Shown here: in pieces, positions 1 through 64,000 of the stretch | Position numbering within the stretch: the first letter of the stretch is position 1 | How the letters are laid out: every line of letters begins with the position of its first letter | From: Verrucomicrobia bacterium S94 | GTDB taxonomy: Bacteria > Verrucomicrobiota > Kiritimatiellia > Kiritimatiellales > Pontiellaceae | NCBI GenBank assembly: GCA_004299845.1 | Contig: CP036201.1 | Span: 1,116,001 to 1,180,000 of the forward strand | Direction of reading: 5' to 3' | DNA length: 64,000 nucleotides | Position numbers and translations under genes: made by a program | The notes under the pieces: generated by a model | What the model was told of the DNA's origin: nothing | The model's database searches: none | The model's input: the letters and a program-made list of their open reading frames with translations, nothing else

Positions 1-2709
1 CAGGCTTCCTGGTCCTGGAATACCAGCTTTGAACCTGTGCATGGTGTATTTGTAACGAATCCGAAAGTACATTATGACGCCGGGATTCATGAGATCAAAA
101 TTGCTGGCCGTTCCAAGGGACATGCCATCGATCGGCTCATTCTTTATCACAGCACGGCAAATGGTTCGACAGCTCAGAATGCCCCCGAATCTGAACGTAT
201 TTCGACAGAGTCCTACGTCTATGAGGCGGTAAATGATTTTCCGGAAATCAATGCCGGAGAGGTAAATTACTATAAGGATAACGGAAACAACGCTCTGGCT
301 ATTAATGCCGCAACGGTAAGCAACCGGGGTAAGTTTGCCCGGGCAGAAACCGTCTTCAGCGGTTCAACAGGAGTGTATGATGTCACGATCACGGCGCTCA
401 GGGAACTCGATGGAGAATGTGTTTATCAGTTTCTTGTTAACGGGGTTGTGAGAGGGTCTGCAACAAACAGTCCCGCTACTGTTGATTATGAGGAGCAGGA
501 TCACACCTTCCGCAATATCACCATTCCGGAAGGAGCCACAATTGCTGTTCAGTCTAAAACAGATTCCAACGGTCTTGTTGCAGAGGACGACGGCTTTGCC
601 TGGGCGCGGGGACGCTGGCGCACACTCAGCGTGGTCGAAAACAGTTCGGGCACGGGACTCTCCGTATCAGCAGGTCCGGATCAGACGCTGTATTTTCCGC
701 CGGCATCCACCCTGATTCAAGGTTCGGCGTCTGATGACAGTGCGGTGGTATCCACAGAATGGACTCAAGTTTCCGGGCCGAATAGTGCGACGTTGTCTGG
801 CACAAATACTGTAACACTGAGTGCTTTAAATCTGATTGAAGGGACCTATCTCTTCCGTCTGACCGTCATGGATGATGAAGGAAATATCGGAATTGATGAG
901 GTTTCAGTTATTGTAGAGAACGAGCCGCCGATTATTCCGACGATTTCGCTTTTGAAGGAGGATTTTGAGGGAGCAGCCACCGGAAGCCAGTCGCTGGCGG
1001 GAACGGTGGTTGAAGCCGCTAATACATTGTCGGCTAAAGTGGTTGAAGCTCCGGCTGCCTTTACCGGTGCATCCGGAAATGTGATTCTTCTTTCAACCGG
1101 TGCAAATAGTTATTCCGCCATACGGTCGCCCGGTGCAATTGATCTGAGTTCGTATTATTTCCGGGATGGTGATCACTATTCTATTTCGTTTGATATCTAT
1201 ATTCCGATCAATCTGGCGGTATCTGTAGGCGGGGTAAATTTCCGCTGGAAAGATGCATCTAACACCGGTAACGGGCCGACGGTTTCTGACTTTGCCACGT
1301 TAAGTGCCGGGGTTCATCATATTGATTATACAGGTACCTTTCCGGTAAATACCGGCGGCAGCGACTTCAATCCCTCCAGTGTTCAACCCTTTATCTGGTT
1401 TCATCAGGATGGTGCTGAGCTTGCTGATTATGTCTACATGGACAACCTCGAATTTAAAATCTGGGCGCCGAATGTGGCTCCTGAATTTGCATCCGATCCG
1501 ATCAATGGCGGTTCGGTGCAGCAGGGATATTCCTACGTTGGAGCACTCGCGGATCATGCATCCGATCCGAATGGCGATGCTCTGGTTTTTTCAAAAACCA
1601 GCGGCCCCGCATGGCTGGAGGTTGCAGTCGATGGAACGCTGAGCGGAACGCCGGCGGAATCGGATGTCGGTACAAACCGTTTTGATGTGGTTGTTGAAGA
1701 TCCCTCCGGGGAAACAGATACGGCCGAGCTGACCATTGTTGTGCTTGATGGACCGCCGCCATTGGAACAGACCATGTTATGGGAAGAGGATTTCGATACC
1801 ATTGCGGTAGGAACCACTTCCGGCAATAATCAGACGCTGGCCGGCACAGCGGTGCAGACCGCGAATACCTTAAGTGGTGAAGTGGTGGCTGCTCCTGCCG
1901 GATTCAGCACGGCCTCCGGGAATGTATTCGTGATAAGCACTGCGGATAATGCTTATTCCGCCATACGGCCATCCGCTAATCCGATAGACCTGTCTTCCTA
2001 TAATATTCAGGCCGGAGATGAATATACGCTGTCCTTCGATATGTATATTCCTGCGGATCTGGCAGCGGCGGTCGGGGATGTTCAGTTCCGCTGGAACAAT
2101 GTCAATGATACTGCGGATACAACATTTGCAACGTTGTCGGCCGGAGTTCACCATATTGAATACAGCGGAATATTTCCTGTTTCGGTTGGGATTCCAACGA
2201 GCTGCAGACCGTTCATCGGTTTTGATCAGAATGGTACGGCCGTATCGGAATATGTTTACTTTGATAATCTGAAGTTTGAAATCGGCCCTGCCGGCGGAAA
2301 TTCCGCTGAAAAAACCGGATTTGAAAAATTCGCGGAAGACCACGGTCTTTCCGGCGGGGTACTGGATGACGATGATTCGGACGGTATTGTTAATCTTCAC
2401 GAATATGCTTTTGGCGGAAATCCGTCGGATGCCGGAGATGCCGGTATTCTTCCGGTGTACGTAGTGGACAATCAGGCCGAAAGCAATGTGTTTAAATATG
2501 TCTATGTTCGCCTTACTGATCCGGACAGTGGAATTATTTACCGTCTGGAGGTGAGCGACAGTCTGAGTTCAACGAATTGGGCTGATACCGGATACACCGT
2601 TTCCGTGGGAACAGAAAGCAACGGATTTGAGTCGGTTACCAATAGCATTCCAATGGTTGGAACAAATCAGTTTATTCGTCTGCTGATTGAATCGGGGGAT
2701 GAAGAGTAA
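1..2709 (+). CDS. Multimodular secreted protein, C-terminal part (5' end outside window)
   Basis: The frame is open from base 1, so the gene starts upstream; an in-frame GTG at 37 is not a convincing start because the conserved-looking text continues before it. About 902 residues are visible. In order: the end of a carbohydrate-binding-like module with the pattern GIHEIKIAGRSKGHAIDRLILY (split here: GIHEIKIAGR then SKGHAIDRLILY), a second jelly-roll-like segment to about residue 215, a PKD/Ig-like domain (about 220-305, AGPDQ start, EWTQVSGP), a roughly 170-residue jelly-roll module (about 318-485), a cadherin/He_PIG-like Ig domain (about 490-590), a second copy of the jelly-roll module (about 591-765), and a C-terminal region with a calcium-loop motif (DDDDSDGIVNLHEYAFGGNP) as found at the end of many secreted Verrucomicrobiota/Kiritimatiellota enzymes. 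The catalytic domain, if any, lies upstream. Similar linker modules occur on agarases, but the activity cannot be told from this part. A terminator follows. Confidence 0.8.
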   Translation, partial: QASWSWNTSFEPVHGVFVTNPKVHYDAGIHEIKIAGRSKGHAIDRLILYHSTANGSTAQNAPESERISTESYVYEAVNDFPEINAGEVNYYKDNGNNALAINAATVSNRGKFARAETVFSGSTGVYDVTITALRELDGECVYQFLVNGVVRGSATNSPATVDYEEQDHTFRNITIPEGATIAVQSKTDSNGLVAEDDGFAWARGRWRTLSVVENSSGTGLSVSAGPDQTLYFPPASTLIQGSASDDSAVVSTEWTQVSGPNSATLSGTNTVTLSALNLIEGTYLFRLTVMDDEGNIGIDEVSVIVENEPPIIPTISLLKEDFEGAATGSQSLAGTVVEAANTLSAKVVEAPAAFTGASGNVILLSTGANSYSAIRSPGAIDLSSYYFRDGDHYSISFDIYIPINLAVSVGGVNFRWKDASNTGNGPTVSDFATLSAGVHHIDYTGTFPVNTGGSDFNPSSVQPFIWFHQDGAELADYVYMDNLEFKIWAPNVAPEFASDPINGGSVQQGYSYVGALADHASDPNGDALVFSKTSGPAWLEVAVDGTLSGTPAESDVGTNRFDVVVEDPSGETDTAELTIVVLDGPPPLEQTMLWEEDFDTIAVGTTSGNNQTLAGTAVQTANTLSGEVVAAPAGFSTASGNVFVISTADNAYSAIRPSANPIDLSSYNIQAGDEYTLSFDMYIPADLAAAVGDVQFRWNNVNDTADTTFATLSAGVHHIEYSGIFPVSVGIPTSCRPFIGFDQNGTAVSEYVYFDNLKFEIGPAGGNSAEKTGFEKFAEDHGLSGGVLDDDDSDGIVNLHEYAFGGNPSDAGDAGILPVYVVDNQAESNVFKYVYVRLTDPDSGIIYRLEVSDSLSSTNWADTGYTVSVGTESNGFESVTNSIPMVGTNQFIRLLIESGDEE

Positions 2710-2755
2710 GAGGGGTTATCAGATAAACCGCAGTTCAATGCGGTTGTTGTTGGGT

Positions 2756-2786
2756 GGCTTCTCCGGGATTCCGGAGAAGCCTTTTT
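2756..2786 (+). terminator. Rho-independent terminator
   Basis: Perfect 11-bp stem (GGCTTCTCCGG / CCGGAGAAGCC) with a 4-base loop followed by five T. It lies 47 bases after the stop of the multimodular secreted protein and before the GH29 gene, separating the two transcription units. Confidence 0.9.
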
Positions 2787-2948
2787 ATGTTCAGCATATC
2801 CCGGTGAATTTTACCGGTATAGGGCCGACTATCATTTGATAGGTTGTGGCAAAATCTCTTCCTCTATATTTTCCCCGTTTGGCTGGTATCGGGCGGATGC
2901 GTAAGTACGAGCCGGTTTGAATGCAACCATGTGATCAATAAGGGAATT

Positions 2949-4472
2949 ATGAAAGCGAAACAGATTATATCTATTTCAGTTTGTGTGCTAATGAGTCTGG
3001 CTTCCTTCGGAAGGGTTTCCGGGCAGCAGAATGTGGATGGAAGTGCTTCGGCATATAGGGATGATGGAAACACCGGAAAAGTCGTGCCTCGGATCGAAGA
3101 GCGGGACGGTAAAAAGTTCTATTACTGGCCGATGTGGAATGAGAGCAAAAACGGGAAGCTGCAGGTGGAGAAACCGCATACCACCCATCCGGATGCGCAG
3201 TGGTGGCCGAAAGCGGGGCTGGGCCTTTTTATGCATTGGGGCATTGTCAGCGAGTTTGAGCCGAACGGTGAAGCCTGGTCCGGACGCTGGACGCCGGAGC
3301 GTGCAAAGAAAGGGACGTTTTATTCGCAGCAGAAAATCTGGGATGCCGCGAAGACCTTTAATCCGACGAAATATGATCCGGAGAAATGGATGTCTGCAGC
3401 TGCGAAAGCCGGTTTTAAATATGCGGTGCTGACAACGAAGCATCACGACGGTTATGCACTGTGGGATTCCGACTGGGCGCTTATGGGAGTGCGGCAGTAT
3501 CTGAATGGGCGCGATCTGGTGGAACCTTTTGTGAAAGCCTGCCGGAATAATCATCTGAAGGTCGGTTTTTATTATTCCGGCATGGACTGGTACTTTATTC
3601 GTGATTACATGAACTTCAGTTTTGATCCGAATAAAAAGATGAACTTCAAGGGGGAGTTCGTGAACTCGCTTCCGAAACGGCCGAAAGCGCTGGCGGCGGC
3701 CTATCGGGAATATAATGCGGCCCAGGTTAAAGAGCTGATTTCCCGATTTAATCCGGATATCTGGTGGGGCGACGGCGGTCATGGGTTGCCGATGGAGGAG
3801 ATTCGTAAGTTGCGTCCCGGTATTGTCTGTAACAATCGTGATCCGGGCGGTGGTGATCACGCCACCGCGGAAGGGTTCGGTATGGCTAAACCGGAATATA
3901 TCAAACCGGTGCTGGCCAACGGCTGGTGGTGGGAAGTCAACAGCATCATCACGAAAGGTTCATGGCACTACGATAAACATAAAAGTGAAGAGGTCTACCC
4001 GTCGGATGTGGTTTTGATGGAACTGGCTAAAGCACGCTGCATGGGTGGCAACTTCCTTGCGAATATCGGTCCGCGTCCGGACGGGCAGTTTCAGGAGCAG
4101 GCCTACCGGCTGTTTGATGATATGGCGGAATGGATGGAAACCAACAGCAATTCTGTTTTCGGCATCAATGGCGGTGGACCCTGGCCGGAACAGTGCAACG
4201 TTCCGATCACCTGTCGCGACAATATCTGGTTTTTCCATGCACAGAAAAAAGACGCCACAAGGAGCAATCCGATTGTTTTCCGCGGGGCTGCGAAACCGGT
4301 TTCCGTCTCGCTGATGCGAACCGGGAATAAACTGCCGTTTGAGTATAAGAACGGGGTTCTGAAGTTGACGGTTCCTGAAAAGCTGAAAGCCGGCAATGTG
4401 ACGGATGTGATTATTGTCGAGTTCGGTAAGGATTTCGATACGTCGCCTTATCTGTTTACGCACTGGGACTAG
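2949..4472 (+). CDS. GH29 family alpha-L-fucosidase / alpha-L-galactosidase, secreted
   Basis: The protein has 507 residues from the ATG at 2949, chosen because AAGGGA sits just upstream and the next residues form a signal peptide (MKAKQIISISVCVLMSLASF); an upstream ATG-less extension to 2844 lacks both. GH29 hallmarks are present: the N-terminal GLGLFMHWG strand, the KHHDGYALWDS segment that binds the sugar, and PDIWWGDGG, where Asp275 is the expected nucleophile; NFLANIGPRPDGQF is the usual late GH29 motif. GH29 enzymes remove terminal alpha-L-fucose; some members from porphyran loci act on alpha-L-galactose, which would suit the surrounding agar/porphyran genes (inference). The protein probably works in the periplasm or outside the cell. 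It is a single-gene unit between a terminator upstream and a decayed gene downstream. Confidence 0.9.
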   Translation: MKAKQIISISVCVLMSLASFGRVSGQQNVDGSASAYRDDGNTGKVVPRIEERDGKKFYYWPMWNESKNGKLQVEKPHTTHPDAQWWPKAGLGLFMHWGIVSEFEPNGEAWSGRWTPERAKKGTFYSQQKIWDAAKTFNPTKYDPEKWMSAAAKAGFKYAVLTTKHHDGYALWDSDWALMGVRQYLNGRDLVEPFVKACRNNHLKVGFYYSGMDWYFIRDYMNFSFDPNKKMNFKGEFVNSLPKRPKALAAAYREYNAAQVKELISRFNPDIWWGDGGHGLPMEEIRKLRPGIVCNNRDPGGGDHATAEGFGMAKPEYIKPVLANGWWWEVNSIITKGSWHYDKHKSEEVYPSDVVLMELAKARCMGGNFLANIGPRPDGQFQEQAYRLFDDMAEWMETNSNSVFGINGGGPWPEQCNVPITCRDNIWFFHAQKKDATRSNPIVFRGAAKPVSVSLMRTGNKLPFEYKNGVLKLTVPEKLKAGNVTDVIIVEFGKDFDTSPYLFTHWD

Positions 4473-4546
4473 AAGCGTCGCGTTCCGCCGTTGGATCTTC
4501 GGTCCAGGGGCGGAACGGAAGTGAAATGTTAATAAAGAGGGTGAAG

Positions 4547-5344
4547 ATGGGCAAATGGGTTGCTGTCTGGGTGAGTGTATGGGTTTCCGGAGTCTATGCG
4601 ATTTCGTTGACGGAGTCATTTATTACACCGGATTCGGTCCGGATTACGGTTTGCGATTATCAGGTTTAAACAGCTTCGCGCATGGCTGCGCTATCTGAGG
4701 GGTCGGGGCTGGTTTGGGGCGGCGGCTATACACATGCTTCGGTCAGTGCGTGGCAGGGCAGTGTTTTGATTTCGGGAAGTAACCGGAGGCTGGAGCTTTA
4801 TGCGGTCGGCAGTGGCGATAACCGGTCTTTCCGGAACCATCCGGCCCTTTAAACATATTCTGGGGCGGCGAACCAATCTGGGGCATTTCCTGATCCTTCA
4901 TGCAAACACGTCTGTTACAAATGAGCCCACAACACTTACTTTGGTCTGTGATTCGGAATCTGAGCCATCGGTGACGGTTGAACCCGCTTCGGCTCTGGTT
5001 TCCAAGGTTTGGACCGGGAGCGAGTTGAGCATTACATTATCCCATGAAAATCATGCCGTGAACATGCGGGTGGACCTGCCGTTGCCGGTTGCTGTTATCA
5101 GCAGGGGGGTGACACCCGAGGGATATTATGCCTTTGATGTTTTAACTTCTGTCGATCTGGAAAATGACATTCAGGTGTCTGGGATCTGGTTTCCAATGTC
5201 TGGAACACGGTGGAAATCGTGATGGATAAGGATTCTTTCACGTTTGTGGATACCAATGCTCCTCGGCATGAAGCTCGCTTCTACCGCGTTGTTTTCAGTG
5301 AAAAGAGTGCTGAAATCCATGTAGATCCTGAATCTGAAAAATGA
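4547..5344 (+). pseudogene. Decayed secreted protein of unknown function
   Basis: A start with a plausible ribosome site (AAAGAGGGTGAAG) and signal peptide (MGKWVAVWVSVWVSGVYA) opens at 4547 but stops after 40 codons at 4667. Protein-like text then continues in other frames: from 4682 (VWGGGYTHASVSAWQGSVLI), from 4800 to 5222 (a stretch with VTPEGYYAFDVLTSVDLEND), and finally to 5344 (FTFVDTNAPRHEARFYRVVF), the last being the F-Y-R-V-V end common on secreted proteins of this lineage. At least three frame breaks are needed to join them, so the gene is not expected to make a full protein. The family of the N-terminal part was not recognised. The gene lies between the GH29 and sulfatase genes. 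Confidence 0.7.
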
Positions 5345-5411
5345 GGGGACGGTTTGATTCCCTCGTGAAGTAAATTCCTTTTCTCGGTTTAAAAACAGAC
5401 GTTGTGCCGGA

Positions 5412-5440
5412 TGTTTTTTGGGGGACGAGTTCGCTATAAT
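5412..5440 (+). promoter_or_regulatory. Candidate promoter of the sulfatase run
   Basis: A perfect TATAAT at 5435-5440 lies 113 bases before the first sulfatase gene. The -35 region is poor (a T-rich hexamer about 17 bases upstream), so this is only a candidate. Confidence 0.3.
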
Positions 5441-5552
5441 ATGAATAGGTTGGCGTATGGAATTCTACTGATAAGTTGTCACAGTTACGAAGGTATATTC
5501 CTTTTTCATCGAGGCAGTTCATACGTGAAATAGATTCGGAGAAAATACGATA

Positions 5553-6866
5553 ATGAAAAAACTGATGGTTCATTTCGGATGTGCAGTGCTGAGTGCGGTT
5601 TGTATGCAGAGTCAGGCTGTTGAACGACCGAATATTGTAGTGATTGTGGCTGACGATCTCGGGTATGGGGATATCGGCTGTTACGGGAGTGAATCGATAA
5701 AAACACCGCATATTGATGCTTTGGCAGCTGAAGGATTGCGGTTTACAGATTTTCATTCCAACGGGGCGGTATGCAGTCCGACACGGGCGTCTTTAATGAC
5801 CGGACGCTATCCGCAGCGTACGGGGGTGATTGGTGTAATTACGGCACATAAGCATCGCCATGTGGGCCTGGCTCTGGAAGAAACCACCATTGCGGAAGTG
5901 GTGAAAAGTGCCGGATATACCACGGCAATGTTCGGGAAGTGGCATCTGGGCTATCAGCCGAAGTATAACCCGGTGCATCAGGGATTTGATGAATATATCG
6001 GATTTGTTGCCGGCAATGTGGATTTTCATGCCCATCTGGATCAAATCGGCGAAGAAGACTGGTGGAAACAGGATCAGCTCTGTCCGGAAGAGGGATACAC
6101 GACCGATCTCATCACCAGGCATGGTGTTGAATTTATCAAACGGAATAAAGATAAACCGTTTTTGCTCTTCTTAACGCATGAGGCACCGCACTACCCGTAT
6201 CAGGGGCGAAATGATCCAGTGCAATATTTGCCGGGAAAAGGTCTGGTGGGGTCGCCGAAGGGAACACCGGAAATTTATAAGGAAATGATTGAGGTGATGG
6301 ACGAAGGTATCGGTCGTATTGTTCAGACTCTGAAGGATTCCGGACTCAGTGAAAAAACGCTTGTCTTTTTCTGCTCGGATAACGGTCCGGCGGGATTGGG
6401 ATCTGCCGGCGGACTGCGAGGTAAGAAAAGTCATGTGTGGGAAGGGGGGCATCGTGTTCCGGGGATTGCCTATTGGCCGGGGGTTATCGAAGCCGGACGT
6501 ATTTCGGATGAAACGGTGATGGGGGCGGATTTGTTTCCGACGATTGCTGAACTGGCGAATGCTCCGCTGCCAAAGGATGTCGTACTGGATGGAATTAATC
6601 TGCTGCCGCATATCACGGAAGGCACTGCGCTCTCATCGCGGCCGCTTTTCTGGGCGAACTGGCGGGGAATGGCGGTACGCCAGGGCAGATATAAACTGGT
6701 AACCCAACCGAAAAACTTTGCTGATCCGGAGCTGTATGACCTGAAGAATGATCCTGCTGAAAAGGTGAATATTGCAGCGGAGCATCCGGAAAAGGTTGAG
6801 GAGCTGCTGCAATGCTTGAAAAGCTGGCATCATGAGGTAACTGACGGAGTGAAAAAGATTCTATGA
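5553..6866 (+). CDS. S1 family sulfatase, secreted
   Basis: The protein has 437 residues, starting with a signal peptide (MKKLMVHFGCAVLSAVCMQS). It is a type I (formylglycine) sulfatase: metal ligands Asp34-Asp35 in VADDLGYGDIG, the modification motif C-S-P-T-R with Cys74 as the residue converted to formylglycine, Lys129 and His131 in GKWHLG, and the late metal motif FCSDNGPAG. It is expected to hydrolyse sulfate esters on a polysaccharide or oligosaccharide in the periplasm or outside the cell; in this setting a sulfated galactan is likely (inference). It is 437 residues, short for the family (about 450-550), without an obvious missing motif. The next sulfatase begins inside its stop codon (ATGA overlap), so the two are translationally coupled. 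The exact substrate cannot be read from the sequence. Confidence 0.92.
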   Translation: MKKLMVHFGCAVLSAVCMQSQAVERPNIVVIVADDLGYGDIGCYGSESIKTPHIDALAAEGLRFTDFHSNGAVCSPTRASLMTGRYPQRTGVIGVITAHKHRHVGLALEETTIAEVVKSAGYTTAMFGKWHLGYQPKYNPVHQGFDEYIGFVAGNVDFHAHLDQIGEEDWWKQDQLCPEEGYTTDLITRHGVEFIKRNKDKPFLLFLTHEAPHYPYQGRNDPVQYLPGKGLVGSPKGTPEIYKEMIEVMDEGIGRIVQTLKDSGLSEKTLVFFCSDNGPAGLGSAGGLRGKKSHVWEGGHRVPGIAYWPGVIEAGRISDETVMGADLFPTIAELANAPLPKDVVLDGINLLPHITEGTALSSRPLFWANWRGMAVRQGRYKLVTQPKNFADPELYDLKNDPAEKVNIAAEHPEKVEELLQCLKSWHHEVTDGVKKIL

Positions 6867-8341
6867 AGTGGAAAGAAAAAGTTTACCTGGGAGTTGTGTT
6901 AAGTGTGACCGGTTTGCCCTGTTGGGCAACGGGGCCAAGCAGGCCGAATATCCTTTTTATTCTTGCTGATGACCTGTGTTACGAAGCGCTCGGCTGTGTA
7001 AACGGAGAGGTGCAGACCCCGAATCTGGATCGACTGGCGGATGAGGGCGTTATGTTCAGTCATGCCTATAATATGGGCGGATGGGACGGGGCACTGTGTG
7101 CCGCCAGCCGGGCGATGTTTAATACCGGCCGTTCTCTGTGGCATAACTTTAAGCTGGATCGTGCTGTGCGCAGCAGGAAGTGGTTGAATCCGCCGCCGGA
7201 AGTGGATACGGGGACCACATGGAGTCAGTGGTTTTCCGCGGCGGGTTACCATACCTATTTTGCCGGTAAGTGGCATACGATTCTGCATGATGCTGAAAAT
7301 GTGTTTGATGAGGTGGGGATCATTCGTCCGGGAATGCCGAATCAGACGAAAGAGCGGTATGAACGGAACTGGGAGCCGGGGTGTTCGGATTGGGAGCCGT
7401 GGGATAAATCCAAAGGGGGATTCTGGCAGGGCGGCCAACATTGGAGTGAAGTGCTGCGGGATGAGGCTATGGCGTATTTGCGTAAAGCTCCGCAACGTTC
7501 AAAGCCGTTTTTTGCATATATCTCCTTCAATGCTCCGCATGATCCGAAACAGGCACCAAAGGAATACATTGATCGGTATCCGCTGGAGGCGATTAAGGTG
7601 CCGGAAAACTTTCTACCTGAATATCCGTATGCACGTGAGATTCAAAGCCGGAATATACGCGGGGAACGGCTGGCTCCTTTCCCGCGGACCGAATATTCAA
7701 TTAAAGTCAACCGGCAGGAATATTATGCGTTGATTACACACATGGATGATCAGATCGGTGCGATACTGGCGGAGCTGGATAAAACCGGCATGCGTGATAA
7801 TACGTATATTATTTTCACGGCGGATCATGGCCTGGCGCTTGGGCATCATGGCATGATGGCCAAACAGAATATGTATGAGCACAGTTTGTGTGCTCCGTTG
7901 ATGGTGTCAGGTCCGGGGATTCCGAAAGGAAAACGTTTTGATGAGCGGATCTATATTCAGGATATTGTGCCGACCACGCTGGATATCGCAGATATTCCAA
8001 TACCGGAACAGGTGGAGTTCAAGAGCTTTCTTCCGTTGCTGAACGGTGGAGAATATCATGAGCGGGAAGCGATTTATGCTGCGTATAAAGATGTGCAGCG
8101 TGCGGTTATTGTGGAGGATTTCAAGCTGATCTACTATGCCGACATTCCTCTGTATCGGTTGTTCAATCTGAAAAATGATCCGTATGAAATGAACGATCTG
8201 GCGGGCAACCCGGAATATGCCGGAAAGATTGAGGAGCTGAAGCGGGTGATGCTGCGTGAGATGTCGCGTTATGATGATGAGCAATTGACCCCACGGCGGC
8301 ATTATCGGAAGGAACCTAAACCGGATACTACCCCGAAATGA
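6863..8341 (+). CDS. S1 family sulfatase, choline-sulfatase-like, secreted
   Basis: The protein has 492 residues with a signal peptide (MKWKEKVYLGVVLSVTGLPC). Active-site features are Asp36-Asp37 (ILADDLCYEALG), the motif C-A-A-S-R with Cys79 as formylglycine precursor (Ala instead of the usual Pro at +2, which is tolerated in the family), K136/H138 in GKWHTI, and the metal motif TADHGLALGHHGMM. The TADHGLALGHHG form resembles choline-sulfatase/phosphonate-hydrolase-like branches rather than the arylsulfatase A branch of its upstream neighbour, so the two coupled enzymes probably remove different sulfate groups. It overlaps the preceding gene by four bases and is followed after 114 bases by a third sulfatase. 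Confidence 0.9.
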   Translation: MKWKEKVYLGVVLSVTGLPCWATGPSRPNILFILADDLCYEALGCVNGEVQTPNLDRLADEGVMFSHAYNMGGWDGALCAASRAMFNTGRSLWHNFKLDRAVRSRKWLNPPPEVDTGTTWSQWFSAAGYHTYFAGKWHTILHDAENVFDEVGIIRPGMPNQTKERYERNWEPGCSDWEPWDKSKGGFWQGGQHWSEVLRDEAMAYLRKAPQRSKPFFAYISFNAPHDPKQAPKEYIDRYPLEAIKVPENFLPEYPYAREIQSRNIRGERLAPFPRTEYSIKVNRQEYYALITHMDDQIGAILAELDKTGMRDNTYIIFTADHGLALGHHGMMAKQNMYEHSLCAPLMVSGPGIPKGKRFDERIYIQDIVPTTLDIADIPIPEQVEFKSFLPLLNGGEYHEREAIYAAYKDVQRAVIVEDFKLIYYADIPLYRLFNLKNDPYEMNDLAGNPEYAGKIEELKRVMLREMSRYDDEQLTPRRHYRKEPKPDTTPK

Positions 8342-8455
8342 GGGTGAATCGCTGAACCTTGAAATACTTAAAAGCAGATTGTCGGAAGACCTTTATATAT
8401 TTAGTGAATCCCGTAGTTTGTGATGGAGATCATGATGGGAAGGAGAGCTTTGGGA

Positions 8456-10036
8456 ATGAAAGAGAATATGATTATTTCTGTATGCGCGCTGTGGAGTTCC
8501 ATACTATGCAGAACGGTGTTCTTCTTCGTTTTTGTATCCGTTTTGCTAAATGCATATATTGTGAACAGTGCACCATTAGAAAAGCCGAACATTATTTTTA
8601 TTCTGGCGGATGATATGGGGTATGGCGATGTGTCGTGTCTGAATCCGGAGGCGAAATTTAAAACGCCGAACCTGGATAAGATGGCAGCGAATGGATTGAC
8701 ACTGACGGATGCGCATACGTCATCGGGCGTTTGTACGCCGAGCCGGTATTCGGTTATGACCGGACGCTACTGCTGGCGTTCGAAGATGAAACGCGGTGTG
8801 CTTGGCGGTTACAGTCCGGCTCTGATTGAAGACGGAAGGGAGACTATGGCCTCGGTACTGAAGGCGCAGGGTTATCGTACGGCCTGTATCGGGAAATGGC
8901 ATCTGGGAATGGACTTTCCGACCACGGACGGGAAACCGGCAAAGCAGTCGGGCGGCGGAACGATGACGTATCGTAACGGGAAGCGATTTATTGATGACGG
9001 GGAAATGAAAACCAATGTGGACTGGTCCGGCAGCATTCTGCGTTCGCCGACGAGCAACGGGTTCGATTATTTCTACGGAATCAACGGTTCATTGGATATG
9101 CCGCCTTATGTCTATATTGAAAATGATCGGTTTACTGGAACGCCGACTGAGATCAAAGCGTTTCATCGGCCGGGACCGGCACTCAAAGATTTTGAAGCGG
9201 TTAATGTTCTGCCGGAACTGACAGACAGACTGCTTGATTATATTCGGAAGCAGGATGGAACTGCGCCCTTTTTTGTCTATTTCCCGATCACAGGTCCGCA
9301 TAATCCGGTTGTTCCGGTGAAAGCTTTCCGGGGGAAAAGCGGCATTGGTGCCTACGGCGATTTCTGTATGCAGATTGATCACCATGTGGGGCAGATCATG
9401 CAGGTGCTGAAAGATAAAGGGTTTTATGAAAATACCCTGGTTGTTTTTTCTTCCGATAACGGGGTTGAAAATCATGGGTATGAACAGTTCAGAAAAACGG
9501 GACACAGTTCGAGTGCACAGTTCCGCGGGGTGAAGCGCGATCTCTGGGAAGGCGGACATCATGTACCGGCGCTGGTGCAATGGCCGGCGGTGATTCAGGC
9601 CGGACGGGTTTCTGATGAAACCATCTGTCTGACCGACTTTATGCCGACGTTTGCCGAGATAACCGGTTTCCAACTGCCGGAAAATGCAGCCGAAGACGGT
9701 GTCAGTCTGTTTCCCGTTCTGCAGGGATTGGAACTAAAAGAGCCGTTGCGTGAAGGAACGGTACACCACAGCCTCAAAGGCGAATTCGCTATTCGGGTTG
9801 GCGATTGGGTCTTCATTGATGCGCCAAACGGCAGTGACCGGGATAATGAGCCGGAGTGGTATGCAAAGGCCCGTGGCTATATTCCGCATAATGAGCCCGG
9901 AGAACTGTATGATCTTTCGGTGGATCTTGAGCAGCGGAAAAATGTTTATGCTGAACATCCGGAGCGGGTACAGCGGATGAAGACACTGCTGGAAAAATAT
10001 AAAAAGGAACCGCGCAGTGTTCCGTTGAACCGCTGA
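8456..10036 (+). CDS. S1 family sulfatase (arylsulfatase A type), secreted
   Basis: The start at 8456 gives 526 residues and has GGAAGGAG ten bases upstream; earlier in-frame starts (GTG 8420, ATG 8423) would add twelve or so residues. The N-terminus is unusually long and hydrophobic (ILCRTVFFFVFVSVLLNAYI), a signal peptide or anchor. The sulfatase core starts at KPNIIFILADDMGYGDVSCL, with motif C-T-P-S-R (Cys93 in this start), GKWHLGMDFP, and FSSDNGVENHGYEQF. The insert GKPAKQSGGGTMTYRNGKRF after GKWHLG is typical of the arylsulfatase A-like branch. It sits 76 bases ahead of a GH86 gene and probably shares its transcript; a role in desulfating agar/porphyran chains is inferred from that position. 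Confidence 0.9.
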   Translation: MKENMIISVCALWSSILCRTVFFFVFVSVLLNAYIVNSAPLEKPNIIFILADDMGYGDVSCLNPEAKFKTPNLDKMAANGLTLTDAHTSSGVCTPSRYSVMTGRYCWRSKMKRGVLGGYSPALIEDGRETMASVLKAQGYRTACIGKWHLGMDFPTTDGKPAKQSGGGTMTYRNGKRFIDDGEMKTNVDWSGSILRSPTSNGFDYFYGINGSLDMPPYVYIENDRFTGTPTEIKAFHRPGPALKDFEAVNVLPELTDRLLDYIRKQDGTAPFFVYFPITGPHNPVVPVKAFRGKSGIGAYGDFCMQIDHHVGQIMQVLKDKGFYENTLVVFSSDNGVENHGYEQFRKTGHSSSAQFRGVKRDLWEGGHHVPALVQWPAVIQAGRVSDETICLTDFMPTFAEITGFQLPENAAEDGVSLFPVLQGLELKEPLREGTVHHSLKGEFAIRVGDWVFIDAPNGSDRDNEPEWYAKARGYIPHNEPGELYDLSVDLEQRKNVYAEHPERVQRMKTLLEKYKKEPRSVPLNR

Positions 10037-10112
10037 TCATATTGAACATAAGTACAGTATCTTAATTTTTCCAGGCGCTGCATGCTGACTGGCCTTTAGA
10101 AAGGGATCAGAT

Positions 10113-11969
10113 ATGCAGTGTTTATATTCAGTATGTATTGCTACAGTAGTTGCCGTTTCGGCGATTGCGGATACCTCGGGGGTGACGGTTACGCTTGAGC
10201 CGCAGTGTATTCGTAATATCGGCGGCGTGACGAGGTTCTGTCGGAAACAGTTTATTACGATTCATGAATCGTTCGGTTCGATCGATTTCGCGGATGAGGA
10301 TGTCCGCTATCTGGAAGAGTATCTGGAGGTGGAATACGGGCGCGACGGCGGCCTGATTCCCTGGTTTGCCACAGAGGCCGAAGCGGATCCTGAGAATCCG
10401 GACACATTCAAAGAGACCGATGTGGTGGATTTTGCGGCTGAACTGCGGGCGAATACGTCCGGATTCAGGCTGAATCCGGAAGATACACAGGAAACGGTGC
10501 TTTGCATGCATCCGGAATGGATGCATGCCACGCCGACCAATGATTTCCGTCCGTGGGGACCGAGAACCTATCAAACCACGGCGGAATTTATTGAAAAGAC
10601 GCTGAAGGCGATGTGGCCGGACGGTGAAGGGATGCCGAAATATCTGGAGGTGCTGAACGAACCGTTTATTCATCGCGAGAAAAACGGTCACAATATCGAT
10701 GATCTGTCGGAACAGCACAATGTGGTGGCGGAGCATCTGCATAAAACCGTTCCCGGTCTGATGGTCGGGGGGTACTGCGCGGCGTGGGTTGATGTGGAAG
10801 GCGGCGACTTCAACCATTGGAAAACCCATCAGAAACGGTTTATGGATATTGCCGGGCACAACATGGATTTCTGGTCGTATCACATTTACGACGGAGTAAA
10901 TGTCAAGGGCACACCATCGAGCCGTGTGGGGAGTAATTCGGAAGCGGTGATGGATATTATCGACTCCTACAGTTTTATTAAATTCGGAGAGGCCAAACCG
11001 ATTCTGATTTCCGAATTCGGCGGTATTCCACGTGGTAACATGAATGTGGTGCCCTACGATTCCGCTCGGTCGGCCCATATGATCCGGTCGGCGATGGGGC
11101 AGCTGATCACGTTTATGGATCATCCGGATCGCCTGCTCAAAGTGATCCCTTATTTTCTGGGCAAAGCCACGTGGACCTATGATTTGCGGGGGGACTACGA
11201 GCCCGGCAACGCCAACCCGTTTCTGCTCTGGCGCCGTTTGGCGGATGGTTATTTTGTAAAGACCGATCTGGTCAAATATTATGAGTTCTGGAAGGGCCTG
11301 AATGGAGAATGGCGCCGTGCGGTCAGTTCGAATCCGGACATTCGTGTTCAGTTGTTGGCTGACGGCGATGTGTTGAACGTGATTCTGATGAATATCGATA
11401 CCAAAGAGCAGAACGTGAAGCTGGAAGGGCTTGAAGGGATTGTTCCCGAAACTGTAGTTATGCGCACATTGCGTACGGATGGGGATGAACCGGTATTGGC
11501 TAATAAATTTGCAGAAGAGGTTCCGGAAGAACTGACTCTGGCGGTTGGAGAAACCGTGATGCTGCGAATTTTCATGAAAAAGCCGGTGGAGCCGACGGAA
11601 CAGGTTGAAGAAAGCCGGCATTATGCAACGGATTATCTGAAAAAGATTCATGCGCATCAGCCGGTTCAGTTCACGTTTGAAAATGTGCCGACTGGTCGGG
11701 GAACGGCCGTTCTGCGGGTTTCGGTTGGGCGAAAGCGGGATCGTAGTGTATTGCCGGAGTCGGTTGAGTTTAACGGACATCCGCTGGAAATTCCGGATAA
11801 CTGGGCCGGGGATCAGGGGAAGCGCGGAAACTTTTTCGGAGTTACGGAATTTCAGGTGCCGATGGACCATGTTAAGTCCGTCAATGAAGTTAAACTGGTT
11901 TATCCCGATGACGGAGGGCATGCGGCCTGCGCAGTACTTCAGCTGAACCGGGTGGGGAAACTGAAATGA
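10113..11969 (+). CDS. GH86 beta-agarase / beta-porphyranase, secreted
   Basis: The protein has 618 residues and a signal peptide (MQCLYSVCIATVVAVSAIA). It matches the GH86 plan: the opening NIGGVTRF..KQFITIHESFG, a clan GH-A (beta/alpha)8 barrel and C-terminal beta-sandwich domains. The expected acid/base is Glu183 in LEVLNEPF and the nucleophile Glu301 in [18 protein letters not shown] is also typical. GH86 enzymes cut internal beta-1,4 bonds of agarose or porphyran. It is paralogous along its whole length to the gene at 25695. Its stop overlaps the start of a GH50 gene by four bases, so endo-cleavage and GH50 action are coupled. Porphyran versus agarose specificity cannot be decided by eye. 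Confidence 0.9.
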   Translation: MQCLYSVCIATVVAVSAIADTSGVTVTLEPQCIRNIGGVTRFCRKQFITIHESFGSIDFADEDVRYLEEYLEVEYGRDGGLIPWFATEAEADPENPDTFKETDVVDFAAELRANTSGFRLNPEDTQETVLCMHPEWMHATPTNDFRPWGPRTYQTTAEFIEKTLKAMWPDGEGMPKYLEVLNEPFIHREKNGHNIDDLSEQHNVVAEHLHKTVPGLMVGGYCAAWVDVEGGDFNHWKTHQKRFMDIAGHNMDFWSYHIYDGVNVKGTPSSRVGSNSEAVMDIIDSYSFIKFGEAKPILISEFGGIPRGNMNVVPYDSARSAHMIRSAMGQLITFMDHPDRLLKVIPYFLGKATWTYDLRGDYEPGNANPFLLWRRLADGYFVKTDLVKYYEFWKGLNGEWRRAVSSNPDIRVQLLADGDVLNVILMNIDTKEQNVKLEGLEGIVPETVVMRTLRTDGDEPVLANKFAEEVPEELTLAVGETVMLRIFMKKPVEPTEQVEESRHYATDYLKKIHAHQPVQFTFENVPTGRGTAVLRVSVGRKRDRSVLPESVEFNGHPLEIPDNWAGDQGKRGNFFGVTEFQVPMDHVKSVNEVKLVYPDDGGHAACAVLQLNRVGKLK

Positions 11970-14215
11970 GGATGTTTATGGCTGAATATATGTTCCGGAG
12001 TCGGGTAGTTGGCGGAATACTGCTGTTTGCCATCGGATGTACAAATCAGCAGGCGTGCAAAGCGGAAGTTGTAGAAACCCGTGTGCTTTTTGATTTTGAA
12101 GAGCAGGAGCCAACGAATGGAATCACCGGCGATGCGGTGCGGCTGGAGTGGGTTGAAGATGCCGGGGGGACATCGGGTAAACGGGCTCTGAAAGTGGTTT
12201 ATCCAGTTGAGTCGACATATAAAAAAGTTGTTTTTGAGCCGGCTGAATTGTGGGATGTGCGCGATATGGGATATTGTGCGCTTGCTGTGGATCTCCACAA
12301 TCGTTCAGCGGAATCGGTTCAGCTTTTCATGACCCTTGCGGATACCAACCAGAGCGTCACCGCTCATGCAAATATCGCGGCAGGACAGTCGGGGACCTTT
12401 TATTATGATATTACGGGACCCAATACTGGACTGGATCTGGGGATGACCGGCTGGCCGGGGCGCCCTGCTGAAGAGATCGGTTTAAATCATCCGGAACCTT
12501 TCCGCTATGCCTGGGGCGCTCGCGTGCTGGATCCGGCTGCATTGAAGCAGATTGGCTTTTACCAAACCGGTATTTTAAAAGAACGCACACTGATTTTTGA
12601 TAATCTGCGGGTGGTGTCTAATCCAAACGGTGATGCTGCGGAGCTGAATCCGCTGGTGGATAAATTCGGGCAATATGTCGGGGAAGATTGGCCGGGTAAA
12701 GTGCATTCAGAAAAAGAATTAGGGAGCATATCCGGAAAAGAGATGGAAGCTTTGGCTCAGGATTCCGGGGTTAAAGAGCGGTCGAGGTTCGGCGGTTGGG
12801 TGAATGGTCCGAAGCTGGAGGCGACGGGGTTTTTCCGTACTGAAAAAGTGGATGGAAAATGGGCACTGATTGATCCGGAGGGGTATCTTTTTTTTGCGAC
12901 GGGGATCGCTAATTGCCGTATGTCAAATACCTATACTGTGACAGGAGTTGATTATGAAAATGCGGCAGAACGCAAGGGGGCTTATATTGCTTCCGAGTTC
13001 CGGCGCAATCTGTTTGCCTGGCTGCCGGAGGCGGATGATCCGTTAGCCGTGCATTACGGTTATGCCGGACATGTACATAGCGGACCGCTGAAGCATGGTC
13101 AGACCTTTTCATTTTACGGGGCCAACCTGCATCGGAAATACGGTGATGATTGGCGGAACAGATGGAGGGATGTGACACTGGACCGCATGAAGAGCTGGGG
13201 ATTTACCTGTTTCGGCAACTGGACGGATCCGGCGTTTTTCGGTAACGGCCGGGTGCCGTATTTCGCCCATGCATGGATCGGTGGAAAGCACAAACGGGTT
13301 TCATCCGGCAATGATTACTGGACCCCCATGCATGATCCGTTTGACCCTGAATTTACGGAAAGTGTACGTGCGAGTCTCGCGCGGTTAGATGCTCAGGTGA
13401 AGGACGATCCATGGTGCATCGGAATTTTTGTGGAAAACGAACTGAGCTGGGGCAATGAAAACAGTGATGCCAGTCGTTTCGGGATGGTGATTCATACGCT
13501 CGGCCGTGAGGCTGAGTCCTGCCCGGCCAAAGCGGCATTTGTGGATATGCTGAAAGAAAAATATTCAACGGTTCAGGCGCTTAATAAAGCATGGAATTCC
13601 ACGATCGCATCGTGGGCGGAATTTTCGGAAGGGTTCAGCCATGAGGGTGCACTTGACGGTGAACGACGAGCCGATTTTTCCATGCTGTCCGAGGCGCTGG
13701 CTGAGGAATATTTCCGTATTGTAAACCGCGAGCTGAAAAAAGTGATGCCGAACCATCTGTTCTGCGGATCGCGTTTTGCGGATTGGGGTATGACCCCTGA
13801 AGCGGTTCGGGCGGCGGCCAAATATACGGATGTTGTCAGTTATAATCTTTATAAAGAAGGTCTGACGGATTCCCTTCGCAAAGTGTTGAAGGAAATGGAT
13901 CGTCCGAGTGTTCTGGGAGAATATCATTTCGGGGCAACGGATCGGGGCATGTTTCACGGCGGTATCCGCACGGCTGCGGATCAGAAAGGTCGCGGCTTGA
14001 AATACCGCAATTACATGATGTCGGTGATCAACGAGCCCTGTCTGGTCGGTGCACACTGGTTCCAGTATGTGGATTCTCCAACGACCGGGCGGGCGATTGA
14101 CGGTGAAAATTATAACAGCGGTTTTGTGAGTATTACGGATACGCCGTATTCGGAGCTGATTGATTCCGTCCGGAAACTGAACAGAGAACTCTATTTGATG
14201 CGGTTCGGTAGATAG
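11966..14215 (+). CDS. GH50 beta-agarase, secreted
   Basis: The protein has 749 residues. The N-terminus (to about residue 36) is a signal peptide; AIGC is a weak lipobox, so a lipoprotein is possible. Residues about 40-220 form a carbohydrate-binding-like beta-sandwich typical of GH50, followed by a linker and the barrel beginning around FGGWVNGPKLEATGFFRTEK. The acid/base is Glu492 in VENELSWG and the nucleophile Glu652 in LGEYHFGATDRG. GH50 enzymes are endo- or exo-beta-agarases that usually release neoagarobiose or neoagarotetraose. It is translationally coupled to the GH86 gene and paralogous to the GH50 gene at 30959. It is the last gene of the run; no clear hairpin terminator was seen after it. 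Confidence 0.92.
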   Translation: MRMFMAEYMFRSRVVGGILLFAIGCTNQQACKAEVVETRVLFDFEEQEPTNGITGDAVRLEWVEDAGGTSGKRALKVVYPVESTYKKVVFEPAELWDVRDMGYCALAVDLHNRSAESVQLFMTLADTNQSVTAHANIAAGQSGTFYYDITGPNTGLDLGMTGWPGRPAEEIGLNHPEPFRYAWGARVLDPAALKQIGFYQTGILKERTLIFDNLRVVSNPNGDAAELNPLVDKFGQYVGEDWPGKVHSEKELGSISGKEMEALAQDSGVKERSRFGGWVNGPKLEATGFFRTEKVDGKWALIDPEGYLFFATGIANCRMSNTYTVTGVDYENAAERKGAYIASEFRRNLFAWLPEADDPLAVHYGYAGHVHSGPLKHGQTFSFYGANLHRKYGDDWRNRWRDVTLDRMKSWGFTCFGNWTDPAFFGNGRVPYFAHAWIGGKHKRVSSGNDYWTPMHDPFDPEFTESVRASLARLDAQVKDDPWCIGIFVENELSWGNENSDASRFGMVIHTLGREAESCPAKAAFVDMLKEKYSTVQALNKAWNSTIASWAEFSEGFSHEGALDGERRADFSMLSEALAEEYFRIVNRELKKVMPNHLFCGSRFADWGMTPEAVRAAAKYTDVVSYNLYKEGLTDSLRKVLKEMDRPSVLGEYHFGATDRGMFHGGIRTAADQKGRGLKYRNYMMSVINEPCLVGAHWFQYVDSPTTGRAIDGENYNSGFVSITDTPYSELIDSVRKLNRELYLMRFGR

Positions 14216-14276
14216 TGTCGTTTTTTATAAACGGTTGCAGTTGCTCCGGTCGTCGGACGGTGTGGGTGAATATATT

Positions 14277-14306
14277 TTGACATTCTCTTAATGAGAATGT
14301 TACCAT
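14277..14306 (+). promoter_or_regulatory. Candidate promoter with overlapping inverted-repeat operator
   Basis: A perfect -35 hexamer TTGACA (14277-14282) is followed 18 bases later by TACCAT (four of six to TATAAT). The spacer is filled by a perfect inverted repeat, CATTCTC-ttaat-GAGAATG (14281-14299), placed where a bound repressor would block polymerase. The beta-helix gene begins 29 bases downstream with AAGGAG as ribosome site. A later part, TGAGAATGTTACCAT, weakly resembles the repeated TGAGATC-NN-TAACAT motif found at 18640, 34753 and 38744. Confidence 0.5.
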
Positions 14307-14334
14307 TTTTCTCTTTTTATATATTTTCAAGGAG

Positions 14335-17300
14335 ATGATGATGGGGAAAATGGTACAGGCAGGGTTGTTTCTATTCGGGGTTGTACTGGGTGGAAATGCC
14401 CAGGTTGCCGTGATTGACGAGGGGTTTGAATCGCTGTCTCCGAGCGAAACGGTGGGCATCAATCAGCCGATTGCAGATACCGGACTCCGCCTTCATAACC
14501 ATATAACCGGAGAGGTTGTCACCCCGGATCCGGCTTTTATTTCCGCCTCGGGGCTGGTTCTTCAGCTGACAACCGGAACGAATCCGACGGGCGGGTGGGG
14601 TATCCTGTCCGCAGATAATCGTCCGCGGGCGGTTTCGTTGATTGAAGGGGAGGAGATCATTCTGGAGTTCGATCTGTTTGTGCAGGCCGTTCCTGAGGGT
14701 AGCGGAAATATCGAACTGAGCCTTTCCTTTGATGTCGGAGATTCTGTGGAGATTCCGTTTGATGCATTTACCGGAGCTTCTGCCGGTGATGTTCTTCATG
14801 TTTCGTGGACCAATACGGTTACGGCCGGTATGACCGCCGCATCCACCATCAGTCCCTCGATCGGATTTGAAGGCAGTCCGCAAAATTTTTCAACCACCGG
14901 TCCGAACGGCGACGGAACCGAAGTGAACGTGGCGCAGATTGACCATATTAAATTATTTGCACGGCCGGCTCCGACAGCGATTTATTATCTGGATGCCGAT
15001 GGCGGAAATGACAGCAATTCGGGTACATCTCCCGCTGAAGCCTGGAAGACGCTGGACAAAGCAAGCTCGGTTACGCTTGCGGCCGGTGAACAGCTGCTGC
15101 TGGAACGCGGGGATACCTTTACCGGAAAGCTGATACTCGATGATGAAGCCGGAACGGCACAACAGCCTGTTATTATCGGGGCATATGGTTCCGGAGACCG
15201 CCCGGTGATTGATGCGGCGCAGTATGAGGCCGGAATTCGGATTTCGGATGTGAGTCATGTTTTGATTCGGGATTTGGAAATTACCGCTGATTCAGGTATC
15301 GGGCAGTCTCCACTCGACGGCTCCAATATGCAATATCGCTACGGTGTGTATATCAAACCGACGAGCGGCAATGCGGCCTCGGATGTAACGCTGACGAATC
15401 TGTATATTCACCATATTTTCCCTCCGCAGGAATCGGAAAACGAGGGGCATAATCCGACCACGTATATGGGGAGCGCCATTGAGGTGATCGGGCAGTCGGG
15501 CAACCGGAGTAAGGATATTGTTATTACGGATTGTGAAATTTCGGACACCGGCCACAAATTCCTCGGGCTGAAATATTGCGACAATGTGCAGGTACTGAAC
15601 AACTATATGGAGCGGATCGGCGGTCCGGCCATGGTGCCCAATAATATTGATGATTTGGTGGTGCGCGGTAATACGGTGAACGGTTCCGGTCAGTATACGG
15701 ATCCGCGCATGCATGGCCGCGGAAGCGGTATCTGGCCGATCAACTGTAATCGCGTACTGATCGAAAATAACCGATTTATGCATGCGCGCGGGCGATATGA
15801 TTCCTGCGGTGCGCATATTGATATCGGGAATAAAGACGTCATTATTCAGTACAATCTCAGTATGGATAATGAAGGCGGTTTTGTCGAAATTCTGGGGGTC
15901 AACTCCAACTGTACCTACCGCTATAATATCAGTATCAATGACGGTGCGCGCCGTGCGGGTGTGAATGAAAACGGGCTTGCGCAGGGTAGCGGGCATACCA
16001 TTCTGTTCAGCGGGCATAATTTCGGAGAACAGGAACGCCATGGCCCCTACAACAGTTATATTTATAACAATACGATTTATGTAAAAGAGGAGCAGCTGGC
16101 TTCTTTCTCCGTTGAGCAGGGTACGCTGGGTGCGCTGGTGGCGAATAATATTTTTTATATTGAGGGAGAACTCGAGGATGAAAGCCCCTATTGGCGAGGG
16201 GATTTCCCCGCCAATGTGATTGAAGGAATGGTCTGGACCAACAACCTCTATCAGCGCGGCGGTATTTTTCCGGACTGGGTTTTTGAGGAGGACGATCCGA
16301 TTTATGGTAATCCGAAACTGGCCAATCCGGGCGGTCTGACGGAGTCGGATTATATTCCCGCGCCGGGAAGTATCGTTGAGGGGCGGGGGATTGATATTCC
16401 TCAACTTCCCGAAGACCCGGACGGTATTATGGGCGGTCTGACGGTAACTCAGGACTTTTTCGGCAATCCGATTGTCGGGCAGCCGGACATCGGGGCGGTT
16501 GAAATCGGGGGCGGCATTTCGACCGAAACCGGATCGGCGTTTGAGCCCTGGCCGGAGGAGAAGGATGGCTCCGTGGAAATGACGGCGGTTCCCGGGCCGG
16601 CGGGAGCGGAATATTATTTTGCCGAAACGTCTGGAAATGTCGGCGGTGATGATTCGGGATGGCAGTCTTTTCCTCATTATACGGATACCGGCCTGCTGCC
16701 GAATACGCTTTATTCCTACACCGTCACGACACGTAATGCCGCGGGTGTTGAAATCGGAACAAGTGTTGAAGAGGCGGTGCTGCCGGTTTCATCGCCGCCG
16801 TTTCCGGATCATATTATTCTAAAGGATGATTTTTCCTTGGCTGTAAATCCGGAAAACCATACGGCTCCATTTCCGGAAAATACCTGGTATCTTGTCGATG
16901 GAAATGATTACAGGGAAAATCAGTCTCAGTCGGTGTCCACCTATTCCGGCTGGCTTCAGCTTGGATTCGGCTATGAGGAAATGCGCCTTCTTTACTGCAG
17001 CGACCGGAACTGGAGTCTGAATCACGATTATGAATTTTCCGGTGATTGGAAAATTGATACGCTGTTCGAGAATCATCTAGGATTTTCTGTCGGGTTCGGG
17101 GAGTTTGATCCGGAGACGAGGGAACTGCTCCATTCGATTACAAATCTGCATGTGGGCAATCTGGATACGCCGACAACAAACGATGCCGGATCATTCACCC
17201 TGTATCTTTCGGCGGAGGATCTGCAGGCAGAATCGGTGAGCCCGTCCAATCGCGTGGGTGTTTATTTCTATCGTGATGATGACGGCATAGAAGGTGTACA

Positions 17301-17739
17301 GGGTTCACCTAAGAGTGATATCTATCTGGTAGATAATCTGTCAGTCCGGCTTTATGGGGATGATCTGGATGAAGATGCTGATGGTATTCCGGACCATATT
17401 GAAGAGGCTGTCGGGCAGGATCTTGAATCTGACGGGGATTATGACGGAGACGGTTTGCTGAATGCTGAAGAGGTACTGGTGGGTACACCGGTTGATTCGT
17501 CCAACGCACTGTTTACGGCCGGAATATCCAATATGACGCAGATTGTTGTGACTGAACCATGGGTGCTGTCCAACCGTATTTACATTCTGGAGCAAAAAGA
17601 ATCGCTCATCTCTTCCAATGGCTGGAAAACGGTTGATTCAGTGAGCGGAACGGAGGATGCCGGAAACGGTGATATTGTCTTCCCGGCTGCGGGAATCACG
17701 AATCAGTCCTTCTATCGTGTTCGCATCGAATGGGAGTAG
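14335..17739 (+). CDS. Large secreted right-handed beta-helix protein (candidate polysaccharide-active)
   Basis: The protein has 1134 residues. After a signal peptide comes a jelly-roll-like domain to about residue 210, then YYLDADGGNDSNSGTSPAEA, the standard opening of DUF1565/right-handed beta-helix proteins. The parallel beta-helix runs to roughly residue 720 with repeated short N-x-x-Y/N-N-x-I rungs, followed by fibronectin-III-like segments, another jelly-roll region and a C-terminal stretch with type 3 thrombospondin-like calcium repeats (DEDADGIPDHIEE, GDYDGDGLLNAEE). Beta-helix folds of this kind are used by polysaccharide lyases and by glycosidases such as carrageenases, but no family-specific catalytic motif was recognised, so the activity is unknown. 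It stands alone behind its own candidate regulated promoter and converges on an AraC regulator 7 bases away, an arrangement that suggests local control. Confidence 0.85.
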   Translation: MMMGKMVQAGLFLFGVVLGGNAQVAVIDEGFESLSPSETVGINQPIADTGLRLHNHITGEVVTPDPAFISASGLVLQLTTGTNPTGGWGILSADNRPRAVSLIEGEEIILEFDLFVQAVPEGSGNIELSLSFDVGDSVEIPFDAFTGASAGDVLHVSWTNTVTAGMTAASTISPSIGFEGSPQNFSTTGPNGDGTEVNVAQIDHIKLFARPAPTAIYYLDADGGNDSNSGTSPAEAWKTLDKASSVTLAAGEQLLLERGDTFTGKLILDDEAGTAQQPVIIGAYGSGDRPVIDAAQYEAGIRISDVSHVLIRDLEITADSGIGQSPLDGSNMQYRYGVYIKPTSGNAASDVTLTNLYIHHIFPPQESENEGHNPTTYMGSAIEVIGQSGNRSKDIVITDCEISDTGHKFLGLKYCDNVQVLNNYMERIGGPAMVPNNIDDLVVRGNTVNGSGQYTDPRMHGRGSGIWPINCNRVLIENNRFMHARGRYDSCGAHIDIGNKDVIIQYNLSMDNEGGFVEILGVNSNCTYRYNISINDGARRAGVNENGLAQGSGHTILFSGHNFGEQERHGPYNSYIYNNTIYVKEEQLASFSVEQGTLGALVANNIFYIEGELEDESPYWRGDFPANVIEGMVWTNNLYQRGGIFPDWVFEEDDPIYGNPKLANPGGLTESDYIPAPGSIVEGRGIDIPQLPEDPDGIMGGLTVTQDFFGNPIVGQPDIGAVEIGGGISTETGSAFEPWPEEKDGSVEMTAVPGPAGAEYYFAETSGNVGGDDSGWQSFPHYTDTGLLPNTLYSYTVTTRNAAGVEIGTSVEEAVLPVSSPPFPDHIILKDDFSLAVNPENHTAPFPENTWYLVDGNDYRENQSQSVSTYSGWLQLGFGYEEMRLLYCSDRNWSLNHDYEFSGDWKIDTLFENHLGFSVGFGEFDPETRELLHSITNLHVGNLDTPTTNDAGSFTLYLSAEDLQAESVSPSNRVGVYFYRDDDGIEGVQGSPKSDIYLVDNLSVRLYGDDLDEDADGIPDHIEEAVGQDLESDGDYDGDGLLNAEEVLVGTPVDSSNALFTAGISNMTQIVVTEPWVLSNRIYILEQKESLISSNGWKTVDSVSGTEDAGNGDIVFPAAGITNQSFYRVRIEWE

Positions 17740-17746
17740 GGGCGGG

Positions 17747-18532
17747 TTATCGGAATGCGCGCGGAGAAATGCCGAACGCTTTGCGGATGCACTTGTTGAA
17801 ATACTGGAGATCTGTGAAGCCGCAGTCGATCGCGATGGATTTCACCGGCTGATCGGTTTCGGTTAAAAGGTGTTTTGCCCGGGCCATGCGGCGCTGCCGG
17901 ATATACTCGCTGATGGTGCAGTTCTGATGTTTTCTGAAAAGATGGACAAGATAAGGATGGGAAACGCCGGCGTGTTCCGTCAGTTCAGCTATCCGCAGTG
18001 TATGTTCCAGATTCAGTTCAATGTACTGAATACATTTTTCCAGAGCCGGATGCCGGACACTGTTGCGTTGTTGCTGTTTTATCCATAGCTGTTCAGCATC
18101 CAGCAGCAGGCTCCAGAGTTTCACATCGGCGGCCAGCGGATGGGGGGCGTGGAGGTGGAGCACCTTATGGAGCGCTTCGGAAAATTCCGGATAATGTGCG
18201 CCGGTCGGCATGATTCCGGGAAGGGTCTGGCCGGTAACGGCGGTATCGGTGTCTAACCGGAAATGACAGGCAAGGTGTGTGCCGGTACCGTAAACGGCAT
18301 AAGTAACGGTTTTTCCGGGCGGAATAAATCCGATGTCGCCGGGGTGTACATCAAGGCACCCCTCTTCCATAGTGAGGGTTCCTTCGAAATCATACAGATG
18401 GATGCTCCACAGATTCGGGAGACTGTAGGTTTTATTGTTGTGTTCTTCCGAAACACCGGTGCCGATATAATGACAGACCGGTTTGCCTGTCAGGTTGATT
18501 GACCAGTAGATTCGTTCCATGAATGAATACAT
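17747..18532 (-). CDS. AraC family transcriptional regulator
   Basis: The protein has 261 residues: an N-terminal cupin-like sensing domain (about 1-100, including GCLDVHPGDIGFIPPGKTV) and a C-terminal AraC/XylS DNA-binding domain (about 165-261) with both helix-turn-helix units, ending in DCGFTDLQYFNKCIRKAFG. Such regulators bind a sugar or oligosaccharide and activate catabolic genes. It is transcribed toward the beta-helix gene (stops 7 bases apart) and diverges from the TonB-like gene at 18736. The likely targets are neighbouring glycan genes, but no target site is proven. Start uncertain: the ATG at 18520 is a possible alternative and neither has a strong ribosome site. Confidence 0.93.
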   Translation of the reverse strand: MYSFMERIYWSINLTGKPVCHYIGTGVSEEHNNKTYSLPNLWSIHLYDFEGTLTMEEGCLDVHPGDIGFIPPGKTVTYAVYGTGTHLACHFRLDTDTAVTGQTLPGIMPTGAHYPEFSEALHKVLHLHAPHPLAADVKLWSLLLDAEQLWIKQQQRNSVRHPALEKCIQYIELNLEHTLRIAELTEHAGVSHPYLVHLFRKHQNCTISEYIRQRRMARAKHLLTETDQPVKSIAIDCGFTDLQYFNKCIRKAFGISPRAFR

Positions 18533-18639
18533 ATACCATCAGTTTTTTAATTAAAATCTGATTTCGTGCGAAATAACTTCTTTTAGCGGAATGGCTGTAT
18601 GCGAGGAGAATGATACTAAAGTACAGTAGATGATGCTGG

Positions 18640-18654
18640 TGAGATCTGTAACAT
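18640..18654 (+). promoter_or_regulatory. Repeated 15-base motif TGAGATC-NN-TAACAT
   Basis: TGAGATCTGTAACAT lies in the divergent region between the AraC gene and the TonB-like gene, 82 bases before the latter. The same 13 fixed bases recur at 34753-34767 and 38744-38758, always intergenic and upstream of a + strand gene. Its function (promoter element or operator) is unknown. Confidence 0.45.
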
Positions 18655-18735
18655 CCCGTTTTTTTATGGCTGGGTCAGGTGGATTAAGCTCGGTGTCATA
18701 TACCGGACCGGTGTTTTTAAACTTAGGGAGCAGGG

Positions 18736-19845
18736 ATGAGGAAATCAACGCGGGATAAAGGTCGTGGCGTGGTTAAGGGAGCCCCGAGTGGTTTTGTGAT
18801 CAGTATGGCCATTCATGCGGCGGCATTTGCGCTGGCCGGAATGCTGGTGGTTTTCAATGTGGTGAAAAAGGAGGAGAAAAAATTCGTTCCTCCGAAACCG
18901 GTGGACCGCCCGAAGATGAAATTGAAGAAGCCCAAGGTTAAGGTGAAAAAAACATCAAAACCGAGATCTACCACGCGCATAGTGACCAAAGTACAGAAAG
19001 CCAGTATGCCGGATATTCAGCTTCCGGAAATGACCGGAATGGGTGAAGGGCTGGTTGGGGACATCGGCGGTTTTGAAATTACTCCAAACCTGGAGGAAAT
19101 CAGCGTATTCGGGGCCGGTCAGGCCATCGGGAATGATTTTGAAGGGGAGCTTTATCATTTCCGGTACGACAGGCGCGGCGGAAAAATTTCATCCATGGAT
19201 CTGGATCCGTTTTTCGATATCGTGCGTGAATATGCCCGGAAAGGATTTAAAAAATCGGTTTTGGCCCCTTATTACCGATCGGCGAAAAAGCTCTATACGA
19301 CACATTTCATTGTTCCCCAGGTTCCCTCGCGTATGGCACCGGGGCTCTTCGGAGAACCGGATAAGGAAGGCGATTGCTTTTTTGTGAATTACAAGGGAAA
19401 GCTGGTTTATCATGAAGATATAAAGTTTCGTTTCTGGGGTTCCGGCGATGGGTATATCAGTGTTATGGTCGATGGGGAACATGTATTGCTTAACGGGTGG
19501 GATGCGCGCCTTGAGGTTCTGGATTACTGGCAGTCCTCCGACTCGCAGTCCGGTAAGCATTATTGTGTTGGAATGGGTATGGCAGTCGGTGACTGGATTG
19601 AGCTGAAGGCCGGAGAGCCGAAAGATATGGAAATCTTTTTCGGAGAATGGGGCGGCGGCATTATGTCGGCTGCACTGCTGGTGGAAGTTGAAGGGGTTGA
19701 ATATCCGCAGACCAAGTGGGGCGGTCCGTTACTGCCTGCATTCAAGACCGAGGAATTTACTCGCGATCAGCTGGAGGAAATCTACAAATTTCTTCCGCCG
19801 GGTGAGCTGAGTCTTACCAACGGCCCTGTATTCCGGGATTACTGA
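18736..19845 (+). CDS. TonB-like membrane-anchored protein with PA14-like C-terminal domain
   Basis: The protein has 369 residues. A short cytoplasmic N-terminus is followed by one membrane segment (about 19-42, FVISMAIHAAAFALAGMLVV) and a proline/lysine-rich stretch (KKFVPPKPVDRPKMKLKKPK), the layout of TonB. The C-terminal half is not TonB: it has IKFRFWGSGDGYISVMVDGE and further beta-strands like a PA14/carbohydrate-binding fold. No ExbB/ExbD or TonB-dependent receptor is nearby. It is followed after 10 bases by the SHD1-domain gene and clearly forms a pair with it. Function unknown; energy transduction is doubtful because the canonical TonB C-terminal domain is absent. Confidence 0.75.
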   Translation: MRKSTRDKGRGVVKGAPSGFVISMAIHAAAFALAGMLVVFNVVKKEEKKFVPPKPVDRPKMKLKKPKVKVKKTSKPRSTTRIVTKVQKASMPDIQLPEMTGMGEGLVGDIGGFEITPNLEEISVFGAGQAIGNDFEGELYHFRYDRRGGKISSMDLDPFFDIVREYARKGFKKSVLAPYYRSAKKLYTTHFIVPQVPSRMAPGLFGEPDKEGDCFFVNYKGKLVYHEDIKFRFWGSGDGYISVMVDGEHVLLNGWDARLEVLDYWQSSDSQSGKHYCVGMGMAVGDWIELKAGEPKDMEIFFGEWGGGIMSAALLVEVEGVEYPQTKWGGPLLPAFKTEEFTRDQLEEIYKFLPPGELSLTNGPVFRDY

Positions 19846-19855
19846 GGAGGTCACG

Positions 19856-20599
19856 ATGAAATCTGTTATACTGTCTCTGGTCCTTGTTTTCTTCGCTGCG
19901 GGGAATGTGTCGGCAGGAGAAATCCGGATGTGGACGCTGAACAGCGGAAAAACCGTCGAGGCGGAATTTGTTTCGCTGATCGGAGGAAAAATCGCCCTGA
20001 AAACGCCCGGAGGAAAGCTACTGAAAATTCCGGAGAACGGAATATCTCCGGATGACCTGAGCTATATTGAACTGCAGAATCCACCCCGGCTCGATTTTTC
20101 TTTTTCCAAAATGACCCGGCAGCATGTCTATGCTCCGCTCACGGAATGGTTTGAAAATGACACTCCGCCGCCGCGCTCTCTCTATTACACTTTTTCCACA
20201 CAGATCAGACAGCTTTCTCCCAATCCGTATAATCACGAATTAACTGCTGAAATTTTTGTTATGGCGGCCGAAGTGGACGGGGATAAGAATATTCTGATCG
20301 ATTACCGGAAGGAACCGTTCCGTTTAACCGATGAAAACGGACGGGTTGTTAATATTCCCGGAGTTCAGGAGGTTATGCTGACAAGTTATCTGGCACCGGG
20401 CGGTATGTGGAGAGGGGAAAAATTTGCCGGTTATCTGATCGTCGTGACCGATACGCGGGGTGAAATTATCGCTCATACCGAGACTCGGGAATGGTGGTTT
20501 GAAAAACTCGAAAATCTGAGGAAAGTGCCGGTCGGTAAAACCTTCGATAAAGAAGGTAATCGTTGCTGGCCCACCCGCCCCAAAGAATCCGACTATTAA
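19856..20599 (+). CDS. Secreted SHD1-domain protein
   Basis: The protein has 247 residues with signal peptide (MKSVILSLVLVFFAAGNVSA). Residues about 22-72 (RMWTLNSGKTVEAEFVSL, LKTPGGKLLKIPENGISPDD, YI) form an SHD1 (SLA1 homology domain 1) unit, a small beta domain frequent in Planctomycetes and Verrucomicrobiota. The rest is a beta-rich domain of unknown family. It follows the TonB-like/PA14 gene by 10 bases with an AGGAGG ribosome site, and a terminator closes the pair. The two probably act together at the cell envelope; no enzymatic role is visible. Confidence 0.8.
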   Translation: MKSVILSLVLVFFAAGNVSAGEIRMWTLNSGKTVEAEFVSLIGGKIALKTPGGKLLKIPENGISPDDLSYIELQNPPRLDFSFSKMTRQHVYAPLTEWFENDTPPPRSLYYTFSTQIRQLSPNPYNHELTAEIFVMAAEVDGDKNILIDYRKEPFRLTDENGRVVNIPGVQEVMLTSYLAPGGMWRGEKFAGYLIVVTDTRGEIIAHTETREWWFEKLENLRKVPVGKTFDKEGNRCWPTRPKESDY

Positions 20600-20622
20600 C
20601 GGGCTGATGAGTTTCGGGTTTA

Positions 20623-20649
20623 AAAGCGTCCTTAAAGGGCGCTTTTTTT
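20623..20649 (+). terminator. Rho-independent terminator
   Basis: Nine-base-pair stem AAAGCGTCC / GGGCGCTTT (one G-T pair) with a 5-base loop, followed by a T run to 20649. It ends the TonB-like/SHD1 pair. Confidence 0.85.
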
Positions 20650-20804
20650 GTGGATGTCGGTTTAGAATAATCCTTATTTATTAATTATATTACCACTATA
20701 GTCCACTATCTTTTCTTATATTATATTTAAATGGCGGGTATATTTATTCGATCGGTAAAGGATAATTACCACTTACGCAAGGTGTGGAGATAAGGGACGG
20801 GTTT

Positions 20805-23189
20805 ATGTATAAACGGCTCAATGTATTGATGATTTCCGGTTTGTTGACGTTTTGCGCCCGAGCGGATCTGTCGCCGGAAATCATCGAGCAGATCGGTCCG
20901 GCAGGTCGCGAGGCGTATGAAAATCATCAGCATCTTGTTGATGTGGTGATGAAAAAATATCCCTGCGAAACCAGCGTGCAGGTGAACGCGTCCTATGAAC
21001 GGCTCAACGCGGTGACGTTTACTTCGGGTCCGTTTACGGTTGATGGCATTGCGGAAATTCCGGTTCCTCCGGAAGTGGCACGGCATCGTTCGGCATTCCG
21101 TGCGTTTGTGATTAAAGGAGAGGGACTGCTGGGCATTTCGTCGATCAATTTTGTTTCGGCCACCGACGGTTTCCGGGAAGCGAAAATGAGCCATCAGTCC
21201 GATACCGACATCATTATTGAAGCTATGCTGGCCACGATTAAAGCGGGTACGGAATACTGGATTGAGATTAAAGGGCAGGCCCGTATAGAAAAAATCTCAT
21301 TGGTGAACTGGGAGGGCATTGCTGTTGAATTCAACCCCGGTCCGTATATTGAACCGGGACTGAATAAACCGGTTCTGTATGCGGACGTGAATGTCGATGC
21401 AACGGCATACCGTTCTATTCAGGGTATTTCGGGAATCAGGCGCGACCGTTATTTCAGGTATTATGCGGCTCCGAACATGGACCGTTCGGGGCGGGAACCC
21501 TACTTTGCCGGCAAAGGCTTTCTGCCGGGCCGGCAGATTGAAAAGCTTTCGTATAATCTCGAGCATCGTTATGGCGCAGCTGACCGGATGGATCATCTGG
21601 TTGAGGATCCGGCCCGTCCCGGATATGCGGACCTTTCATTTTTTGAGCGGAATAAAGGCATGTGGTGGCGTTACGAGGGTGTGGATCCGGATCTGACCTT
21701 TGCGATGTGTTTTGACAACTGGCCCTCATTTATGGAGCCGGATGCGGAAGGCATCAATAACAGTGCAGGCACTCCCGGAAATTACGCCGCGGCAACGGAG
21801 TTGGCTGTGGCTCATCTGAAGGCGGAGGTACGCGACAGCGGTCGAACGGCAACGTGGTGGGAAGTGAAGAATGAAAGTGATATCCAGGTGGAATGGATGT
21901 GGCATGGGCAGAAGGGGTATGACAGCTGGAAAATGCTGGCCGATTTCCATAATGTCATGGCTGATGGAATACATGCGGCATTCCCGGAACTGAAAGTCGG
22001 CGGTCCGGCTTCGGCTCAGCTTCAGCCGCAGCGTAACCGCTTCGGTGTCTGGAAAAATCACAAACGTTTCATGGAGCTGACGAAAGGCAGGCTCGATTTT
22101 TATTCGCACCATTTTTACGAGGTGGCATCCAACAATTCCTATCAGGAGCAGTTTGCGGGACGGACCAGCTATGCACAGGGCATTCTGGAATGTGCTCTGG
22201 ATATGGTGAAGGCGCAGATGACGGCCATGGGTCATGAAGTGCCGCTACTGATTACGGAATATGGAACACTCAATGCTCCGACCGGCGACCGCGGTTTCTG
22301 GATTCACGTGAAAAATGTTAATAATCTATTGGTGAATCTGCTGGACCGTCCGCAGGATTTTGAAATGACGGTTCCATTTATTCTGACCTTCATGCACTGG
22401 GATCCCCACGCCACGGAATCGTTCATTCATATGAAAGAGGATGGCGAATTCTATAAAACCAAAAACACCTATCTGCTGGATCTCTGGGAGGGTTTTCGTG
22501 GGAAACGGGTGACGGCAGAAGATAATCATCGCAAGATTTTCAGTTTTGCCGTACTCGATGGGGATGTTCTGCGTGTGGTGCTGAACAACCGCTCGGACCG
22601 CCGGGCGCTGCTTCATCTTTCTGTCGTGCTGTCCGACGGGGTCGAGGTGGTATCCGCTTCCCGGAAAATGCCGGTTTTCCGGAAAGGGGAGATGCTGTTT
22701 ATTGAAGAGGAACTGTCCGATCTTTCAGCGGTTGATATCGGTGTTGAAGTTACCCAGATTCTTAATCTCAAACTTTCATCGTCGCCGGAGCTTCACACGG
22801 TTCGCAATGAAACAGTCTGGTATGCGGGAGAGACCGCTGTGCAAGCGGATAACCCGGTGGAAATGTCCGTTGAAATCGATCACGGTGAACTGCGGAAAAA
22901 ACGTTTAGCGGCACGGATCCGTGTAGGTGTTGAACGGCCGGGCGGTTTTGAGCAGGGCATGACCGTTTCGATAAACGGCCGGGAGGCCGGGTATGTGGAT
23001 ATGAGTTACAGCAAAGGGGCTCAGCAGTTTTTTGATTATTTTGAAGTGGATATTGATCCGGAGTGTTTGAAACCCGGCAATTCGGTTCAGGTGGTTTTCG
23101 ATGAAAAAGGGGCCCATGTGTCATCAGTAAAAATCATCCTGACCACAGAGGAAAATTCTGTCGCTCAATCGGGAAATGAAGAGGAATAA
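20805..23189 (+). CDS. Divergent GH86-like beta-agarase, secreted
   Basis: The start at 20805 (794 residues) has AAGGGACGG five bases upstream and a signal peptide (MYKRLNVLMISGLLTFCARA). Residues about 60-180 form an extra N-terminal beta-sandwich. The catalytic part begins near IQGISGIRRDRYFRYYAAP, a variant of the GH86 opening. The clan GH-A residues are in place: Glu357 in WWEVKNESD as acid/base and Glu485 in LLITEYGT as nucleophile, with a histidine-rich FYSHHFYE strand between. C-terminal beta-sandwich modules follow (VWYAGETAVQADNPV). Length and layout fit GH86 agarases of about 800 residues better than the 620-residue paralogs in this window. It leads a transcript with a broken sulfatase and a methyltransferase-like gene. 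Family call moderately sure; specificity unknown. Confidence 0.75.
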   Translation: MYKRLNVLMISGLLTFCARADLSPEIIEQIGPAGREAYENHQHLVDVVMKKYPCETSVQVNASYERLNAVTFTSGPFTVDGIAEIPVPPEVARHRSAFRAFVIKGEGLLGISSINFVSATDGFREAKMSHQSDTDIIIEAMLATIKAGTEYWIEIKGQARIEKISLVNWEGIAVEFNPGPYIEPGLNKPVLYADVNVDATAYRSIQGISGIRRDRYFRYYAAPNMDRSGREPYFAGKGFLPGRQIEKLSYNLEHRYGAADRMDHLVEDPARPGYADLSFFERNKGMWWRYEGVDPDLTFAMCFDNWPSFMEPDAEGINNSAGTPGNYAAATELAVAHLKAEVRDSGRTATWWEVKNESDIQVEWMWHGQKGYDSWKMLADFHNVMADGIHAAFPELKVGGPASAQLQPQRNRFGVWKNHKRFMELTKGRLDFYSHHFYEVASNNSYQEQFAGRTSYAQGILECALDMVKAQMTAMGHEVPLLITEYGTLNAPTGDRGFWIHVKNVNNLLVNLLDRPQDFEMTVPFILTFMHWDPHATESFIHMKEDGEFYKTKNTYLLDLWEGFRGKRVTAEDNHRKIFSFAVLDGDVLRVVLNNRSDRRALLHLSVVLSDGVEVVSASRKMPVFRKGEMLFIEEELSDLSAVDIGVEVTQILNLKLSSSPELHTVRNETVWYAGETAVQADNPVEMSVEIDHGELRKKRLAARIRVGVERPGGFEQGMTVSINGREAGYVDMSYSKGAQQFFDYFEVDIDPECLKPGNSVQVVFDEKGAHVSSVKIILTTEENSVAQSGNEEE

Positions 23190-23204
23190 ACAGGGATAAA
23201 CGCG

Positions 23205-23967
23205 ATGAAGCAGATCGCTGCGATGATCGGGGGAATGCTGTCTATAGCGGCTGTGTGTTCTGCTGTGGTGCAGCCCAACGTGATTATTGTCATTACAGAT
23301 GATCAGGGGTACGGCGATTTGAGCTGTCATGGCAATCCGGTCGTAAAAACACCGAACATCGATAAGCTGTATGAACAGTCGGTCCGTTTTGCCGATTTTC
23401 ATGCGGATCCGACCTGTGCTCCGACGAGAGCGGCATTGCTGACCGGGAAATATTCCCATCATGTCAAGGGATGGCATACCATTGCGGAAGGGAATTATCC
23501 TCGTGTTTATGAGGTGACGATGACGGATCTGTTTAAGGCTGCCGGTTACCGCACCGGATTATTCGGGAGATGGTATTTGGGGGCCAATTATCCGTATCGT
23601 CCGATGGACCGCGGTTTTGATGAACGGCTGGGGCAGGAGGGTGACGGCGGAACGGGGATGACTGATGACTGGTTTGATAATGATCGTGTGAATGATATGT
23701 ACTGGCATAACGGTGAACGCGAGCGGCGTGAAGGCTATGCACCCGATGTGTTTTTTGATGCCGCCATTGATTCCATCGTGGAAAAGAGGAAACAGCCGTT
23801 TTTTGTGTGTCTTGCCACCTGTCTGCCGCATGAACCGCATACCGTTCCGGACCGGGTGATGCTTTCTGCATATAAGAGTATTGTTTCTGATTACGAAGGG
23901 GCTTCTGCTGGACGAAGTCGGGCAGACGCCGGCCGGTGCATATTATATCTATGTCCACCGGAAATAA
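23205..23967 (+). pseudogene. S1 sulfatase with internal deletion
   Basis: A normal sulfatase N-terminus begins at 23205: signal peptide, DDQGYGDLSCHG, modification motif C-A-P-T-R (Cys71), and a degenerate GRWYLG where GKWHLG is expected (the Lys and His are both changed). After about residue 225 (HEPHTVPDRVMLSAYKS) the reading frame becomes nonsense and closes at 23981. In the +1 frame, bases 23900-23967 read LLLDEVGQTPAGAYYIYVHRK and stop; this resembles the natural C-terminal end of arylsulfatase A-type enzymes (G-A-Y-Y-V-Y-V). So the middle and most of the C-terminal domain are gone. The product is not expected to be active. Confidence 0.85.
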
Positions 23968-24045
23968 GAGTGGAAGCGTAAGCGAAAAAAGTAAACAGGA
24001 GCAGGGCCCGGGGTTTTGCTGAAGGGTCTGAACAGAGGATAATCA

Positions 24046-25101
24046 ATGACAATGACATCGAAAGAACGTGTGCGGGCAGCCTTTGAACATAAAACACCGG
24101 ATCGGGTTCCGTGTTTTATGAAGGGGGTGAATGTGGCCTATGAAAAGCTGATGAAGCATTTCGGAGTGGATTCCTATGAAGCGGTTCACGATAAGCTGGA
24201 TATTGATGTGTGGTGTGTGGATGCGCCGTATATCGGCCCGGAGCTTCCGGTCGGTAAAGATGCGGAGGGACGCAGGGAATTCACTCATCCGTTCGGATAT
24301 AGATACGTGATGCACTGGAACGGAGCAGAGTATAATGCACACACAACATACTATCCGCTGCAGGAGACGAAAACCATTGAAGAACTGGAGGCCTGGACCT
24401 GGCCGAATCCGGATTATTTTGATTATGAGGCGTTGGGGCGTGAATGTGAAAAGCATGAAACCCGCGCGTTGCGTATCGGCTGGCCGGGTGTTTATCAGTT
24501 CGTCACGAATCTGGTGGATGCGGAAAAGCTTTATGTCGATATGGCGCTGGAGCCGGAATATGCACAGTATCTTTTTGACCGGATGGTGGATTTCGAACTC
24601 GAATATTACGGGCGCATGTTTGAAGCTGCGGATGGACGGATTGATATTCTGTGTGTCTGTGATGACTACGGGACCCAGAACGGGATGCTGTTCAGTAATG
24701 AAATGTGGAATCAGTTTTTTGCAAAGAATACAAAACGTCTGGTTGAGCTGGCGCATTCGTATGGTGCGTTCTATCTTCAGCACTCCTGCGGGGCAGTACG
24801 TTCAATTATTGGAAATCTGATCGACTGTAATGTGGATGGCCTTGATCCGATCCAGAAGGTATCCGGTATGGAACCGGAAGGGCTGAAGGCTGATTTCGGG
24901 GACCGGCTCTGTTTTCACGGCGGAATTGATACGCAGGACCTGCTGCCGCACGGCACTCCCGAAGCGGTGAAAGCGGAGGCGGAATATTTCATTGAAACGC
25001 TGAACCGTGACGGCGGTTATCTTCTCGGTCCCAGCCAGGATTTTGAGGGGGACGTGCCGCTGGAAAATATTCTGGCACTGTACGATGCCCGCGGTCTGTA
25101 A
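24046..25101 (+). CDS. Uroporphyrinogen decarboxylase-family (corrinoid methyltransferase-like) protein
   Basis: The protein has 351 residues with no signal peptide, so it is cytoplasmic. It has the URO-D barrel: start motif TSKERVRAAFEHKTPDRVPC, RIGWPGVYQFVTNLVDAEKL, DDYGTQNGMLFS, the zinc-site-like QHSCGAV (His246, Cys248) and CFHGGIDTQDLLPHGTPEAV. The H-x-C pattern and this length place it with the MtaA/CmuA-like methyltransferase branch rather than with heme-pathway HemE. Such proteins are common in catabolic clusters of Verrucomicrobiota and relatives, with unknown substrates. Here it stands between a broken sulfatase and a GH2 relic. Handling of methyl groups from 6-O-methyl-galactose of agar is an attractive but unproven guess; no corrinoid protein gene is in the window. 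Confidence 0.85.
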   Translation: MTMTSKERVRAAFEHKTPDRVPCFMKGVNVAYEKLMKHFGVDSYEAVHDKLDIDVWCVDAPYIGPELPVGKDAEGRREFTHPFGYRYVMHWNGAEYNAHTTYYPLQETKTIEELEAWTWPNPDYFDYEALGRECEKHETRALRIGWPGVYQFVTNLVDAEKLYVDMALEPEYAQYLFDRMVDFELEYYGRMFEAADGRIDILCVCDDYGTQNGMLFSNEMWNQFFAKNTKRLVELAHSYGAFYLQHSCGAVRSIIGNLIDCNVDGLDPIQKVSGMEPEGLKADFGDRLCFHGGIDTQDLLPHGTPEAVKAEAEYFIETLNRDGGYLLGPSQDFEGDVPLENILALYDARGL

Positions 25102-25202
25102 ACGGTGCGGCATTTCTTGTGTGGATCCATGAATGCCGCGTGTAGCAGGCACCGGACGGACTGGCCGTAATTTTACGAACATTGGAATCATGCTGACAGG
25201 GG

Positions 25203-25515
25203 CTGGTCTATATCGAAGTCTATTTCAACTGCGAATCGGCTGACCGAATTTTCCGCTGGGTCGTGTCCTTTAAACCGGGATCGCTGAAAGGGGGTGCCCG
25301 GAACGGGGAATGCGTAGAAGCTGAGCGGGAGATTGAAACCGCCGGCGATCCTGCAGGACAACCGGGGGATCAGTGCCGGACGCCAGGGGCCGGTGTCTGA
25401 TTATTCTTCAGAAAGGCCGGAGCGGAGCGGGCGATGCTTTGCTGACGGCAGCCGGTGAGGGGCTTTGCAGCAGCACCTGCGGCGTATTTTTTGACCAAAA
25501 GGCCGATTCCGGCCG
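25203..25515 (+). pseudogene. Relic of a GH2 beta-galactosidase C-terminus
   Basis: Bases 25203-25400 read LVYIEVYFNCESADRIFRWV (first 20 residues) and continue VSFKPGSLKG to a stop. This lines up with the intact GH2 gene near 30500, which has [12 protein letters not shown] and [14 protein letters not shown], except that about 14-18 residues are missing in between. A further piece (25430-25515 approximately, GDALLTAAGEGL) matches the usual GH2 C-terminal end. Nothing of the catalytic domain remains. It indicates that a second GH2 gene once stood here, ahead of the GH86 operon. Confidence 0.65.
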
Positions 25516-25533
25516 CATAAAGTAGCCGTTACT

Positions 25534-25552
25534 GTGTAAACTTTGCGTACAC
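25534..25552. promoter_or_regulatory. Palindromic operator candidate, copy 1
   Basis: GTGTAAACTTTGCGTACAC is an imperfect palindrome 143 bases before the GH86 operon (25695-34671). It shares 14 of 19 positions with the perfect palindrome GCGTAAACTTTATTTACGC at 57522-57540. Two similar sites ahead of two glycan operons suggest binding of one common regulator, possibly of LacI or GntR type, which is not itself identified. Confidence 0.45.
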
Positions 25553-25694
25553 GGAGCGGTCCGGGGATGGTTGAAAGGGCATTGAAACGCATCAGGTATA
25601 TGCTACGTTGCGCATTGTGAATGTAAACACTCCGGATTTCCGGGGAATGCGGAAGCAGACGTATAGTAGGTAACTCACGATTTAATTGGGATAG

Positions 25695-27557
25695 ATGATG
25701 ATGAAGAAGACGTTGACGGCAGTGACGGCGATGGCCGTGGTGGTTCCATTGCTCAGTGGAGCTGAAACAGAGCGGGTTGAGGTTAAGCTTGATCCGGGGA
25801 AAGTCCGGAATATCGGAGGTGTATCGGTTTTTGACCGGAATCAGTTTATTACGATTCACGAAGGGTTCGGCTCGACGGACCTTGAAGATGCCGATCTGAA
25901 ATACATTGAAGAGGTGCTGGAAGCCAATTACGGCCGTGACGGCGGTCTGATCTCGTGGATGGCGGAGGATCTTCCGGCTGATCCGGATAATCCGGATATG
26001 CCGGATGTAAGCCGGCTCAAGGCTTTGTTTAAAAAGAAATTCCGCGATGAATATGCCGGGCGGAGGATGAATCCCTCAAATATGGAGAAGGTGATTCTGT
26101 GCACTCACCCGGAAATCATGCACGGGCATGCAGGCAATACCTCGACACCGTGGGGACCGAAAACGCCGGAAGCGACGGCGGAATTCACTGCTCAGTTTCT
26201 GAAACACGCCTTTTCCGATGCCGAACGGCCGAAGATTCTTGAGGTGTATAATGAACCTTTTGTGAAAGCTAAAAAAATTCCATGTACTATTGAAGAGATG
26301 TGTGAACAGCACAATGTAGTGGCCCGCCGGGTGAAAGAACTGAATCCGGATGTGATGGTCGGCGGCTATTCGGCGGCCTGGGTGGAGGTTGAGAGCCGGA
26401 ATTTTGACCACTGGAACGGCTGGCAGAAAACATTTATGGATATTGCCGGGGAAAACATGGATTTCTGGTCATATCATATTTATGACGGGGTCAATGTGCA
26501 GGGCACTCCCCGCAATCGGACGGGCAGCAATTCCGAGGCGATCATGGATCTGATCGATACCTACAGCCACATAAAGTTCGGTGTGGCCAAACCGATTATG
26601 ATTACTGAGTACGGCAAGATTCCGGAAGGGAATATGAATACCATGCCCTACAGCGCGGAGCGGTCGGCCGGTATGCTCTATTCGGCGATGGGGCAGCTGA
26701 TGACCTATATGGATCATCCGGACCGTCTTATGCGCACCATTCCGTTTTTTCTGGGTAAAGCCACCTGGACCTACGATATGACGGAGAATCCGGTGCCCGG
26801 CGAGGCCAACCCGTTTCTGCTTTGGCGCAGATTGGCCGATGGTTCATTTGCGGAAACCGATTTGACGCTGTTCTACTATTTTTGGAAAGGGGTCAACGGG
26901 GAATGGCGCCAGAGCAGTTCCTCCAATCCGGATGTGCGGGTGCATATGCTGGCCGACGGCAATCGGCTGAATGTTATTCTTATGAATCTGGACGAAGATT
27001 CGAAACAGGTCGGTCTTTCGGGGTTGAGCGGTCTGATTCCGGAACGTGTCATGATCCGTTCGCTGACGACCAACTGTGAACGGCCGATTCTCGGCGAGCA
27101 TCCTGTAAGTGCCATTCCTTCGAGCCTCGATATGGAAGAGGGTGATGTGGTGATGCTGATGATTGATCTGAAGGAGCCGCTTCGGACAAATGGTCAGGTT
27201 CGCGAACATCGTGTTTATGCAACAGATTATCTGCAGGATATAGAAGCCGGAAAGAAGGTCAGGTTTACATTCCGGGATGTTCCGACCGGAAAAGGAACGG
27301 CCGTACTGCGTCTTTCGCCGGGACGGGAGCTGGGAAAACAGCCGCTGCCTTCGACCATTTCGCTGAATGGAACAGAACTGGAAATTCCGACCAACTGGGC
27401 GGGGGATGATCAGGAGGGGCGGGCCAACTTTTTCGGTATGGTTGAGTTCCGTGTGCCGATGGAGGCCCTGAAGAAAACCAGTGTGCTGGAAATGATCTAT
27501 CCGGATACCGGCGGGAAAGTGGCCTGTGCGGTTCTGCAGGTGAATTTGAATAACTGA
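25695..27557 (+). CDS. GH86 beta-agarase / beta-porphyranase, secreted (paralog of 10113 gene)
   Basis: The protein has 620 residues with signal peptide ([20 protein letters not shown]). It repeats the GH86 features of the paralog at 10113: [20 protein letters not shown], acid/base Glu187 in [18 protein letters not shown], nucleophile Glu305 in IMITEYGK, and the same C-terminal sandwich domains (TNWAGDD). The two genes are alike throughout, so this is a duplication with probable fine-tuned specificity. It heads a tight operon with a beta-propeller, GH2, GH50 and a sugar transporter; gaps are 24, 13, -1 and 2 bases. A palindromic operator candidate lies 143 bases upstream. It probably makes the oligosaccharides that the rest of the operon consumes (inference). 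Confidence 0.92.
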
Positions 27558-27581
27558 TATTGAAATTACGGGAAACAGAAA

Positions 27582-28592
27582 ATGGAAGAGAAAGAGAAAA
27601 CACGTCCGGAAGTGGTATCGGATTTCTGCAGGCGTCTCAGCGCCGGTGGCCGTATTCTTGAAGACCCTGATTATAATATCTGGGGCTGTGCTCCGATATA
27701 CGGTCCGGATGGAAAAGTGCATGTTTTTTATTCACGTTGGAAAAATGATGCCGGGCACGAAGGGTGGCTTACGGTCAGTGAAATTGCACATGCTGTGGCC
27801 GATGAGCCGGCCGGGTCGTATACAACAGTGGATGTAGCGCTGACCGGCCGCGGCGGCGAGTGGTGGGATTCCATGACGATTCACAATCCGACCATCCATA
27901 AAGTCGGTAATAAATATGCGTTGTTCTACATGGGAAATTCCGACGGTACGGTAATGACTAAACGTGTGGGGGTGGCGACCTCCGATTCACTGTATGGTCC
28001 CTGGAAGCGTTGCGACGAGCCGCTGATTCTGCCTTCGGAGGATCCTCAGGCCTGGAACTCGGTATGTACGTCCAATCCTGCATTTCTTCAGCATCCGAAC
28101 GGGGAATTCTGGCTCTATTATAAATCCTGGCGTGTTGCCGACTGGCAGCGGGATCTGGATACCGGCGACTGGCGTAATTCCAATCGTCAGTACGGTCTGG
28201 CGGTTTCTAAAAATCTGGAAGGTCCGTATGTGAAGCAGGGGGAGGATGCTCTGATTAATCTTCGGGAAAAGGTTCAGGATGCGCAGAGTGAGGATGCCTA
28301 TATCTGGCATGAAGACGGGACGTTCAGAATGATTATGCGGGATATGGGATTCTGGAATCATGAATACGGATTGCTTTTTGAATCTGACGACGGACTGAAG
28401 TGGGGTGATCCTCAGATTGCGTACTGGGATGCCTTCCGTTATTTCGACGAACCGGGCACCGGCGCCTGGGGTGAAGGTCGGTTTGAACGACCGCAGCTGC
28501 TGATGAAAGACGGCCGGCCGGAATATCTTTTCGGGGCTTATCGTGGCGGAAAATACGGTACCTCTACCGGGGTTGTGCTGAAACTGAATTAA
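27582..28592 (+). CDS. Cytoplasmic five-bladed beta-propeller, GH43/GH117-like fold
   Basis: The protein has 336 residues and no signal peptide ([20 protein letters not shown]). Five repeats with blade-start signatures are visible: [77 protein letters not shown] and [20 protein letters not shown]. This is the fold of GH32/43/62/68/117 enzymes, with acidic residues at blade starts (Asp27, Glu/Asp near SEDAY, Glu in FERPQ) that could form the active site. It does not match GH117 neoagarobiose hydrolases closely enough to name it. It lies between GH86 and GH2 in an agar-type operon that otherwise lacks the alpha-1,3-anhydro-L-galactosidase step, which makes it the leading candidate for that activity (inference). 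Confidence 0.75.
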
Positions 28593-28605
28593 CCGGAACA
28601 TATTT

Positions 28606-30959
28606 ATGAACTGTAGAAAAATCGTTTCATTGAACGGCGATTGGAAATTTATTAAAGAGGATATTTCCGGAGCGGAGGCGGCGGCTTTTGATGATGCTTC
28701 GTGGCGTACTGTGAAAGTGCCGCATGACTGGAGTGTTGAGGAGTCGTTTTCGGAAAAATGGGAAGGCGCAACCGGTTATCTCCCGGGCGGTATCGGCTGG
28801 TACCGTAAAACATTCCAGGCTCTGGACAGGGAGGTGACCTATCTCCATTTTGATGGGATCTATAACAATGCGACGGTGTATCTTAACGGAGAGAAGCTGG
28901 GCGACCACCCGTATGGTTATTCGCCGTTTTATTATGATATTTCCGATAAGGTGAAAAGCGGTGGAAACGTGCTTGCTGTTCGGGTTGATCATTCGCGTTA
29001 TTGTGACAGTCGCTGGTATACCGGTTCAGGCATTTATCGCAGTGCCGAACTGATCGGCACCTCCGGAACGCATATTCCGGTTTGGGGCACCTTCATCACT
29101 ACGCCCGAAGTGCTGGAGGATCGGGCAACGGTCCGGGTGCAGGTGGAGATTTGTGAACCGGTCGGGGCTGTGCTGACTACGGCCATTCTGGATCCTGATG
29201 GCGAGCGTGTGGCGGAAGTTTCTGCGCAGGCGGAGGCGAGCACCATTCAGACGTTGGAAATTTCCAATCCCCGTAAATGGGATGTTGAATGTCCCAATCT
29301 TTATACGGCGGTAACAACGGTTTCCAGAGATGGAAAAGAAGTCGATGAAACCACTACGCTATTCGGTATCCGTTCTATCCGGTTTGATGCGGATGAAGGA
29401 TTTTTTCTGAATGGAAAGAATATGAAGATCAAAGGCGTATGCCTGCATCACGATGGAGGGTGCGTGGGTGCCGCTGTGCCGAAGGATGTCTGGCGGCGGC
29501 GTTTTGAAACACTGAAACGGGGGGATGTAATGCGATTCGAATTGCGCATAATCCGGGCTCCAGTGAATTCCTTGATCTCTGCGATGAAATGGGTTTTCTG
29601 GTACAGGATGAATTTTTTGATGAATGGGATAATCCCAAGGATAAACGCCGGAATCAGAATGAGCAGCATGATGATTATATCTCCAGAGGATACTGCGAGC
29701 ATTTTCAGCAATGGGCGGAAACGGACCTGAAAGCGGTCATTCGTGCGCATCGGAATCATCCTTCCATATTCCAGTGGAGTATCGGTAATGAAATTGAGTG
29801 GACCTATCCGCGCAATGCCGAGGCCACCGGTTTCTTCAATATGGGTTGGGAAGGGAATTATTTCTGGGAGCTTCCTCCGAATTCCATTGAAGAGATAAAA
29901 CGGTTGCTGAACGAGTTGCCGCGCGGTGAATATGATGTCGGCGAAACCGCTCAGAAACTGGCGAAATGGACCCGGGAGATGGATACGAGCCGCCCGGTCA
30001 TTGCCAACTGTATTCTTCCTTCGTCCAGTTATGAATCGGGCTATGCCGATGCGCTGGACGTGATCGGTTTCAGTTATCGCCGCGTCATGTATGATTACGG
30101 GCATGAGCATTATCCGGATCTTCCATTGATGGGGACGGAAAACCTGGGTCAGTGGCATGAGTGGAAGGCGATTGAAGAGCGTCCGTTTGTTCCCGGCACC
30201 TTTCTTTGGACCGGCATCGACTATATGGGTGAAGTAAACGGACAGTGGCCCAAAAATACGCTGGATTCCGGTCTGCTGGATCGTGCGGGTTTTGAGAAGG
30301 GCTCTTTTCATATGATGAAGACGCTGTGGTGTGATGAGCCGCATGTGCATCTGACTACCCAGACACTGGAAAAGTCGCCGTATGTTTTTGATGCGTCGAC
30401 CGGATTCATCGGTGAAGAGGATTCCGAGGCCTGGAAGCAGAAACTCTGGATCTGGCATGATGTGAATACCCATTGGAATTATACCGAGGGTGAAATGATC
30501 GCCGTTGAGGTGTATTCCAACTGTGAATCGGTGGAACTGTTTCTTAACGGGGAGTCGATGGGTAAAAAGAAGCTGTCTGATTTTGAAGATCATATCTACA
30601 AATGGGCGGTTCCGTATAAGCCGGGCAAACTCGAAGCGTGTGCGGAGGGGGCATCGGATCAGCTGGAGACCGCGGGTGTTCCTGCCGCGGTTCAGCTTTG
30701 TGCCGATGGAATGCATGTGATTGCCCAGCTGGTTGATGAGTCGGGGGTACCGGTGAAATCCGAGGAACGGGAGATTTCGTTTGTTGTTGAAGGCGGCAGG
30801 ATGCTCGGTGTGGATAATGGTTCGCCGTTCAGTATACAGGATTATCAGTCGGACCGTATAACCACCGCGAAAGGACGCTGTCTGCTGGTGGTGGAGAGGG
30901 GTTGTAAAGTTTCGGCGGCCGCAGATGGGCTCGCCGGGGCGGCTGTGGAGATGGAGTAA
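28606..30959 (+). CDS. GH2 beta-galactosidase, reading frame broken by one base
   Basis: The N-terminal part (28606-about 29520) has the GH2 sugar-binding domain ([49 protein letters not shown]) and the immunoglobulin-like domain. The C-terminal part (to 30959) has the barrel: acid/base Glu in WSIGNEIEW (bases 29790-29792) and nucleophile Glu in MGTENLG (30138-30140), then late domains. The frame changes at a run of six G (29519-29524); a seventh G restores the text [16 protein letters not shown]. This is either a sequence error or a recent mutation; everything else is intact. There is no signal peptide, so the enzyme is cytoplasmic and would remove galactose from imported oligosaccharides. 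Its stop overlaps the GH50 start (TAATG). Confidence 0.85.
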
Positions 30960-33079
30960 TGTCGATCTCTTTTAAGGATGCCCGCCGGAAGCGGACCGGT
31001 CTAACGCATCTCCGCCGGCTTGGGGGCTTTGTGTCCGGCCTGATGATTGTGTCGGTGTATGCAGCGTCTATGGAGCTGGTATCGTTCAATGAAGGTGCAG
31101 GGCTTTCATCGATAGAGTTTACGGATACCGCGGTTTCAAATCGGTATGGAGATACACTCGAAATTTATACCGGCGGAAACGATGAATGGCCGAGCGTAAC
31201 GTTCAGGGCGGAGAACGGACCCTGGAACCTTACGGGGTATTCCACGGTTAAAGCCGATTTTACAAATCTGGGAAGTGCACCGATCTATCTGGGAATCCGG
31301 CTGGACAGTGCATCGGCATCGGAAATCGAAACGCCTCAGTATGCACAGGGGTTTGAGCGGCTGGAGCCCGCAGAAACACGGACCATCAGTGTTCGGCTGA
31401 GTACGGAGGACTGGGTGTTTTCCAAGCCGCTGGAACTGGTGGGGATGCGCCGTCCGCCGGGCGTTGAGCTGATGGATCTGGTGAATATCGAGCGGATTCA
31501 GATTTTTGCCGGACATGTTCATGAACCTTCGTGGTTTGCGGTATCCAATATCCGGGCAGAAGGTGCGGTGAAGCGGGTGGATCCGGATGGATATCTGCCT
31601 TTTGTTGATACTTACGGGCAGTACAGGCATCGTGACTGGGAAGATAAAATCCGGTCGGATGCCGATTTTGAACAGCGCCGGCGTGCGGAGGAAAAGGATC
31701 TGGAAGCTCATCCCGGGCGTTCAGACCTCGGAATGTTCGGGGGGTGGAAAAACGGGCCGCAGCTGGAGGGTACCGGTTTTTTCCGGGTGGAAAAAGTAGA
31801 TGGAAAATGGTGGCTGGTGGATCCCGAAGGCTATCTTTTCTGGTCGACCGGTCCGACGTGTATGAATCCGGATTTCGGCTATACCGGTACTGAATTCCGA
31901 GAGGCGTATTTTGAAAGCCTTCCGGCAGGCGGGGAATTCGAATCGTTCTACCAGGACTGCACCTGGGCGCCACACGGTTTTTATAAGGATAAAATTCCGT
32001 TTAAAATCCTGCAGTTTTATAAACTGAATCTGTATCGGAAATACGGCGAAGACTGGATGGCGCAGTTTATCGATCTCGCGCATCGGCGACTGAAAAGCTG
32101 GAATATGAACACGGTGGCCAACTGGGCGCTTCCGGAAGTGTACCGGGTACAGCGTACGGCCTATGTGGCGAATTTTTTCATACGCGGCAATCGGGAGCTG
32201 GACGGCTCCCGCGGGTACTGGGGAAAGTTTCATGATGTGTTTGATCCTTCATTCCGTGCGGTGATTCAGTCCAATCTGGCTGTTTTGGCTGAAGAAGCGG
32301 CAGATCCGTGGTGTATCGGATTTTATGTGGATAATGAACTTTCCTGGGGCTATGACGGGATGTCGCTGGCCATTGAAACCCTTTCCTGTCCGGCGGATCA
32401 GCCGGCGAAACAGGAATTTATCGCGGATCTGAAGCGCAAATATGGACGTATTGAACAGCTTAATCTTGCCTGGGGAACGGCCTATACATCCTGGACGGCT
32501 TTGCAGGAATCGACGGAAGCGCCGGATCCGGTACGGGCCGGGGAGGATTTGAGGCGGTTTTATGCGAAGACGGCGGAGACCTATTTCAGAACGATTCGGG
32601 AGGAGCTCAGAAAAGCGGCGCCCAACCATCTTTATCTCGGATGTCGTTTTGCATGGGTGAATGATACCGTTGCGGTTGCGGCTTCCCGGTATTGCGATGT
32701 CGTCAGTTATAATAAGTATGAGCACAGTATCCGCAGTATGCGACTGCCGCACTTTATCGACCGTCCGATGATGATTGGTGAATACCATTTCGGGTCTACT
32801 GAACGGGGGCATTTTCATCCCGGCCTGAAAGAAGCGGATACGCATGCGGGCCGTGCGGAAAAATTTAAAGATTATGTGTACAGCGCACTCGATAATCCGC
32901 AGATGGTCGGTGTTCACTGGTTCCAGTATGTGGATGAGCATATCGCCGGGCGCGCGGATGGGGAAAACTATAACGTTGGGCTCGTGGATATCTGCGATAC
33001 TCCGTATGTTGAAATGGTAGAAGCCATGCGGGAGGTCGGAGCCGGTATGTATGAGTATAGAAAAGGGAAAAGAGATTAA
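30959..33079 (+). CDS. GH50 beta-agarase, secreted (paralog of 11966 gene)
   Basis: The protein has 706 residues; a signal peptide follows a basic N-terminus ([16 protein letters not shown]). It has the GH50 plan: N-terminal carbohydrate-binding-like domain, linker with [20 protein letters not shown], and barrel with acid/base Glu460 in VDNELSWG and nucleophile Glu608 in [12 protein letters not shown]. It is clearly related to the GH50 gene at 11966, which is also preceded by a GH86 gene, so a GH86-GH50 block exists twice in the window. Translation is coupled to the GH2 gene by TAATG. It likely releases neoagaro-disaccharides or tetrasaccharides for the downstream transporter. Confidence 0.92.
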
Positions 33080-33081
33080 TC

Positions 33082-34671
33082 ATGTCTGAAAAAAATAAGC
33101 ACGAGAATGAAGAACAGCCGCAAATCAAGCCGGAGGATAAAATCCCGCTGCTTCAAAAGATAGCCTATTCCATGGGGGTGGTTTCTGATCACTATGCGAA
33201 TGTCTGTCTTGCCTGGATTTTTCTGACGCCTTTTTTCGTCGATTTTCTGGGGCTGGGAGCAACGGTGGTGGGTCTGGCTTTGGGGGCGGCCCGTTGCTGG
33301 GATGCCTTTACGGATCCGCTTGTCGGACGGATTTCCGACCGGACCAAAAGCCGGTTCGGTCGGCGGAAACCGTATATTTTTGTCGGGGCTATTCTGACGG
33401 GACTGATGTTTCCGCTGATCTGGCTGGTCCCTGAGAGCTGGTCAACGGCGGCGATTACTGCATATCTTTTTGTGGCGCTGATGATTTTCTTCTCCGTCTA
33501 CTCCATTTTTTCAGTGCCTTACGAAGCTTTGGGGGCGGAGCTGACGCCGGATTACAGTGAACGTAGCTGGATTTTTATTGTCCGGAAATATGTCCAGGAG
33601 CTTTTCAACCTCGGCATTGTCTGGGTGTTTCCGCTGGCGATGTGGCTGGGTAAACGGGTCGGCGGAGAGATTAACGGGGTGCGTTCCATCAGCTGGGTTA
33701 TCGGCGGAGTGATTATTGTGGCGGGGATTCTTCCGGCTATCTTCAATAAGGAACGGTATAAAGATATTGCGACAAAAGAAGGCTCCGGAAGTTTTAAAGA
33801 AGGTCTTACGGCACTCATCAGAAACAAGCCGCTGCTGATTGTGATCGGTGTGATTGCAACCTATCTTTTTGCCATTATGGCAACAGCCAATCTGGCCTAT
33901 TTTGTGAATGTCTACTACATCTATGAGGGTGATGTGGTGAAAGGTGCCGCACTTGGCGGTATTGACGGAACACTGCGTCTCGGTTTTGCACTGACCACGG
34001 CCTGGGTCATCGGACTGATTGGAAACCGGGTGGATAAACACAAAATTATGCTCGCATCCTGTGCCATCCTGCTGGTGGCTTTTGTCGGAATGTATTTTAC
34101 CACAATTACCGGCCGTCCTTGGCTTGCGCTTTCAATGAAGCCGCTGGTAGCCATCGGTGAATGCGGTTTCTGGGTGCTGATTCTTTCGATGCGGGCCGAT
34201 GTCTGTGACTGGGATGAATATAAAACCGGCACGCGCAGTGAAGGGCTGATTGCCGCTATTGCGAACTGGTGCAATAAAATCGCCATGACGTTGGCGATTG
34301 TCATTTCCGGTTGGAATCTGGAGCATATTGTTAAGTTTGACAGTAAACTGGACGAAGCCGTTAAAACCGAAATCGTTGCTCAGGCGGAAGCGGAATACGC
34401 GGAAATGACGGAAGCGGAAAAGCTTGAAGCCGGCGGAGGCGAAAAACCGATTTCGCTTGAAGTATATACGGATATACTTGAACGTAAGAAAGTGATGGAA
34501 AACCTGGAACCGGGAACCATGAAACGGCTGCGTATATTCTACTCGCTGCCGCAGGCCGGAGCATTGATTCTGTGTCTGATCATGCTGAGCCGTTATCCGC
34601 TCACCCGGAAAAAGATGGAGGAGATTCGAGCGGAGCTCGAAGCGCGGCGCGGTGTGGCCGCTGTCGAATAA
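33082..34671 (+). CDS. GPH-family sugar:cation symporter (MFS, MelB-like)
   Basis: The protein has 529 residues with about twelve membrane segments. It carries the GPH signature after helix 2: [20 protein letters not shown] followed by RRKPYI (residues 74-98), where the Asp residues serve cation and sugar binding in MelB. A charged loop ([20 protein letters not shown]) near residue 430 is larger than in MelB. GPH carriers bring in disaccharides and oligosaccharides with Na+ or H+. As the last gene of the GH86-propeller-GH2-GH50 operon, two bases after GH50, it is the obvious uptake route for galactan oligosaccharides in a locus without SusC/SusD. A terminator follows. Confidence 0.93.
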
Positions 34672-34695
34672 ATCCGGGATAAATCCTGCCGGTTT

Positions 34696-34750
34696 AAAGG
34701 GCGTGCCGATTGGGCTTTCCGGAAGGCTCATATCGGTTGCGCCCTTTTTT
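34696..34750 (+). terminator. Rho-independent terminator
   Basis: Long imperfect hairpin with outer stem AAAGGGCG / CGCCCTTT and inner pairing CCGAT / ATCGG, followed by TTTTTT. It ends the operon with the symporter. Confidence 0.8.
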
Positions 34751-34752
34751 AA

Positions 34753-34767
34753 TGAGATCATTAACAT
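34753..34767 (+). promoter_or_regulatory. Repeated 15-base motif TGAGATC-NN-TAACAT
   Basis: TGAGATCATTAACAT directly follows the terminator and lies 61 bases before the second GH29 gene. Flanking bases TTAATGA / TCATTAA make this copy palindromic. A similar tail (CATTTT, then CTGTCCTTTT) follows both this copy and the one at 38744. Confidence 0.5.
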
Positions 34768-34828
34768 TTTCTGTCCTTTTACATCTGTGCCCGGCGTTGA
34801 ATGCATAAGATGAGTGAGGAGCTGAAGC

Positions 34829-36748
34829 ATGAAAAGAGTACTGTTTGGGGTGATGGCTGCATCTGCGGGGTTGACGGTTGCCGCGGAATACAAAGCTGAA
34901 TGGTCGGATCTGAACCGCTATCCGCAGGCGGAATGGATCAGCAAGGCGAAGTTCGGGCTGTACTGGCATTGGAATTATAATTCGATTGCCGGTTTCAACG
35001 GCTGGTACGGACGGAATATGTATAACGGTCCGGACGGGTATGTTTTTAAATACCATAAGGAAAAACACGGAGATCCGGCAGCGTTCGGCTACAAGGATTT
35101 TGCGCCGTTGTTTACGGCTGAAAAATTCAGTGCAAAACAGTGGGTGGATGATGCCGAGCGGATTGGTGCGAAGTTTATTGTCGGTATGGCGGTACACCAC
35201 GACGGATTTGATCTGTATGATTCAAGCTATACCCCCTGGAATTCGGTGGATAAACCTCCGCATATCGATGTGATCGGTGAGCTGGCGAAAGAGGCCCGGA
35301 AAAAAGGGTTCAAATTCGGGGCAACGTCCCATCTGGCCTGGAACTGGACCTATTTCAGTTCTTTTATGTATCCGGACAAATATGACGCGAAGAAGGCACC
35401 GGAGCTTTACAATATTCATGATCCTGAAAAGGGACCGAGTGAAGCCTGGGTGAAGGAATGGTATGCGCGGACGACCGAGCTGATCGATAAATATAAACTT
35501 GATTTTCTCTGGTTTGATTTCGGAACGATGGACAAAGGGTTCAGTGATCAGTATACCGCAAAGCTTACCGCGCATTATTATAATAAATCGGTGGAGTGGG
35601 GAAAAACCGTGGCGCTGGCTACCAAGGTCGGTTTTGAAAACCGCAAGAGCCAGGTTCATGATGTGGAACACGGGAAATTCGGATACATCCGCTATCCGCA
35701 ATGGATGTCGGACAGTACCCTGAACAAAGGCTGGTTCTATATGGGTGCCGAAGAGGATCCTAAACAGATAACCGGCGAATTCTGGCTGTATCAGCTTATC
35801 GATATCGTCTCCAAAAACGGCACGTTACTGCTGAATATCGGCCCGAAGGCGGATGGCTCATGGAAAGAAGAGTGGAAGCAGGAGCTTTTCCGGATGGGGG
35901 ACTGGCTGAAACTGAACGGTGAAGCGGTGTACGGAACGAAACCGTGGCATCGCTACGGCGAAGGTCCGACGCATGACGGCGATGCGGAGCATTACAATCT
36001 CGGCCGGAACCTGACCAAAGACGATGTGCGGTTTACGCGTAAAGAGAACGCACTTTATGCCACGGTTTGCGGTTGGCGGGGTGAGCCGATCAACATTCGT
36101 TCGCTTGGCCGGAAAGAGCTGCCGGGACTTGAAATTTCAACCATTTCCATGCTGGGTTCTCCTGATCGGATAAAATGGGAACTGAAGGATGATGCTCTGA
36201 GCGTTTCCTTTCCTGAAAAACCGCCGTGCGAATATGCCTATGTTTTTAAGATCGAAGGCAAAGGACTGTTCCCGGAACGGGCTCCGGAATATCTGCCGGT
36301 TCATGTTGAGCCGCCGAAAGAAAAAGTTGCGGCACTGCGGATCAGTCTTCCGGGAGATCATCAGCAGCTTTCGGTTGCTGAGGTTGTGGCGGTCGGACGC
36401 TCAGACTGGGCTAAAATCAATCGGGTGCCGGAAGCTGAAATTACGATGTCTTCGTGCGAAACCGACCCCATGCTTGCGGCGGATCTGAATATGAACGGCC
36501 ATCCGAACATGCATTCCGTGGCCCGTTCTGAAACTGAAACCGATCCGTGGATGCTGGTGACCCTTCCTGAGCCGATGAATATTCTGGATCTGGAAATTCT
36601 CGGCGGTATGGAACATTGGGATGAATTTGCCAAAGAGGGGAAAATTGAAGCACTGGATGCCGCTGGAAAGGTGATTCATTCCTGGCGTGTGAAAGAATGC
36701 CTTGAAGAACAGAAGGCCGAGACGGAATATCTGGGATTGTCCGGCTGA
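34829..36748 (+). CDS. GH29 family alpha-L-fucosidase-like enzyme, secreted
   Basis: The protein has 639 residues with signal peptide (MKRVLFGVMAASAGLTVAA). The GH29 barrel begins at WISKAKFGLYWHWNYNSIAG, with AVHHDGFDLYDSSYTPWNSV and the expected nucleophile Asp230 in DFLWFDFGTMD; the late motif GTLLLNIGPKADGSW is present. It is longer than the GH29 at 2949 because of C-terminal domains, including a discoidin-like region (about 510-630, PWMLVTLPEPMNILDLEI). The HW-N pair in YWHWN replaces the common HWG, marking a distinct branch. In a galactan locus, action on alpha-L-galactose or its sulfate form is possible besides fucose (inference). The gene is monocistronic; next to it is a decayed regulator on the other strand. 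Confidence 0.88.
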   Translation: MKRVLFGVMAASAGLTVAAEYKAEWSDLNRYPQAEWISKAKFGLYWHWNYNSIAGFNGWYGRNMYNGPDGYVFKYHKEKHGDPAAFGYKDFAPLFTAEKFSAKQWVDDAERIGAKFIVGMAVHHDGFDLYDSSYTPWNSVDKPPHIDVIGELAKEARKKGFKFGATSHLAWNWTYFSSFMYPDKYDAKKAPELYNIHDPEKGPSEAWVKEWYARTTELIDKYKLDFLWFDFGTMDKGFSDQYTAKLTAHYYNKSVEWGKTVALATKVGFENRKSQVHDVEHGKFGYIRYPQWMSDSTLNKGWFYMGAEEDPKQITGEFWLYQLIDIVSKNGTLLLNIGPKADGSWKEEWKQELFRMGDWLKLNGEAVYGTKPWHRYGEGPTHDGDAEHYNLGRNLTKDDVRFTRKENALYATVCGWRGEPINIRSLGRKELPGLEISTISMLGSPDRIKWELKDDALSVSFPEKPPCEYAYVFKIEGKGLFPERAPEYLPVHVEPPKEKVAALRISLPGDHQQLSVAEVVAVGRSDWAKINRVPEAEITMSSCETDPMLAADLNMNGHPNMHSVARSETETDPWMLVTLPEPMNILDLEILGGMEHWDEFAKEGKIEALDAAGKVIHSWRVKECLEEQKAETEYLGLSG

Positions 36749-36749
36749 T

Positions 36750-37208
36750 CTAGGCTTGCAGCAGATGGGGAGCAGCGGGTGAATTTCGGGTGAATGCTTC
36801 AGCGGTTCCGGTCTGCATATCGCTCAGCTGTCGGGCTTTTCCTGTGTGACATTTTTTGATGGGAATGGCTCCCGGTCGCTCATACCAGGCATGGCTGGCC
36901 GGTACGACGAAGCGGTCGGTGCTGTGCACAATGACGATATTGGCAAACGAGTTGCCTTTTGCGGTTTCCTGATGGGGTACGTCGGCGGGCATGATGCAGA
37001 TTTCTCCTTCATTCAGCATGAAGGTTTCTTCGCCGCATCGAAAATGATTTTTACCGGATAGTTGAATGAAGATTTCCGGGAATGCATGGAGCAGGCTTTG
37101 GGGAGATGCACCATGGGGAATGTCTGGATGCTGAAAACAGTCGACAGAACTTCACGGGCCTCTTTTGTCAGAAGGGCCGGGGGTGTCGAATGTGCGCGTT
37201 GAAATCAT
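36750..37208 (-). pseudogene. AraC-type regulator remnant (cupin domain only)
   Basis: Read on the - strand from the ATG at 37208, the frame meets a TGA after 18 codons and then continues as HPDIPHGASPQSLLHAFPEI and FIQLSGKNHFRCGEETFMLN, leading into EGEICIMPADVPHQETAKGN. This is the N-terminal cupin domain of an AraC-family regulator. It ends at 36750 with no helix-turn-helix part left. A piece in another frame (LLTKEAREVLSTVFSIQTF) shows a further break at the N-terminus. The remnant stands beside a decayed Gfo/Idh/MocA gene, so a regulator-plus-oxidoreductase unit has been lost here. Confidence 0.7.
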
Positions 37209-37282
37209 GATGTAATAATAGTACTGAAACATAAAAAGGCAGCGGATTTATTTGCTGGCGAATGGAGTGGGATTTGGGGAAT

Positions 37283-37365
37283 CTGTCAGTTTTGAAAAAC
37301 CACCGAATACACTGACAGACATAGGGCAAGGAAACTTTTCCACGTATTCGGTGCCTTCCGTGGTT
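37283..37365. repeat. Intergenic inverted repeat
   Basis: Nested inverted repeats: CTGTCAGT / ACTGACAG (37283-37290, 37311-37318) and CACCGAATAC / GTATTCGGTG (37301-37310, 37344-37353), with AACCA / TGGTT outside. The wording (CCACG, CCGTGGTT, TTTCCACG) is like short intergenic repeats scattered through many environmental genomes. It is non-coding. Confidence 0.6.
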
Positions 37366-37391
37366 GGTCAGAATTCTTTAAGGGGATGAAC

Positions 37392-38527
37392 ATGAAGTTG
37401 AATAGACGTACAGGATTGAAGGCCGGACTGGCTGCCGGGGCGGCCATTAATTTTATTCCGCAGCCGAACGACCGGATTAACCGGCATGTGTTGGAGCGGC
37501 GGTAATTTTTTAGTGGACGCTGATGGGTCTTGAACGGGATCCGCATGTAAACATTGTTGCGTTTGCTGATGTTGATCAAAGCGATCGGGTGAAGGAGATG
37601 ATTAAGAATTACGCAGACAAACCGCTCTATGTTGATTTCCGCGTTATGCTGGATAAGCATCCGGAGATCGATGCGGTGGTTGTATCGACTCCGGATCATA
37701 CCCATCATTATATCGCTGCAACCTGCATGAAAGCAGGCAAGCATGTGTATGTGCAGAAACCGCTGGCGCATAATATTGCCGAGGTATGCGATTTTATGCG
37801 TCTTGAAAAAGAAACCGGCGTGGTTTGTCAGATGGGTAATCAGGGGCATTCGGGCATCGGTATAAAAATATTGGAACGGTGGGTGGGCGCGGGATGCCTT
37901 GGAGAGATTCGGGAGGTGCACAGCCTGGTGCAGGCAGGTGAGAAGTGTCGCCGATAAGCGGCCTGCAACGGAACCGGTTCCGGAAACTCTGGACTGGAAT
38001 AAGTGGTTAGGCCCGCTGCAGACCGTGGATTACAGCCCGGCTTATCTTCCGGGTTATTGGTGCAGCTGGTTTGAATCCGGCACCGGAACTCTGGGTGACT
38101 GGTTCTGCCATAATGCCGATGCGCCCTATGCGATTCTCGGGCTCGACTGCCCGACTTCGGTTGAGATTGAAAGTGCGGGAAAGAAAAAACTTTTGTTTCC
38201 TGGTCACTCAAAGGTGATATTTACATTCCCGTATGCAGGGTGAGAATTGAAGTTGAACTGGTATTCCGGGAAAATTTTTTCGCCGCCGGTTCCTGAAGGA
38301 ATGGAAAAGGATGACCGTTTTGAAGATCCGTAGGGTGGAACGATGATTGTAGGTTCCGATGCCGCCGCGCTTACAAAAAGCCACGCGAAGCCATGCATTG
38401 GGGCAATATTGCGCTGCACATCGGGCGGAATCTTAAAATCGATCCCGTTAAACGAACGGTTATCGGTGATGAAGAGGCTGCTGAATTAATGCGCTGGCCG
38501 GCTCTCCGTGACGGCTGGAGCATTTAA
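37392..38527 (+). pseudogene. Gfo/Idh/MocA oxidoreductase, decayed
   Basis: Starts after AAGGGG with a Tat-like leader (MKLNRRTGLKAGLAAGAAIN) that runs into a stop. The Rossmann-fold region then appears in another frame from 37523 (PHVNIVAFADVDQSD, STPDHTHHYIAATCMKAGKH, VYVQKPLAHN), breaks near 37927 where one surplus C shifts the frame, continues as PETLDWNKWLGPLQTVDYSP, meets an in-frame TGA after FPYAG and a TAG near 38331, and ends with DEEAAELMRWPALRDGWSI at 38527. Several independent lesions show a real pseudogene. The intact relatives in the window are at 41821 and 44157. Confidence 0.85.
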
Positions 38528-38570
38528 TACAATTTACTAAAACATTCCGGTCTTAATGACAGCGTTATTC

Positions 38571-38640
38571 CGCGCAGAGACGCTGAGAGCGCGGAGCCGT
38601 TTATGTCTGAATTTCTCTGCGGCCTCAGCGCCTTTGCGCG
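38571..38640. repeat. Intergenic imperfect inverted repeat
   Basis: Two 26-base arms, 38571-38596 (CGCGCAGAGACGCTGAGAGC...) and 38615-38640 (...CCTCAGCGCCTTTGCGCG), pair at most positions. The GCAGAGACGC / GCCTCAGCGC wording resembles a dispersed intergenic repeat of many environmental bacteria. The stretch 38528-38980 otherwise holds only the motif at 38744 and no gene that can be supported. Confidence 0.6.
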
Positions 38641-38743
38641 GGATCAAATTTATGCCGGATAGTTTTAACGTTTGGTATAACCGGTTAGGTTTCGAATATT
38701 CTGAAATCTGCGTTTCGTTCAAAAACAGAGAATCGGTCATAAA

Positions 38744-38758
38744 TGAGATCGATAACAT
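38744..38758 (+). promoter_or_regulatory. Repeated 15-base motif TGAGATC-NN-TAACAT
   Basis: TGAGATCGATAACAT lies about 220 bases ahead of the sensor kinase gene. It is followed by CATTTTTGC and then CTGTCCTTTT, similar to the tail after the copy at 34753. Confidence 0.45.
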
Positions 38759-38980
38759 TTTTGCTTCATACTGTCCTTTTGGTTAGGTTATTGGCGTTTG
38801 TTTCTTAAAATACCGGGATCTGATGCTGATTATGAAAAAAGGGTATCTCATAAAAACAGCCGCCGGCGTGGCAGAGGATTATAACCGAACTTTTCCGGGC
38901 GTGGCACATTCTGTATTTTTTTGCGTTCCGGGATGTCGTTTGGGGAACCGCGGCATGATTGCCGTAGGGTCGATCAGACT

Positions 38981-41083
38981 ATGAGTGATGTGCGATTCCG
39001 GTATTTTACGGTTATTCTGCTTCTAATGCGGATGGTCTGTTCTGCAGACACACCGATGACTTCTATTTCTGAAATCCGGAGCATGATGCCGGGTGAGGTG
39101 GATGGCAGCTCAATCACTGCCGAGGTTGAGGGGCAGGTACTTGCGCTGCCTTTATTCTACGGCATCTTTCTCTATGACGGAACAAACGGGATTTATGTTT
39201 CTCATAAACCGGTTCCCGAGTTTGCGGACAGGCTGAAGCCCGGGGACTGGATCCGGGTGAAAGGAATTGTTGAACCCGGTGGTTTCAGTCCTGCAATTAT
39301 TGCGGATCAGATTGAAATGGTTGATCATCGACCTCTGCCGAAACCAATGGCGTATATACCGGATAAGATGCGTCTGGCAGAAATGGATTGCCAGTGGGTA
39401 TTTGTCGCTGGACGCCTGATTGAGGTTTCGATAGCTGAAAACGGGCTCGATGCAATGGTGAATATTGAAGCCGGTGAAACCCTGTATTCCGTACAGGTGC
39501 CGTATTCCAGAGCCGGGGTTGAACGTCTGCATGAGATGATGTATCGCGAAGTTGAGCTCAATGCGGTTGTCGGTATTCGGTACAATAGCCGGAAACAGGC
39601 GGTCGGGAGGGCGTTCATCGCCAATTCCATTGATGACATCATCGCTGTCGATCATCCGGATTCCGAAAAAGATCCTGTTGAAGTTTCCCTATCCGAACTG
39701 ATGTGTAAGGAGACGCCATCGTATGGTCTTCTGAAAATAAGGGGTGTGGTAACCGGCGTTTTCGGGAATGAACTTTTTCTGCGGGGAGATGCGGCAGGAC
39801 TTCGTGTTCAGACCGCCAAACCGGCAGCGGTTGAGCCTGGAGATGATGTTGAAGTTATCGGCTATGTCTGGCCGCAGCCGATCAGCCCGGCGTTCCGGGC
39901 GTTGAAGGTAGAGCGGTTGCGGCGGCTGCCGCCGCCGGACCCCCAGGTAGTGCATCTTGGGGCCGTCCCTGATGAAGCGTTGAATTATGATCTGATCGAG
40001 CTCCATGCCGAGCTTGTCGATATCGGAAAGCAGTTTTCGGAGGGGGGCGCAGAACAGCAGATTCTGTTGTGCAGGTCCGGACCGCACCGCTTTGAAGCGC
40101 GGCTTCCGGTCGGAGAAAAGGCGGGGGACGGCATTTCGGCCGGTGCAGAGCTGATGTTAACCGGAAATGCACATTTACTGCTGAATCCGCATACACAGGG
40201 TATACTCAAAATAACCGGGTTCTGGCTGCAGCTCCGCGGTTCAGAGGATATTCAGCTGCAGCAGGCTGCTCCATGGTGGACGCCCGAAAGGATGATGTGG
40301 GTATTTTCCGTATTACTCGGGGTAATCTTTCTGTTTCTCGGATGGCTGGTTCTTCTGCGGAAGACCATTCGACGGCAGACCGGGATCATTAAAGAGAAAG
40401 TAGAGCGGGAAGCGGTGCTTGAGGAGCGTCAGCGCATTGCACGTGAACTGCATGATAATCTGGAGCAGGGGCTTGGAGGGATCGCCATACAGCTTCAGAA
40501 CTGTCGTATGCAGAATGCGCTTATCTCGGAAAAACCGAAGGCGGATGTTCCTGAAGATTTAAAAAAAGACATACAGAAAACGGACCGGGCGATTTCCGTT
40601 GCCCAGCATATGCTCGCGCATTGCAGTAAAGAGTCGAGGGCGGCGATTCTCGACCTGCGCGGTGTTGCGCTGCAGCGTAAGGCGCTGGCGGATCTGGTCA
40701 AAGAGGCATTGGCGCCGGTTGCGGAAGAGTGCGGAGCCAGGCTGGAAATGACGGTCAGCGGAAACCCGATTCAGTTATCGCGCAGGGTTGAGCGCCATCT
40801 TATGCTGATTGCTAAAGAGGCCGGGTCAAATGCCGCCCGGCACGCAGCTCCGAAAATTCTGAAGGTCGGATTGCGGTATGAGCCGGGAAGAGTTGTTCTG
40901 ACGGTTCGGGATGATGGGTGCGGCTTTAATCCGTCCTCTCCGGAAAAGGAGGGGCACTTCGGCTTGATAGGGATGCAGGAGCGCGCCGTAAAAATAAATG
41001 GAACCTTCCGCATAACGAGTACTCCGGGTGAAGGTACAGAGGTACGTGTTGAGGTATCCGGCCCGCAGGAGGAACAGCAATGA
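38981..41083 (+). CDS. NarL-type sensor histidine kinase with extracytoplasmic OB-fold-like sensor
   Basis: The ATG at 38981 gives 700 residues and a signal peptide (MSDVRFRYFTVILLLMRMVC); an in-frame start at 38921 is possible. Residues about 25-430 are outside the membrane and contain repeated OB-fold-like units (ITAEVEGQVLALPLFYGIFL, LKPGDWIRVKGIVEPGGFSP, IRGVVTGVFGNELFLRGDAA). One membrane segment follows (about 437-460, VFSVLLGVIFLFLGWLVLL), then a HisKA_3 domain with phospho-accepting His491 in RIARELHDNLEQG and a HATPase with VRDDGCGF and GHFGLIGMQERA. It is the partner of the response regulator whose start overlaps its stop (ATGA). What the OB-type sensor binds is unknown; the neighbouring operons suggest a galactan product (inference). 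Confidence 0.92.
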   Translation: MSDVRFRYFTVILLLMRMVCSADTPMTSISEIRSMMPGEVDGSSITAEVEGQVLALPLFYGIFLYDGTNGIYVSHKPVPEFADRLKPGDWIRVKGIVEPGGFSPAIIADQIEMVDHRPLPKPMAYIPDKMRLAEMDCQWVFVAGRLIEVSIAENGLDAMVNIEAGETLYSVQVPYSRAGVERLHEMMYREVELNAVVGIRYNSRKQAVGRAFIANSIDDIIAVDHPDSEKDPVEVSLSELMCKETPSYGLLKIRGVVTGVFGNELFLRGDAAGLRVQTAKPAAVEPGDDVEVIGYVWPQPISPAFRALKVERLRRLPPPDPQVVHLGAVPDEALNYDLIELHAELVDIGKQFSEGGAEQQILLCRSGPHRFEARLPVGEKAGDGISAGAELMLTGNAHLLLNPHTQGILKITGFWLQLRGSEDIQLQQAAPWWTPERMMWVFSVLLGVIFLFLGWLVLLRKTIRRQTGIIKEKVEREAVLEERQRIARELHDNLEQGLGGIAIQLQNCRMQNALISEKPKADVPEDLKKDIQKTDRAISVAQHMLAHCSKESRAAILDLRGVALQRKALADLVKEALAPVAEECGARLEMTVSGNPIQLSRRVERHLMLIAKEAGSNAARHAAPKILKVGLRYEPGRVVLTVRDDGCGFNPSSPEKEGHFGLIGMQERAVKINGTFRITSTPGEGTEVRVEVSGPQEEQQ

Positions 41084-41703
41084 TAAGGGTAATGATAGTT
41101 GATGATAATGCAATTGTCCGCATGGGTTTATGTGAAGCACTGGCCTTGAAGCCGGACCTGGAAGCGGCTGGCACAGCCGCGTCCAGTGCAGAGGCTATTG
41201 AAGTTTTCCGGTCAGAGCGCCCGGATGTAGTAACGATGGATTATCAGCTTCCCGATGGCAACGGCATTGATTGCACACGACAGATTCTGGAGGAATTTCC
41301 TGACGCCCGGGTATTGATCCTTTCTGCGTTCAGTGCGGAGGAGGATATCTGGAATGCGGTTCAGGCCGGGGCAAAAGGCTATTTAACCAAAGCGGCGGGC
41401 GAGGTTGAGGAGATCGTGGATGCCATTCACGAAGTGGCTTCCGGCGGAAGTTTTTTCCCAGCGGAAATTATGCTCAAGCTGGAGCATCGAAGAAATCTGC
41501 GGGAACTCACCCCGCGTGAAAAGGAAGCGCTTCGTCTGCTGGTCCGGGGAAAAACGAATAAGGAAATTGCCCATGAACTCGGTATTTCCATTGATTCCGT
41601 GAAGCAGCACATCACCAATCTGCGGGTGAAACTTGATGCTGCTGACCGTACTCAGGCGGCGGTGGAGGCGATCCGACGGGGCATTATTCAGCTGGAAGAA
41701 TAA
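41080..41703 (+). CDS. NarL/FixJ-family response regulator
   Basis: The protein has 207 residues. The receiver domain has acidic Asp8-Asp9 (VDDN), phosphorylation site Asp54 in VVTMDYQLPDG, and Lys near 105 (GYLTKAA). The LuxR-type helix-turn-helix is at about 140-200 (LTPREKEALRLLVRGKTNKE, then IAHELGISIDSVKQHI). It overlaps the kinase gene by four bases and surely works with it. The Gfo-ThuA-Gfo operon starts 118 bases downstream in the same direction and is a natural target candidate. Confidence 0.95.
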   Translation: MIRVMIVDDNAIVRMGLCEALALKPDLEAAGTAASSAEAIEVFRSERPDVVTMDYQLPDGNGIDCTRQILEEFPDARVLILSAFSAEEDIWNAVQAGAKGYLTKAAGEVEEIVDAIHEVASGGSFFPAEIMLKLEHRRNLRELTPREKEALRLLVRGKTNKEIAHELGISIDSVKQHITNLRVKLDAADRTQAAVEAIRRGIIQLEE

Positions 41704-41820
41704 GTGGAGACTCCGGGAGCTCAGGACTTTGGACGCGGCCGGGGCATCTCTTTTAGGGGGGTAGTCGATGGCCGGATTTTAAAGGATTCTGTGTATTTCA
41801 TAGGATAAGTCAGGAGAAGC

Positions 41821-43155
41821 ATGATGAGAGGGATCTCTCGTAAAGGATTTTTAAAAACGGCTGTTCTTGCGGGGGGCGCCATCGGGTTTCCCGCGGTTGT
41901 TCCGTCTGCCGTGCTCGGGAAAAACGGCAGTGTTTCGCCGAGTAACCGGATTACGGTCGGGCTGATTGGCTGCGGCCGGCGCAGCGGTGTCGGCGGCGAA
42001 TACAACATGGTCAGGCAGTCAAAGCTGCTGGCGGTATGTGATCCGGTAAAATGGCGTCGTGAAGCCAGTGCCGCGGAGTGGAACGTTCCTGATGCCCATA
42101 ACGATTTCAGAGATGTTCTCGCACGGGATGATATTGATGCGGTCCACATTGTAACACCGGATCACTGGCACGTACCGATAGCACTGATGGCCGCGCGGGC
42201 CGGCAAGGATATGTATGTGGAAAAGCCGCTGAGTCTCTGTATCGGTCAGAGCCTGGCGGCCCGGGAAATCACAGAAAAGCACGGCCGCGTTTTTCAGTAC
42301 GGCACGCAGCAGCGTTCAATGCGCCATTTACGGATGGGCATCGAAATTGTGCTGAACGGGCATATCGGCAACGTGAAAGAGGTATATGTGTGGTGTCCGG
42401 GCGGGGCCAAAGGCGGTTCAGCGACCCCGGAACTTCCGGTGCCGGAAGGATTTGATTATGAACTCTGGACCGGTCCGGCACCGATGAAACCGTTCTGTGA
42501 AGACCGCTGCAGCCCGCACGGTCCGCCGAAGGCCACCTATTTCTGCTATGATTATTCCATCGGAATGCTGGGCGGCTGGGGCGCCCATCCGGTGGATCAA
42601 TTGCAATGGTGGGCCGATGCTGAAAACAAGGGCATTCCGGTTGAATATAAAACGACCGGTTCCCTGCCGACGGAAGGGCTATTCAATACGGTGGTGACCT
42701 GGCAGATGGAAGCAACCTATGCCGACGGCACCAAACTTTATTTTATGGATTCAAAAACGGCGCGAGCGTCGCAGGAGATTCCCGGTATTGAAAAACTGAA
42801 GCAGTTTGGAAACTGTACGGTGTTTGTAGGTGAAGAGGGCTGGGTGGCGGTTTCGCGCGAGGGTATGCTGGCTTCAACCGAAGCGCTTCGGCGCAAGGCG
42901 AAAGATCCGGGGCCCCGTAAACTGCAGGAGAGCAGCTGGCATCCGATTGCTTTTGTGGATGCTATTCGTAACGGAACACAGCCCGTGTCATCTCTCGATT
43001 CAGCCATTCGTTCCGACATCATTTGTCACATGGGTGATCTTTGTGTTCGTACAGGGAAAACCCTGGGTTGGGACGCACAGAAGGAGATGGTGACCGGCTC
43101 GGCTGAGGCCGTAAAAATGATGCATCGGACGATGCGCGATCCCTGGACACTGTAA
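41821..43155 (+). CDS. Gfo/Idh/MocA-family oxidoreductase, exported
   Basis: The protein has 444 residues with a Tat-like leader ([18 protein letters not shown]; an R-K pair, not R-R). The Rossmann motif [14 protein letters not shown] is followed by [26 protein letters not shown] and YVEKPLSL, the conserved E-K-P substrate/cofactor motif. Members use NAD(P) to oxidise or epimerise sugars; some (GH109) are NAD-dependent glycosidases. It opens an operon with ThuA, a second Gfo protein, a GH86-like protein and a DUF1593 protein. A folded, cofactor-loaded exported oxidoreductase is consistent with Tat export. The substrate is unknown. Confidence 0.88.
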
Positions 43156-43180
43156 TACCTTTCTAACGATGGAGATATGG

Positions 43181-44137
43181 ATGAAAAATTTACTGGTCGC
43201 AGTATGTGCAGGTGCAGCAATGGCCTATGGCCATTCGGACTGGAAACCGAGTTTTGAAGAAAAGAAGGTCGTCACTGAGCAGGAGAAAAAACGGATTGCA
43301 GAGGCAGTACCGAAAAAGCCGATTGTGAAACCGAAAAAAGACCGCAACGTGCTGCTGTACAGCGCCACGGCCGGGGCGCGGCATTGGTCGATACCGATAG
43401 GTAAAATAGCCTTTGAACAAATGGCCGAGCAAAGCGGAGCTTTTGAGATCGTGATCAGCGATGATCCGGAAAATTTTAAACCGGAAAATCTGAAACAGTT
43501 CGACGTGGTGATTCTGATGAACAGCACGGGTAATTTTTTCATGCCGTGCACCCGTGGTGAAGATTCCATTCGCGATCAGTTTTCGGATGAAGAATGGGAG
43601 ACGCTTAAAGCGCGCGACGCTCAGCTGATTGGAAATCTGGTTGAATATGTTCGTGAAGGCGGCGGACTGGTGGCAATGCATGCGGCAGCCGATGCGTATT
43701 ACGGCAACCGGGATTACCGCAATATGATCGGTGGTACGTTTATGGGACATCCCTGGCATGGGAATCAGAAAGTAACGATTTGTATTGAGGATCCGGATCA
43801 TCCGCTGATGAAAGCGGCGTTCGAAGGAAAAACGGAGATCAGCATAACCGAAGAAATTTTCCAGTATAATGAGCCCTATTCGCGTGAGTGCCTGCGTGTA
43901 CTGATGACGCTGGATGTTGAGAAATCGGAGAAGCCCAAAGGTGAGATGAAACGGACCGATGGGGATTATGCGTTGGCCTGGATTCATGAAGAGGGTAAGG
44001 GCCGTGTTTTCTATACCGGTATCGGGCATAATTATGAGCACTACTGGAATCCGCAGATTTTGAAACATTACCTGGGGGGTATACAGTATGCGGCAGGCGA
44101 TCTGGAAGCGGATGCAACACCGAGTGCAGAACTTTAA
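43181..44137 (+). CDS. ThuA-domain protein, secreted
   Basis: The ATG at 43181 (318 residues) has GGAGA upstream and starts a signal peptide ([19 protein letters not shown]). The ThuA-like class I glutamine amidotransferase fold is visible: [62 protein letters not shown] and [16 protein letters not shown]. ThuA proteins accompany Gfo/Idh/MocA genes in sugar catabolic clusters and are tied to 3-keto-disaccharide metabolism in some cases. It is flanked on both sides by Gfo/Idh/MocA genes with short gaps, so the three are probably one functional unit. Confidence 0.88.
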
Positions 44138-44156
44138 TTCATATGGAGGAATAATC

Positions 44157-45464
44157 ATGAGTTTGAATAAACGTAACTTTATAAAATTATCCGCAGCCGC
44201 CGGAGCTTCACTGCCGCTTTTCAGTATCGGAGCTTCTAAAACCGGAATGGAAGACCTTAGAGTCGGCTGTATCGGCATGGGCCGCATGATGTACTGGCAT
44301 GTCAATGGATTTATGCAGCGCTGCAGGCTCGTGGCGGTTTGCGATGTCGACAAAACCCGTCGGGAAGCTGAGCGAGATCGGGTTAATGCGCATTATGGAA
44401 ACAGGGAATGCGTGGCGTATAATGATTACCGGGAACTGCTGGCACGCGATGATATTGATGTTGTCTGCATCGCCACTCCGGATCACTGGCATGCCACCAT
44501 CGTTATCGATGCCGCGCGCGCCGGAAAACATATCTATTGCGAAAAACCGCTGACGCACGATATCGATGAAGCCATCCGGGTGATGAAAGAAGTGAAAAAA
44601 GCCGGGGTGGTGCTTCAGACCGGGTCGCAGCAGCGGGGAATGAAAGAGTTCCGCGTGGCGGCCGAGCTTGTTCGCAATAATGTGGCCGGAAAAGTTCTGG
44701 AGATTAAGTCCGATTTCTGGGGTCCGGGCCGTCCGTTTGATCTTCCGGAAGAAGAGATGGAGCCCGGTCTGGATTGGAACCGCTGGTGTGGTCCGGGACC
44801 GCTGAATCATTATAATTCCAAATTGAGTCCGCGTGGGGTGCATGACTTTTTCCCGATGGGCTGGCGGAATACCGTTGTATACGGCGGCGGCGGAATCTGC
44901 GATATGGGAGCGCACCATCTCGACATAATCCAGCTGGCGCTGGATATGGATAAATCCGGTCCGGTAAAAGCGCTGCCACCGGCCGGCGGCGGAAACGGTT
45001 ACGGTGCAAAACTGATCTATGAAGGCGGTCTTGAAGTCACCCGCGAAAAAGGGTTTATGGTGGATTTTATCTGTGAAAACGGACGTATTCAGGCGAGCCG
45101 GGGCAAATTCCGGTTCGAGCTCGACGGCAAAGTGATTCATAAGTTTTTAGAACCCTCCGACGGTTCACTGGCCCGTGAAGTGGTGCTGACCGAACGCGAA
45201 TTTCTGGCCGACGCCAAGGTTAAACTTCCGGTACAGAAAAAGGGTGGTCATACCCAGAATTTCCTGGATGCAATTGTCAACGGTACACAGCCGATGGTGC
45301 CGGTGGAAGCGGGAGCCCGTTCCGCGATCTGCTGTCATCTGATGAATCTTTCCTACTATTACCAGCAGCCGATCCTCTGGGATCCGGAAAAACTGAAATT
45401 TTCCGATAGATCCTGTGATCCGGCCTGGCTGGCCGGTTCACGTCGGGACTATTTAAAAGCGTAA
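44157..45464 (+). CDS. Gfo/Idh/MocA-family oxidoreductase, exported
   Basis: The ATG at 44157 is chosen because GGAGGAATAATC precedes it and a leader (LNKRNFIKLSAAAGASLPLF) follows; the protein has 435 residues. It has Rossmann motif VGCIGMGRMMYWHV, CDVDKTRREAE, TPDHWHATIVIDAARAGKHI and YCEKPLTHD. It is related to but clearly distinct from the Gfo protein at 41821; the tail VEAGARSAICCHLMNLSYY is typical of the exported branch. It is 19 bases after ThuA and 6 bases before the GH86-like gene. The substrate is unknown; a role in oxidising unusual galactose residues is inference. Confidence 0.88.
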   Translation: MSLNKRNFIKLSAAAGASLPLFSIGASKTGMEDLRVGCIGMGRMMYWHVNGFMQRCRLVAVCDVDKTRREAERDRVNAHYGNRECVAYNDYRELLARDDIDVVCIATPDHWHATIVIDAARAGKHIYCEKPLTHDIDEAIRVMKEVKKAGVVLQTGSQQRGMKEFRVAAELVRNNVAGKVLEIKSDFWGPGRPFDLPEEEMEPGLDWNRWCGPGPLNHYNSKLSPRGVHDFFPMGWRNTVVYGGGGICDMGAHHLDIIQLALDMDKSGPVKALPPAGGGNGYGAKLIYEGGLEVTREKGFMVDFICENGRIQASRGKFRFELDGKVIHKFLEPSDGSLAREVVLTEREFLADAKVKLPVQKKGGHTQNFLDAIVNGTQPMVPVEAGARSAICCHLMNLSYYYQQPILWDPEKLKFSDRSCDPAWLAGSRRDYLKA

Positions 45465-45470
45465 TATCGA

Positions 45471-47336
45471 ATGAAGCTGTATGGTCTCATTGCGGTCGTT
45501 ACCGGGTTCTTCAGTCTGACCTGTATGTGCAGTCCAGGGGGTGAACCTGCAAAGGTTACGGTTCATCTTCTGGACGAACAGGTGCTCGGTGAAACATCAG
45601 AGCTGGATCGCAGTACTTTTTTTAATGTGCACAGCAGTTATACCGGTGTCGCATTAACGGCTGACGATCTGGAACAATTGAAGTCGCTGAACGTGGGGTT
45701 TGGTCGTGCTTTCGATGGGCCTTTCAGCGGTCATCAGAATGGAACGCCTTATCCGGAAACGGCAGTGATCAGGAAAAGGTCGTCGGGAGTTATTGCCAGG
45801 GCTAAGGCGGATCCGCTGTATGTCTATCGAACCACGCGGCGCATTATCACGGATGAGCCGGGAACCGTATTCAATATGCAGGATGATCCCGCAGAAATGG
45901 CACGGTATGCGGCGGATATTCTCGAGTATAATTATGAGGATGATTTCAGGCCTGATTTTTATTCCCCGATCTCTCTGCCTTTTGTAGCTGCCGGGAAATA
46001 TGGCGGGGACCAGGCAGCTGTTCGGGAACGTATGACTCAGGTTATCGCCAGGATCGGTGAAGAAATCGATCGGCGCGGGCTTTCGACCCAGGTGATTGGT
46101 TATACGAGTGCCTGGCCGATGATGCATTACTGGGATTTCGGGCATTGGCATGGGCGGATGAAAATGTTTATGGATGTGGCCGGGGAGCATATTGACGCCA
46201 TTGATTTTATTCTGATGGATGCAACGCAGTATGAAAAAGACGATAGCCGCAGAAGCGGCAGCCGGGTTGAGGCGCTGCTGGATTTAGTTGAAACGTATGG
46301 GGCCATGAAATGGGGAAAACCGAAACCTTTTGCCTTCAGTGAATTTGGTGATGTTTCCTCGGGCTGGCCGGAAGGGGATACCTATTCGCCGGCACGCAGT
46401 TCGGCGGAGCTGAATGCATACAACCATTTTCTTTTTTCCCTGCTTGGCCGGGAAGATCGGGTACTTATCGCAGTGCCGTTTATCACGACAAAAAGTCCGT
46501 GGTATTATAATAACCCTAACCATCAGTGGCAGCCGTATTCTGCCGATCTGTGGCGGCCGGATCCGGAAAGTATTGTGGAAGGAAAACCCTCCCGTTTTCT
46601 GGAAACTGAAAAGATGGAGTTTTACCGGTTGTGGCGGGATGTTAGGGGAAAGCGACGGTTTGCTGAGTCCAGTGATGCCGGCATATCTGTTTATGCCTTT
46701 GCTGAGGGAACGGATGCCTTTATCTGCCTGAACAGCTTTAAAGATGAACAACATACGGTTTTGCTGGAACTTTCGGACGGGTTGCCGGAAATAAGGTCTG
46801 TTGAATTAAAACGCATGTTTGTTCCGAAGCAGCAGGCTGTGCTGTACTCTAAAACGAAAATCGGTTCTCTGCCTGATCTCCTCAACATGAAGCCGCATGA
46901 AACGATCATTTTACATGTAAGCTATGCTGCTCCGCCGGCTTCGCAGCATCATGTGAAAACGCAGACGTATTACAGTGACAGTTATCTTCTGCCGATCTCT
47001 AAAAATAAACCGCTGACTCTGTGCATTCATAATGTGGAAGCAAACGATGAAACAACAGGAACACTGCGTGTGTCATTAGCGCGTGAACACGGGTTGTCGA
47101 AAAAGCCAACGCTGACTGTAAATGGTTACACTATTGATTTTCCTAACCAGTGGATGGGGGATGATCAGTCGAATCGTAAAGGCGGTTTCTTCGGTTCAAT
47201 ACCCGTTAATATTCCTGCCGGAATTATCCTTTCCGAAAATGAAATCACACTTACTTTTCCTGATGAGGGTGGACGGGTGAGTACTGTAGTTATGGATGTT
47301 CATAAACCAGAGGGGCCATCGATCGATGACAAATAG
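45471..47336 (+). CDS. GH86-like protein lacking the usual acid/base glutamate
   Basis: The protein has 621 residues with a leader ([20 protein letters not shown]; the Cys may be a lipidation site). It follows the 620-residue GH86 proteins of this window from end to end: [15 protein letters not shown] at the start, [20 protein letters not shown], and the C-terminal QWMGDDQSN and [15 protein letters not shown]. The nucleophile glutamate is kept (Glu291 in FAFSEFGD), but where the others have LNEPF or YNEPF this protein has ISLPF: Ser168-Leu169 replace Asn-Glu. The spacing to the nucleophile (122 against 118) supports the alignment. It may be inactive, a binding protein, or use another acid. 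It sits in the Gfo-ThuA-Gfo operon. Confidence 0.75.
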
Positions 47337-48828
47337 AGCAATCAACGGTAAACGATTTGTCGGAATAGGCATGCTGTCTGTACTTCTGTGCGGAGCGGCT
47401 GTTCAGAACGTACTTGCTGTGCCGGAAAAACCGCGCCTGCTGATTATGGCCGATATGGGGAATGAAACCGACGAAGAGCAGCAGATGATCCATATGCTGC
47501 TCTACTCCAATGAATTTGATCTGGAGGGGTTGATTGCCTGTTCCGGGTTGTATCTGCATTCAGGAATCGATAGTGAATTCCGCAGTAAAGTGCATCCGGA
47601 GCTGTTTACGAAACTCATCAATCAATATGCAAAGGTACGGCCGAATCTCGAGAAGCATGAAAGCGGCTGGCCTGCACCGGAATACCTGCACCGCATAGTT
47701 AAATCCGGAAGTACTGTTTTCGGAATCGATGCGGTGAAAGCAGGGCAGGGGAATGAAGGGTCAAGGCATATTGAATCAGTCATTCTGAAGAAGGATCCTC
47801 GCAAGCTTTATATTGTGGCCAATGCCGGAACCAATCCGCTGGCCCAGGCGCTGGTGGATCTGGACGCGAAGTATTCCGACGAGGAGATGAAGCGGCTTTG
47901 CGAACGGATCATTGTTTTTGAAAACGGAGCGCAGGATAACTGCGGGGCGTGGATCATGAGCCGCTATCCGCACATTGCGTGGCATCGGAGTAACCACCAG
48001 ACATATTGTTACGGCGGACCGGACTATGGAAAATTCGGGGCTGCGTTGGGACCATATACCTGGGAACCCTATGAACGTACTTCCGATGGACAGGATGCAT
48101 GGGCCGCGGAACATATCAGAAACAATCATGGTCCGCTTGGTGCAATCTATCCCTATCGCAACCGGTTCATCGAAGGCGGTGGAACCATTCCGTGGATCGG
48201 GCTGGCCATGCCGGGGCTTACCGACCCGGAAAGGCTGTACTGGGGCGGACAGAGCGGCCGGTTTTCGCGAACAAAACATAAAAATGTGATGTCACGTCAT
48301 CCGAAAATCCGGGCGGATGAAGAGACCTTCGGCGATTTTTATATGTTTGAATCCGATTCAGAGTCGGAGTCGTGGACCTGCCCGGTAGAAAACAAAGTGT
48401 ATAGCGGGCGTGAGGTTCCGGTCTGGCGTTTCCGACGTGCCATGTTCAATGATTTCAAAGCCCGTATGGACTGGTGTGTGAAGGATTTCGATGAAGCGAA
48501 TCACAATCCGGTCGCAGCCTTTAATGGCGATGCAGGCGATGGTATTATCCAGCTCAACGTCAACCCCGGACAGACACTGAATCTTAACGCTGAGGCCACT
48601 GCGGATCCGGATGGCGATCCGGTAAAGATCTCCTGGTGGATATACAAGGAGGCGGGCACGTACAAAGGTGCGGTTTCGCCTGACGATGCATCCGCGGCAA
48701 ACACCGAACTCAGAATCCCTGATGATGCAGGGGGCAAAGAGATACACCTGATTCTTGAGGCGCAGGACGATAATCCCATGGGCTCCATGTATGATTACCG
48801 GCGTATTGTACTGAACGTATCGGAATAA
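47326..48828 (+). CDS. DUF1593 protein, nucleoside-hydrolase-like, secreted
   Basis: The ATG at 47326 gives 500 residues and a signal peptide ([20 protein letters not shown]); it overlaps the GH86-like gene by 11 bases. The N-terminal domain has the DUF1593 layout, related to nucleoside hydrolases: [20 protein letters not shown] with acidic residues for calcium, [31 protein letters not shown] and [15 protein letters not shown]. The C-terminal domain is an Ig-like sandwich ([20 protein letters not shown]). DUF1593 proteins are often found with polysaccharide-degrading genes; substrate unknown. Confidence 0.85.
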
Positions 48829-48838
48829 AGAGGTGCGT

Positions 48839-49520
48839 ATGTTGCGATATGATATTGCCGGAATTCAGGTTCTGCTGATTAGCTGTGGCGTCACTTATGC
48901 TCAGGAGGCCTTTTTGATCAGATAAAAAACGGACGGATCGAATCATCGGACAATATCACCTGGACTCAGGAGGGACCGGGGAACGGGGGAATGAGTGATC
49001 TCGTGCGTTATCATCCGAATCATCCTAATACCGTTTTCCACGGTCCGGATATGGGGGGGGCAATTATCAGTCTGATCATAACGGAACCTTCTGGTACAGT
49101 GTTCGGGATTATGACGGCGACAGCTCAATGAACCGGCTGCGCGATGTGCAGTATTCGCGATCGAACAGCGAACGGGCCGTTGCTATTGATGTTGCCCGTC
49201 TGTGGGAATCTTCCGACCGTGGCAGGAGAGCTGGTCGCTGGTACGGTTCTGTCCGTGGTACACGCCAAATTCTGACGGAACAGATGGAACAAGCTGGATT
49301 TCTAAGGTTTCTGCGCTGGCGATTGATCCGAATGATTCAGAGATCTGGTATGTCGGGGCCGGAAAACATACACGCGGGCAGATGTGGGGAACGGATTCTT
49401 TGATGAAAGACGCTACATCGGCCAATCCCCGCGGGGGCTTCGCACGATCCGTCCGGTATGATCTGGAAAACTTCCGATGGGGGTGAAAGCTGGACTGCGT
49501 TGAGCAGCGGTATCCATACG
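48839..49520 (+). pseudogene. BNR/sortilin-like glycosidase remnant
   Basis: A start with signal peptide (MLRYDIAGIQVLLISCGVTYA) stops after 28 codons; the text goes on in other frames: ITWTQEGPGNGGMSDLVRYH with PNTVFHGPDMGG, then YQSDHNGTFWYSVRDYDGD, then RPWQESWSLVRFCPWYTPNS and SALAIDPNDSEIWYVGAGKH, then MIWKTSDGGESWTALSSGIH. These are BNR/Asp-box style repeats of a secreted propeller glycosidase. One break falls at a run of eight G (49052-49060 region), and at least three more are needed. The sequence then passes without warning into a transposase end, so the gene is truncated as well as shifted. Confidence 0.75.
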
Positions 49521-49803
49521 AATGCCCAGGCACTCGCGAGCCTGGAAGAGGCAGGTGATGAGCTGCTTGCTGTTCATGGTCTGGGAGCTCCCGGCACACT
49601 GAATACAACGCTTCTTAACACCAACTGCATAGAGAACCCATTCCGTAATGTCCGTGCTAAAACCCGGCGTGTAAGCCGCTGGCGAACCGATACCAATATG
49701 GCTTCAAAATGGCTGGCGTATGCATTGCTGGAAGCGGAGCGCGGGTTCAGGCGGATCAATCACTGCAAGGACATGAAACAGCTTGCAGAAATCCTGCAAA
49801 GTT
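49521..49803 (+). mobile_element. IS256 (mutator) family transposase, C-terminal remnant
   Basis: The frame covering 49458-49892 changes from glycosidase repeats to a transposase end: LEEAGDELLAVHGLGAPGTL, NTTLLNTNCIENPFRNVRAK, RRVSRWRTDTNMASKWLAYA and LLEAERGFRRI. The pattern T-L-x-x-T-N-x-I-E-N and the RW..D...A.+WLA..LLEAE.GFRRI end are typical of mutator-type transposases. Only about 90 residues remain; the catalytic N-terminal part and the insertion ends were not found. Confidence 0.75.
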
Positions 49804-49804
49804 T

Positions 49805-49834
49805 TTCTCCCCCTCCTCCGGAGGAGGGGGAGAA
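49805..49834. repeat. Perfect 30-base palindrome
   Basis: TTCTCCCCCTCCTCC and its exact complement GGAGGAGGGGGAGAA abut without a loop. It lies just after the transposase remnant, inside its leftover frame. The following 49893-50109 region holds no recognisable gene. Confidence 0.8.
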
Positions 49835-50109
49835 GGCTACGCCTTCCCTTTCCATCGTTGACCAGAAACCCGCAACCAACTACAAACCGTAACCAACGAA
49901 CCGGAGGCTACGCCCCAGTTTTAACAATGGAAAAGACCCCCCCCCGCAATATACCTGCACAGCGATATTCCGTATATGCAGTGCGTAGAGTGCGGCGTCT
50001 ACCTCCTTTAAATAAAACAATATCTTTGTATCCATTTTTATATGGATATTAAAATTATATTTATTCGGCTGAATGGAGATGAATCTTTTGAAGTTTAGTT
50101 GTGAGCGGA

Positions 50110-51603
50110 TCAGTTGCCGACCACGGCATTGGGGGGCAGGGGGACGTTATTGGTTTTCCGCCATGCTTTGAGCTCGCGTAACAGCTGTTCGGTCAGTTCC
50201 GGATTATTCGCGGCGATGTTGTGCTCTTCTTTGGGATCTGTTTTCAGATTGTAGAGTTCCACTTCGCCGGTGGCCAGGAACTGCACCAGTTTCATATCGT
50301 TTTTGCGGATGATGGAGCTGGTGGGATTTCGGAATTCGCTGGCGAGGTGCCAGAACAGCGGGCGGGCGGCGAGGGAGGGATCATCGCGGCGGAACAGCGG
50401 TACGATGGATTCGCCGTCGAGTGTTCCGGTGTAGTGGATGCCGGCGAGGTCCATGAAGGTGGGGAAGTAGTCAACGCAGTGAACGGGCACCTCTGTGCGC
50501 CGTGCAGTGACGTGTCCGGGCCAGTTAATGAAGGTGGGGACGCGGATTCCGCCTTCCCAGATATACCCTTTTTTACCACGCATGCGGTTGTTGATGCCGG
50601 CGTTCCAGCCGTTGTCGGAGGAAAAGAGAATCAGGGTATTTTCGCGAAGTCCGTTCTTTTCGAGAAACTCGACCAGGCGGCCGACGTTGTCATCGAGCGA
50701 TTCAATCATGGTGGCATATTCGGCGGTATGCCGGCGGCGTTTTCCCTCCTGCATACCCTGTCCGCTTTCAGGATCGCCCGGCTTGTTGAGGTATTTCCGG
50801 ACGAGTTCTTCGCTTCGTCCGCGGACGGGGGCGTGTACGGTGTAGTAGTGGAGGTTGATGAAAAAGGGGCCCTCTTTGTATTCACCCATAAACTTAATGG
50901 CTTCGGTGGTGAGGTAGTCGGTCAGCCATTTATCCTTCGGATTTTTTTCGGGGATAAACGGATTGTTAAAGGGCGCCCAGTAACCGCCGGTTTCCCCCTT
51001 GTAGCCGCCGATCTCCAGCGCCGGATCTCCGCGATAGGTTCCGCCGATGTTTTTCAGGTATCCACGGCCTTCGGGATAATATTTAACGTATTCTTTTTTA
51101 TGTTTTTCGGCCCAGCTGTAATCCCAGGGATCGGGCTGGCTCAGTTTTTCTTTGCGCGGCCATTGGCCGTTCAGTTCCTCTTCGGGATAGGGGCCGACCA
51201 GGTGCCATTTGCCCAGATGAATATTTTTATAGCCGGCTTCCGCCAGCGGCTGACTGTACATAATGTGTTCTTCACCGACGGTCCAACGGGAAAAAATACT
51301 GACCTGGTCGTCGCCCCTTTCCAGTACCGGCACGGTGTATACGCCGGTGCGGAAGGACTGTTTTCCCGTTGCGATGGCCGTTCGTGAGGGAGAACAGGTG
51401 GGATACATATAGCTGTTTTCGATGATCAGGCCGGTGTCGGCCAGTTTGTCGATATTCGGCGTTTCATAAAACGTCGAACCGTTGAAACCGACATCACCGT
51501 ACCCGAGATCATCGACGAGAATGAAAAGAATATTGGGCCGATCCGCCGCAAATGCAGTACACCCAAGAATACAGAGCAACAGAACAAACCAGTATTTTTT
51601 CAT
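50110..51603 (-). CDS. S1 family sulfatase, secreted
   Basis: Start at 51603 (497 residues): AAGGATAG precedes it and a signal peptide follows (MKKYWFVLLLCILGCTAFAA); a longer start at 51627 would overlap the esterase gene. It has DDLGYGDVGFNGS, modification motif C-S-P-S-R (Cys70), GKWHLVGPYP (Val instead of Gly after the Leu), the long insert with GGYKGETGGYWAPFNNPFIP, and FSSDNGWNAGINNRMRGKKG. It is an arylsulfatase A-type enzyme. It follows a SIAE-type esterase by 11 bases on the same strand, so acyl and sulfate groups may be removed from the same polymer (inference). Confidence 0.92.
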   Translation of the reverse strand: MKKYWFVLLLCILGCTAFAADRPNILFILVDDLGYGDVGFNGSTFYETPNIDKLADTGLIIENSYMYPTCSPSRTAIATGKQSFRTGVYTVPVLERGDDQVSIFSRWTVGEEHIMYSQPLAEAGYKNIHLGKWHLVGPYPEEELNGQWPRKEKLSQPDPWDYSWAEKHKKEYVKYYPEGRGYLKNIGGTYRGDPALEIGGYKGETGGYWAPFNNPFIPEKNPKDKWLTDYLTTEAIKFMGEYKEGPFFINLHYYTVHAPVRGRSEELVRKYLNKPGDPESGQGMQEGKRRRHTAEYATMIESLDDNVGRLVEFLEKNGLRENTLILFSSDNGWNAGINNRMRGKKGYIWEGGIRVPTFINWPGHVTARRTEVPVHCVDYFPTFMDLAGIHYTGTLDGESIVPLFRRDDPSLAARPLFWHLASEFRNPTSSIIRKNDMKLVQFLATGEVELYNLKTDPKEEHNIAANNPELTEQLLRELKAWRKTNNVPLPPNAVVGN

Positions 51604-51614
51604 CGTATCTATCC

Positions 51615-53177
51615 TTATTTTACCCAATTCAGATAATAGCCGCCTTCGGATGCCATGGGCAGGTCATCCGTGCGGAAAGGTCCGGCCGGAAGGCCGGCCC
51701 GGTTATACAGCGTCGGCGTCACCCATTTATGCCACCCGTAACGTACGTAAACCGGGGAGGACACTCCTTCAGCCGTCAGAACAATTTTTCCGTTTTTCAA
51801 CGCCGCTACAGCGGGTTTGAACAGGCCGTCGCTTCCGGCCAGTTCAAACGTGTTTTCGCCGCCGGATTTCAGGGTCAGCTCTTCCGAGTCAAAAGAGAGC
51901 ACTGCTTCCGAACCCTGGAATTCCACGTTTTTAAAACGCGGACCTTTGCAGACCAGATCCTTTTCCCCGTAAACTTTATTCCGGGCCAGCAAGCCCAACC
52001 GATATCCGGCGATATCCTTGGAGTGGGGGTGAATATCCTCCTTTTCGCCGCCGTCGAGCAGGATGGCGATTCCGGTGTTCGGAACATGATCGGCCACCCA
52101 TTGCTGGGCATCGCGGACTTCCGGCCAGTGGGCATCATCGCCCCACCCGAGCGTCGCAAGCTGGCAGAAAAAGAACGGCAGGTCCGGTTTACCGAATTCG
52201 CTGCGCCACTCTTCGATCAGTGTGGAAAAGACCGTGCGATAGTGCAGGCCGGCTTTCTGACTGGCATTGTTTTCTCCCTGATACCAGATGACGCCTTTGA
52301 CGGTGTAGGGGATGGTTTGGGTCAACATATTTTCGTAGAGTCCGCATGGGCGTTTAAAATTGCGTGGACCCATGATTTCCTGCGGTTTTTTCACCTTTTT
52401 TCCCTCTTTCCGGAGGCGGCTGTATTCCTTTTTTGCCCGGCTGTATTCTTTCAGGGCATTTTCATAATCGGCATCGGTTGGAAATTCGCGGGCAACATGC
52501 CGATCATACGCGTCAATGGTTCGTTTCAGCTCCGGTTTACTGCTTAGCGTTTCGCGGCTCATCCAGGCTTCTGCAGGAGTTCCCCCGGTGGCACAGACCA
52601 CAATACCTACCGGGACATCAAGATGTTTGCGCAGCTCCTTTGCAAAATAGTAGGCCGTTCCGGAAAACTCCTTTATATTTACGGAATTTGTTTCCAGCCA
52701 TTGGGGCTGACGTCCTTTGTTATGCCCGGGAAAGTGATTCTGCGGAATGGTACAGAACCGCAGCAGCGCATCGTCTGCGCGATCCATTTCCGGTTGTGTT
52801 TTGCGTTTGTAGGTCTGCATTGTTGTGGCCATGTTGGACTGGCCGCCCGCCAGCCAGACCTCTCCGACCAGGACATTGCCGATGGAAGATTGCAGACGGC
52901 CGGAGGAATAGAAGTTGAGATCACGGCTTTCACCGGACGCAGGAAGAGGGGACAGTTTTACCAGCCAGTGTCCTTCGGGATCGGCCGTTATGGATTTTTT
53001 CTGTCCGGCAAATTCAACCGTCACGTTTTCGCCCGGGTTCGCAGTTCCCCAGATATTTACCGGTTCGTTACGCTGCAGAACCATCCCTTCAGAAAAAATT
53101 CCGGCGGGTTTAACCGCAGCCTGCAAAGAAATGGCGGCCAGCAGGGTGGACGATATAAGTACTCTGAACATGGTCAT
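51615..53177 (-). CDS. SGNH-type sialate O-acetylesterase family protein, secreted
   Basis: The protein has 520 residues with leader (MFRVLISSTLLAAISLQAA) and AAGGGA before the start. It has the SIAE family plan: beta domain with GMVLQRNEPVNIWGTANPGE, then the SGNH hydrolase with nucleophile Ser114 in LAGGQSNM, GVIWYQGENNA, and the catalytic Asp/His pair in DIHPHSK (near residue 381). Family members remove acetyl esters from sugars (sialic acid, but also plant and algal polymers). No sialic acid genes are nearby; in this locus it probably deacylates a polysaccharide. It is co-transcribed with the downstream sulfatase, and separated from the FAD gene by a terminator. Confidence 0.9.
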   Translation of the reverse strand: MTMFRVLISSTLLAAISLQAAVKPAGIFSEGMVLQRNEPVNIWGTANPGENVTVEFAGQKKSITADPEGHWLVKLSPLPASGESRDLNFYSSGRLQSSIGNVLVGEVWLAGGQSNMATTMQTYKRKTQPEMDRADDALLRFCTIPQNHFPGHNKGRQPQWLETNSVNIKEFSGTAYYFAKELRKHLDVPVGIVVCATGGTPAEAWMSRETLSSKPELKRTIDAYDRHVAREFPTDADYENALKEYSRAKKEYSRLRKEGKKVKKPQEIMGPRNFKRPCGLYENMLTQTIPYTVKGVIWYQGENNASQKAGLHYRTVFSTLIEEWRSEFGKPDLPFFFCQLATLGWGDDAHWPEVRDAQQWVADHVPNTGIAILLDGGEKEDIHPHSKDIAGYRLGLLARNKVYGEKDLVCKGPRFKNVEFQGSEAVLSFDSEELTLKSGGENTFELAGSDGLFKPAVAALKNGKIVLTAEGVSSPVYVRYGWHKWVTPTLYNRAGLPAGPFRTDDLPMASEGGYYLNWVK

Positions 53178-53244
53178 ATAATTCCCTTAGGTTAAGTGTA
53201 TGAAAAATAAACGAAAGCAAACGCGCTAATCATACGCTACCCCC

Positions 53245-53278
53245 GGAAAAATAAACCGGCAATCACCCGGATTGCCGG
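53245..53278 (-). terminator. Rho-independent terminator of the FAD oxidoreductase gene
   Basis: On the - strand, CCGGCAATC / GATTGCCGG (9 bp, 5-base loop) is followed by TTTATTTTT. It lies 15 bases past the stop of the FAD-dependent oxidoreductase gene. Confidence 0.85.
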
Positions 53279-53292
53279 ATAACAGCATTGCT

Positions 53293-55230
53293 TTACGAGT
53301 ATGCGCGGACTTCAAAAATCTTGGCCGTCGGTTTTCCGTGCGTCTCCTGAATCCGGAGGCGAATGGCCGTTGCTTTCACCTGGGGAAACTCGACCCGGAT
53401 TCTGCGGACCAGATTGTTTTGCACCCGGGCCACTTCTTTCCACTGACCGTTCACCTGTGCTTCAACCGTCATGGCTTTGATCAATTCCGGCGGAACAGAC
53501 GTATGCTGCCCCTTGTTTTTAGCCGGATTTTTATGCATGGCGATTTTTTTATGGAGCTGGGTATCGGCCTTGAGTTCAACGGTGGAAACTTCTACCGGTT
53601 TTTCCCAGACTACCTGGAGCTCCGCCGGCAGGTTGATGGATTCCCAATGATGCAGCTCGCCGTAGATATCGCGTCCAATCCCATCGGTCAGCAGCGCCGT
53701 ATCCCCGCTTTTAGCCGGGGAGCCGAACAGCTGTCCGCTGCGAACGAGATCCTTCGGATCATTGGCCGGACGGTTGGGAATGAAAACATCATCGCGGATC
53801 AGCTGTTCCTGAAGTTCCTTGATGTGCTCCCGGCCGATCTGCCGGGGATTTTTACCGTATTTGAGGCACAGGGCCGCCGCCGTACCAACGGCCTGTCCCA
53901 TGAGCGCACAGGTGCTGATAATACGGGTGGAGGAGAGGGCAATATGAGAGCAGCTCGCATTGCGTCCGGCAAACTGCAGATTGGTAATATTTCTTGAATA
54001 GAGGCTGCGGTAGGGGATTTCGTAGAGTTTCGAGAATCCCTTGTGGAAATAACTCGCCGGTTCTTTCAGGTTCTCAATTCCGCCCGGATTATGTTCATCC
54101 AGCGACCAGCCGCCATAGGCAACAGCGTCCTCGAAATGACGGTATTCCAGCAGATCGTTCTGCGTGAGAATATGATCGCCCATAAAGCGGCGCGATTCCC
54201 GGCGGCCGGGAATAGAGCCGATCCAGTCCAGTGCCAGATTTTCCGCTTCCGGGAAATCGCCGGAATTTTTCACATAATCCCAGACGCCGTAGAAGTAGGC
54301 CATCAGTTTATGCCGGATTTCTTCGCGGTTTCCGATGATGTCAAAATCATCGCCGACTTCGATCCACCAGAAACCTTCTTTAACCTGTTTGATTCTCCGG
54401 TGTTTATCTTTAAAGGCGGTTTCGTGGTCAAAGGGAAGGGCATATTCCGGCGGATGGAACGGTACGGGGCGCCCCATATCCTTAGTGATCATCATAATGC
54501 AGTCACCCATGACCCATCCATCCGGTTTTTCCGGAGCAAAGGATTCATTGAATTCGGCGCGGCCTTCGCGGCCGGTACGGTATTCCGCACCCGCCGTTGC
54601 GGCCAGCAGGCCGTCGCCGGAGCAGTCGATAAACTGTTTCGCATGAATGGTATATTCGGTTTCGTTGGTATATCCCCAACAGACCGCCGCCTTGATTTTA
54701 TTACCATCCATAACCGCTTCTGTGGCCTGTGTATTGAGCATCAGAGTCAGATTAGGTTCACGGTGGACAAAATTGTACAGTACATGGTCCCAGACCGGAT
54801 AGGATTCCTGCGGGTTGTAATACCAGTTTTCGATCATGATTTCTTCAATGATCCCGGTTTCGCGCTCTACCCGCAGTTCTTTCGGAGCATCGCGCAGACC
54901 ATGCACGCCGTTCACGGTCACGCGCATTTCACTGGAGGCATTGCCGCCCAGCACCGGACGGTCCTGAACCAGCACGGTTTTTACTCCGGAACGTGCCGCC
55001 GCAATTGCTGCCGAAATTCCGGCCATTCCGCCTCCCAGTACGGCTATGTCAAAATCGAGCGTTTCTTTGCGTTTCGGCAGGCCTGTTTTTCCGGTACTCA
55101 TCTGCAGCCATTTGTCGGTGACGCGTTTGCCGCTTTCATTATAGGCAATCGCTGCTTCTCCGTTCATGGAAACCAGTCCGGCCGCACCCAGTGTACCGGC
55201 TGATGTTTTAAAAAAGCTTCTACGTTTCAT
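53293..55230 (-). CDS. FAD-dependent oxidoreductase, Tat-exported
   Basis: The protein has 645 residues with a clear Tat signal (MKRRSFFKTSAGTLGAAGLV). The dinucleotide-binding motif is FDIAVLGGGMAGISAAIAAA (from about residue 60), followed by LVQDRPVLGGNASSEMRV; this is the FAD_oxidored family found in Planctomycetes/Verrucomicrobiota polysaccharide clusters. QFIDCSGDGLLAATAGAEYR and NLQFAGRNASCSHIALSSTR are further conserved stretches. The last 110 residues form a discoidin-like sandwich (QTLQLHKK-type strand, IRLRIQETHGKPTAKIFEVR). It is a single-gene unit. The substrate is unknown; an oxidation of sugars outside the cytoplasm is plausible. Confidence 0.88.
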   Translation of the reverse strand: MKRRSFFKTSAGTLGAAGLVSMNGEAAIAYNESGKRVTDKWLQMSTGKTGLPKRKETLDFDIAVLGGGMAGISAAIAAARSGVKTVLVQDRPVLGGNASSEMRVTVNGVHGLRDAPKELRVERETGIIEEIMIENWYYNPQESYPVWDHVLYNFVHREPNLTLMLNTQATEAVMDGNKIKAAVCWGYTNETEYTIHAKQFIDCSGDGLLAATAGAEYRTGREGRAEFNESFAPEKPDGWVMGDCIMMITKDMGRPVPFHPPEYALPFDHETAFKDKHRRIKQVKEGFWWIEVGDDFDIIGNREEIRHKLMAYFYGVWDYVKNSGDFPEAENLALDWIGSIPGRRESRRFMGDHILTQNDLLEYRHFEDAVAYGGWSLDEHNPGGIENLKEPASYFHKGFSKLYEIPYRSLYSRNITNLQFAGRNASCSHIALSSTRIISTCALMGQAVGTAAALCLKYGKNPRQIGREHIKELQEQLIRDDVFIPNRPANDPKDLVRSGQLFGSPAKSGDTALLTDGIGRDIYGELHHWESINLPAELQVVWEKPVEVSTVELKADTQLHKKIAMHKNPAKNKGQHTSVPPELIKAMTVEAQVNGQWKEVARVQNNLVRRIRVEFPQVKATAIRLRIQETHGKPTAKIFEVRAYS

Positions 55231-55478
55231 TGCTGAAAAACTCCTCGTCTGAATTTAATCAAACAAGGTAGATTCACGTCGGGATTTTCAATAGAGCGAT
55301 TAGCGTAAAAAACATACTTTTTTTTGCCACCGGGACCATGGAGCATCCTGGATACGGAGTCCTCTCGGACCGTATTCTGTATCTGCCGGTATACCTGTTT
55401 TAAAAAAGATCAGCTGTATCGGCGTGTTCCGGTCGCGCGGTTTTCAGTACATTCAAAAAGCCTGAACTTTGCATGGAT

Positions 55479-57464
55479 TCACTTCACCAGTACCTTTTTG
55501 AAGGTGCTCTGAACCGCGCGGTTTTCATGGCCGTGCATCGGGATACTTTTCAATACAAACCAGTAGGCTTCGCCCGGTTTCAGCGGACCCGCATCATAGG
55601 TCAGTTCCAGGGTGCCTTTCGGAGGCATCCGCCGGCGTAATGCTTTGAGTTTTTCCGTGGTATGCACATGCTGAAGCTCCACAAAAACATCGAGTGTCTG
55701 CCGGTTTTCGAACTCGACTTCAAAGGTGATTTTACCTGAAGCCGGAATCCGGTCGGGGAAGGTGTGGCTGACCACTCCCTCTTTCAGCGGTTCGCCCCAG
55801 ACATGAAAATCGGCATCTTTAAAGCGGGAAAGTCCCGGCTGCTTTGCACCGTCAGAATGCGCGAAGAGTCCGGCATAAAATTCCGCTCCCAGATCCGCGA
55901 TGGTTTCGCCGGTTTTTTCCCAGTTCATATCATTGCTTGAAGAGATAAAGGAGGTTATGCGGTTTCCCCGTTTTTCCATACGAAGCCAATAGGGGGCCCT
56001 CAGACTTTGTTTTCTGATAACTTTTCCTTCATTTTCAAAAACGAATCCGTCTGTCCGGGAGATTGTTGAGGAAACGGTGCGCGCATCAGGGCCGAGGTTT
56101 TCGCGAAACATCAGTCCGGACAGAACTGTTTCAGGAGAAATATCCTGCGAAAGAACCAGAACGCGGGCGGAAATATCGCCGGTCATTTTCCGATATATAA
56201 AACGCCCATGCCGGCCGCTGCCGGAGGCTTCAACACGGAACGTATTGAACCTTGTATTAAATCCGGTTTTTCCGGGCGAAGGCACAGGACCCAGGTCGAC
56301 AACTTGCCAGGGCGCAGGCAGCGGGGTGGTATAAACCTGAGCAGTCTCGGCATCTACTATTCTCCGGATGTGCCGGTTAAATCCGTCACCGTCGAACGGA
56401 ACAACAATAATTTTACTGCCGTGATTATCGCTGCCCCGATCTTTTCCTTTGTGCACATCGATCACAGAAAAATTGAATGCTTTAACCATACCGTTTTCGG
56501 TATAAACCGTCGGGCGCTGAACAATATTCCAGTCGTTCCGGATTCCGTCTGTATAACGGAAAATCCCGGCCTTTTTATGAAAAGCCAGCCCCCGGTTTGA
56601 CCAGTTATGAATGCCGTCTTCCGATGTCAGATGATAGGTGATATCCCCGCCGCCATGGTGATTGACGACAATGTGATAAATTCCGTCGCTGTACCAGATG
56701 GTTGGATCTTCATTTTTAAACTGCGGCATATTCTCCAAACCTTCCCAGGCCCGTCCGTTCAGCATTTTATAGGGTCCGAGGATGCCGTTATCGCTGATCA
56801 TCGGAACGCAGTGGCGGGCCAGCATCATGTAGCGGTTGTCCGGGCGCAGGATAATCATCACATTTGAAAGATGACCCAGTACTCCGGCACGTACCGCTCC
56901 GTCATCAAGTTCATCATACCGCGCCCAGCCTTCATAAAAACCATTGGGATCAATAATGAATTCTCCCAGATGCTGAAACGGACCGAAAGGGGAGGACGAT
57001 ACAAAAACATTGCCGGGAGTAACTTCGCTGCTGATCAGAGCATAACGGCCGTCATGCATGCGCAGTCCCACCACATTGTGTCCGGACCCGTTGTTCCACT
57101 GCGGCCAGGTTTCTCCCAGATCGGTGTACGGTCCGCAGAAGTTATCACTGACGGCATGAATGCCTTTGGACTGTTTATTCCATCCGGCACTGTGCGAATA
57201 AGCCTGATTCCAGCGGCTGGCATACATGTGGTACCGGCCGTCATCATCTTTAACAATGCTGCCGTCCCAGTAGCACCAGTTTTCCAAGGTCGGATCTTCA
57301 AGCCCATTATCGATATCGCGGGGCAGTACATGATCTGCGCCCCAGATACCGTCTGAAACCCTATTTCGAGGTTCCATAGGCAGAAAGAAGTCGATCAATG
57401 TTTTTTCTCCGGCATTCACCAGGGTTGATGTCAGAACGAGTGCTGTTACAGGGGTCAGTTTCAT
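55479..57464 (-). CDS. Secreted beta-propeller with DUF1349-like domain, putative glycosidase
   Basis: The start at 57464 has GGAGA upstream and gives 661 residues with signal peptide (MKLTPVTALVLTSTLVNAG). Residues about 25-370 form a five-bladed propeller: LPRDIDNGLEDPTLENWCYW, YHMYASRWNQ, HNVVGLRMHDGRYALISSEV, KNEDPTIWYSDGIYHIVVNH and VQRPTVYTENGMVKAFNFSV. The propeller ends with a conserved SKIIVVPFDGDGFNR. Residues about 390-560 resemble DUF1349/concanavalin-type sandwich (YWLRMEKRGNRITSFISSSN) and a last domain follows. It shares the propeller with the gene at 59123. The fold is that of GH43/62/117 clans, but no listed family was recognised. A perfect palindrome lies 58 bases upstream. 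Confidence 0.75.
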   Translation of the reverse strand: MKLTPVTALVLTSTLVNAGEKTLIDFFLPMEPRNRVSDGIWGADHVLPRDIDNGLEDPTLENWCYWDGSIVKDDDGRYHMYASRWNQAYSHSAGWNKQSKGIHAVSDNFCGPYTDLGETWPQWNNGSGHNVVGLRMHDGRYALISSEVTPGNVFVSSSPFGPFQHLGEFIIDPNGFYEGWARYDELDDGAVRAGVLGHLSNVMIILRPDNRYMMLARHCVPMISDNGILGPYKMLNGRAWEGLENMPQFKNEDPTIWYSDGIYHIVVNHHGGGDITYHLTSEDGIHNWSNRGLAFHKKAGIFRYTDGIRNDWNIVQRPTVYTENGMVKAFNFSVIDVHKGKDRGSDNHGSKIIVVPFDGDGFNRHIRRIVDAETAQVYTTPLPAPWQVVDLGPVPSPGKTGFNTRFNTFRVEASGSGRHGRFIYRKMTGDISARVLVLSQDISPETVLSGLMFRENLGPDARTVSSTISRTDGFVFENEGKVIRKQSLRAPYWLRMEKRGNRITSFISSSNDMNWEKTGETIADLGAEFYAGLFAHSDGAKQPGLSRFKDADFHVWGEPLKEGVVSHTFPDRIPASGKITFEVEFENRQTLDVFVELQHVHTTEKLKALRRRMPPKGTLELTYDAGPLKPGEAYWFVLKSIPMHGHENRAVQSTFKKVLVK

Positions 57465-57521
57465 AAAATCTCCAGTAACCGCCATCATGATCTCTAGTTC
57501 GGGCGGGTGATATATACAATT

Positions 57522-57540
57522 GCGTAAACTTTATTTACGC
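57522..57540. promoter_or_regulatory. Palindromic operator candidate, copy 2
   Basis: GCGTAAACTTTATTTACGC has perfect 7-base arms (GCGTAAA / TTTACGC). It is 58 bases upstream of the propeller-DUF1349 gene on the - strand and matches the site at 25534 in 14 of 19 positions. A second inverted repeat, CTGCGG / CCGCAG, lies at 57558-57577. Confidence 0.5.
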
Positions 57541-57632
57541 ATACACCGAAACGCATTCTGCGGGTATAAATCCGCAGTAATCCCGCGGCAGAACATGCCG
57601 GGCGGCCGTCTTTCAGAATGATCCGGTTATTT

Positions 57633-59126
57633 TTACATGCTGCGGTTTGCGGGAAGATGGTTTTTCAGCCGGTTTGCAACGATACGGTATTTTTCTTTGT
57701 AGTTGGAGGGATGCATCAGATTGGTGATTTCTCCGGGGTCTACACTGTGATCGTACAGTTCTTCGGATCCGTCGCTGTAGCTGATGTAGTGCCATTGATC
57801 GTGTACAACGCCGATCTGGGTTCCGCCGGTGCTGGTAATAACAGCCGGTTCAGTTCGCTTTGCTTCAGGATTTTCAAGAAGGGGAAGCAGACTGGTTCCA
57901 TCCAGTTTATGCGGCGCTTTCAGCCCAAGCAACTCAACGAGAGTGGGGTAGATATCAATCATGGATACCGCTGAATCCGCTGTACCGGTTTTTCCGTTCG
58001 GCATACGGATAATCATCGGCATGCCGGATGCTCCCCGCCAGACCTTTGCTTTACCCAGGCGGTCTTTTTCACCGAGCTGATACCCGTGATCGCCCATAAG
58101 GATCACGATGGTGTTATCGGCATACCCGCTCTTTTCCAGGCCATCGAGCAGAATGCCTACTGCCGCATCGGCATAGGTGGTACAGGCATAGTAGGCATGC
58201 CGCAGATAAGCCCATTCCTCCGGCCAGTCTTTCACATATTTTGCAAACCAGTCCTTTCCGGCTCCGGCGGCTTTCGGAAGATCCATGATGTCGTCCGGCG
58301 GAATATCAGGCATTATAAGGCGATGTTTATGTTCCTCGGTTTGGTAGAGATCAAAAAATTCCTTAGGGCAGATCAGTGGAATATGAGGGCGGAAAATGCC
58401 GCAGGCCAGCAGCCACGGTTTTTCATCCGGCGACGGGGCCGATTTCAGCTTCGGATCGGACCGATCTTTATTCAACCAGGCCGCGGCCCATTCCGCCGTA
58501 TTCCAGTCCAGGGTATCGGTCGGTTCGATATCCTCTTCGAGAGGCCCCCAGACCCAGGTTGATTTCAGCCGTTTCCGGTCTTTCGGATCAACCTGAACAC
58601 GGGTGTTCAGTACCCATTTAGGCAGACCGTCCGGCTGATGAAAACGGTTCTTGAAATCGTGTCCGAAATATTTTCCGCCAGAGATACCCGGCTGATACGT
58701 CCAGGATTGAGGGTCCGACTGCGGGTCCGGAAGATCACGGGAACCACGACGGTGATGAAACACTTTGCCGGCGGCTATGGTGTGATACCCATTGGCCTTC
58801 AGCAACTGCGGGAAAGTGATCAGATCTTTAGCCGGCGCGGTTTCCCTGAAGTGCTGGGTGTTGTTGAAAACTCCGTTATTTTCCGGCCGCTGTCCCACCA
58901 TCATCGAAACGCGCGAAGGATTGCATGAAGGGCAGGCTGAATAGGCGTTGGTAAATTTGATGCCGGTTTCGGCAAACCGGTCGATGTTCGGGGTAAATGC
59001 CGGGCCGTCGAAACAGCCGATCGAGGTGTTCAGATCGTCGACCATGATCAGCAGAATATTGGGCCTGTCTTCTGCAAACAGGCTTAATGTCAGGAAAAAG
59101 CTTCCAAATATAAGCTGCAATTTCAC
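57633..59126 (-). CDS. S1 family sulfatase, iduronate-2-sulfatase-like, secreted
   Basis: The protein has 497 residues with signal peptide (MKLQLIFGSFFLTLSLFA). It has VDDLNTSIGCFDG, modification motif C-N-P-S-R (Cys68, preceded by CPS), VFHHRRGSRDLP, and the metal motif MGDHGYQLGEKDRLGKAKVW. The MVDDLN start and GDHGYQLGE motif mark the iduronate-2-sulfatase-like branch, distinct from the neighbouring sulfatases. Its start overlaps the stop of the propeller gene at 59123 by four bases (ATGA), so the two are coupled. No uronic acid genes are nearby, so the natural substrate is probably another 2-sulfated sugar (inference). Confidence 0.92.
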   Translation of the reverse strand: MKLQLIFGSFFLTLSLFAEDRPNILLIMVDDLNTSIGCFDGPAFTPNIDRFAETGIKFTNAYSACPSCNPSRVSMMVGQRPENNGVFNNTQHFRETAPAKDLITFPQLLKANGYHTIAAGKVFHHRRGSRDLPDPQSDPQSWTYQPGISGGKYFGHDFKNRFHQPDGLPKWVLNTRVQVDPKDRKRLKSTWVWGPLEEDIEPTDTLDWNTAEWAAAWLNKDRSDPKLKSAPSPDEKPWLLACGIFRPHIPLICPKEFFDLYQTEEHKHRLIMPDIPPDDIMDLPKAAGAGKDWFAKYVKDWPEEWAYLRHAYYACTTYADAAVGILLDGLEKSGYADNTIVILMGDHGYQLGEKDRLGKAKVWRGASGMPMIIRMPNGKTGTADSAVSMIDIYPTLVELLGLKAPHKLDGTSLLPLLENPEAKRTEPAVITSTGGTQIGVVHDQWHYISYSDGSEELYDHSVDPGEITNLMHPSNYKEKYRIVANRLKNHLPANRSM

Positions 59127-60240
59127 GACTGAACCTCCTTCTTTTCATTCTTCACGATGTTCTGCATATCACGGTCAAAGGCTTCTCCATCGAAAGGAAC
59201 CACAACAATTTTGCTGGCATGGTTGTCGTTGGCACGGTCCTGTCCTTTGGTCACGTCGATGACGGAAAAAATAAAATGGGTCACGTGACCGGTCTGTTCA
59301 TCGACGCAGGCGGTCGGGCGTTCCACAAACTGCCAGTCGTTGATGGTGCCGTCGGTATATCTGAATATTTTCGATTCGTCTTTTTTAAAAGCAATACCAC
59401 GGTATTTCCAGTCGTGGATGCCGTCGATGGAACTGAAATGGTGTGAGGTTTTGGACGGCCAATGGTTATAGACCATGTGATACATTCCGCCACTGTACCA
59501 GACCGTCGGATCTTCGTTTTTCGACTGCGGCAGCTGCGGATAGTGTTTGTACACGCGGTCACTCATGATTTTGTAAGGTCCCAGAATACCGCTTTCGCTG
59601 ATCATGACACAGGTTGAACGCGGAACAATCATGTAGCGGCCGTCCGGACGCAGCAGCACTTTTACATTGGACATATGGCCTTTGCCGCCCTGATATGCCG
59701 CGAGTCCCGGGTTGAATCCGTTGGCTTCCCATTGGATGGTCCCCAGCAATTCAAACGGACCGTCAGGGGAATCTGAAACAAAAACCTCCCCCTGTGTGAT
59801 TTCACTGGTCACCACGGCGTACCGGCCGTCGTGCATGCGCAGACCGATGACATTATGGCCTTTGCCGTCCTTCCATTGCGGGTAGACCAGCCCCAGATCC
59901 CGGTATGGTCCCATAATGTTTTCACTGACGGCATGGATGGCTTTTGAGTTTTCCTTCCAGCCGGTTGAGTGAGGGAAAGAATGATGCCAGCGGCTCGCAT
60001 ACATATGATATCTGCCGGCATCATCCTTAACAATCCGTCCATCCCAGTAACACCAGTTTTTCAACGTTGAATCTTCGAGTCCGTTTCTGATATCCCGGGG
60101 CAGCACATTCGGATTCCCCAGATGCCCTCGGAAACCAGAGGTCCCAGAGGTTCCATGGGCAGAAAATAATCCACCAGCGATTTGCCGGAACAGACCTGGC
60201 TGCAGATTCCGAATACGATAAAAGGGAGAAGTTTTTTCAT
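59123..60240 (-). CDS. Secreted five-bladed beta-propeller, one-base frame break near N-terminus
   Basis: The natural start is the ATG at 60240 with AAGGATAAT upstream and a signal peptide (MKKLLPFIVFGICSQVCSGK), followed by SLVDYFLPMEPLGPLVSEGI, which matches the paralog at 55479 (TLIDFFLPMEPRNRVSDGIW). The frame then breaks at a C run, 60116-60119 (G run on the sense strand); one more G restores W-G-N-P-N-V-L-P-R-D-I and the rest reads normally. The propeller has the same blades as the paralog (HNVIGLRMHDGRYAVVTSEI, KNEDPTVWYSGGMYHMVYNH, SKIVVVPFDGEAFDR) but no extra C-terminal domains. It lies between two sulfatases, 2 bases after one and overlapping the other, so it works on a sulfated substrate. 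The enzyme family was not recognised. Confidence 0.75.
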
Positions 60241-60242
60241 TA

Positions 60243-61715
60243 TTATCCTTTAAGCACATACGGACGTTTGTTTTTCAGTCCGGGTTCATCAAACTGCTTC
60301 ATCTGTTTGAACAGTTCATTCTGCAGCCGTTCGGCAATTTCCGCATATTCCGGGTTATTGTATTGATTCACCAGTTCATCCGGATCCTTCTGCAGATCGA
60401 ACAGCCAAGGTTTTTCATTTTTATCCAGCACCAGTTTGTAGCGTCCGTCGACCGCCGCCACCCACCAGCCGCCACTTTTGGCAAAATAGGTAATTCGGTT
60501 GCCGGTTACCGTTTTTTCCGGGCTGAGGAAATCGGCGGAGGTGTCGGAACCATGGAAGGTTGCATCGGTATTTACGCCCATCAATGCCAGGGTGGTGGGG
60601 GTGAAGTCGCAGTTGGTATATGCCTTATTGATCACTTTTCCGGAAGGAATGGCTTTCGGATAGCGGATGACATAGGGAATTTTGGCTGAGGCCTCGTAGG
60701 GTACCCCTTTGTTGTGCCGGTTGTGTTCATAGAACATATCGCCGTGGTCGGCAGTAAACACAACAATCGTATTCTCCTTCAGTCCGTTTTTATCGAGAAA
60801 GGTCAGGATACGACCGACTGAATCATCGATATGTTTCACCATGCCGAAATACTGACGCAGTGGTTTGGGATCGAACCCGTCGGCTTCATTTTTATCCATT
60901 TTATTCAGCGGTTTGGCCCAGCCCGGTTTAGCGGCGGTATATTCCGGGGCCTGTGTTTTCGGCGGCTGGAGATCCATGTGATCATACATCGTGTGGTAGG
61001 GCGGGCGGGCATAATCCGGGGTATGCGGGTCGGGAATCGAGAGCATTACGGCAAACGGCTTGTCCTTATCCCGTTCGAGAATTTCCAGCGTTTTATCGGT
61101 GAAGAAATCGGTCATGTGTACCACTTCATCTTTCGGCAGTTTGTCCGCAGTTTTTTCGCCGATGCCTCCCTTGAACACGGCGTTGTTTTTCACCTGGAAA
61201 AACGGAGCGTGGCCGCCGCGCATCATGTAGGTGTTATCTGCAAAGCCGGCTTTGTACTCAATTCCGAAGCTGTATTTGTCGTGGCCGTCCAGATGCCATT
61301 TGCCGACATAGGAAGTTGCATAGCCGTTTTCAGTAAGAATGGAGGCAAAGGTAGGGATATCCTGCCGGATGCGGTCACCGTTTTTCGGAGCACCGGTCGC
61401 CTGGGGATACAGACCGGTGATCAGCGAGGCGCGTGACGGGGTACAGACCGGGGAGGAACAGTAGTAGTTGTTGCAGATGGCCCCTTCGTGCGCAATGGAG
61501 TCAATATTCGGAGTGTCGACTCCGTAGTCTTTTCCCCAGACAAAGGCCTGTTCCGGACTCAGCTGTTCGCGGTAACAGCCCAGCGTCCTGAAGTTATGTT
61601 CGTCGGTGTGAATAATAAGCAGGTTCGGTTTTTTTGATTTTGCAGCCAGTGTAGTGCGCGCCATGCTGCTGAAACCGGCTGCGGTCATGATGGATGAAAA
61701 CTGACGTCTGTTCAT
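60243..61715 (-). CDS. S1 family sulfatase, Tat-like leader
   Basis: The protein has 490 residues; the leader MNRRQFSSIMTAAGFSSMAR has the R-R-Q-F of a Tat signal, which would mean export after folding and cofactor modification. It has HTDEHNFRTLGCY in place of the usual D-D motif, modification motif C-T-P-S-R (Cys91), GKWHLDGHDKYSFG, and the metal motif TADHGDMFYEHNRHNKGVPY. The TDEHN start marks a separate branch of the family. It ends 2 bases before the propeller gene and starts 12 bases after the sulfatase at 61728, within one operon. Confidence 0.9.
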   Translation of the reverse strand: MNRRQFSSIMTAAGFSSMARTTLAAKSKKPNLLIIHTDEHNFRTLGCYREQLSPEQAFVWGKDYGVDTPNIDSIAHEGAICNNYYCSSPVCTPSRASLITGLYPQATGAPKNGDRIRQDIPTFASILTENGYATSYVGKWHLDGHDKYSFGIEYKAGFADNTYMMRGGHAPFFQVKNNAVFKGGIGEKTADKLPKDEVVHMTDFFTDKTLEILERDKDKPFAVMLSIPDPHTPDYARPPYHTMYDHMDLQPPKTQAPEYTAAKPGWAKPLNKMDKNEADGFDPKPLRQYFGMVKHIDDSVGRILTFLDKNGLKENTIVVFTADHGDMFYEHNRHNKGVPYEASAKIPYVIRYPKAIPSGKVINKAYTNCDFTPTTLALMGVNTDATFHGSDTSADFLSPEKTVTGNRITYFAKSGGWWVAAVDGRYKLVLDKNEKPWLFDLQKDPDELVNQYNNPEYAEIAERLQNELFKQMKQFDEPGLKNKRPYVLKG

Positions 61716-61727
61716 TTTTATCTCTCC

Positions 61728-63215
61728 TTAATCTATGGTTGGGGCCCCGGTTTTGCGCAGTTCAAAGCAGCGTTGAGCCATTGATTGTATTTTGGATTTA
61801 TATTCCGGGTTACGGATCAGATTGTTTTTCTCAGCAAGGTCATGTTTCAGGTTGTACAGACCGAAAGGCTGCATTACGCCGGGCTCCAGCAGTTTTTCAG
61901 GTTTGAATTTAAAATCCGGAACGTTTTCCGCAGCTTTCAGGATCAGTTTCCAATCGCCCTCGCGAATCGCCCAGCATGGTCCTCCGGATTGCTGGTGCAT
62001 TAAAACGGTGTGTCGTTCCGCCGGTTTCCGCCCCTGGAAAACGGGGATTAAGTTGAGTGAATCTTTGATGAGATTGCGATCAACCGGCCGGCCGGCCAGC
62101 GTGGCGACGGTTGCCACCATATCGTGGGAAACAATCGGCTCATCGCAAACCGAACCCGCTTTGATTTTTCCCGGCCAGACCGCAATGAACGGTACGCGGT
62201 GTCCGCCTTCCATAATGGAACCTTTGCTGCCGCTGAGTCCGTTGGAAGTGTTATGTCCGGCTTTTTTCATATCCTTATCCCAGGACAGTCCGCCGTTATC
62301 GGAGGTAAAGACAAAGAGCGTATTGTTGTATACCCCGGCCTCTTTCAGCGCGCGAACCAGCATGCCGACCTGTACATCGAGCTCTTTGATCATGTCACCG
62401 TGTTTGCCCGGCGTGGTTCCCCTGATTCCGACCCCGTCCAGCTCTTCCGGCGGAGCGTGAGGGATGTGTACAGCCTGCGAACAGTAATAGATAAAAAAAG
62501 GCGCGGCGGCATGAGTAGAGATGTAGGCGACGGCTTTTTCAGCCAGCATCGGTCCGGCCAGAGTCGGATCCCAGTTGGAGTCGGCTATGCCGCCGCGATC
62601 GAGATGTTTTTTTGAGGTGGAATAATGTGTCTGGTCGGCATCAATTTCGGTGATGACCGAATCGTCGGCCAGTTTCATCCAGACCTGGTTTTCATAGAAG
62701 GCAAAGGGAATGTTCTGAATGCCTTCGGGCAGTTCGAGCGCATAATCAAAACCGAAGTGAAGGGCTCCGCCGGACAGTTTTTTCCAGTCGATCGGATACC
62801 TCAGCCAGGAACTGCCCAACCCCCACTTTCCGAAAAATGCAGTCTGGTATCCGCCCGCTTTAGCCAATCGGGCAATCGTGGTGAATCCACCCTTATCGAT
62901 GCCGGATTTTTCTTCCGGCTTCCAGACGCCGAACGGTTTGTGATTCCGGTAGGAATAATTTCCGGTCAGCATTGAAAAGCGGGTGGGGGCGCATAGTGAT
63001 GCAGGAGAGTGAGCGTCGGTAAAGTGCATGCCTTCAGCAATCAGACGGTCAATGTTCGGCGTTTCCACCGTGGGGACTTTTCTGCCCTTCGAACGTTGGT
63101 AAAAGCTGATATCACCCAGACCGATATCATCGGCCATCACCAGAACCACATTCGGTTTTCCGTTTGCGAGCACTGCGCACAGAAGCACTGCCGTACCTAT
63201 TCCGATTCTAAACAT
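61728..63215 (-). CDS. S1 family sulfatase (arylsulfatase A type), secreted
   Basis: The protein has 495 residues with signal peptide (MFRIGIGTAVLLCAVLANG). It has MADDIGLGDISFYQR, modification motif C-A-P-T-R (Cys75), FFGKWGLGSSWLRYP, where Gly replaces the usual His of the GKWHLG motif, and FTSDNGGLSWD. The loss of that His occurs in some arylsulfatase A-like branches and may indicate altered sulfate positioning. It is the first gene of the - strand sulfatase/propeller operon, 123 bases after the IclR regulator; an inverted repeat lies in between. A sulfated algal galactan is a likely target (inference). Confidence 0.9.
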   Translation of the reverse strand: MFRIGIGTAVLLCAVLANGKPNVVLVMADDIGLGDISFYQRSKGRKVPTVETPNIDRLIAEGMHFTDAHSPASLCAPTRFSMLTGNYSYRNHKPFGVWKPEEKSGIDKGGFTTIARLAKAGGYQTAFFGKWGLGSSWLRYPIDWKKLSGGALHFGFDYALELPEGIQNIPFAFYENQVWMKLADDSVITEIDADQTHYSTSKKHLDRGGIADSNWDPTLAGPMLAEKAVAYISTHAAAPFFIYYCSQAVHIPHAPPEELDGVGIRGTTPGKHGDMIKELDVQVGMLVRALKEAGVYNNTLFVFTSDNGGLSWDKDMKKAGHNTSNGLSGSKGSIMEGGHRVPFIAVWPGKIKAGSVCDEPIVSHDMVATVATLAGRPVDRNLIKDSLNLIPVFQGRKPAERHTVLMHQQSGGPCWAIREGDWKLILKAAENVPDFKFKPEKLLEPGVMQPFGLYNLKHDLAEKNNLIRNPEYKSKIQSMAQRCFELRKTGAPTID

Positions 63216-63233
63216 CCCGTTTTCTCGTTTAAT

Positions 63234-63262
63234 GGTGTATATGTAACGCTATACGATACACC
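63234..63262. promoter_or_regulatory. Inverted repeat upstream of the sulfatase/propeller operon
   Basis: GGTGTAT (63234-63240) and ATACACC (63256-63262) form perfect 7-base arms 15 bases apart. The site lies 19 bases before the first sulfatase gene and after the IclR gene, a fitting place for an IclR operator; this is inference from position. Confidence 0.45.
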
Positions 63263-63338
63263 AGCAGGACGGGAAATGGGTTCAATATTGCGGAAAAGAC
63301 ATGTGTTATTTCGTCACTTCAGGGACTTTGTTTTTCCG

Positions 63339-64000
63339 TTAACCCGGATAGCCGAATTTCCGTGAAATCGTTAGGGCGGATTCCACAACCTTTTTTCCAA
63401 CCATCGGGAATTTTTTCTCGGTGAGATTAAACGAAGTGCCCGTGGCCCAGATCATGGCAATCGGATAGCCGGCGTGGTCGCGGATGACGGTGCCGACGCA
63501 GTGACAGCCTTCGAATTCTTCGGCCAGATCTGTGGCGTAGCCTTTTTCCCGTATTCGGGCAATTTCGGCCATCATGGCTTTTCTGGTGGTGATGGTGCGT
63601 TCATTGAATTTGGTTAAGGTGATTTTTGAAAGGATTTCGTCGCGTTCGTCATCGGGCAGAAAGGCCAGCAGGGCTTTGCCCGGAGCACCGGAGTGCAGAT
63701 TGAAACGGGAGCCTAGATCGACGGAGAATTTAAAGGGGCTTCCTCCGGTAGCCTGTTCGAGAATGACGCCTTGTGTCCCTCGAGCACAGCGAGATAAACA
63801 GACGCGTTGACGGCATCGCGCAAGTGGAGCATTTCGCTGAACGATGCTTCGACAATTTTTCGGTCACCCATCGCGGTTGCTCCGAGCGACATCATTTTGC
63901 GGGTAAGAAAATAACGCCTCGTTGGCTCATCACGCGCAATATACCCATGATCAATCAGCGTTTCTGTAATTCGGTACACGCTGTTTTTTGAGATTTCGAG
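63339..64000 (-). CDS. IclR-family regulator, 5' end outside window, one-base frame break
   Basis: Read on the - strand from 64000, the text has the end of the helix-turn-helix domain (LEISKNSVYRITETLIDHGY, YFLTRKMMSLGATAM), then the effector domain. The frame breaks at bases 63777-63779; one extra G on the sense strand restores VLEGTQGVILEQATGGSPFK and FSVDLGSRFNLHSGAPGKAL, followed by LLAFLPDD, ATDLAEEFEGCHCVGTVIRD and the end at 63339. This is the IclR layout: G-x-P-G-K-A-L-L-A motif and E-x-x-x-G-x-x-C/V-V-G effector strand. IclR proteins repress or activate catabolic operons in response to small metabolites. It is upstream of and parallel to the sulfatase/propeller operon and probably controls it. 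Confidence 0.8.

Follow-up and report, generated by a model that had tools for sequence, protein, structure and literature searches.

The locus analysed here raises the question of what an envelope protein with the N-terminal plan of TonB does when it ends in another domain and is encoded beside an SHD1 protein. A first-pass annotation, made from the letters alone, had noted that ExbB/ExbD and an outer membrane receptor were missing and had proposed a pair, not yet described, that would hold or sense glycans. The window, that is, the whole 64,000-nucleotide stretch that was analysed, covers positions 1116001-1180000 of a genome consisting of one contig of 4,107,983 bases (the own genome; below, L numbers denote stretches and G numbers genomes). 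The features under study are as follows, in window coordinates.

17747..18532, reverse strand: AraC-family regulator gene, divergent from the pair (Pfam HTH_18, E 9.6e-24)
18736..19845, forward strand: protein 1 gene, 369 aa, with transmembrane helix, linker and PA14 head (ORF listing, AF2 model, fold match)
18787..18849, forward strand: predicted transmembrane helix of protein 1, codons 18-38, with S23-x3-H27 (AF2 model, family alignment)
18850..19089, forward strand: linker of protein 1, codons 39-118
19090..19842, forward strand: predicted PA14 head of protein 1, codons 119-369 (AF2 model, fold matches)
19856..20599, forward strand: protein 2 gene, 247 aa, SHD1 and a beta-rich domain (ORF listing, Pfam, model)
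20622..20649, forward strand: hairpin and U-run of the intrinsic-terminator type (folding)

Domain plan of the two proteins

The gene layout first read from the sequence, with its short gap, terminator and divergent AraC gene, was borne out by the ORFs, by folding and by Pfam. The two ORFs are separated by 10 bases, GAGGAGGTCACG stands 5' of the protein 2 start, and the terminator hairpin has 11 pairs, the 58-base stretch being more stable than its shuffles (z -2.33). The hairpin at 20622-20649 was visible by folding and was absent from the output of a simple terminator scan.

Protein 1 was modelled with AF2 from a 59-row alignment (mean pLDDT 83.3). The model showed 17 residues ahead of a single helix (residues 18-38), followed by disorder to about residue 118 and by a folded domain at residues ~119-369, where the pLDDT was mostly above 90; neither the ORF nor the model holds a cytoplasmic domain. 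The linker (39-118) contains more lysine than proline (16 and 9 of its 80 residues, respectively). Pfam returned nothing for protein 1 at E<=1, and so neither a vWA nor a PA14 match, and no TonB domain was matched in Pfam or NCBIfam. NCBIfam assigned no family to either protein, and a PDB sequence search with protein 1 gave no convincing relative, the best being an antibody chain (E 0.049).

By fold, the modelled head was matched by Foldseek to the PA14 sugar-binding domain 6m8m (E 6.6e-7, target TM 0.64, rmsd 5.7), and its best VIA match was also a PA14 sugar-binding domain (Z 12.3, rmsd 3.3, 163 aligned). Ten homologue or neighbour proteins were scanned against the Pfam PA14 cut-off of 24 bits: four exceeded it (L161 34.7, L167 25.8, L170 24.7 and L184 24.6 bits), three fell below it (L168 21.2, L158 18.1 and L160 15.3 bits) and the family member of L187 gave no PA14 match. 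The term 'PA14-like' is right because the model matches PA14 domains and four homologues pass the Pfam cut-off; the head, as modelled, is a PA14 fold, and with these fold matches and no TonB_C match the proposal of a PA14-like end in place of the TonB domain holds. In the 59-row alignment D238 was found in 53 rows, D239 in 29 and both in 26. This Asp-Asp pair is presumably part of the sugar/calcium site of PA14 lectins, and the window copy reads D238-G239 where those 26 rows read D-D.

It could be that protein 1 is a transmembrane signalling protein with the PA14 ectodomain as its sensor, comparable to clostridial anti-sigma-factor-type proteins, especially as 6qdi, an anti-sigma factor domain-containing protein, ranked high in the fold search (Z 11.7) and an AraC gene diverges from the pair. 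However, the stretch ahead of the helix is just 17 residues long, and the reading is largely refuted because a cytoplasmic domain is absent; it is considered highly improbable.

Protein 2 opens with a hydrophobic, signal-peptide-like stretch, as judged by eye, and comprises an SHD1 domain (~22-75) and a beta-rich domain (~76-228), with a mean pLDDT of 91.3 for the model. The SHD1 domain was matched by Pfam (E 7.9e-9) and by fold to Sla1 SHD1 (2hbp; Z 9.5, rmsd 1.4, 57 aligned), and it is a true SHD1 by profile and fold, as the first-pass annotation had it. The beta-rich domain gave weak fold matches only. A likeness of this domain to Amuc_1102 was set aside as a lead only: Foldseek gave an E value of 4e-5, yet TM 0.23 and rmsd 12.9, and VIA gave a Z of 6.9 with an rmsd of 7.5. 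Modelling each protein alone, a check proposed at the outset, thus gave a PA14 fold for protein 1 and an SHD1 for protein 2.

Conservation was not even along the unit. Mean pairwise identity was 0.62 in the helix and 0.65 in the first linker block (41-72), the best conserved segment measured, and it was 0.46 in the PA14 head, down to 0.25 in its loop 255-282; in the protein 2 part it was 0.38 for SHD1 and 0.34 for the beta domain. The stem is therefore better conserved than the heads, indicative of a common stem with diverging heads.

One unit, encoded as one gene or two

Nine copies of protein 1 were found in the own genome: six are single ORFs that include the protein 2 half (L003-L008), two are split (the window and L002) and one is frameshifted (41930-43041), so that not every copy need work. 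The search gave 11 rows, and the two beyond these copies are L011, described below, and the remaining piece of the copy with the frameshift. This copy, which belongs to a tandem, lies at 10874-12831 of L023 (G000:C1, ~41.9-43.8 kb) and reads as two overlapping ORFs. Not counting the own genome, 33 of 39 relatives had a family match at E<=1e-3; a single genome had as many as 32, a figure that takes in fragments and vWA-type stems. A phylum-wide search gave matches in 93 of 387 genomes.

Pairing of the two halves was counted in 86 sequences, comprising the window, six own-genome stretches and 79 relative loci, the latter kept from 101 confirmed stretches and labelled Kiritimatiellales-group or Verrucomicrobia. 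Both halves were matched by 65 ORFs. A further 35 ORFs matched protein 1 alone, of which 11 were partial and two lay at a contig end, leaving 22 scorable; in 18 of these 22 the protein 2 gene is next downstream on the same strand. In L069 and L112 a protein 2 gene is found on the opposite strand, flanking the protein 1 gene at its other end. When fused and split states were placed on a 90-row tree built by the 'quick' method, nine changes were counted, at least four of them forced by starred branches. This fell to eight without L062_9, a contig-end fragment scored as split, and to six when three rows that lack an SHD1 gene downstream were removed as well.

The window pair is thus the split form of one unit that is a single protein in many relatives, and the conserved pair that had been anticipated is real, given the 65 fused ORFs and the 18 adjoining SHD1 genes. 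A chance juxtaposition of two genes is ruled out by the nine copies, the fused ORFs and the pairing in 18/22.

The SxxxH helix and the ExbB-ExbD motors

The position equivalent to residue 23 of the window protein is Ser in 82 of 83 full-length family members, and that equivalent to residue 27 is His in all 83. Both lie inside the predicted helix 18-38, with the spacing of the TonB/TolA motif, which in TonB is formed by S16 and H20. The TonB-like N-terminal plan first suggested from the letters therefore stands, on the modelled helix and linker together with SxxxH. Protein 1 as a true TonB is ruled out, since it has no TonB_C and its C-terminal head is modelled as PA14. Among members from wider, phylum-level stretches the signature was kept in 15 of 28. 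It was missing from six members of an Akkermansia-like genus, from L162, L172 and L173 and from the motor-linked L174, and L176 has TxxxH in its place; two members in L167 are apparently secreted and lack a membrane helix. Coupling to a motor, if right, is therefore not valid for the whole PA14 group.

A profile scan placed a family gene directly behind ExbD in the TPR-ExbB-ExbD operons of L062, L079, L085, L122, L131 and L138, with one ExbD within reach of the stretch in L062; Pfam confirmed both TPR and MotA_ExbB for L079, and for L085 it gave two ExbD matches. The operon order in relatives is TPR-x-ExbB-ExbD-ExbD. Among the matches listed, at least 11 family matches in at least 10 of the 39 relatives start no more than 40 bases behind a same-strand ExbD (G006, G011, G013, G020, G024, G027, G028 twice, G030, G037 and G038), and in G028 the PA14 type stands behind two motors (L191 and L192). 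Twenty-seven relatives had a family match at E<=1e-50 among the matches listed, and all of these except G007 (26 of 27) also had the operon's second ExbD (E<=1e-38), which was found in four of the remaining 12 (G003, G016, G021 and G023). No family match lay within the stretches around the motors of L194, L195 and L200 (G022, G005 and G019, respectively).

Twenty stretches (L158-L177) were taken around members that do not belong to the well-matched set, and those in L161, L167, L169, L170 and L174 were located through a scan of all ORFs. Outside the genome's own order, a family gene was found directly behind a whole motor operon in L160 and L161, directly behind ExbB-ExbD-ExbD in L174, where a TPR gene was not seen, and behind a motor with a vWA gene in between in L170. 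A divergent member in L159 is one gene away from a motor's TPR gene, the other genes of that motor lying in L188, and in L168 an ExbB-ExbD pair is 7.7 kb from the member; the rest of L158-L177, a few stretches of which are incomplete, gave no visible motor profile match. Two stretches chosen for ExbB showed a motor followed in turn by a squalene-cyclase-like protein and a PA14 member (L184), and a divergent member adjoining a TPR gene (L187).

On the tree the motor-linked state (8 of 84 rows) changed four times, and the motor-linked L062_8 grouped with the window copy, which suggests that the operon place was occupied by different paralogues or that copies moved out of it repeatedly.

The own genome has 14 MotA_ExbB matches, each separated by 72 kb or more from every one of the nine family copies. 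Three TPR-x-ExbB-ExbD-ExbD operons are present (L140, L141 and L144, the TPR part of L144 being two ORFs), with no transducer gene behind the ExbD of any of the three. The trpA gene is 3' of the L141 motor and likewise of the L196 motor, and in L196, L197 and L198 vWA-like and fused PA14-type genes are adjacent to each other, two or three ORFs from the TPR end. As separate observations, the motor operons of these last three stretches (Pontiellaceae) have three or four ExbD genes, not two, and at 7229-10241 of L170 the motor-linked vWA and PA14 transducers each start with a SAM domain ahead of the helix. The claim that ExbB and ExbD are absent is thus correct locally and does not extend to the relatives, with family genes behind ExbD, or to the own genome with its three operons. 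The receptor is indeed missing nearby: the own genome has five Plug matches, taken as signs of TonB-dependent receptors, and all of them lie outside the window.

The N-terminal module is shared by a second, vWA-like type, whose genes occupy these operons too or adjoin those of the PA14 type. L011 (453 aa) has 45% identity to the window protein over residues 17-127 and carries another head, and in L193 (G028) the order TPR-x-ExbB-ExbD-ExbD is followed by two vWA-like genes (custom profile, E 1e-65). Pfam VWA_3 was matched below cut-off in L079 (3.1e-4), L088 (1e-3) and L196 (1e-3), there was no Pfam vWA match for L029, L132, L197 or either L193 gene, and L170 and L185 of the wider group carry a vWA above the cut-off. 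The vWA-like type is likely the vWA force transducer family of Williams-Jones et al. 2025 (PMC12204202). In the available part of that source, which starts from Tichowtungia aerotolerans, the operon order is TPR, tolQ-like, two tolR-like and then the transducer, and the transducers have an SHLS motif and are predicted to dock by a conserved His. The term 'PA14' has 0 occurrences in its main text. At 8358-12709 of L171, from one Verrucomicrobiota genome, PA14-type, vWA-like (below cut-off) and PA14-type genes stand in tandem.

Squalene-cyclase/prenyltransferase-type proteins were seen behind or near other motors (L184 6919-8556, L181 10626-12287 and L180 11591-13396). Their Pfam match was above cut-off in L184 and below it in L180 and L181, and L181 has an SxxxH helix; possibly they represent a third type of force-transducer head.

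The window pair is probably a split TonB/TolA-like force transducer driven by the proton motive force, with a PA14-SHD1 head and many paralogues that share a few motors; docking on the motor, the use of its energy and the sharing are what we infer. Protein 1 would be held in the inner membrane by its single helix, whose Ser and His would dock on an ExbB-ExbD-ExbD motor from another locus of the genome. The linker would span the periplasm, and the PA14 head would grip a target, either periplasmic or located at the outer membrane. The SHD1 protein would complete the head as a separable second half. The proton-driven motor could then pull on the gripped target, and many paralogous heads could be served by a few motors, as with the nine copies and three operons of the own genome. 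It might also be that the dispersed copies serve something that no longer needs a motor. As a first guess, the cargo would be a glycan or an outer membrane complex to which a glycan is bound; no outer membrane partner of the PA14 family was found. The literature searched, which covered few subscription journals, contained no PA14(-SHD1) force transducer and only one paper that looked pertinent, PMC12204202, in keeping with the earlier view that the pair is not yet described.

Neighbouring genes, cargo and related systems

Sulfatase genes around the family were counted in two genomes. For the own genome (G000), 76 of 81 Sulfatase matches were used, second gene pieces being dropped, together with seven loci after merging of tandems. 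A sulfatase lay within 5, 10 and 20 kb of 4, 5 and 6 of the 7 loci, against 1.0, 1.6 and 2.3 expected (rotation P 0.026, 0.027 and 0.023; free-placement P at 10 kb 0.006). For G028, 136 of 138 matches were used with the seven copies among the matches listed, two of them motor-linked and three further matches being left out. In this case there was no enrichment (1, 2 and 4 of 7, against 1.7, 2.5 and 3.3 expected).

A census was also taken of ORFs no more than 600 bases from a family ORF, six motor-linked loci being left out; of 101 eligible ORFs 93 were drawn at random and 92 scanned, one vWA-like row having been dropped. Among the best 25 of 126 families, as raw counts with no control, Sulfatase was matched in 10 of the 92 adjoining proteins and HTH_18 (AraC-type) in four, so that an AraC regulator is not general beside the copies. 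Glycoside hydrolase, sugar transporter, sensor and other families had two or three matches each, likewise uncontrolled and within those 25.

Two damaged genes were noted in the window itself. The 258-aa Sulfatase ORF at 23205-23981 covers only model positions 1-185 of 301 and is taken as a shortened or broken gene. At 28606-30959 two overlapping ORFs divide the GH2 domains, with the N-terminal ones in the first and the C-terminal ones in the second, and the TIM-barrel match is shortened, pointing to a broken GH2 gene.

The nearest relatives of the window copy have other neighbours. L061 adjoins lyase, HydF and radical-SAM genes (Pfam), L063 has the same neighbours as judged by gene order and sequence starts, and the short L032 holds pieces of them. 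L064 adjoins a large Sortilin/BNR-type protein, and the own copy in L025 has a tatC-type gene on one side and a homoserine dehydrogenase gene on the other. Between a tie to glycan use and a setting among unrelated housekeeping genes, the sulfatases near the own copies speak for the former, and G028 and the hydrogenase-maturation neighbours of the nearest relatives against it. The tie of the family to glycan genes is therefore weak, and the idea that every copy is tied to a glycan locus was rejected, G028 being without enrichment.

These counts bear on the original proposal, in which protein 1 would be a passive, non-energised inner-membrane lectin that holds or senses glycans with its SHD1 partner. 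Such an anchor would suit the PA14 sugar-binding fold, the sulfatases within 10 kb of five of the seven own loci (1.6 expected), the uncontrolled 10/92 of the census (best 25 of 126 families) and the distance of ExbB from every own copy. However, it leaves unexplained the SxxxH signature, the place behind ExbB-ExbD-ExbD and the N-terminal module shared with the vWA-like type, and it is further opposed by G028 and by the glycine of the window copy at the second Asp. The step from a missing ExbB/ExbD and receptor to passive holding or sensing is thus not upheld, and this reading is considered unlikely.

A motor-coupled transducer need not serve uptake. As a sub-case with other cargo, the family could carry out envelope upkeep, such as Tol-Pal-like tethering or wall work, and this is consistent with the HydF, radical-SAM and lyase genes beside L061, with the L025 copy between tatC-like and homoserine dehydrogenase genes, and with G027, G030 and G038, which have one match each, motor-linked. 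Numbers as high as 32 matches per genome, fragments and vWA-type stems included, and the variable head loop fit many targets better than upkeep, which is held to be possible, though doubtful.

For the probable force transducer, the available parts of PMC13174399 and PMC12418764 describe Verrucomicrobiota gathering glycans in the periplasm, in a mul-dependent way in Akkermansia, a setting in which such a transducer would make sense. It is conceivable, if rather speculative, that Pontiellaceae use a few TPR-ExbB-ExbD-ExbD motors and dozens of interchangeable heads for import of sulfated polysaccharides powered by the proton motive force, replacing SusC/TonB. If true, each head would grip a sulfated polysaccharide of its own, or the outer membrane complex that goes with it. 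PA14, often with SHD1, would be a second head type for the recently proposed non-TonB force transducers, one that occurs as large paralogue sets in polysaccharide degraders, and large-glycan uptake by such Verrucomicrobiota becomes a testable question.

Among known systems, TonB and TolA have in common with protein 1 the topology, the SxxxH in the helix and the linker, and their ExbB-ExbD linkage is shared by protein 1's relatives and not by the window. TonB has a TonB_C domain, whereas protein 1 has neither this nor a receptor gene nearby, and SusC/SusD-type PULs likewise contain a TonB-dependent receptor, unlike the window locus. The PA14 sugar-binding domains (6m8m, 6x7j from Marinomonas primoryensis PA14, and others) have the same fold as the modelled head (Z 11-12), whereas protein 1 is predicted to be anchored in the inner membrane.

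Davey et al. 2023 reportedly described the mucin utilization loci of Akkermansia, with which an ExbB-ExbD-ExbD cluster and a TPR gene in the 636-656 kb region of G145 (L178) may be compared; the PA14 members of the Akkermansia-like genus lack SxxxH, unlike the window family. In the part of PMC13174399 available, MUL1 is termed Sus-like and its synteny is absent in aquatic Akkermansiaceae, which argues against a simple link between the family and MUL1.

The vWA force transducers, as far as the available part of PMC12204202 describes them, hold the same operon place as the relatives of protein 1, though not as the window copy. They carry a vWA head where the protein 1 family has a PA14 head with or without SHD1, and, in contrast to them, the PA14 family consists of many paralogues, most of them away from a motor.

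Follow-up and report, generated by a model that had tools for sequence, protein, structure and literature searches.

Large pools of carbon reside in red-algal galactans and in pectin, and to our knowledge some steps in their breakdown still lack assigned enzymes. GH117, GH43, GH130 and GH137 have in common the fold of the five-bladed beta-propeller glycosidase superfamily. In GH117, catalysis involves Asp90 as the base, His302 with Asp320 as the acid, and Glu303; activity is likewise lost when Asp245 or Glu167 is mutated (PMC11574756). The catalytic triad of clan GH-F, which includes GH159 and GH43, consists of an Asp base, an Asp pKa modulator and a Glu acid (PMC9278983). In the porphyran locus of Bacteroides plebeius, a sulfatase, then GH29 and then GH2 act successively, BpGH29 being an exo-alpha-L-galactosidase (PMC12316285). 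Lac161_ORF10, a 63.7-kDa beta-galactosidase of the DUF377/GH130 group that is active on lactose, is also reported to have a five-bladed propeller and was proposed to represent a new family (PMC5342196).

The propeller gene and its operon

The marine Verrucomicrobia bacterium S94 breaks down galactans of red algae. In the 64,000-nucleotide stretch of its genome analyzed here (the window), a propeller gene lies in the following run of genes:

25695–27557, + strand, GH86-type beta-porphyranase/agarase with BPA_C and Porphyrn_cat_1 domains and a signal peptide
27582–28592, + strand, propeller ORF (ATG start, 336 aa), a five-bladed beta-propeller of glycosidase type without a signal peptide
28606–30959, + strand, GH2 (GalA/GalB-like), frameshifted near 29520 into ORFs 28606–29730 and 29589–30959
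30959–33079, + strand, GH50 beta-agarase-type protein (E 2e-98 to beta-agarases) with a signal-like N-terminus
33082–34671, + strand, GPH-family sugar:cation symporter
34829–36748, + strand, GH29 with a signal peptide, nearest among solved structures to BpGH29, the exo-alpha-L-galactosidase of a porphyran locus

An earlier sequence-only reading had described an operon of GH86, propeller, GH2, GH50 and GPH symporter. This order was confirmed, and the gene order GH86-propeller-GH2-GH50-GPH-GH29 is kept in the congener G035. The genes of that list are real, but in the S94 assembly a frameshift interrupts the GH2 gene, whereas it is a single open frame in G035 (L116:10329-12641), and the run continues beyond the symporter, across a 157-base gap, to a GH29 that had not been listed. 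A simple hydrophobicity test agreed with the earlier statement on export, with signal-like hydrophobic N-termini found in GH86, GH50 and also GH29, and none in the propeller or GH2. Scans for promoters, terminators and inverted repeats did not clearly delimit the operon (7 promoter-like sites observed vs 12.4 expected). A sulfatase ORF at window positions 23205–23981, possibly truncated or frameshifted, has only 258 aa, which match the N-terminal two thirds of the Pfam domain.

The orthologue of the propeller in G035 is 86% identical, with a dN of 0.08 against a dS of 1.13, and third codon positions hold 131 of the 183 nucleotide differences. Because of this low dN relative to dS, the propeller is judged from its substitution pattern to be a functioning gene under purifying selection. 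The window GH29 matched BpGH29 with an E value of 8e-99 (next fucosidase, 2e-57); it is thus nearest to the porphyran exo-alpha-L-galactosidase and unlike a typical fucosidase. Since this GH29 resembles BpGH29, the alpha-1,3 step for porphyran is probably not missing from the window operon.

Fold, family models and catalytic residues

An AlphaFold model of the propeller built on 61 relatives reached a pLDDT of 95.3, and its predicted fold is that of GH117, the best match among all solved structures. GH117 headed both structure lists (Foldseek ranks 1–18, VIA-align ranks 1–9) with Z scores of 29–31 across 280–297 residues, followed by GH137 (Z 28) and then by GH130, GH43 and GH159 (Z about 26). 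The solved structures nearest by sequence were also GH117, matched over the middle blades (E 5e-8, or E 8e-20 with a family profile), and GH117 was the closest profile in HHalign (99.8%, E 2.8e-29). The propeller domain of GH137 BT_0996 gave a probability of 50% and an E value of 1.6e-4 on only five GH137 rows. The earlier description of a five-bladed, GH117-like propeller is borne out by the confident model and its GH117 matches at Z about 30.

Its suggestion of a new or divergent family also stands, as none of the Pfam and NCBIfam models searched claims the propeller at a meaningful score. The sole Pfam match of the window propeller is GH43, at 31.1, just below the cut-off of 32.2, and the propeller paralogues reach 35–41. 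Because genuine GH117 proteins also exceed this cut-off, the GH43 model is superfamily-wide and does not discriminate, and assignment to GH43 by Pfam was dropped. The NCBIfam model for beta-1,2-mannobiose phosphorylase is matched by 59 of 61 family members; the window propeller scores 30.5 against a cut-off of 450. Pfam GH130 gave no match to the window propeller, and its relatives scored 16–18 against a cut-off of 26. Full-text literature searches found no description of the family. On these models and searches, the propeller is rated as a divergent, apparently unclassified family within the five-bladed propeller glycosidases.

The catalytic positions of GH117 were anchored on the BpGH117 chain via the H302E and E303Q mutant entries and transferred by profile alignment, and 60 aligned propeller relatives were compared with 20 GH117 proteins. 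The column of Asp90, which lies in the RRDPS motif and is present in 20/20 GH117, holds Gly or Cys35 in the propeller family, and none of the 60 relatives has an Asp or Glu at residues 34–39. The equivalent of Asp245 (Asp in all 20 GH117) is Asn165 in 60/60 relatives, and GH117 Lys260 is retained as K181. An invariant Glu237-Asp238 pair lies at the spot of GH117 His302-Glu303, before the first strand of the next blade, a pairing that is positional only because HHalign has a gap here; the profile alignment showed no evident counterpart of the GH117 His acid in the propeller family. In the alignment via GH117, the family keeps only the Glu position of the clan GH-F triad, and the Asp base and the Asp modulator are not kept. 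With these base and pKa-modulating carboxylates missing, the usual hydrolysis route is not assured. E237 probably keeps the general-acid Glu position and may serve as the general acid. The carboxylates E67, D96, E237 and D238 and the residues H47, H101, N165, K181, R202 and R253 are identical in 60/60 relatives, a conservation that points to a functional active site; W34 and H101-N102-P103 are further invariants.

The tree unites 19 GH117 rows in a single group (support 98/97), and all propeller rows fall outside it, with long branches between. GH117 is nearest in fold and profile, but residues and tree place the propeller outside the family. Membership of GH117 by fold was ruled out by the absence of Asp90 and Asp245 equivalents and by the position outside the GH117 clade. 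A propeller encoded beside agarases must not receive a GH117 annotation from its fold alone.

GH117 in the genome and the wider propeller family

The search agreed with the earlier observation that no GH117 occurs within the 64-kb window. The sequence-only reading had further proposed that the propeller takes over the role of an absent anhydro-galactosidase, and had named a genuine GH117 elsewhere in the genome, combined with inactivity of the propeller, as what would refute this. A genuine GH117 lies at C1:1523865-1524995 (E 5e-150 to BpGH117), and a genome without GH117 is thus ruled out. A second S94 copy at G000:C1:22987-24014 (L015, L018), 55% identical to the full-length one, is frameshifted into two overlapping frames, with relatives that are intact in L123 and L135; two GH117 of a more distant type are also present. 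The full-length gene belongs to a paralogous operon (L161, G000:C1:1516000-1535900) that encodes, on one strand, a propeller, GH2, GPH, a second GH2, GH29, GH117 and GH86, and the propeller of this operon is 68% identical to that of the window.

Defining a close propeller by an E value below 1e-120 and a clade-A GH117 by 54% identity or more, we found both among 289 genomes of the phylum in the same five (G000, G035, G087, G228 and G211); because four of the five represent one genus, these are not five independent events. Clade-A GH117 is also encoded in the genomes of the nearest homologues beyond the phylum searched, from a Vibrio (73%) and an Opitutales MAG (71%), and likewise in the genomes of relatives in Pelagicoccus, Algisphaera and Epulonipiscium. 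Since propeller and GH117 occur in the same genomes and in one operon, the propeller accompanies GH117 rather than replacing it. The proposed substitution is thus not supported: the GH117 beside a propeller in the paralogous operon, the absence of the GH117 base and Asp245, the clade-A GH117 in the genomes of the nearest homologues, and the operon's own GH29 speak against it.

One scan of GTDB genomes yielded 133 relatives, 80 of which were kept, from Kiritimatiellota, Verrucomicrobiota, Planctomycetota, Bacteroidota, Bacillota and a Vibrio, spanning six phyla at about 45–73% identity. Loci in Kiritimatiellota, Verrucomicrobiota and Planctomycetota contain GH2, GH86-type porphyranases, sulfatases and, in some, GH94. 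Directly downstream of the propeller, no more than about 0.8 kb away, a GH2 is encoded in the window, in the paralogous operon of the same genome and in many PVC loci; propellers without an adjoining GH2 occur in the Vibrio (L021), Opitutales (L022), a planctomycete (L028) and Bacteroidota. A GH94 phosphorylase gene adjoins propeller paralogues in L025, L026, L027 and L013 (9632-12055), an arrangement conserved in Pontiellaceae-type genomes.

Bacteroidota loci encode SusC/D-like pairs, GH28, GH88/105, GH106, PL11 and DUF4450, and by this gene content they are pectin/rhamnogalacturonan I sets. Their propellers, from soil and gut bacteria, are about 47–54% identical and carry an export signal that, judged by eye, is often twin-arginine-like. 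In Dysgonomonas and several Bacteroides, the propeller is fused behind a pectate-lyase-like domain (L041:8624-10984, L043:8645-11005, L046, L048, L051, L052 and L057, all in pectin loci), a stand-alone copy of which (L050) matches a solved pectate lyase at E 2e-68. Neither clade-A GH117 nor GH86 of the window type was found in the Bacteroidota genomes examined. Because these relatives, which are not tied to red algae, occupy pectin loci, the basic or ancestral activity of the family is not agar-specific.

Some family members occur in other surroundings. The homologue of Vibrio sp. qd031 (L021:10001-11017, 73%) nests among Kiritimatiellota in the tree (support 99/96), and was likely acquired by inter-phylum transfer, as judged from this position; its contig is labeled a plasmid and has no carbohydrate genes beside the propeller. 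Candidatus Epulonipiscium viviparus (L097:5367-11089) has two copies beside GT8/DUF4422 glycosyltransferases and FkbM methyltransferases, which is odd for a degradative enzyme. The S94 genome contains up to five copies of the propeller family. Four further, distant propellers of this genome (L008, L009, L010 and L011) have a common ER(P) motif, some lying beside sulfatase or GH29 genes; for L011, no PDB relative was found by sequence.

Proposed role and relation to known systems

We lean toward the reading that the propeller is an unclassified enzyme of the propeller superfamily that acts in the cytoplasm with GH2 and removes, from imported red-algal galactan oligosaccharides, a residue left untouched by GH117 and GH29. 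GH86 would cut the galactan polymer outside the cell, GH50 and GH29 would trim the products outside the cytoplasm, and the GPH symporter would import the short products, which the propeller and the adjacent GH2 may then finish in the cytoplasm. The propeller would remove one non-reducing-end or side-branch residue and thereby expose beta-D-galactose for GH2, with GH117 taking anhydro-galactose and GH29 taking L-galactose. This order of steps is suggested by the signal sequences, the arrangement of the genes and the porphyran pathway as known; catalysis by the propeller and its cytoplasmic site are likewise predicted. Against this reading, no single substrate is obviously common to agar and rhamnogalacturonan loci, and a literature search for one (L-galactose, xylose branches) gave nothing decisive. 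It is possible, if a little short of probable, that the propellers form a new family in which the GH117 fold bears a rebuilt catalytic machinery (no base or modulating Asp; invariant E67, D96, E237 and D238) and which, in degraders of red-algal galactans and of pectin, cleaves a bond not known to be opened by any named family. The family, which is conserved and occurs in both settings, has non-standard catalytic residues and offers a concrete target for assays.

Other roles were weighed against this one. Substitution for GH117 as the operon's alpha-1,3-neoagarobiose (3,6-anhydro-alpha-L-galactosidase) hydrolase would fit the closest fold and profile, the apparently cytoplasmic location and the pairing with GH2, as that step would need, but it is highly unlikely in view of the genuine GH117 in the genome, in one case beside a propeller, the loss of the base and D245 in all 60 relatives, and the many relatives in pectin degraders that lack both clade-A GH117 and window-type GH86. 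The propeller might instead cleave another alpha-1,3-linked residue of the L-galactose type (L-galactose 6-sulfate, methylated L-galactose or methylated anhydro-galactose) off imported disaccharides. The GH2 pairing, the adjoining porphyranase-type GH86, and several paralogues per genome, which suit several differently decorated galactans, are consistent with this, and the conserved R90, K127, R128, R202 and R253 could hold an anionic group; the same operon, however, already has an L-galactosidase-like GH29, and relatives in pectin loci do not meet porphyran, so that we consider this activity unlikely.

A phosphorylase of the GH130 type, in which phosphate replaces the missing base aspartate, is suggested by the absence of that residue, by GH130 structures at Z about 26, by the mannobiose phosphorylase model that nearly all members match, and by the GH94 gene beside some paralogues. 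It is nevertheless very unlikely: the NCBIfam and Pfam GH130 scores are far below and below their cut-offs, respectively, and Bacteroidota members have export signals, where phosphorolysis is improbable. Loss of two of the three clan GH-F carboxylates (triad as in PMC9278983) could also mean a non-catalytic protein that binds sugar or regulates, yet four carboxylates and many polar residues are invariant over six phyla at about 45–73% identity, and the pectate lyase fusion and PUL context suggest an enzyme; a non-catalytic role is highly unlikely.

Among known systems, GH117 (BpGH117, 4ak5 and 3p2n; SdNABH, 3r4y; Zg3615; Zg3597), the 3,6-anhydro-alpha-L-galactosidase or neoagarobiose hydrolase family, is like the propeller in its fold and profile, its agar setting and its lysine (K260, propeller K181). 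The propeller differs in lacking the Asp90 base, in having Asn for D245 and Glu-Asp at the His302-Glu303 position, in occurring also in pectin loci and alongside GH117, and in lying outside the GH117 clade. GH137, represented by the beta-L-arabinofuranosidase domain of BT_0996, is the second-best fold (Z 28), although its profile similarity is weak (HHalign 50%); BT_0996-type proteins combine the propeller with a GH2, and in S94 it adjoins a separate GH2. With GH43 and clan GH-F, including GH159, the propeller has in common the fold, Pfam GH43 scores at or near the cut-off and probably the general-acid Glu position (E237), whereas the base Asp is non-acidic and the pKa-modulating Asp is Asn in all propeller relatives. 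The GH130 mannoside phosphorylases are similar in fold (Z about 26) and in lacking a base aspartate, but the propeller is far under the family cut-offs and some of its relatives are exported. Lac161_ORF10, which differs in its DUF377/GH130 assignment and its size of 63.7 kDa, resembles the S94 propeller, by its description, as a reported five-bladed propeller enzyme for which a new family was proposed.
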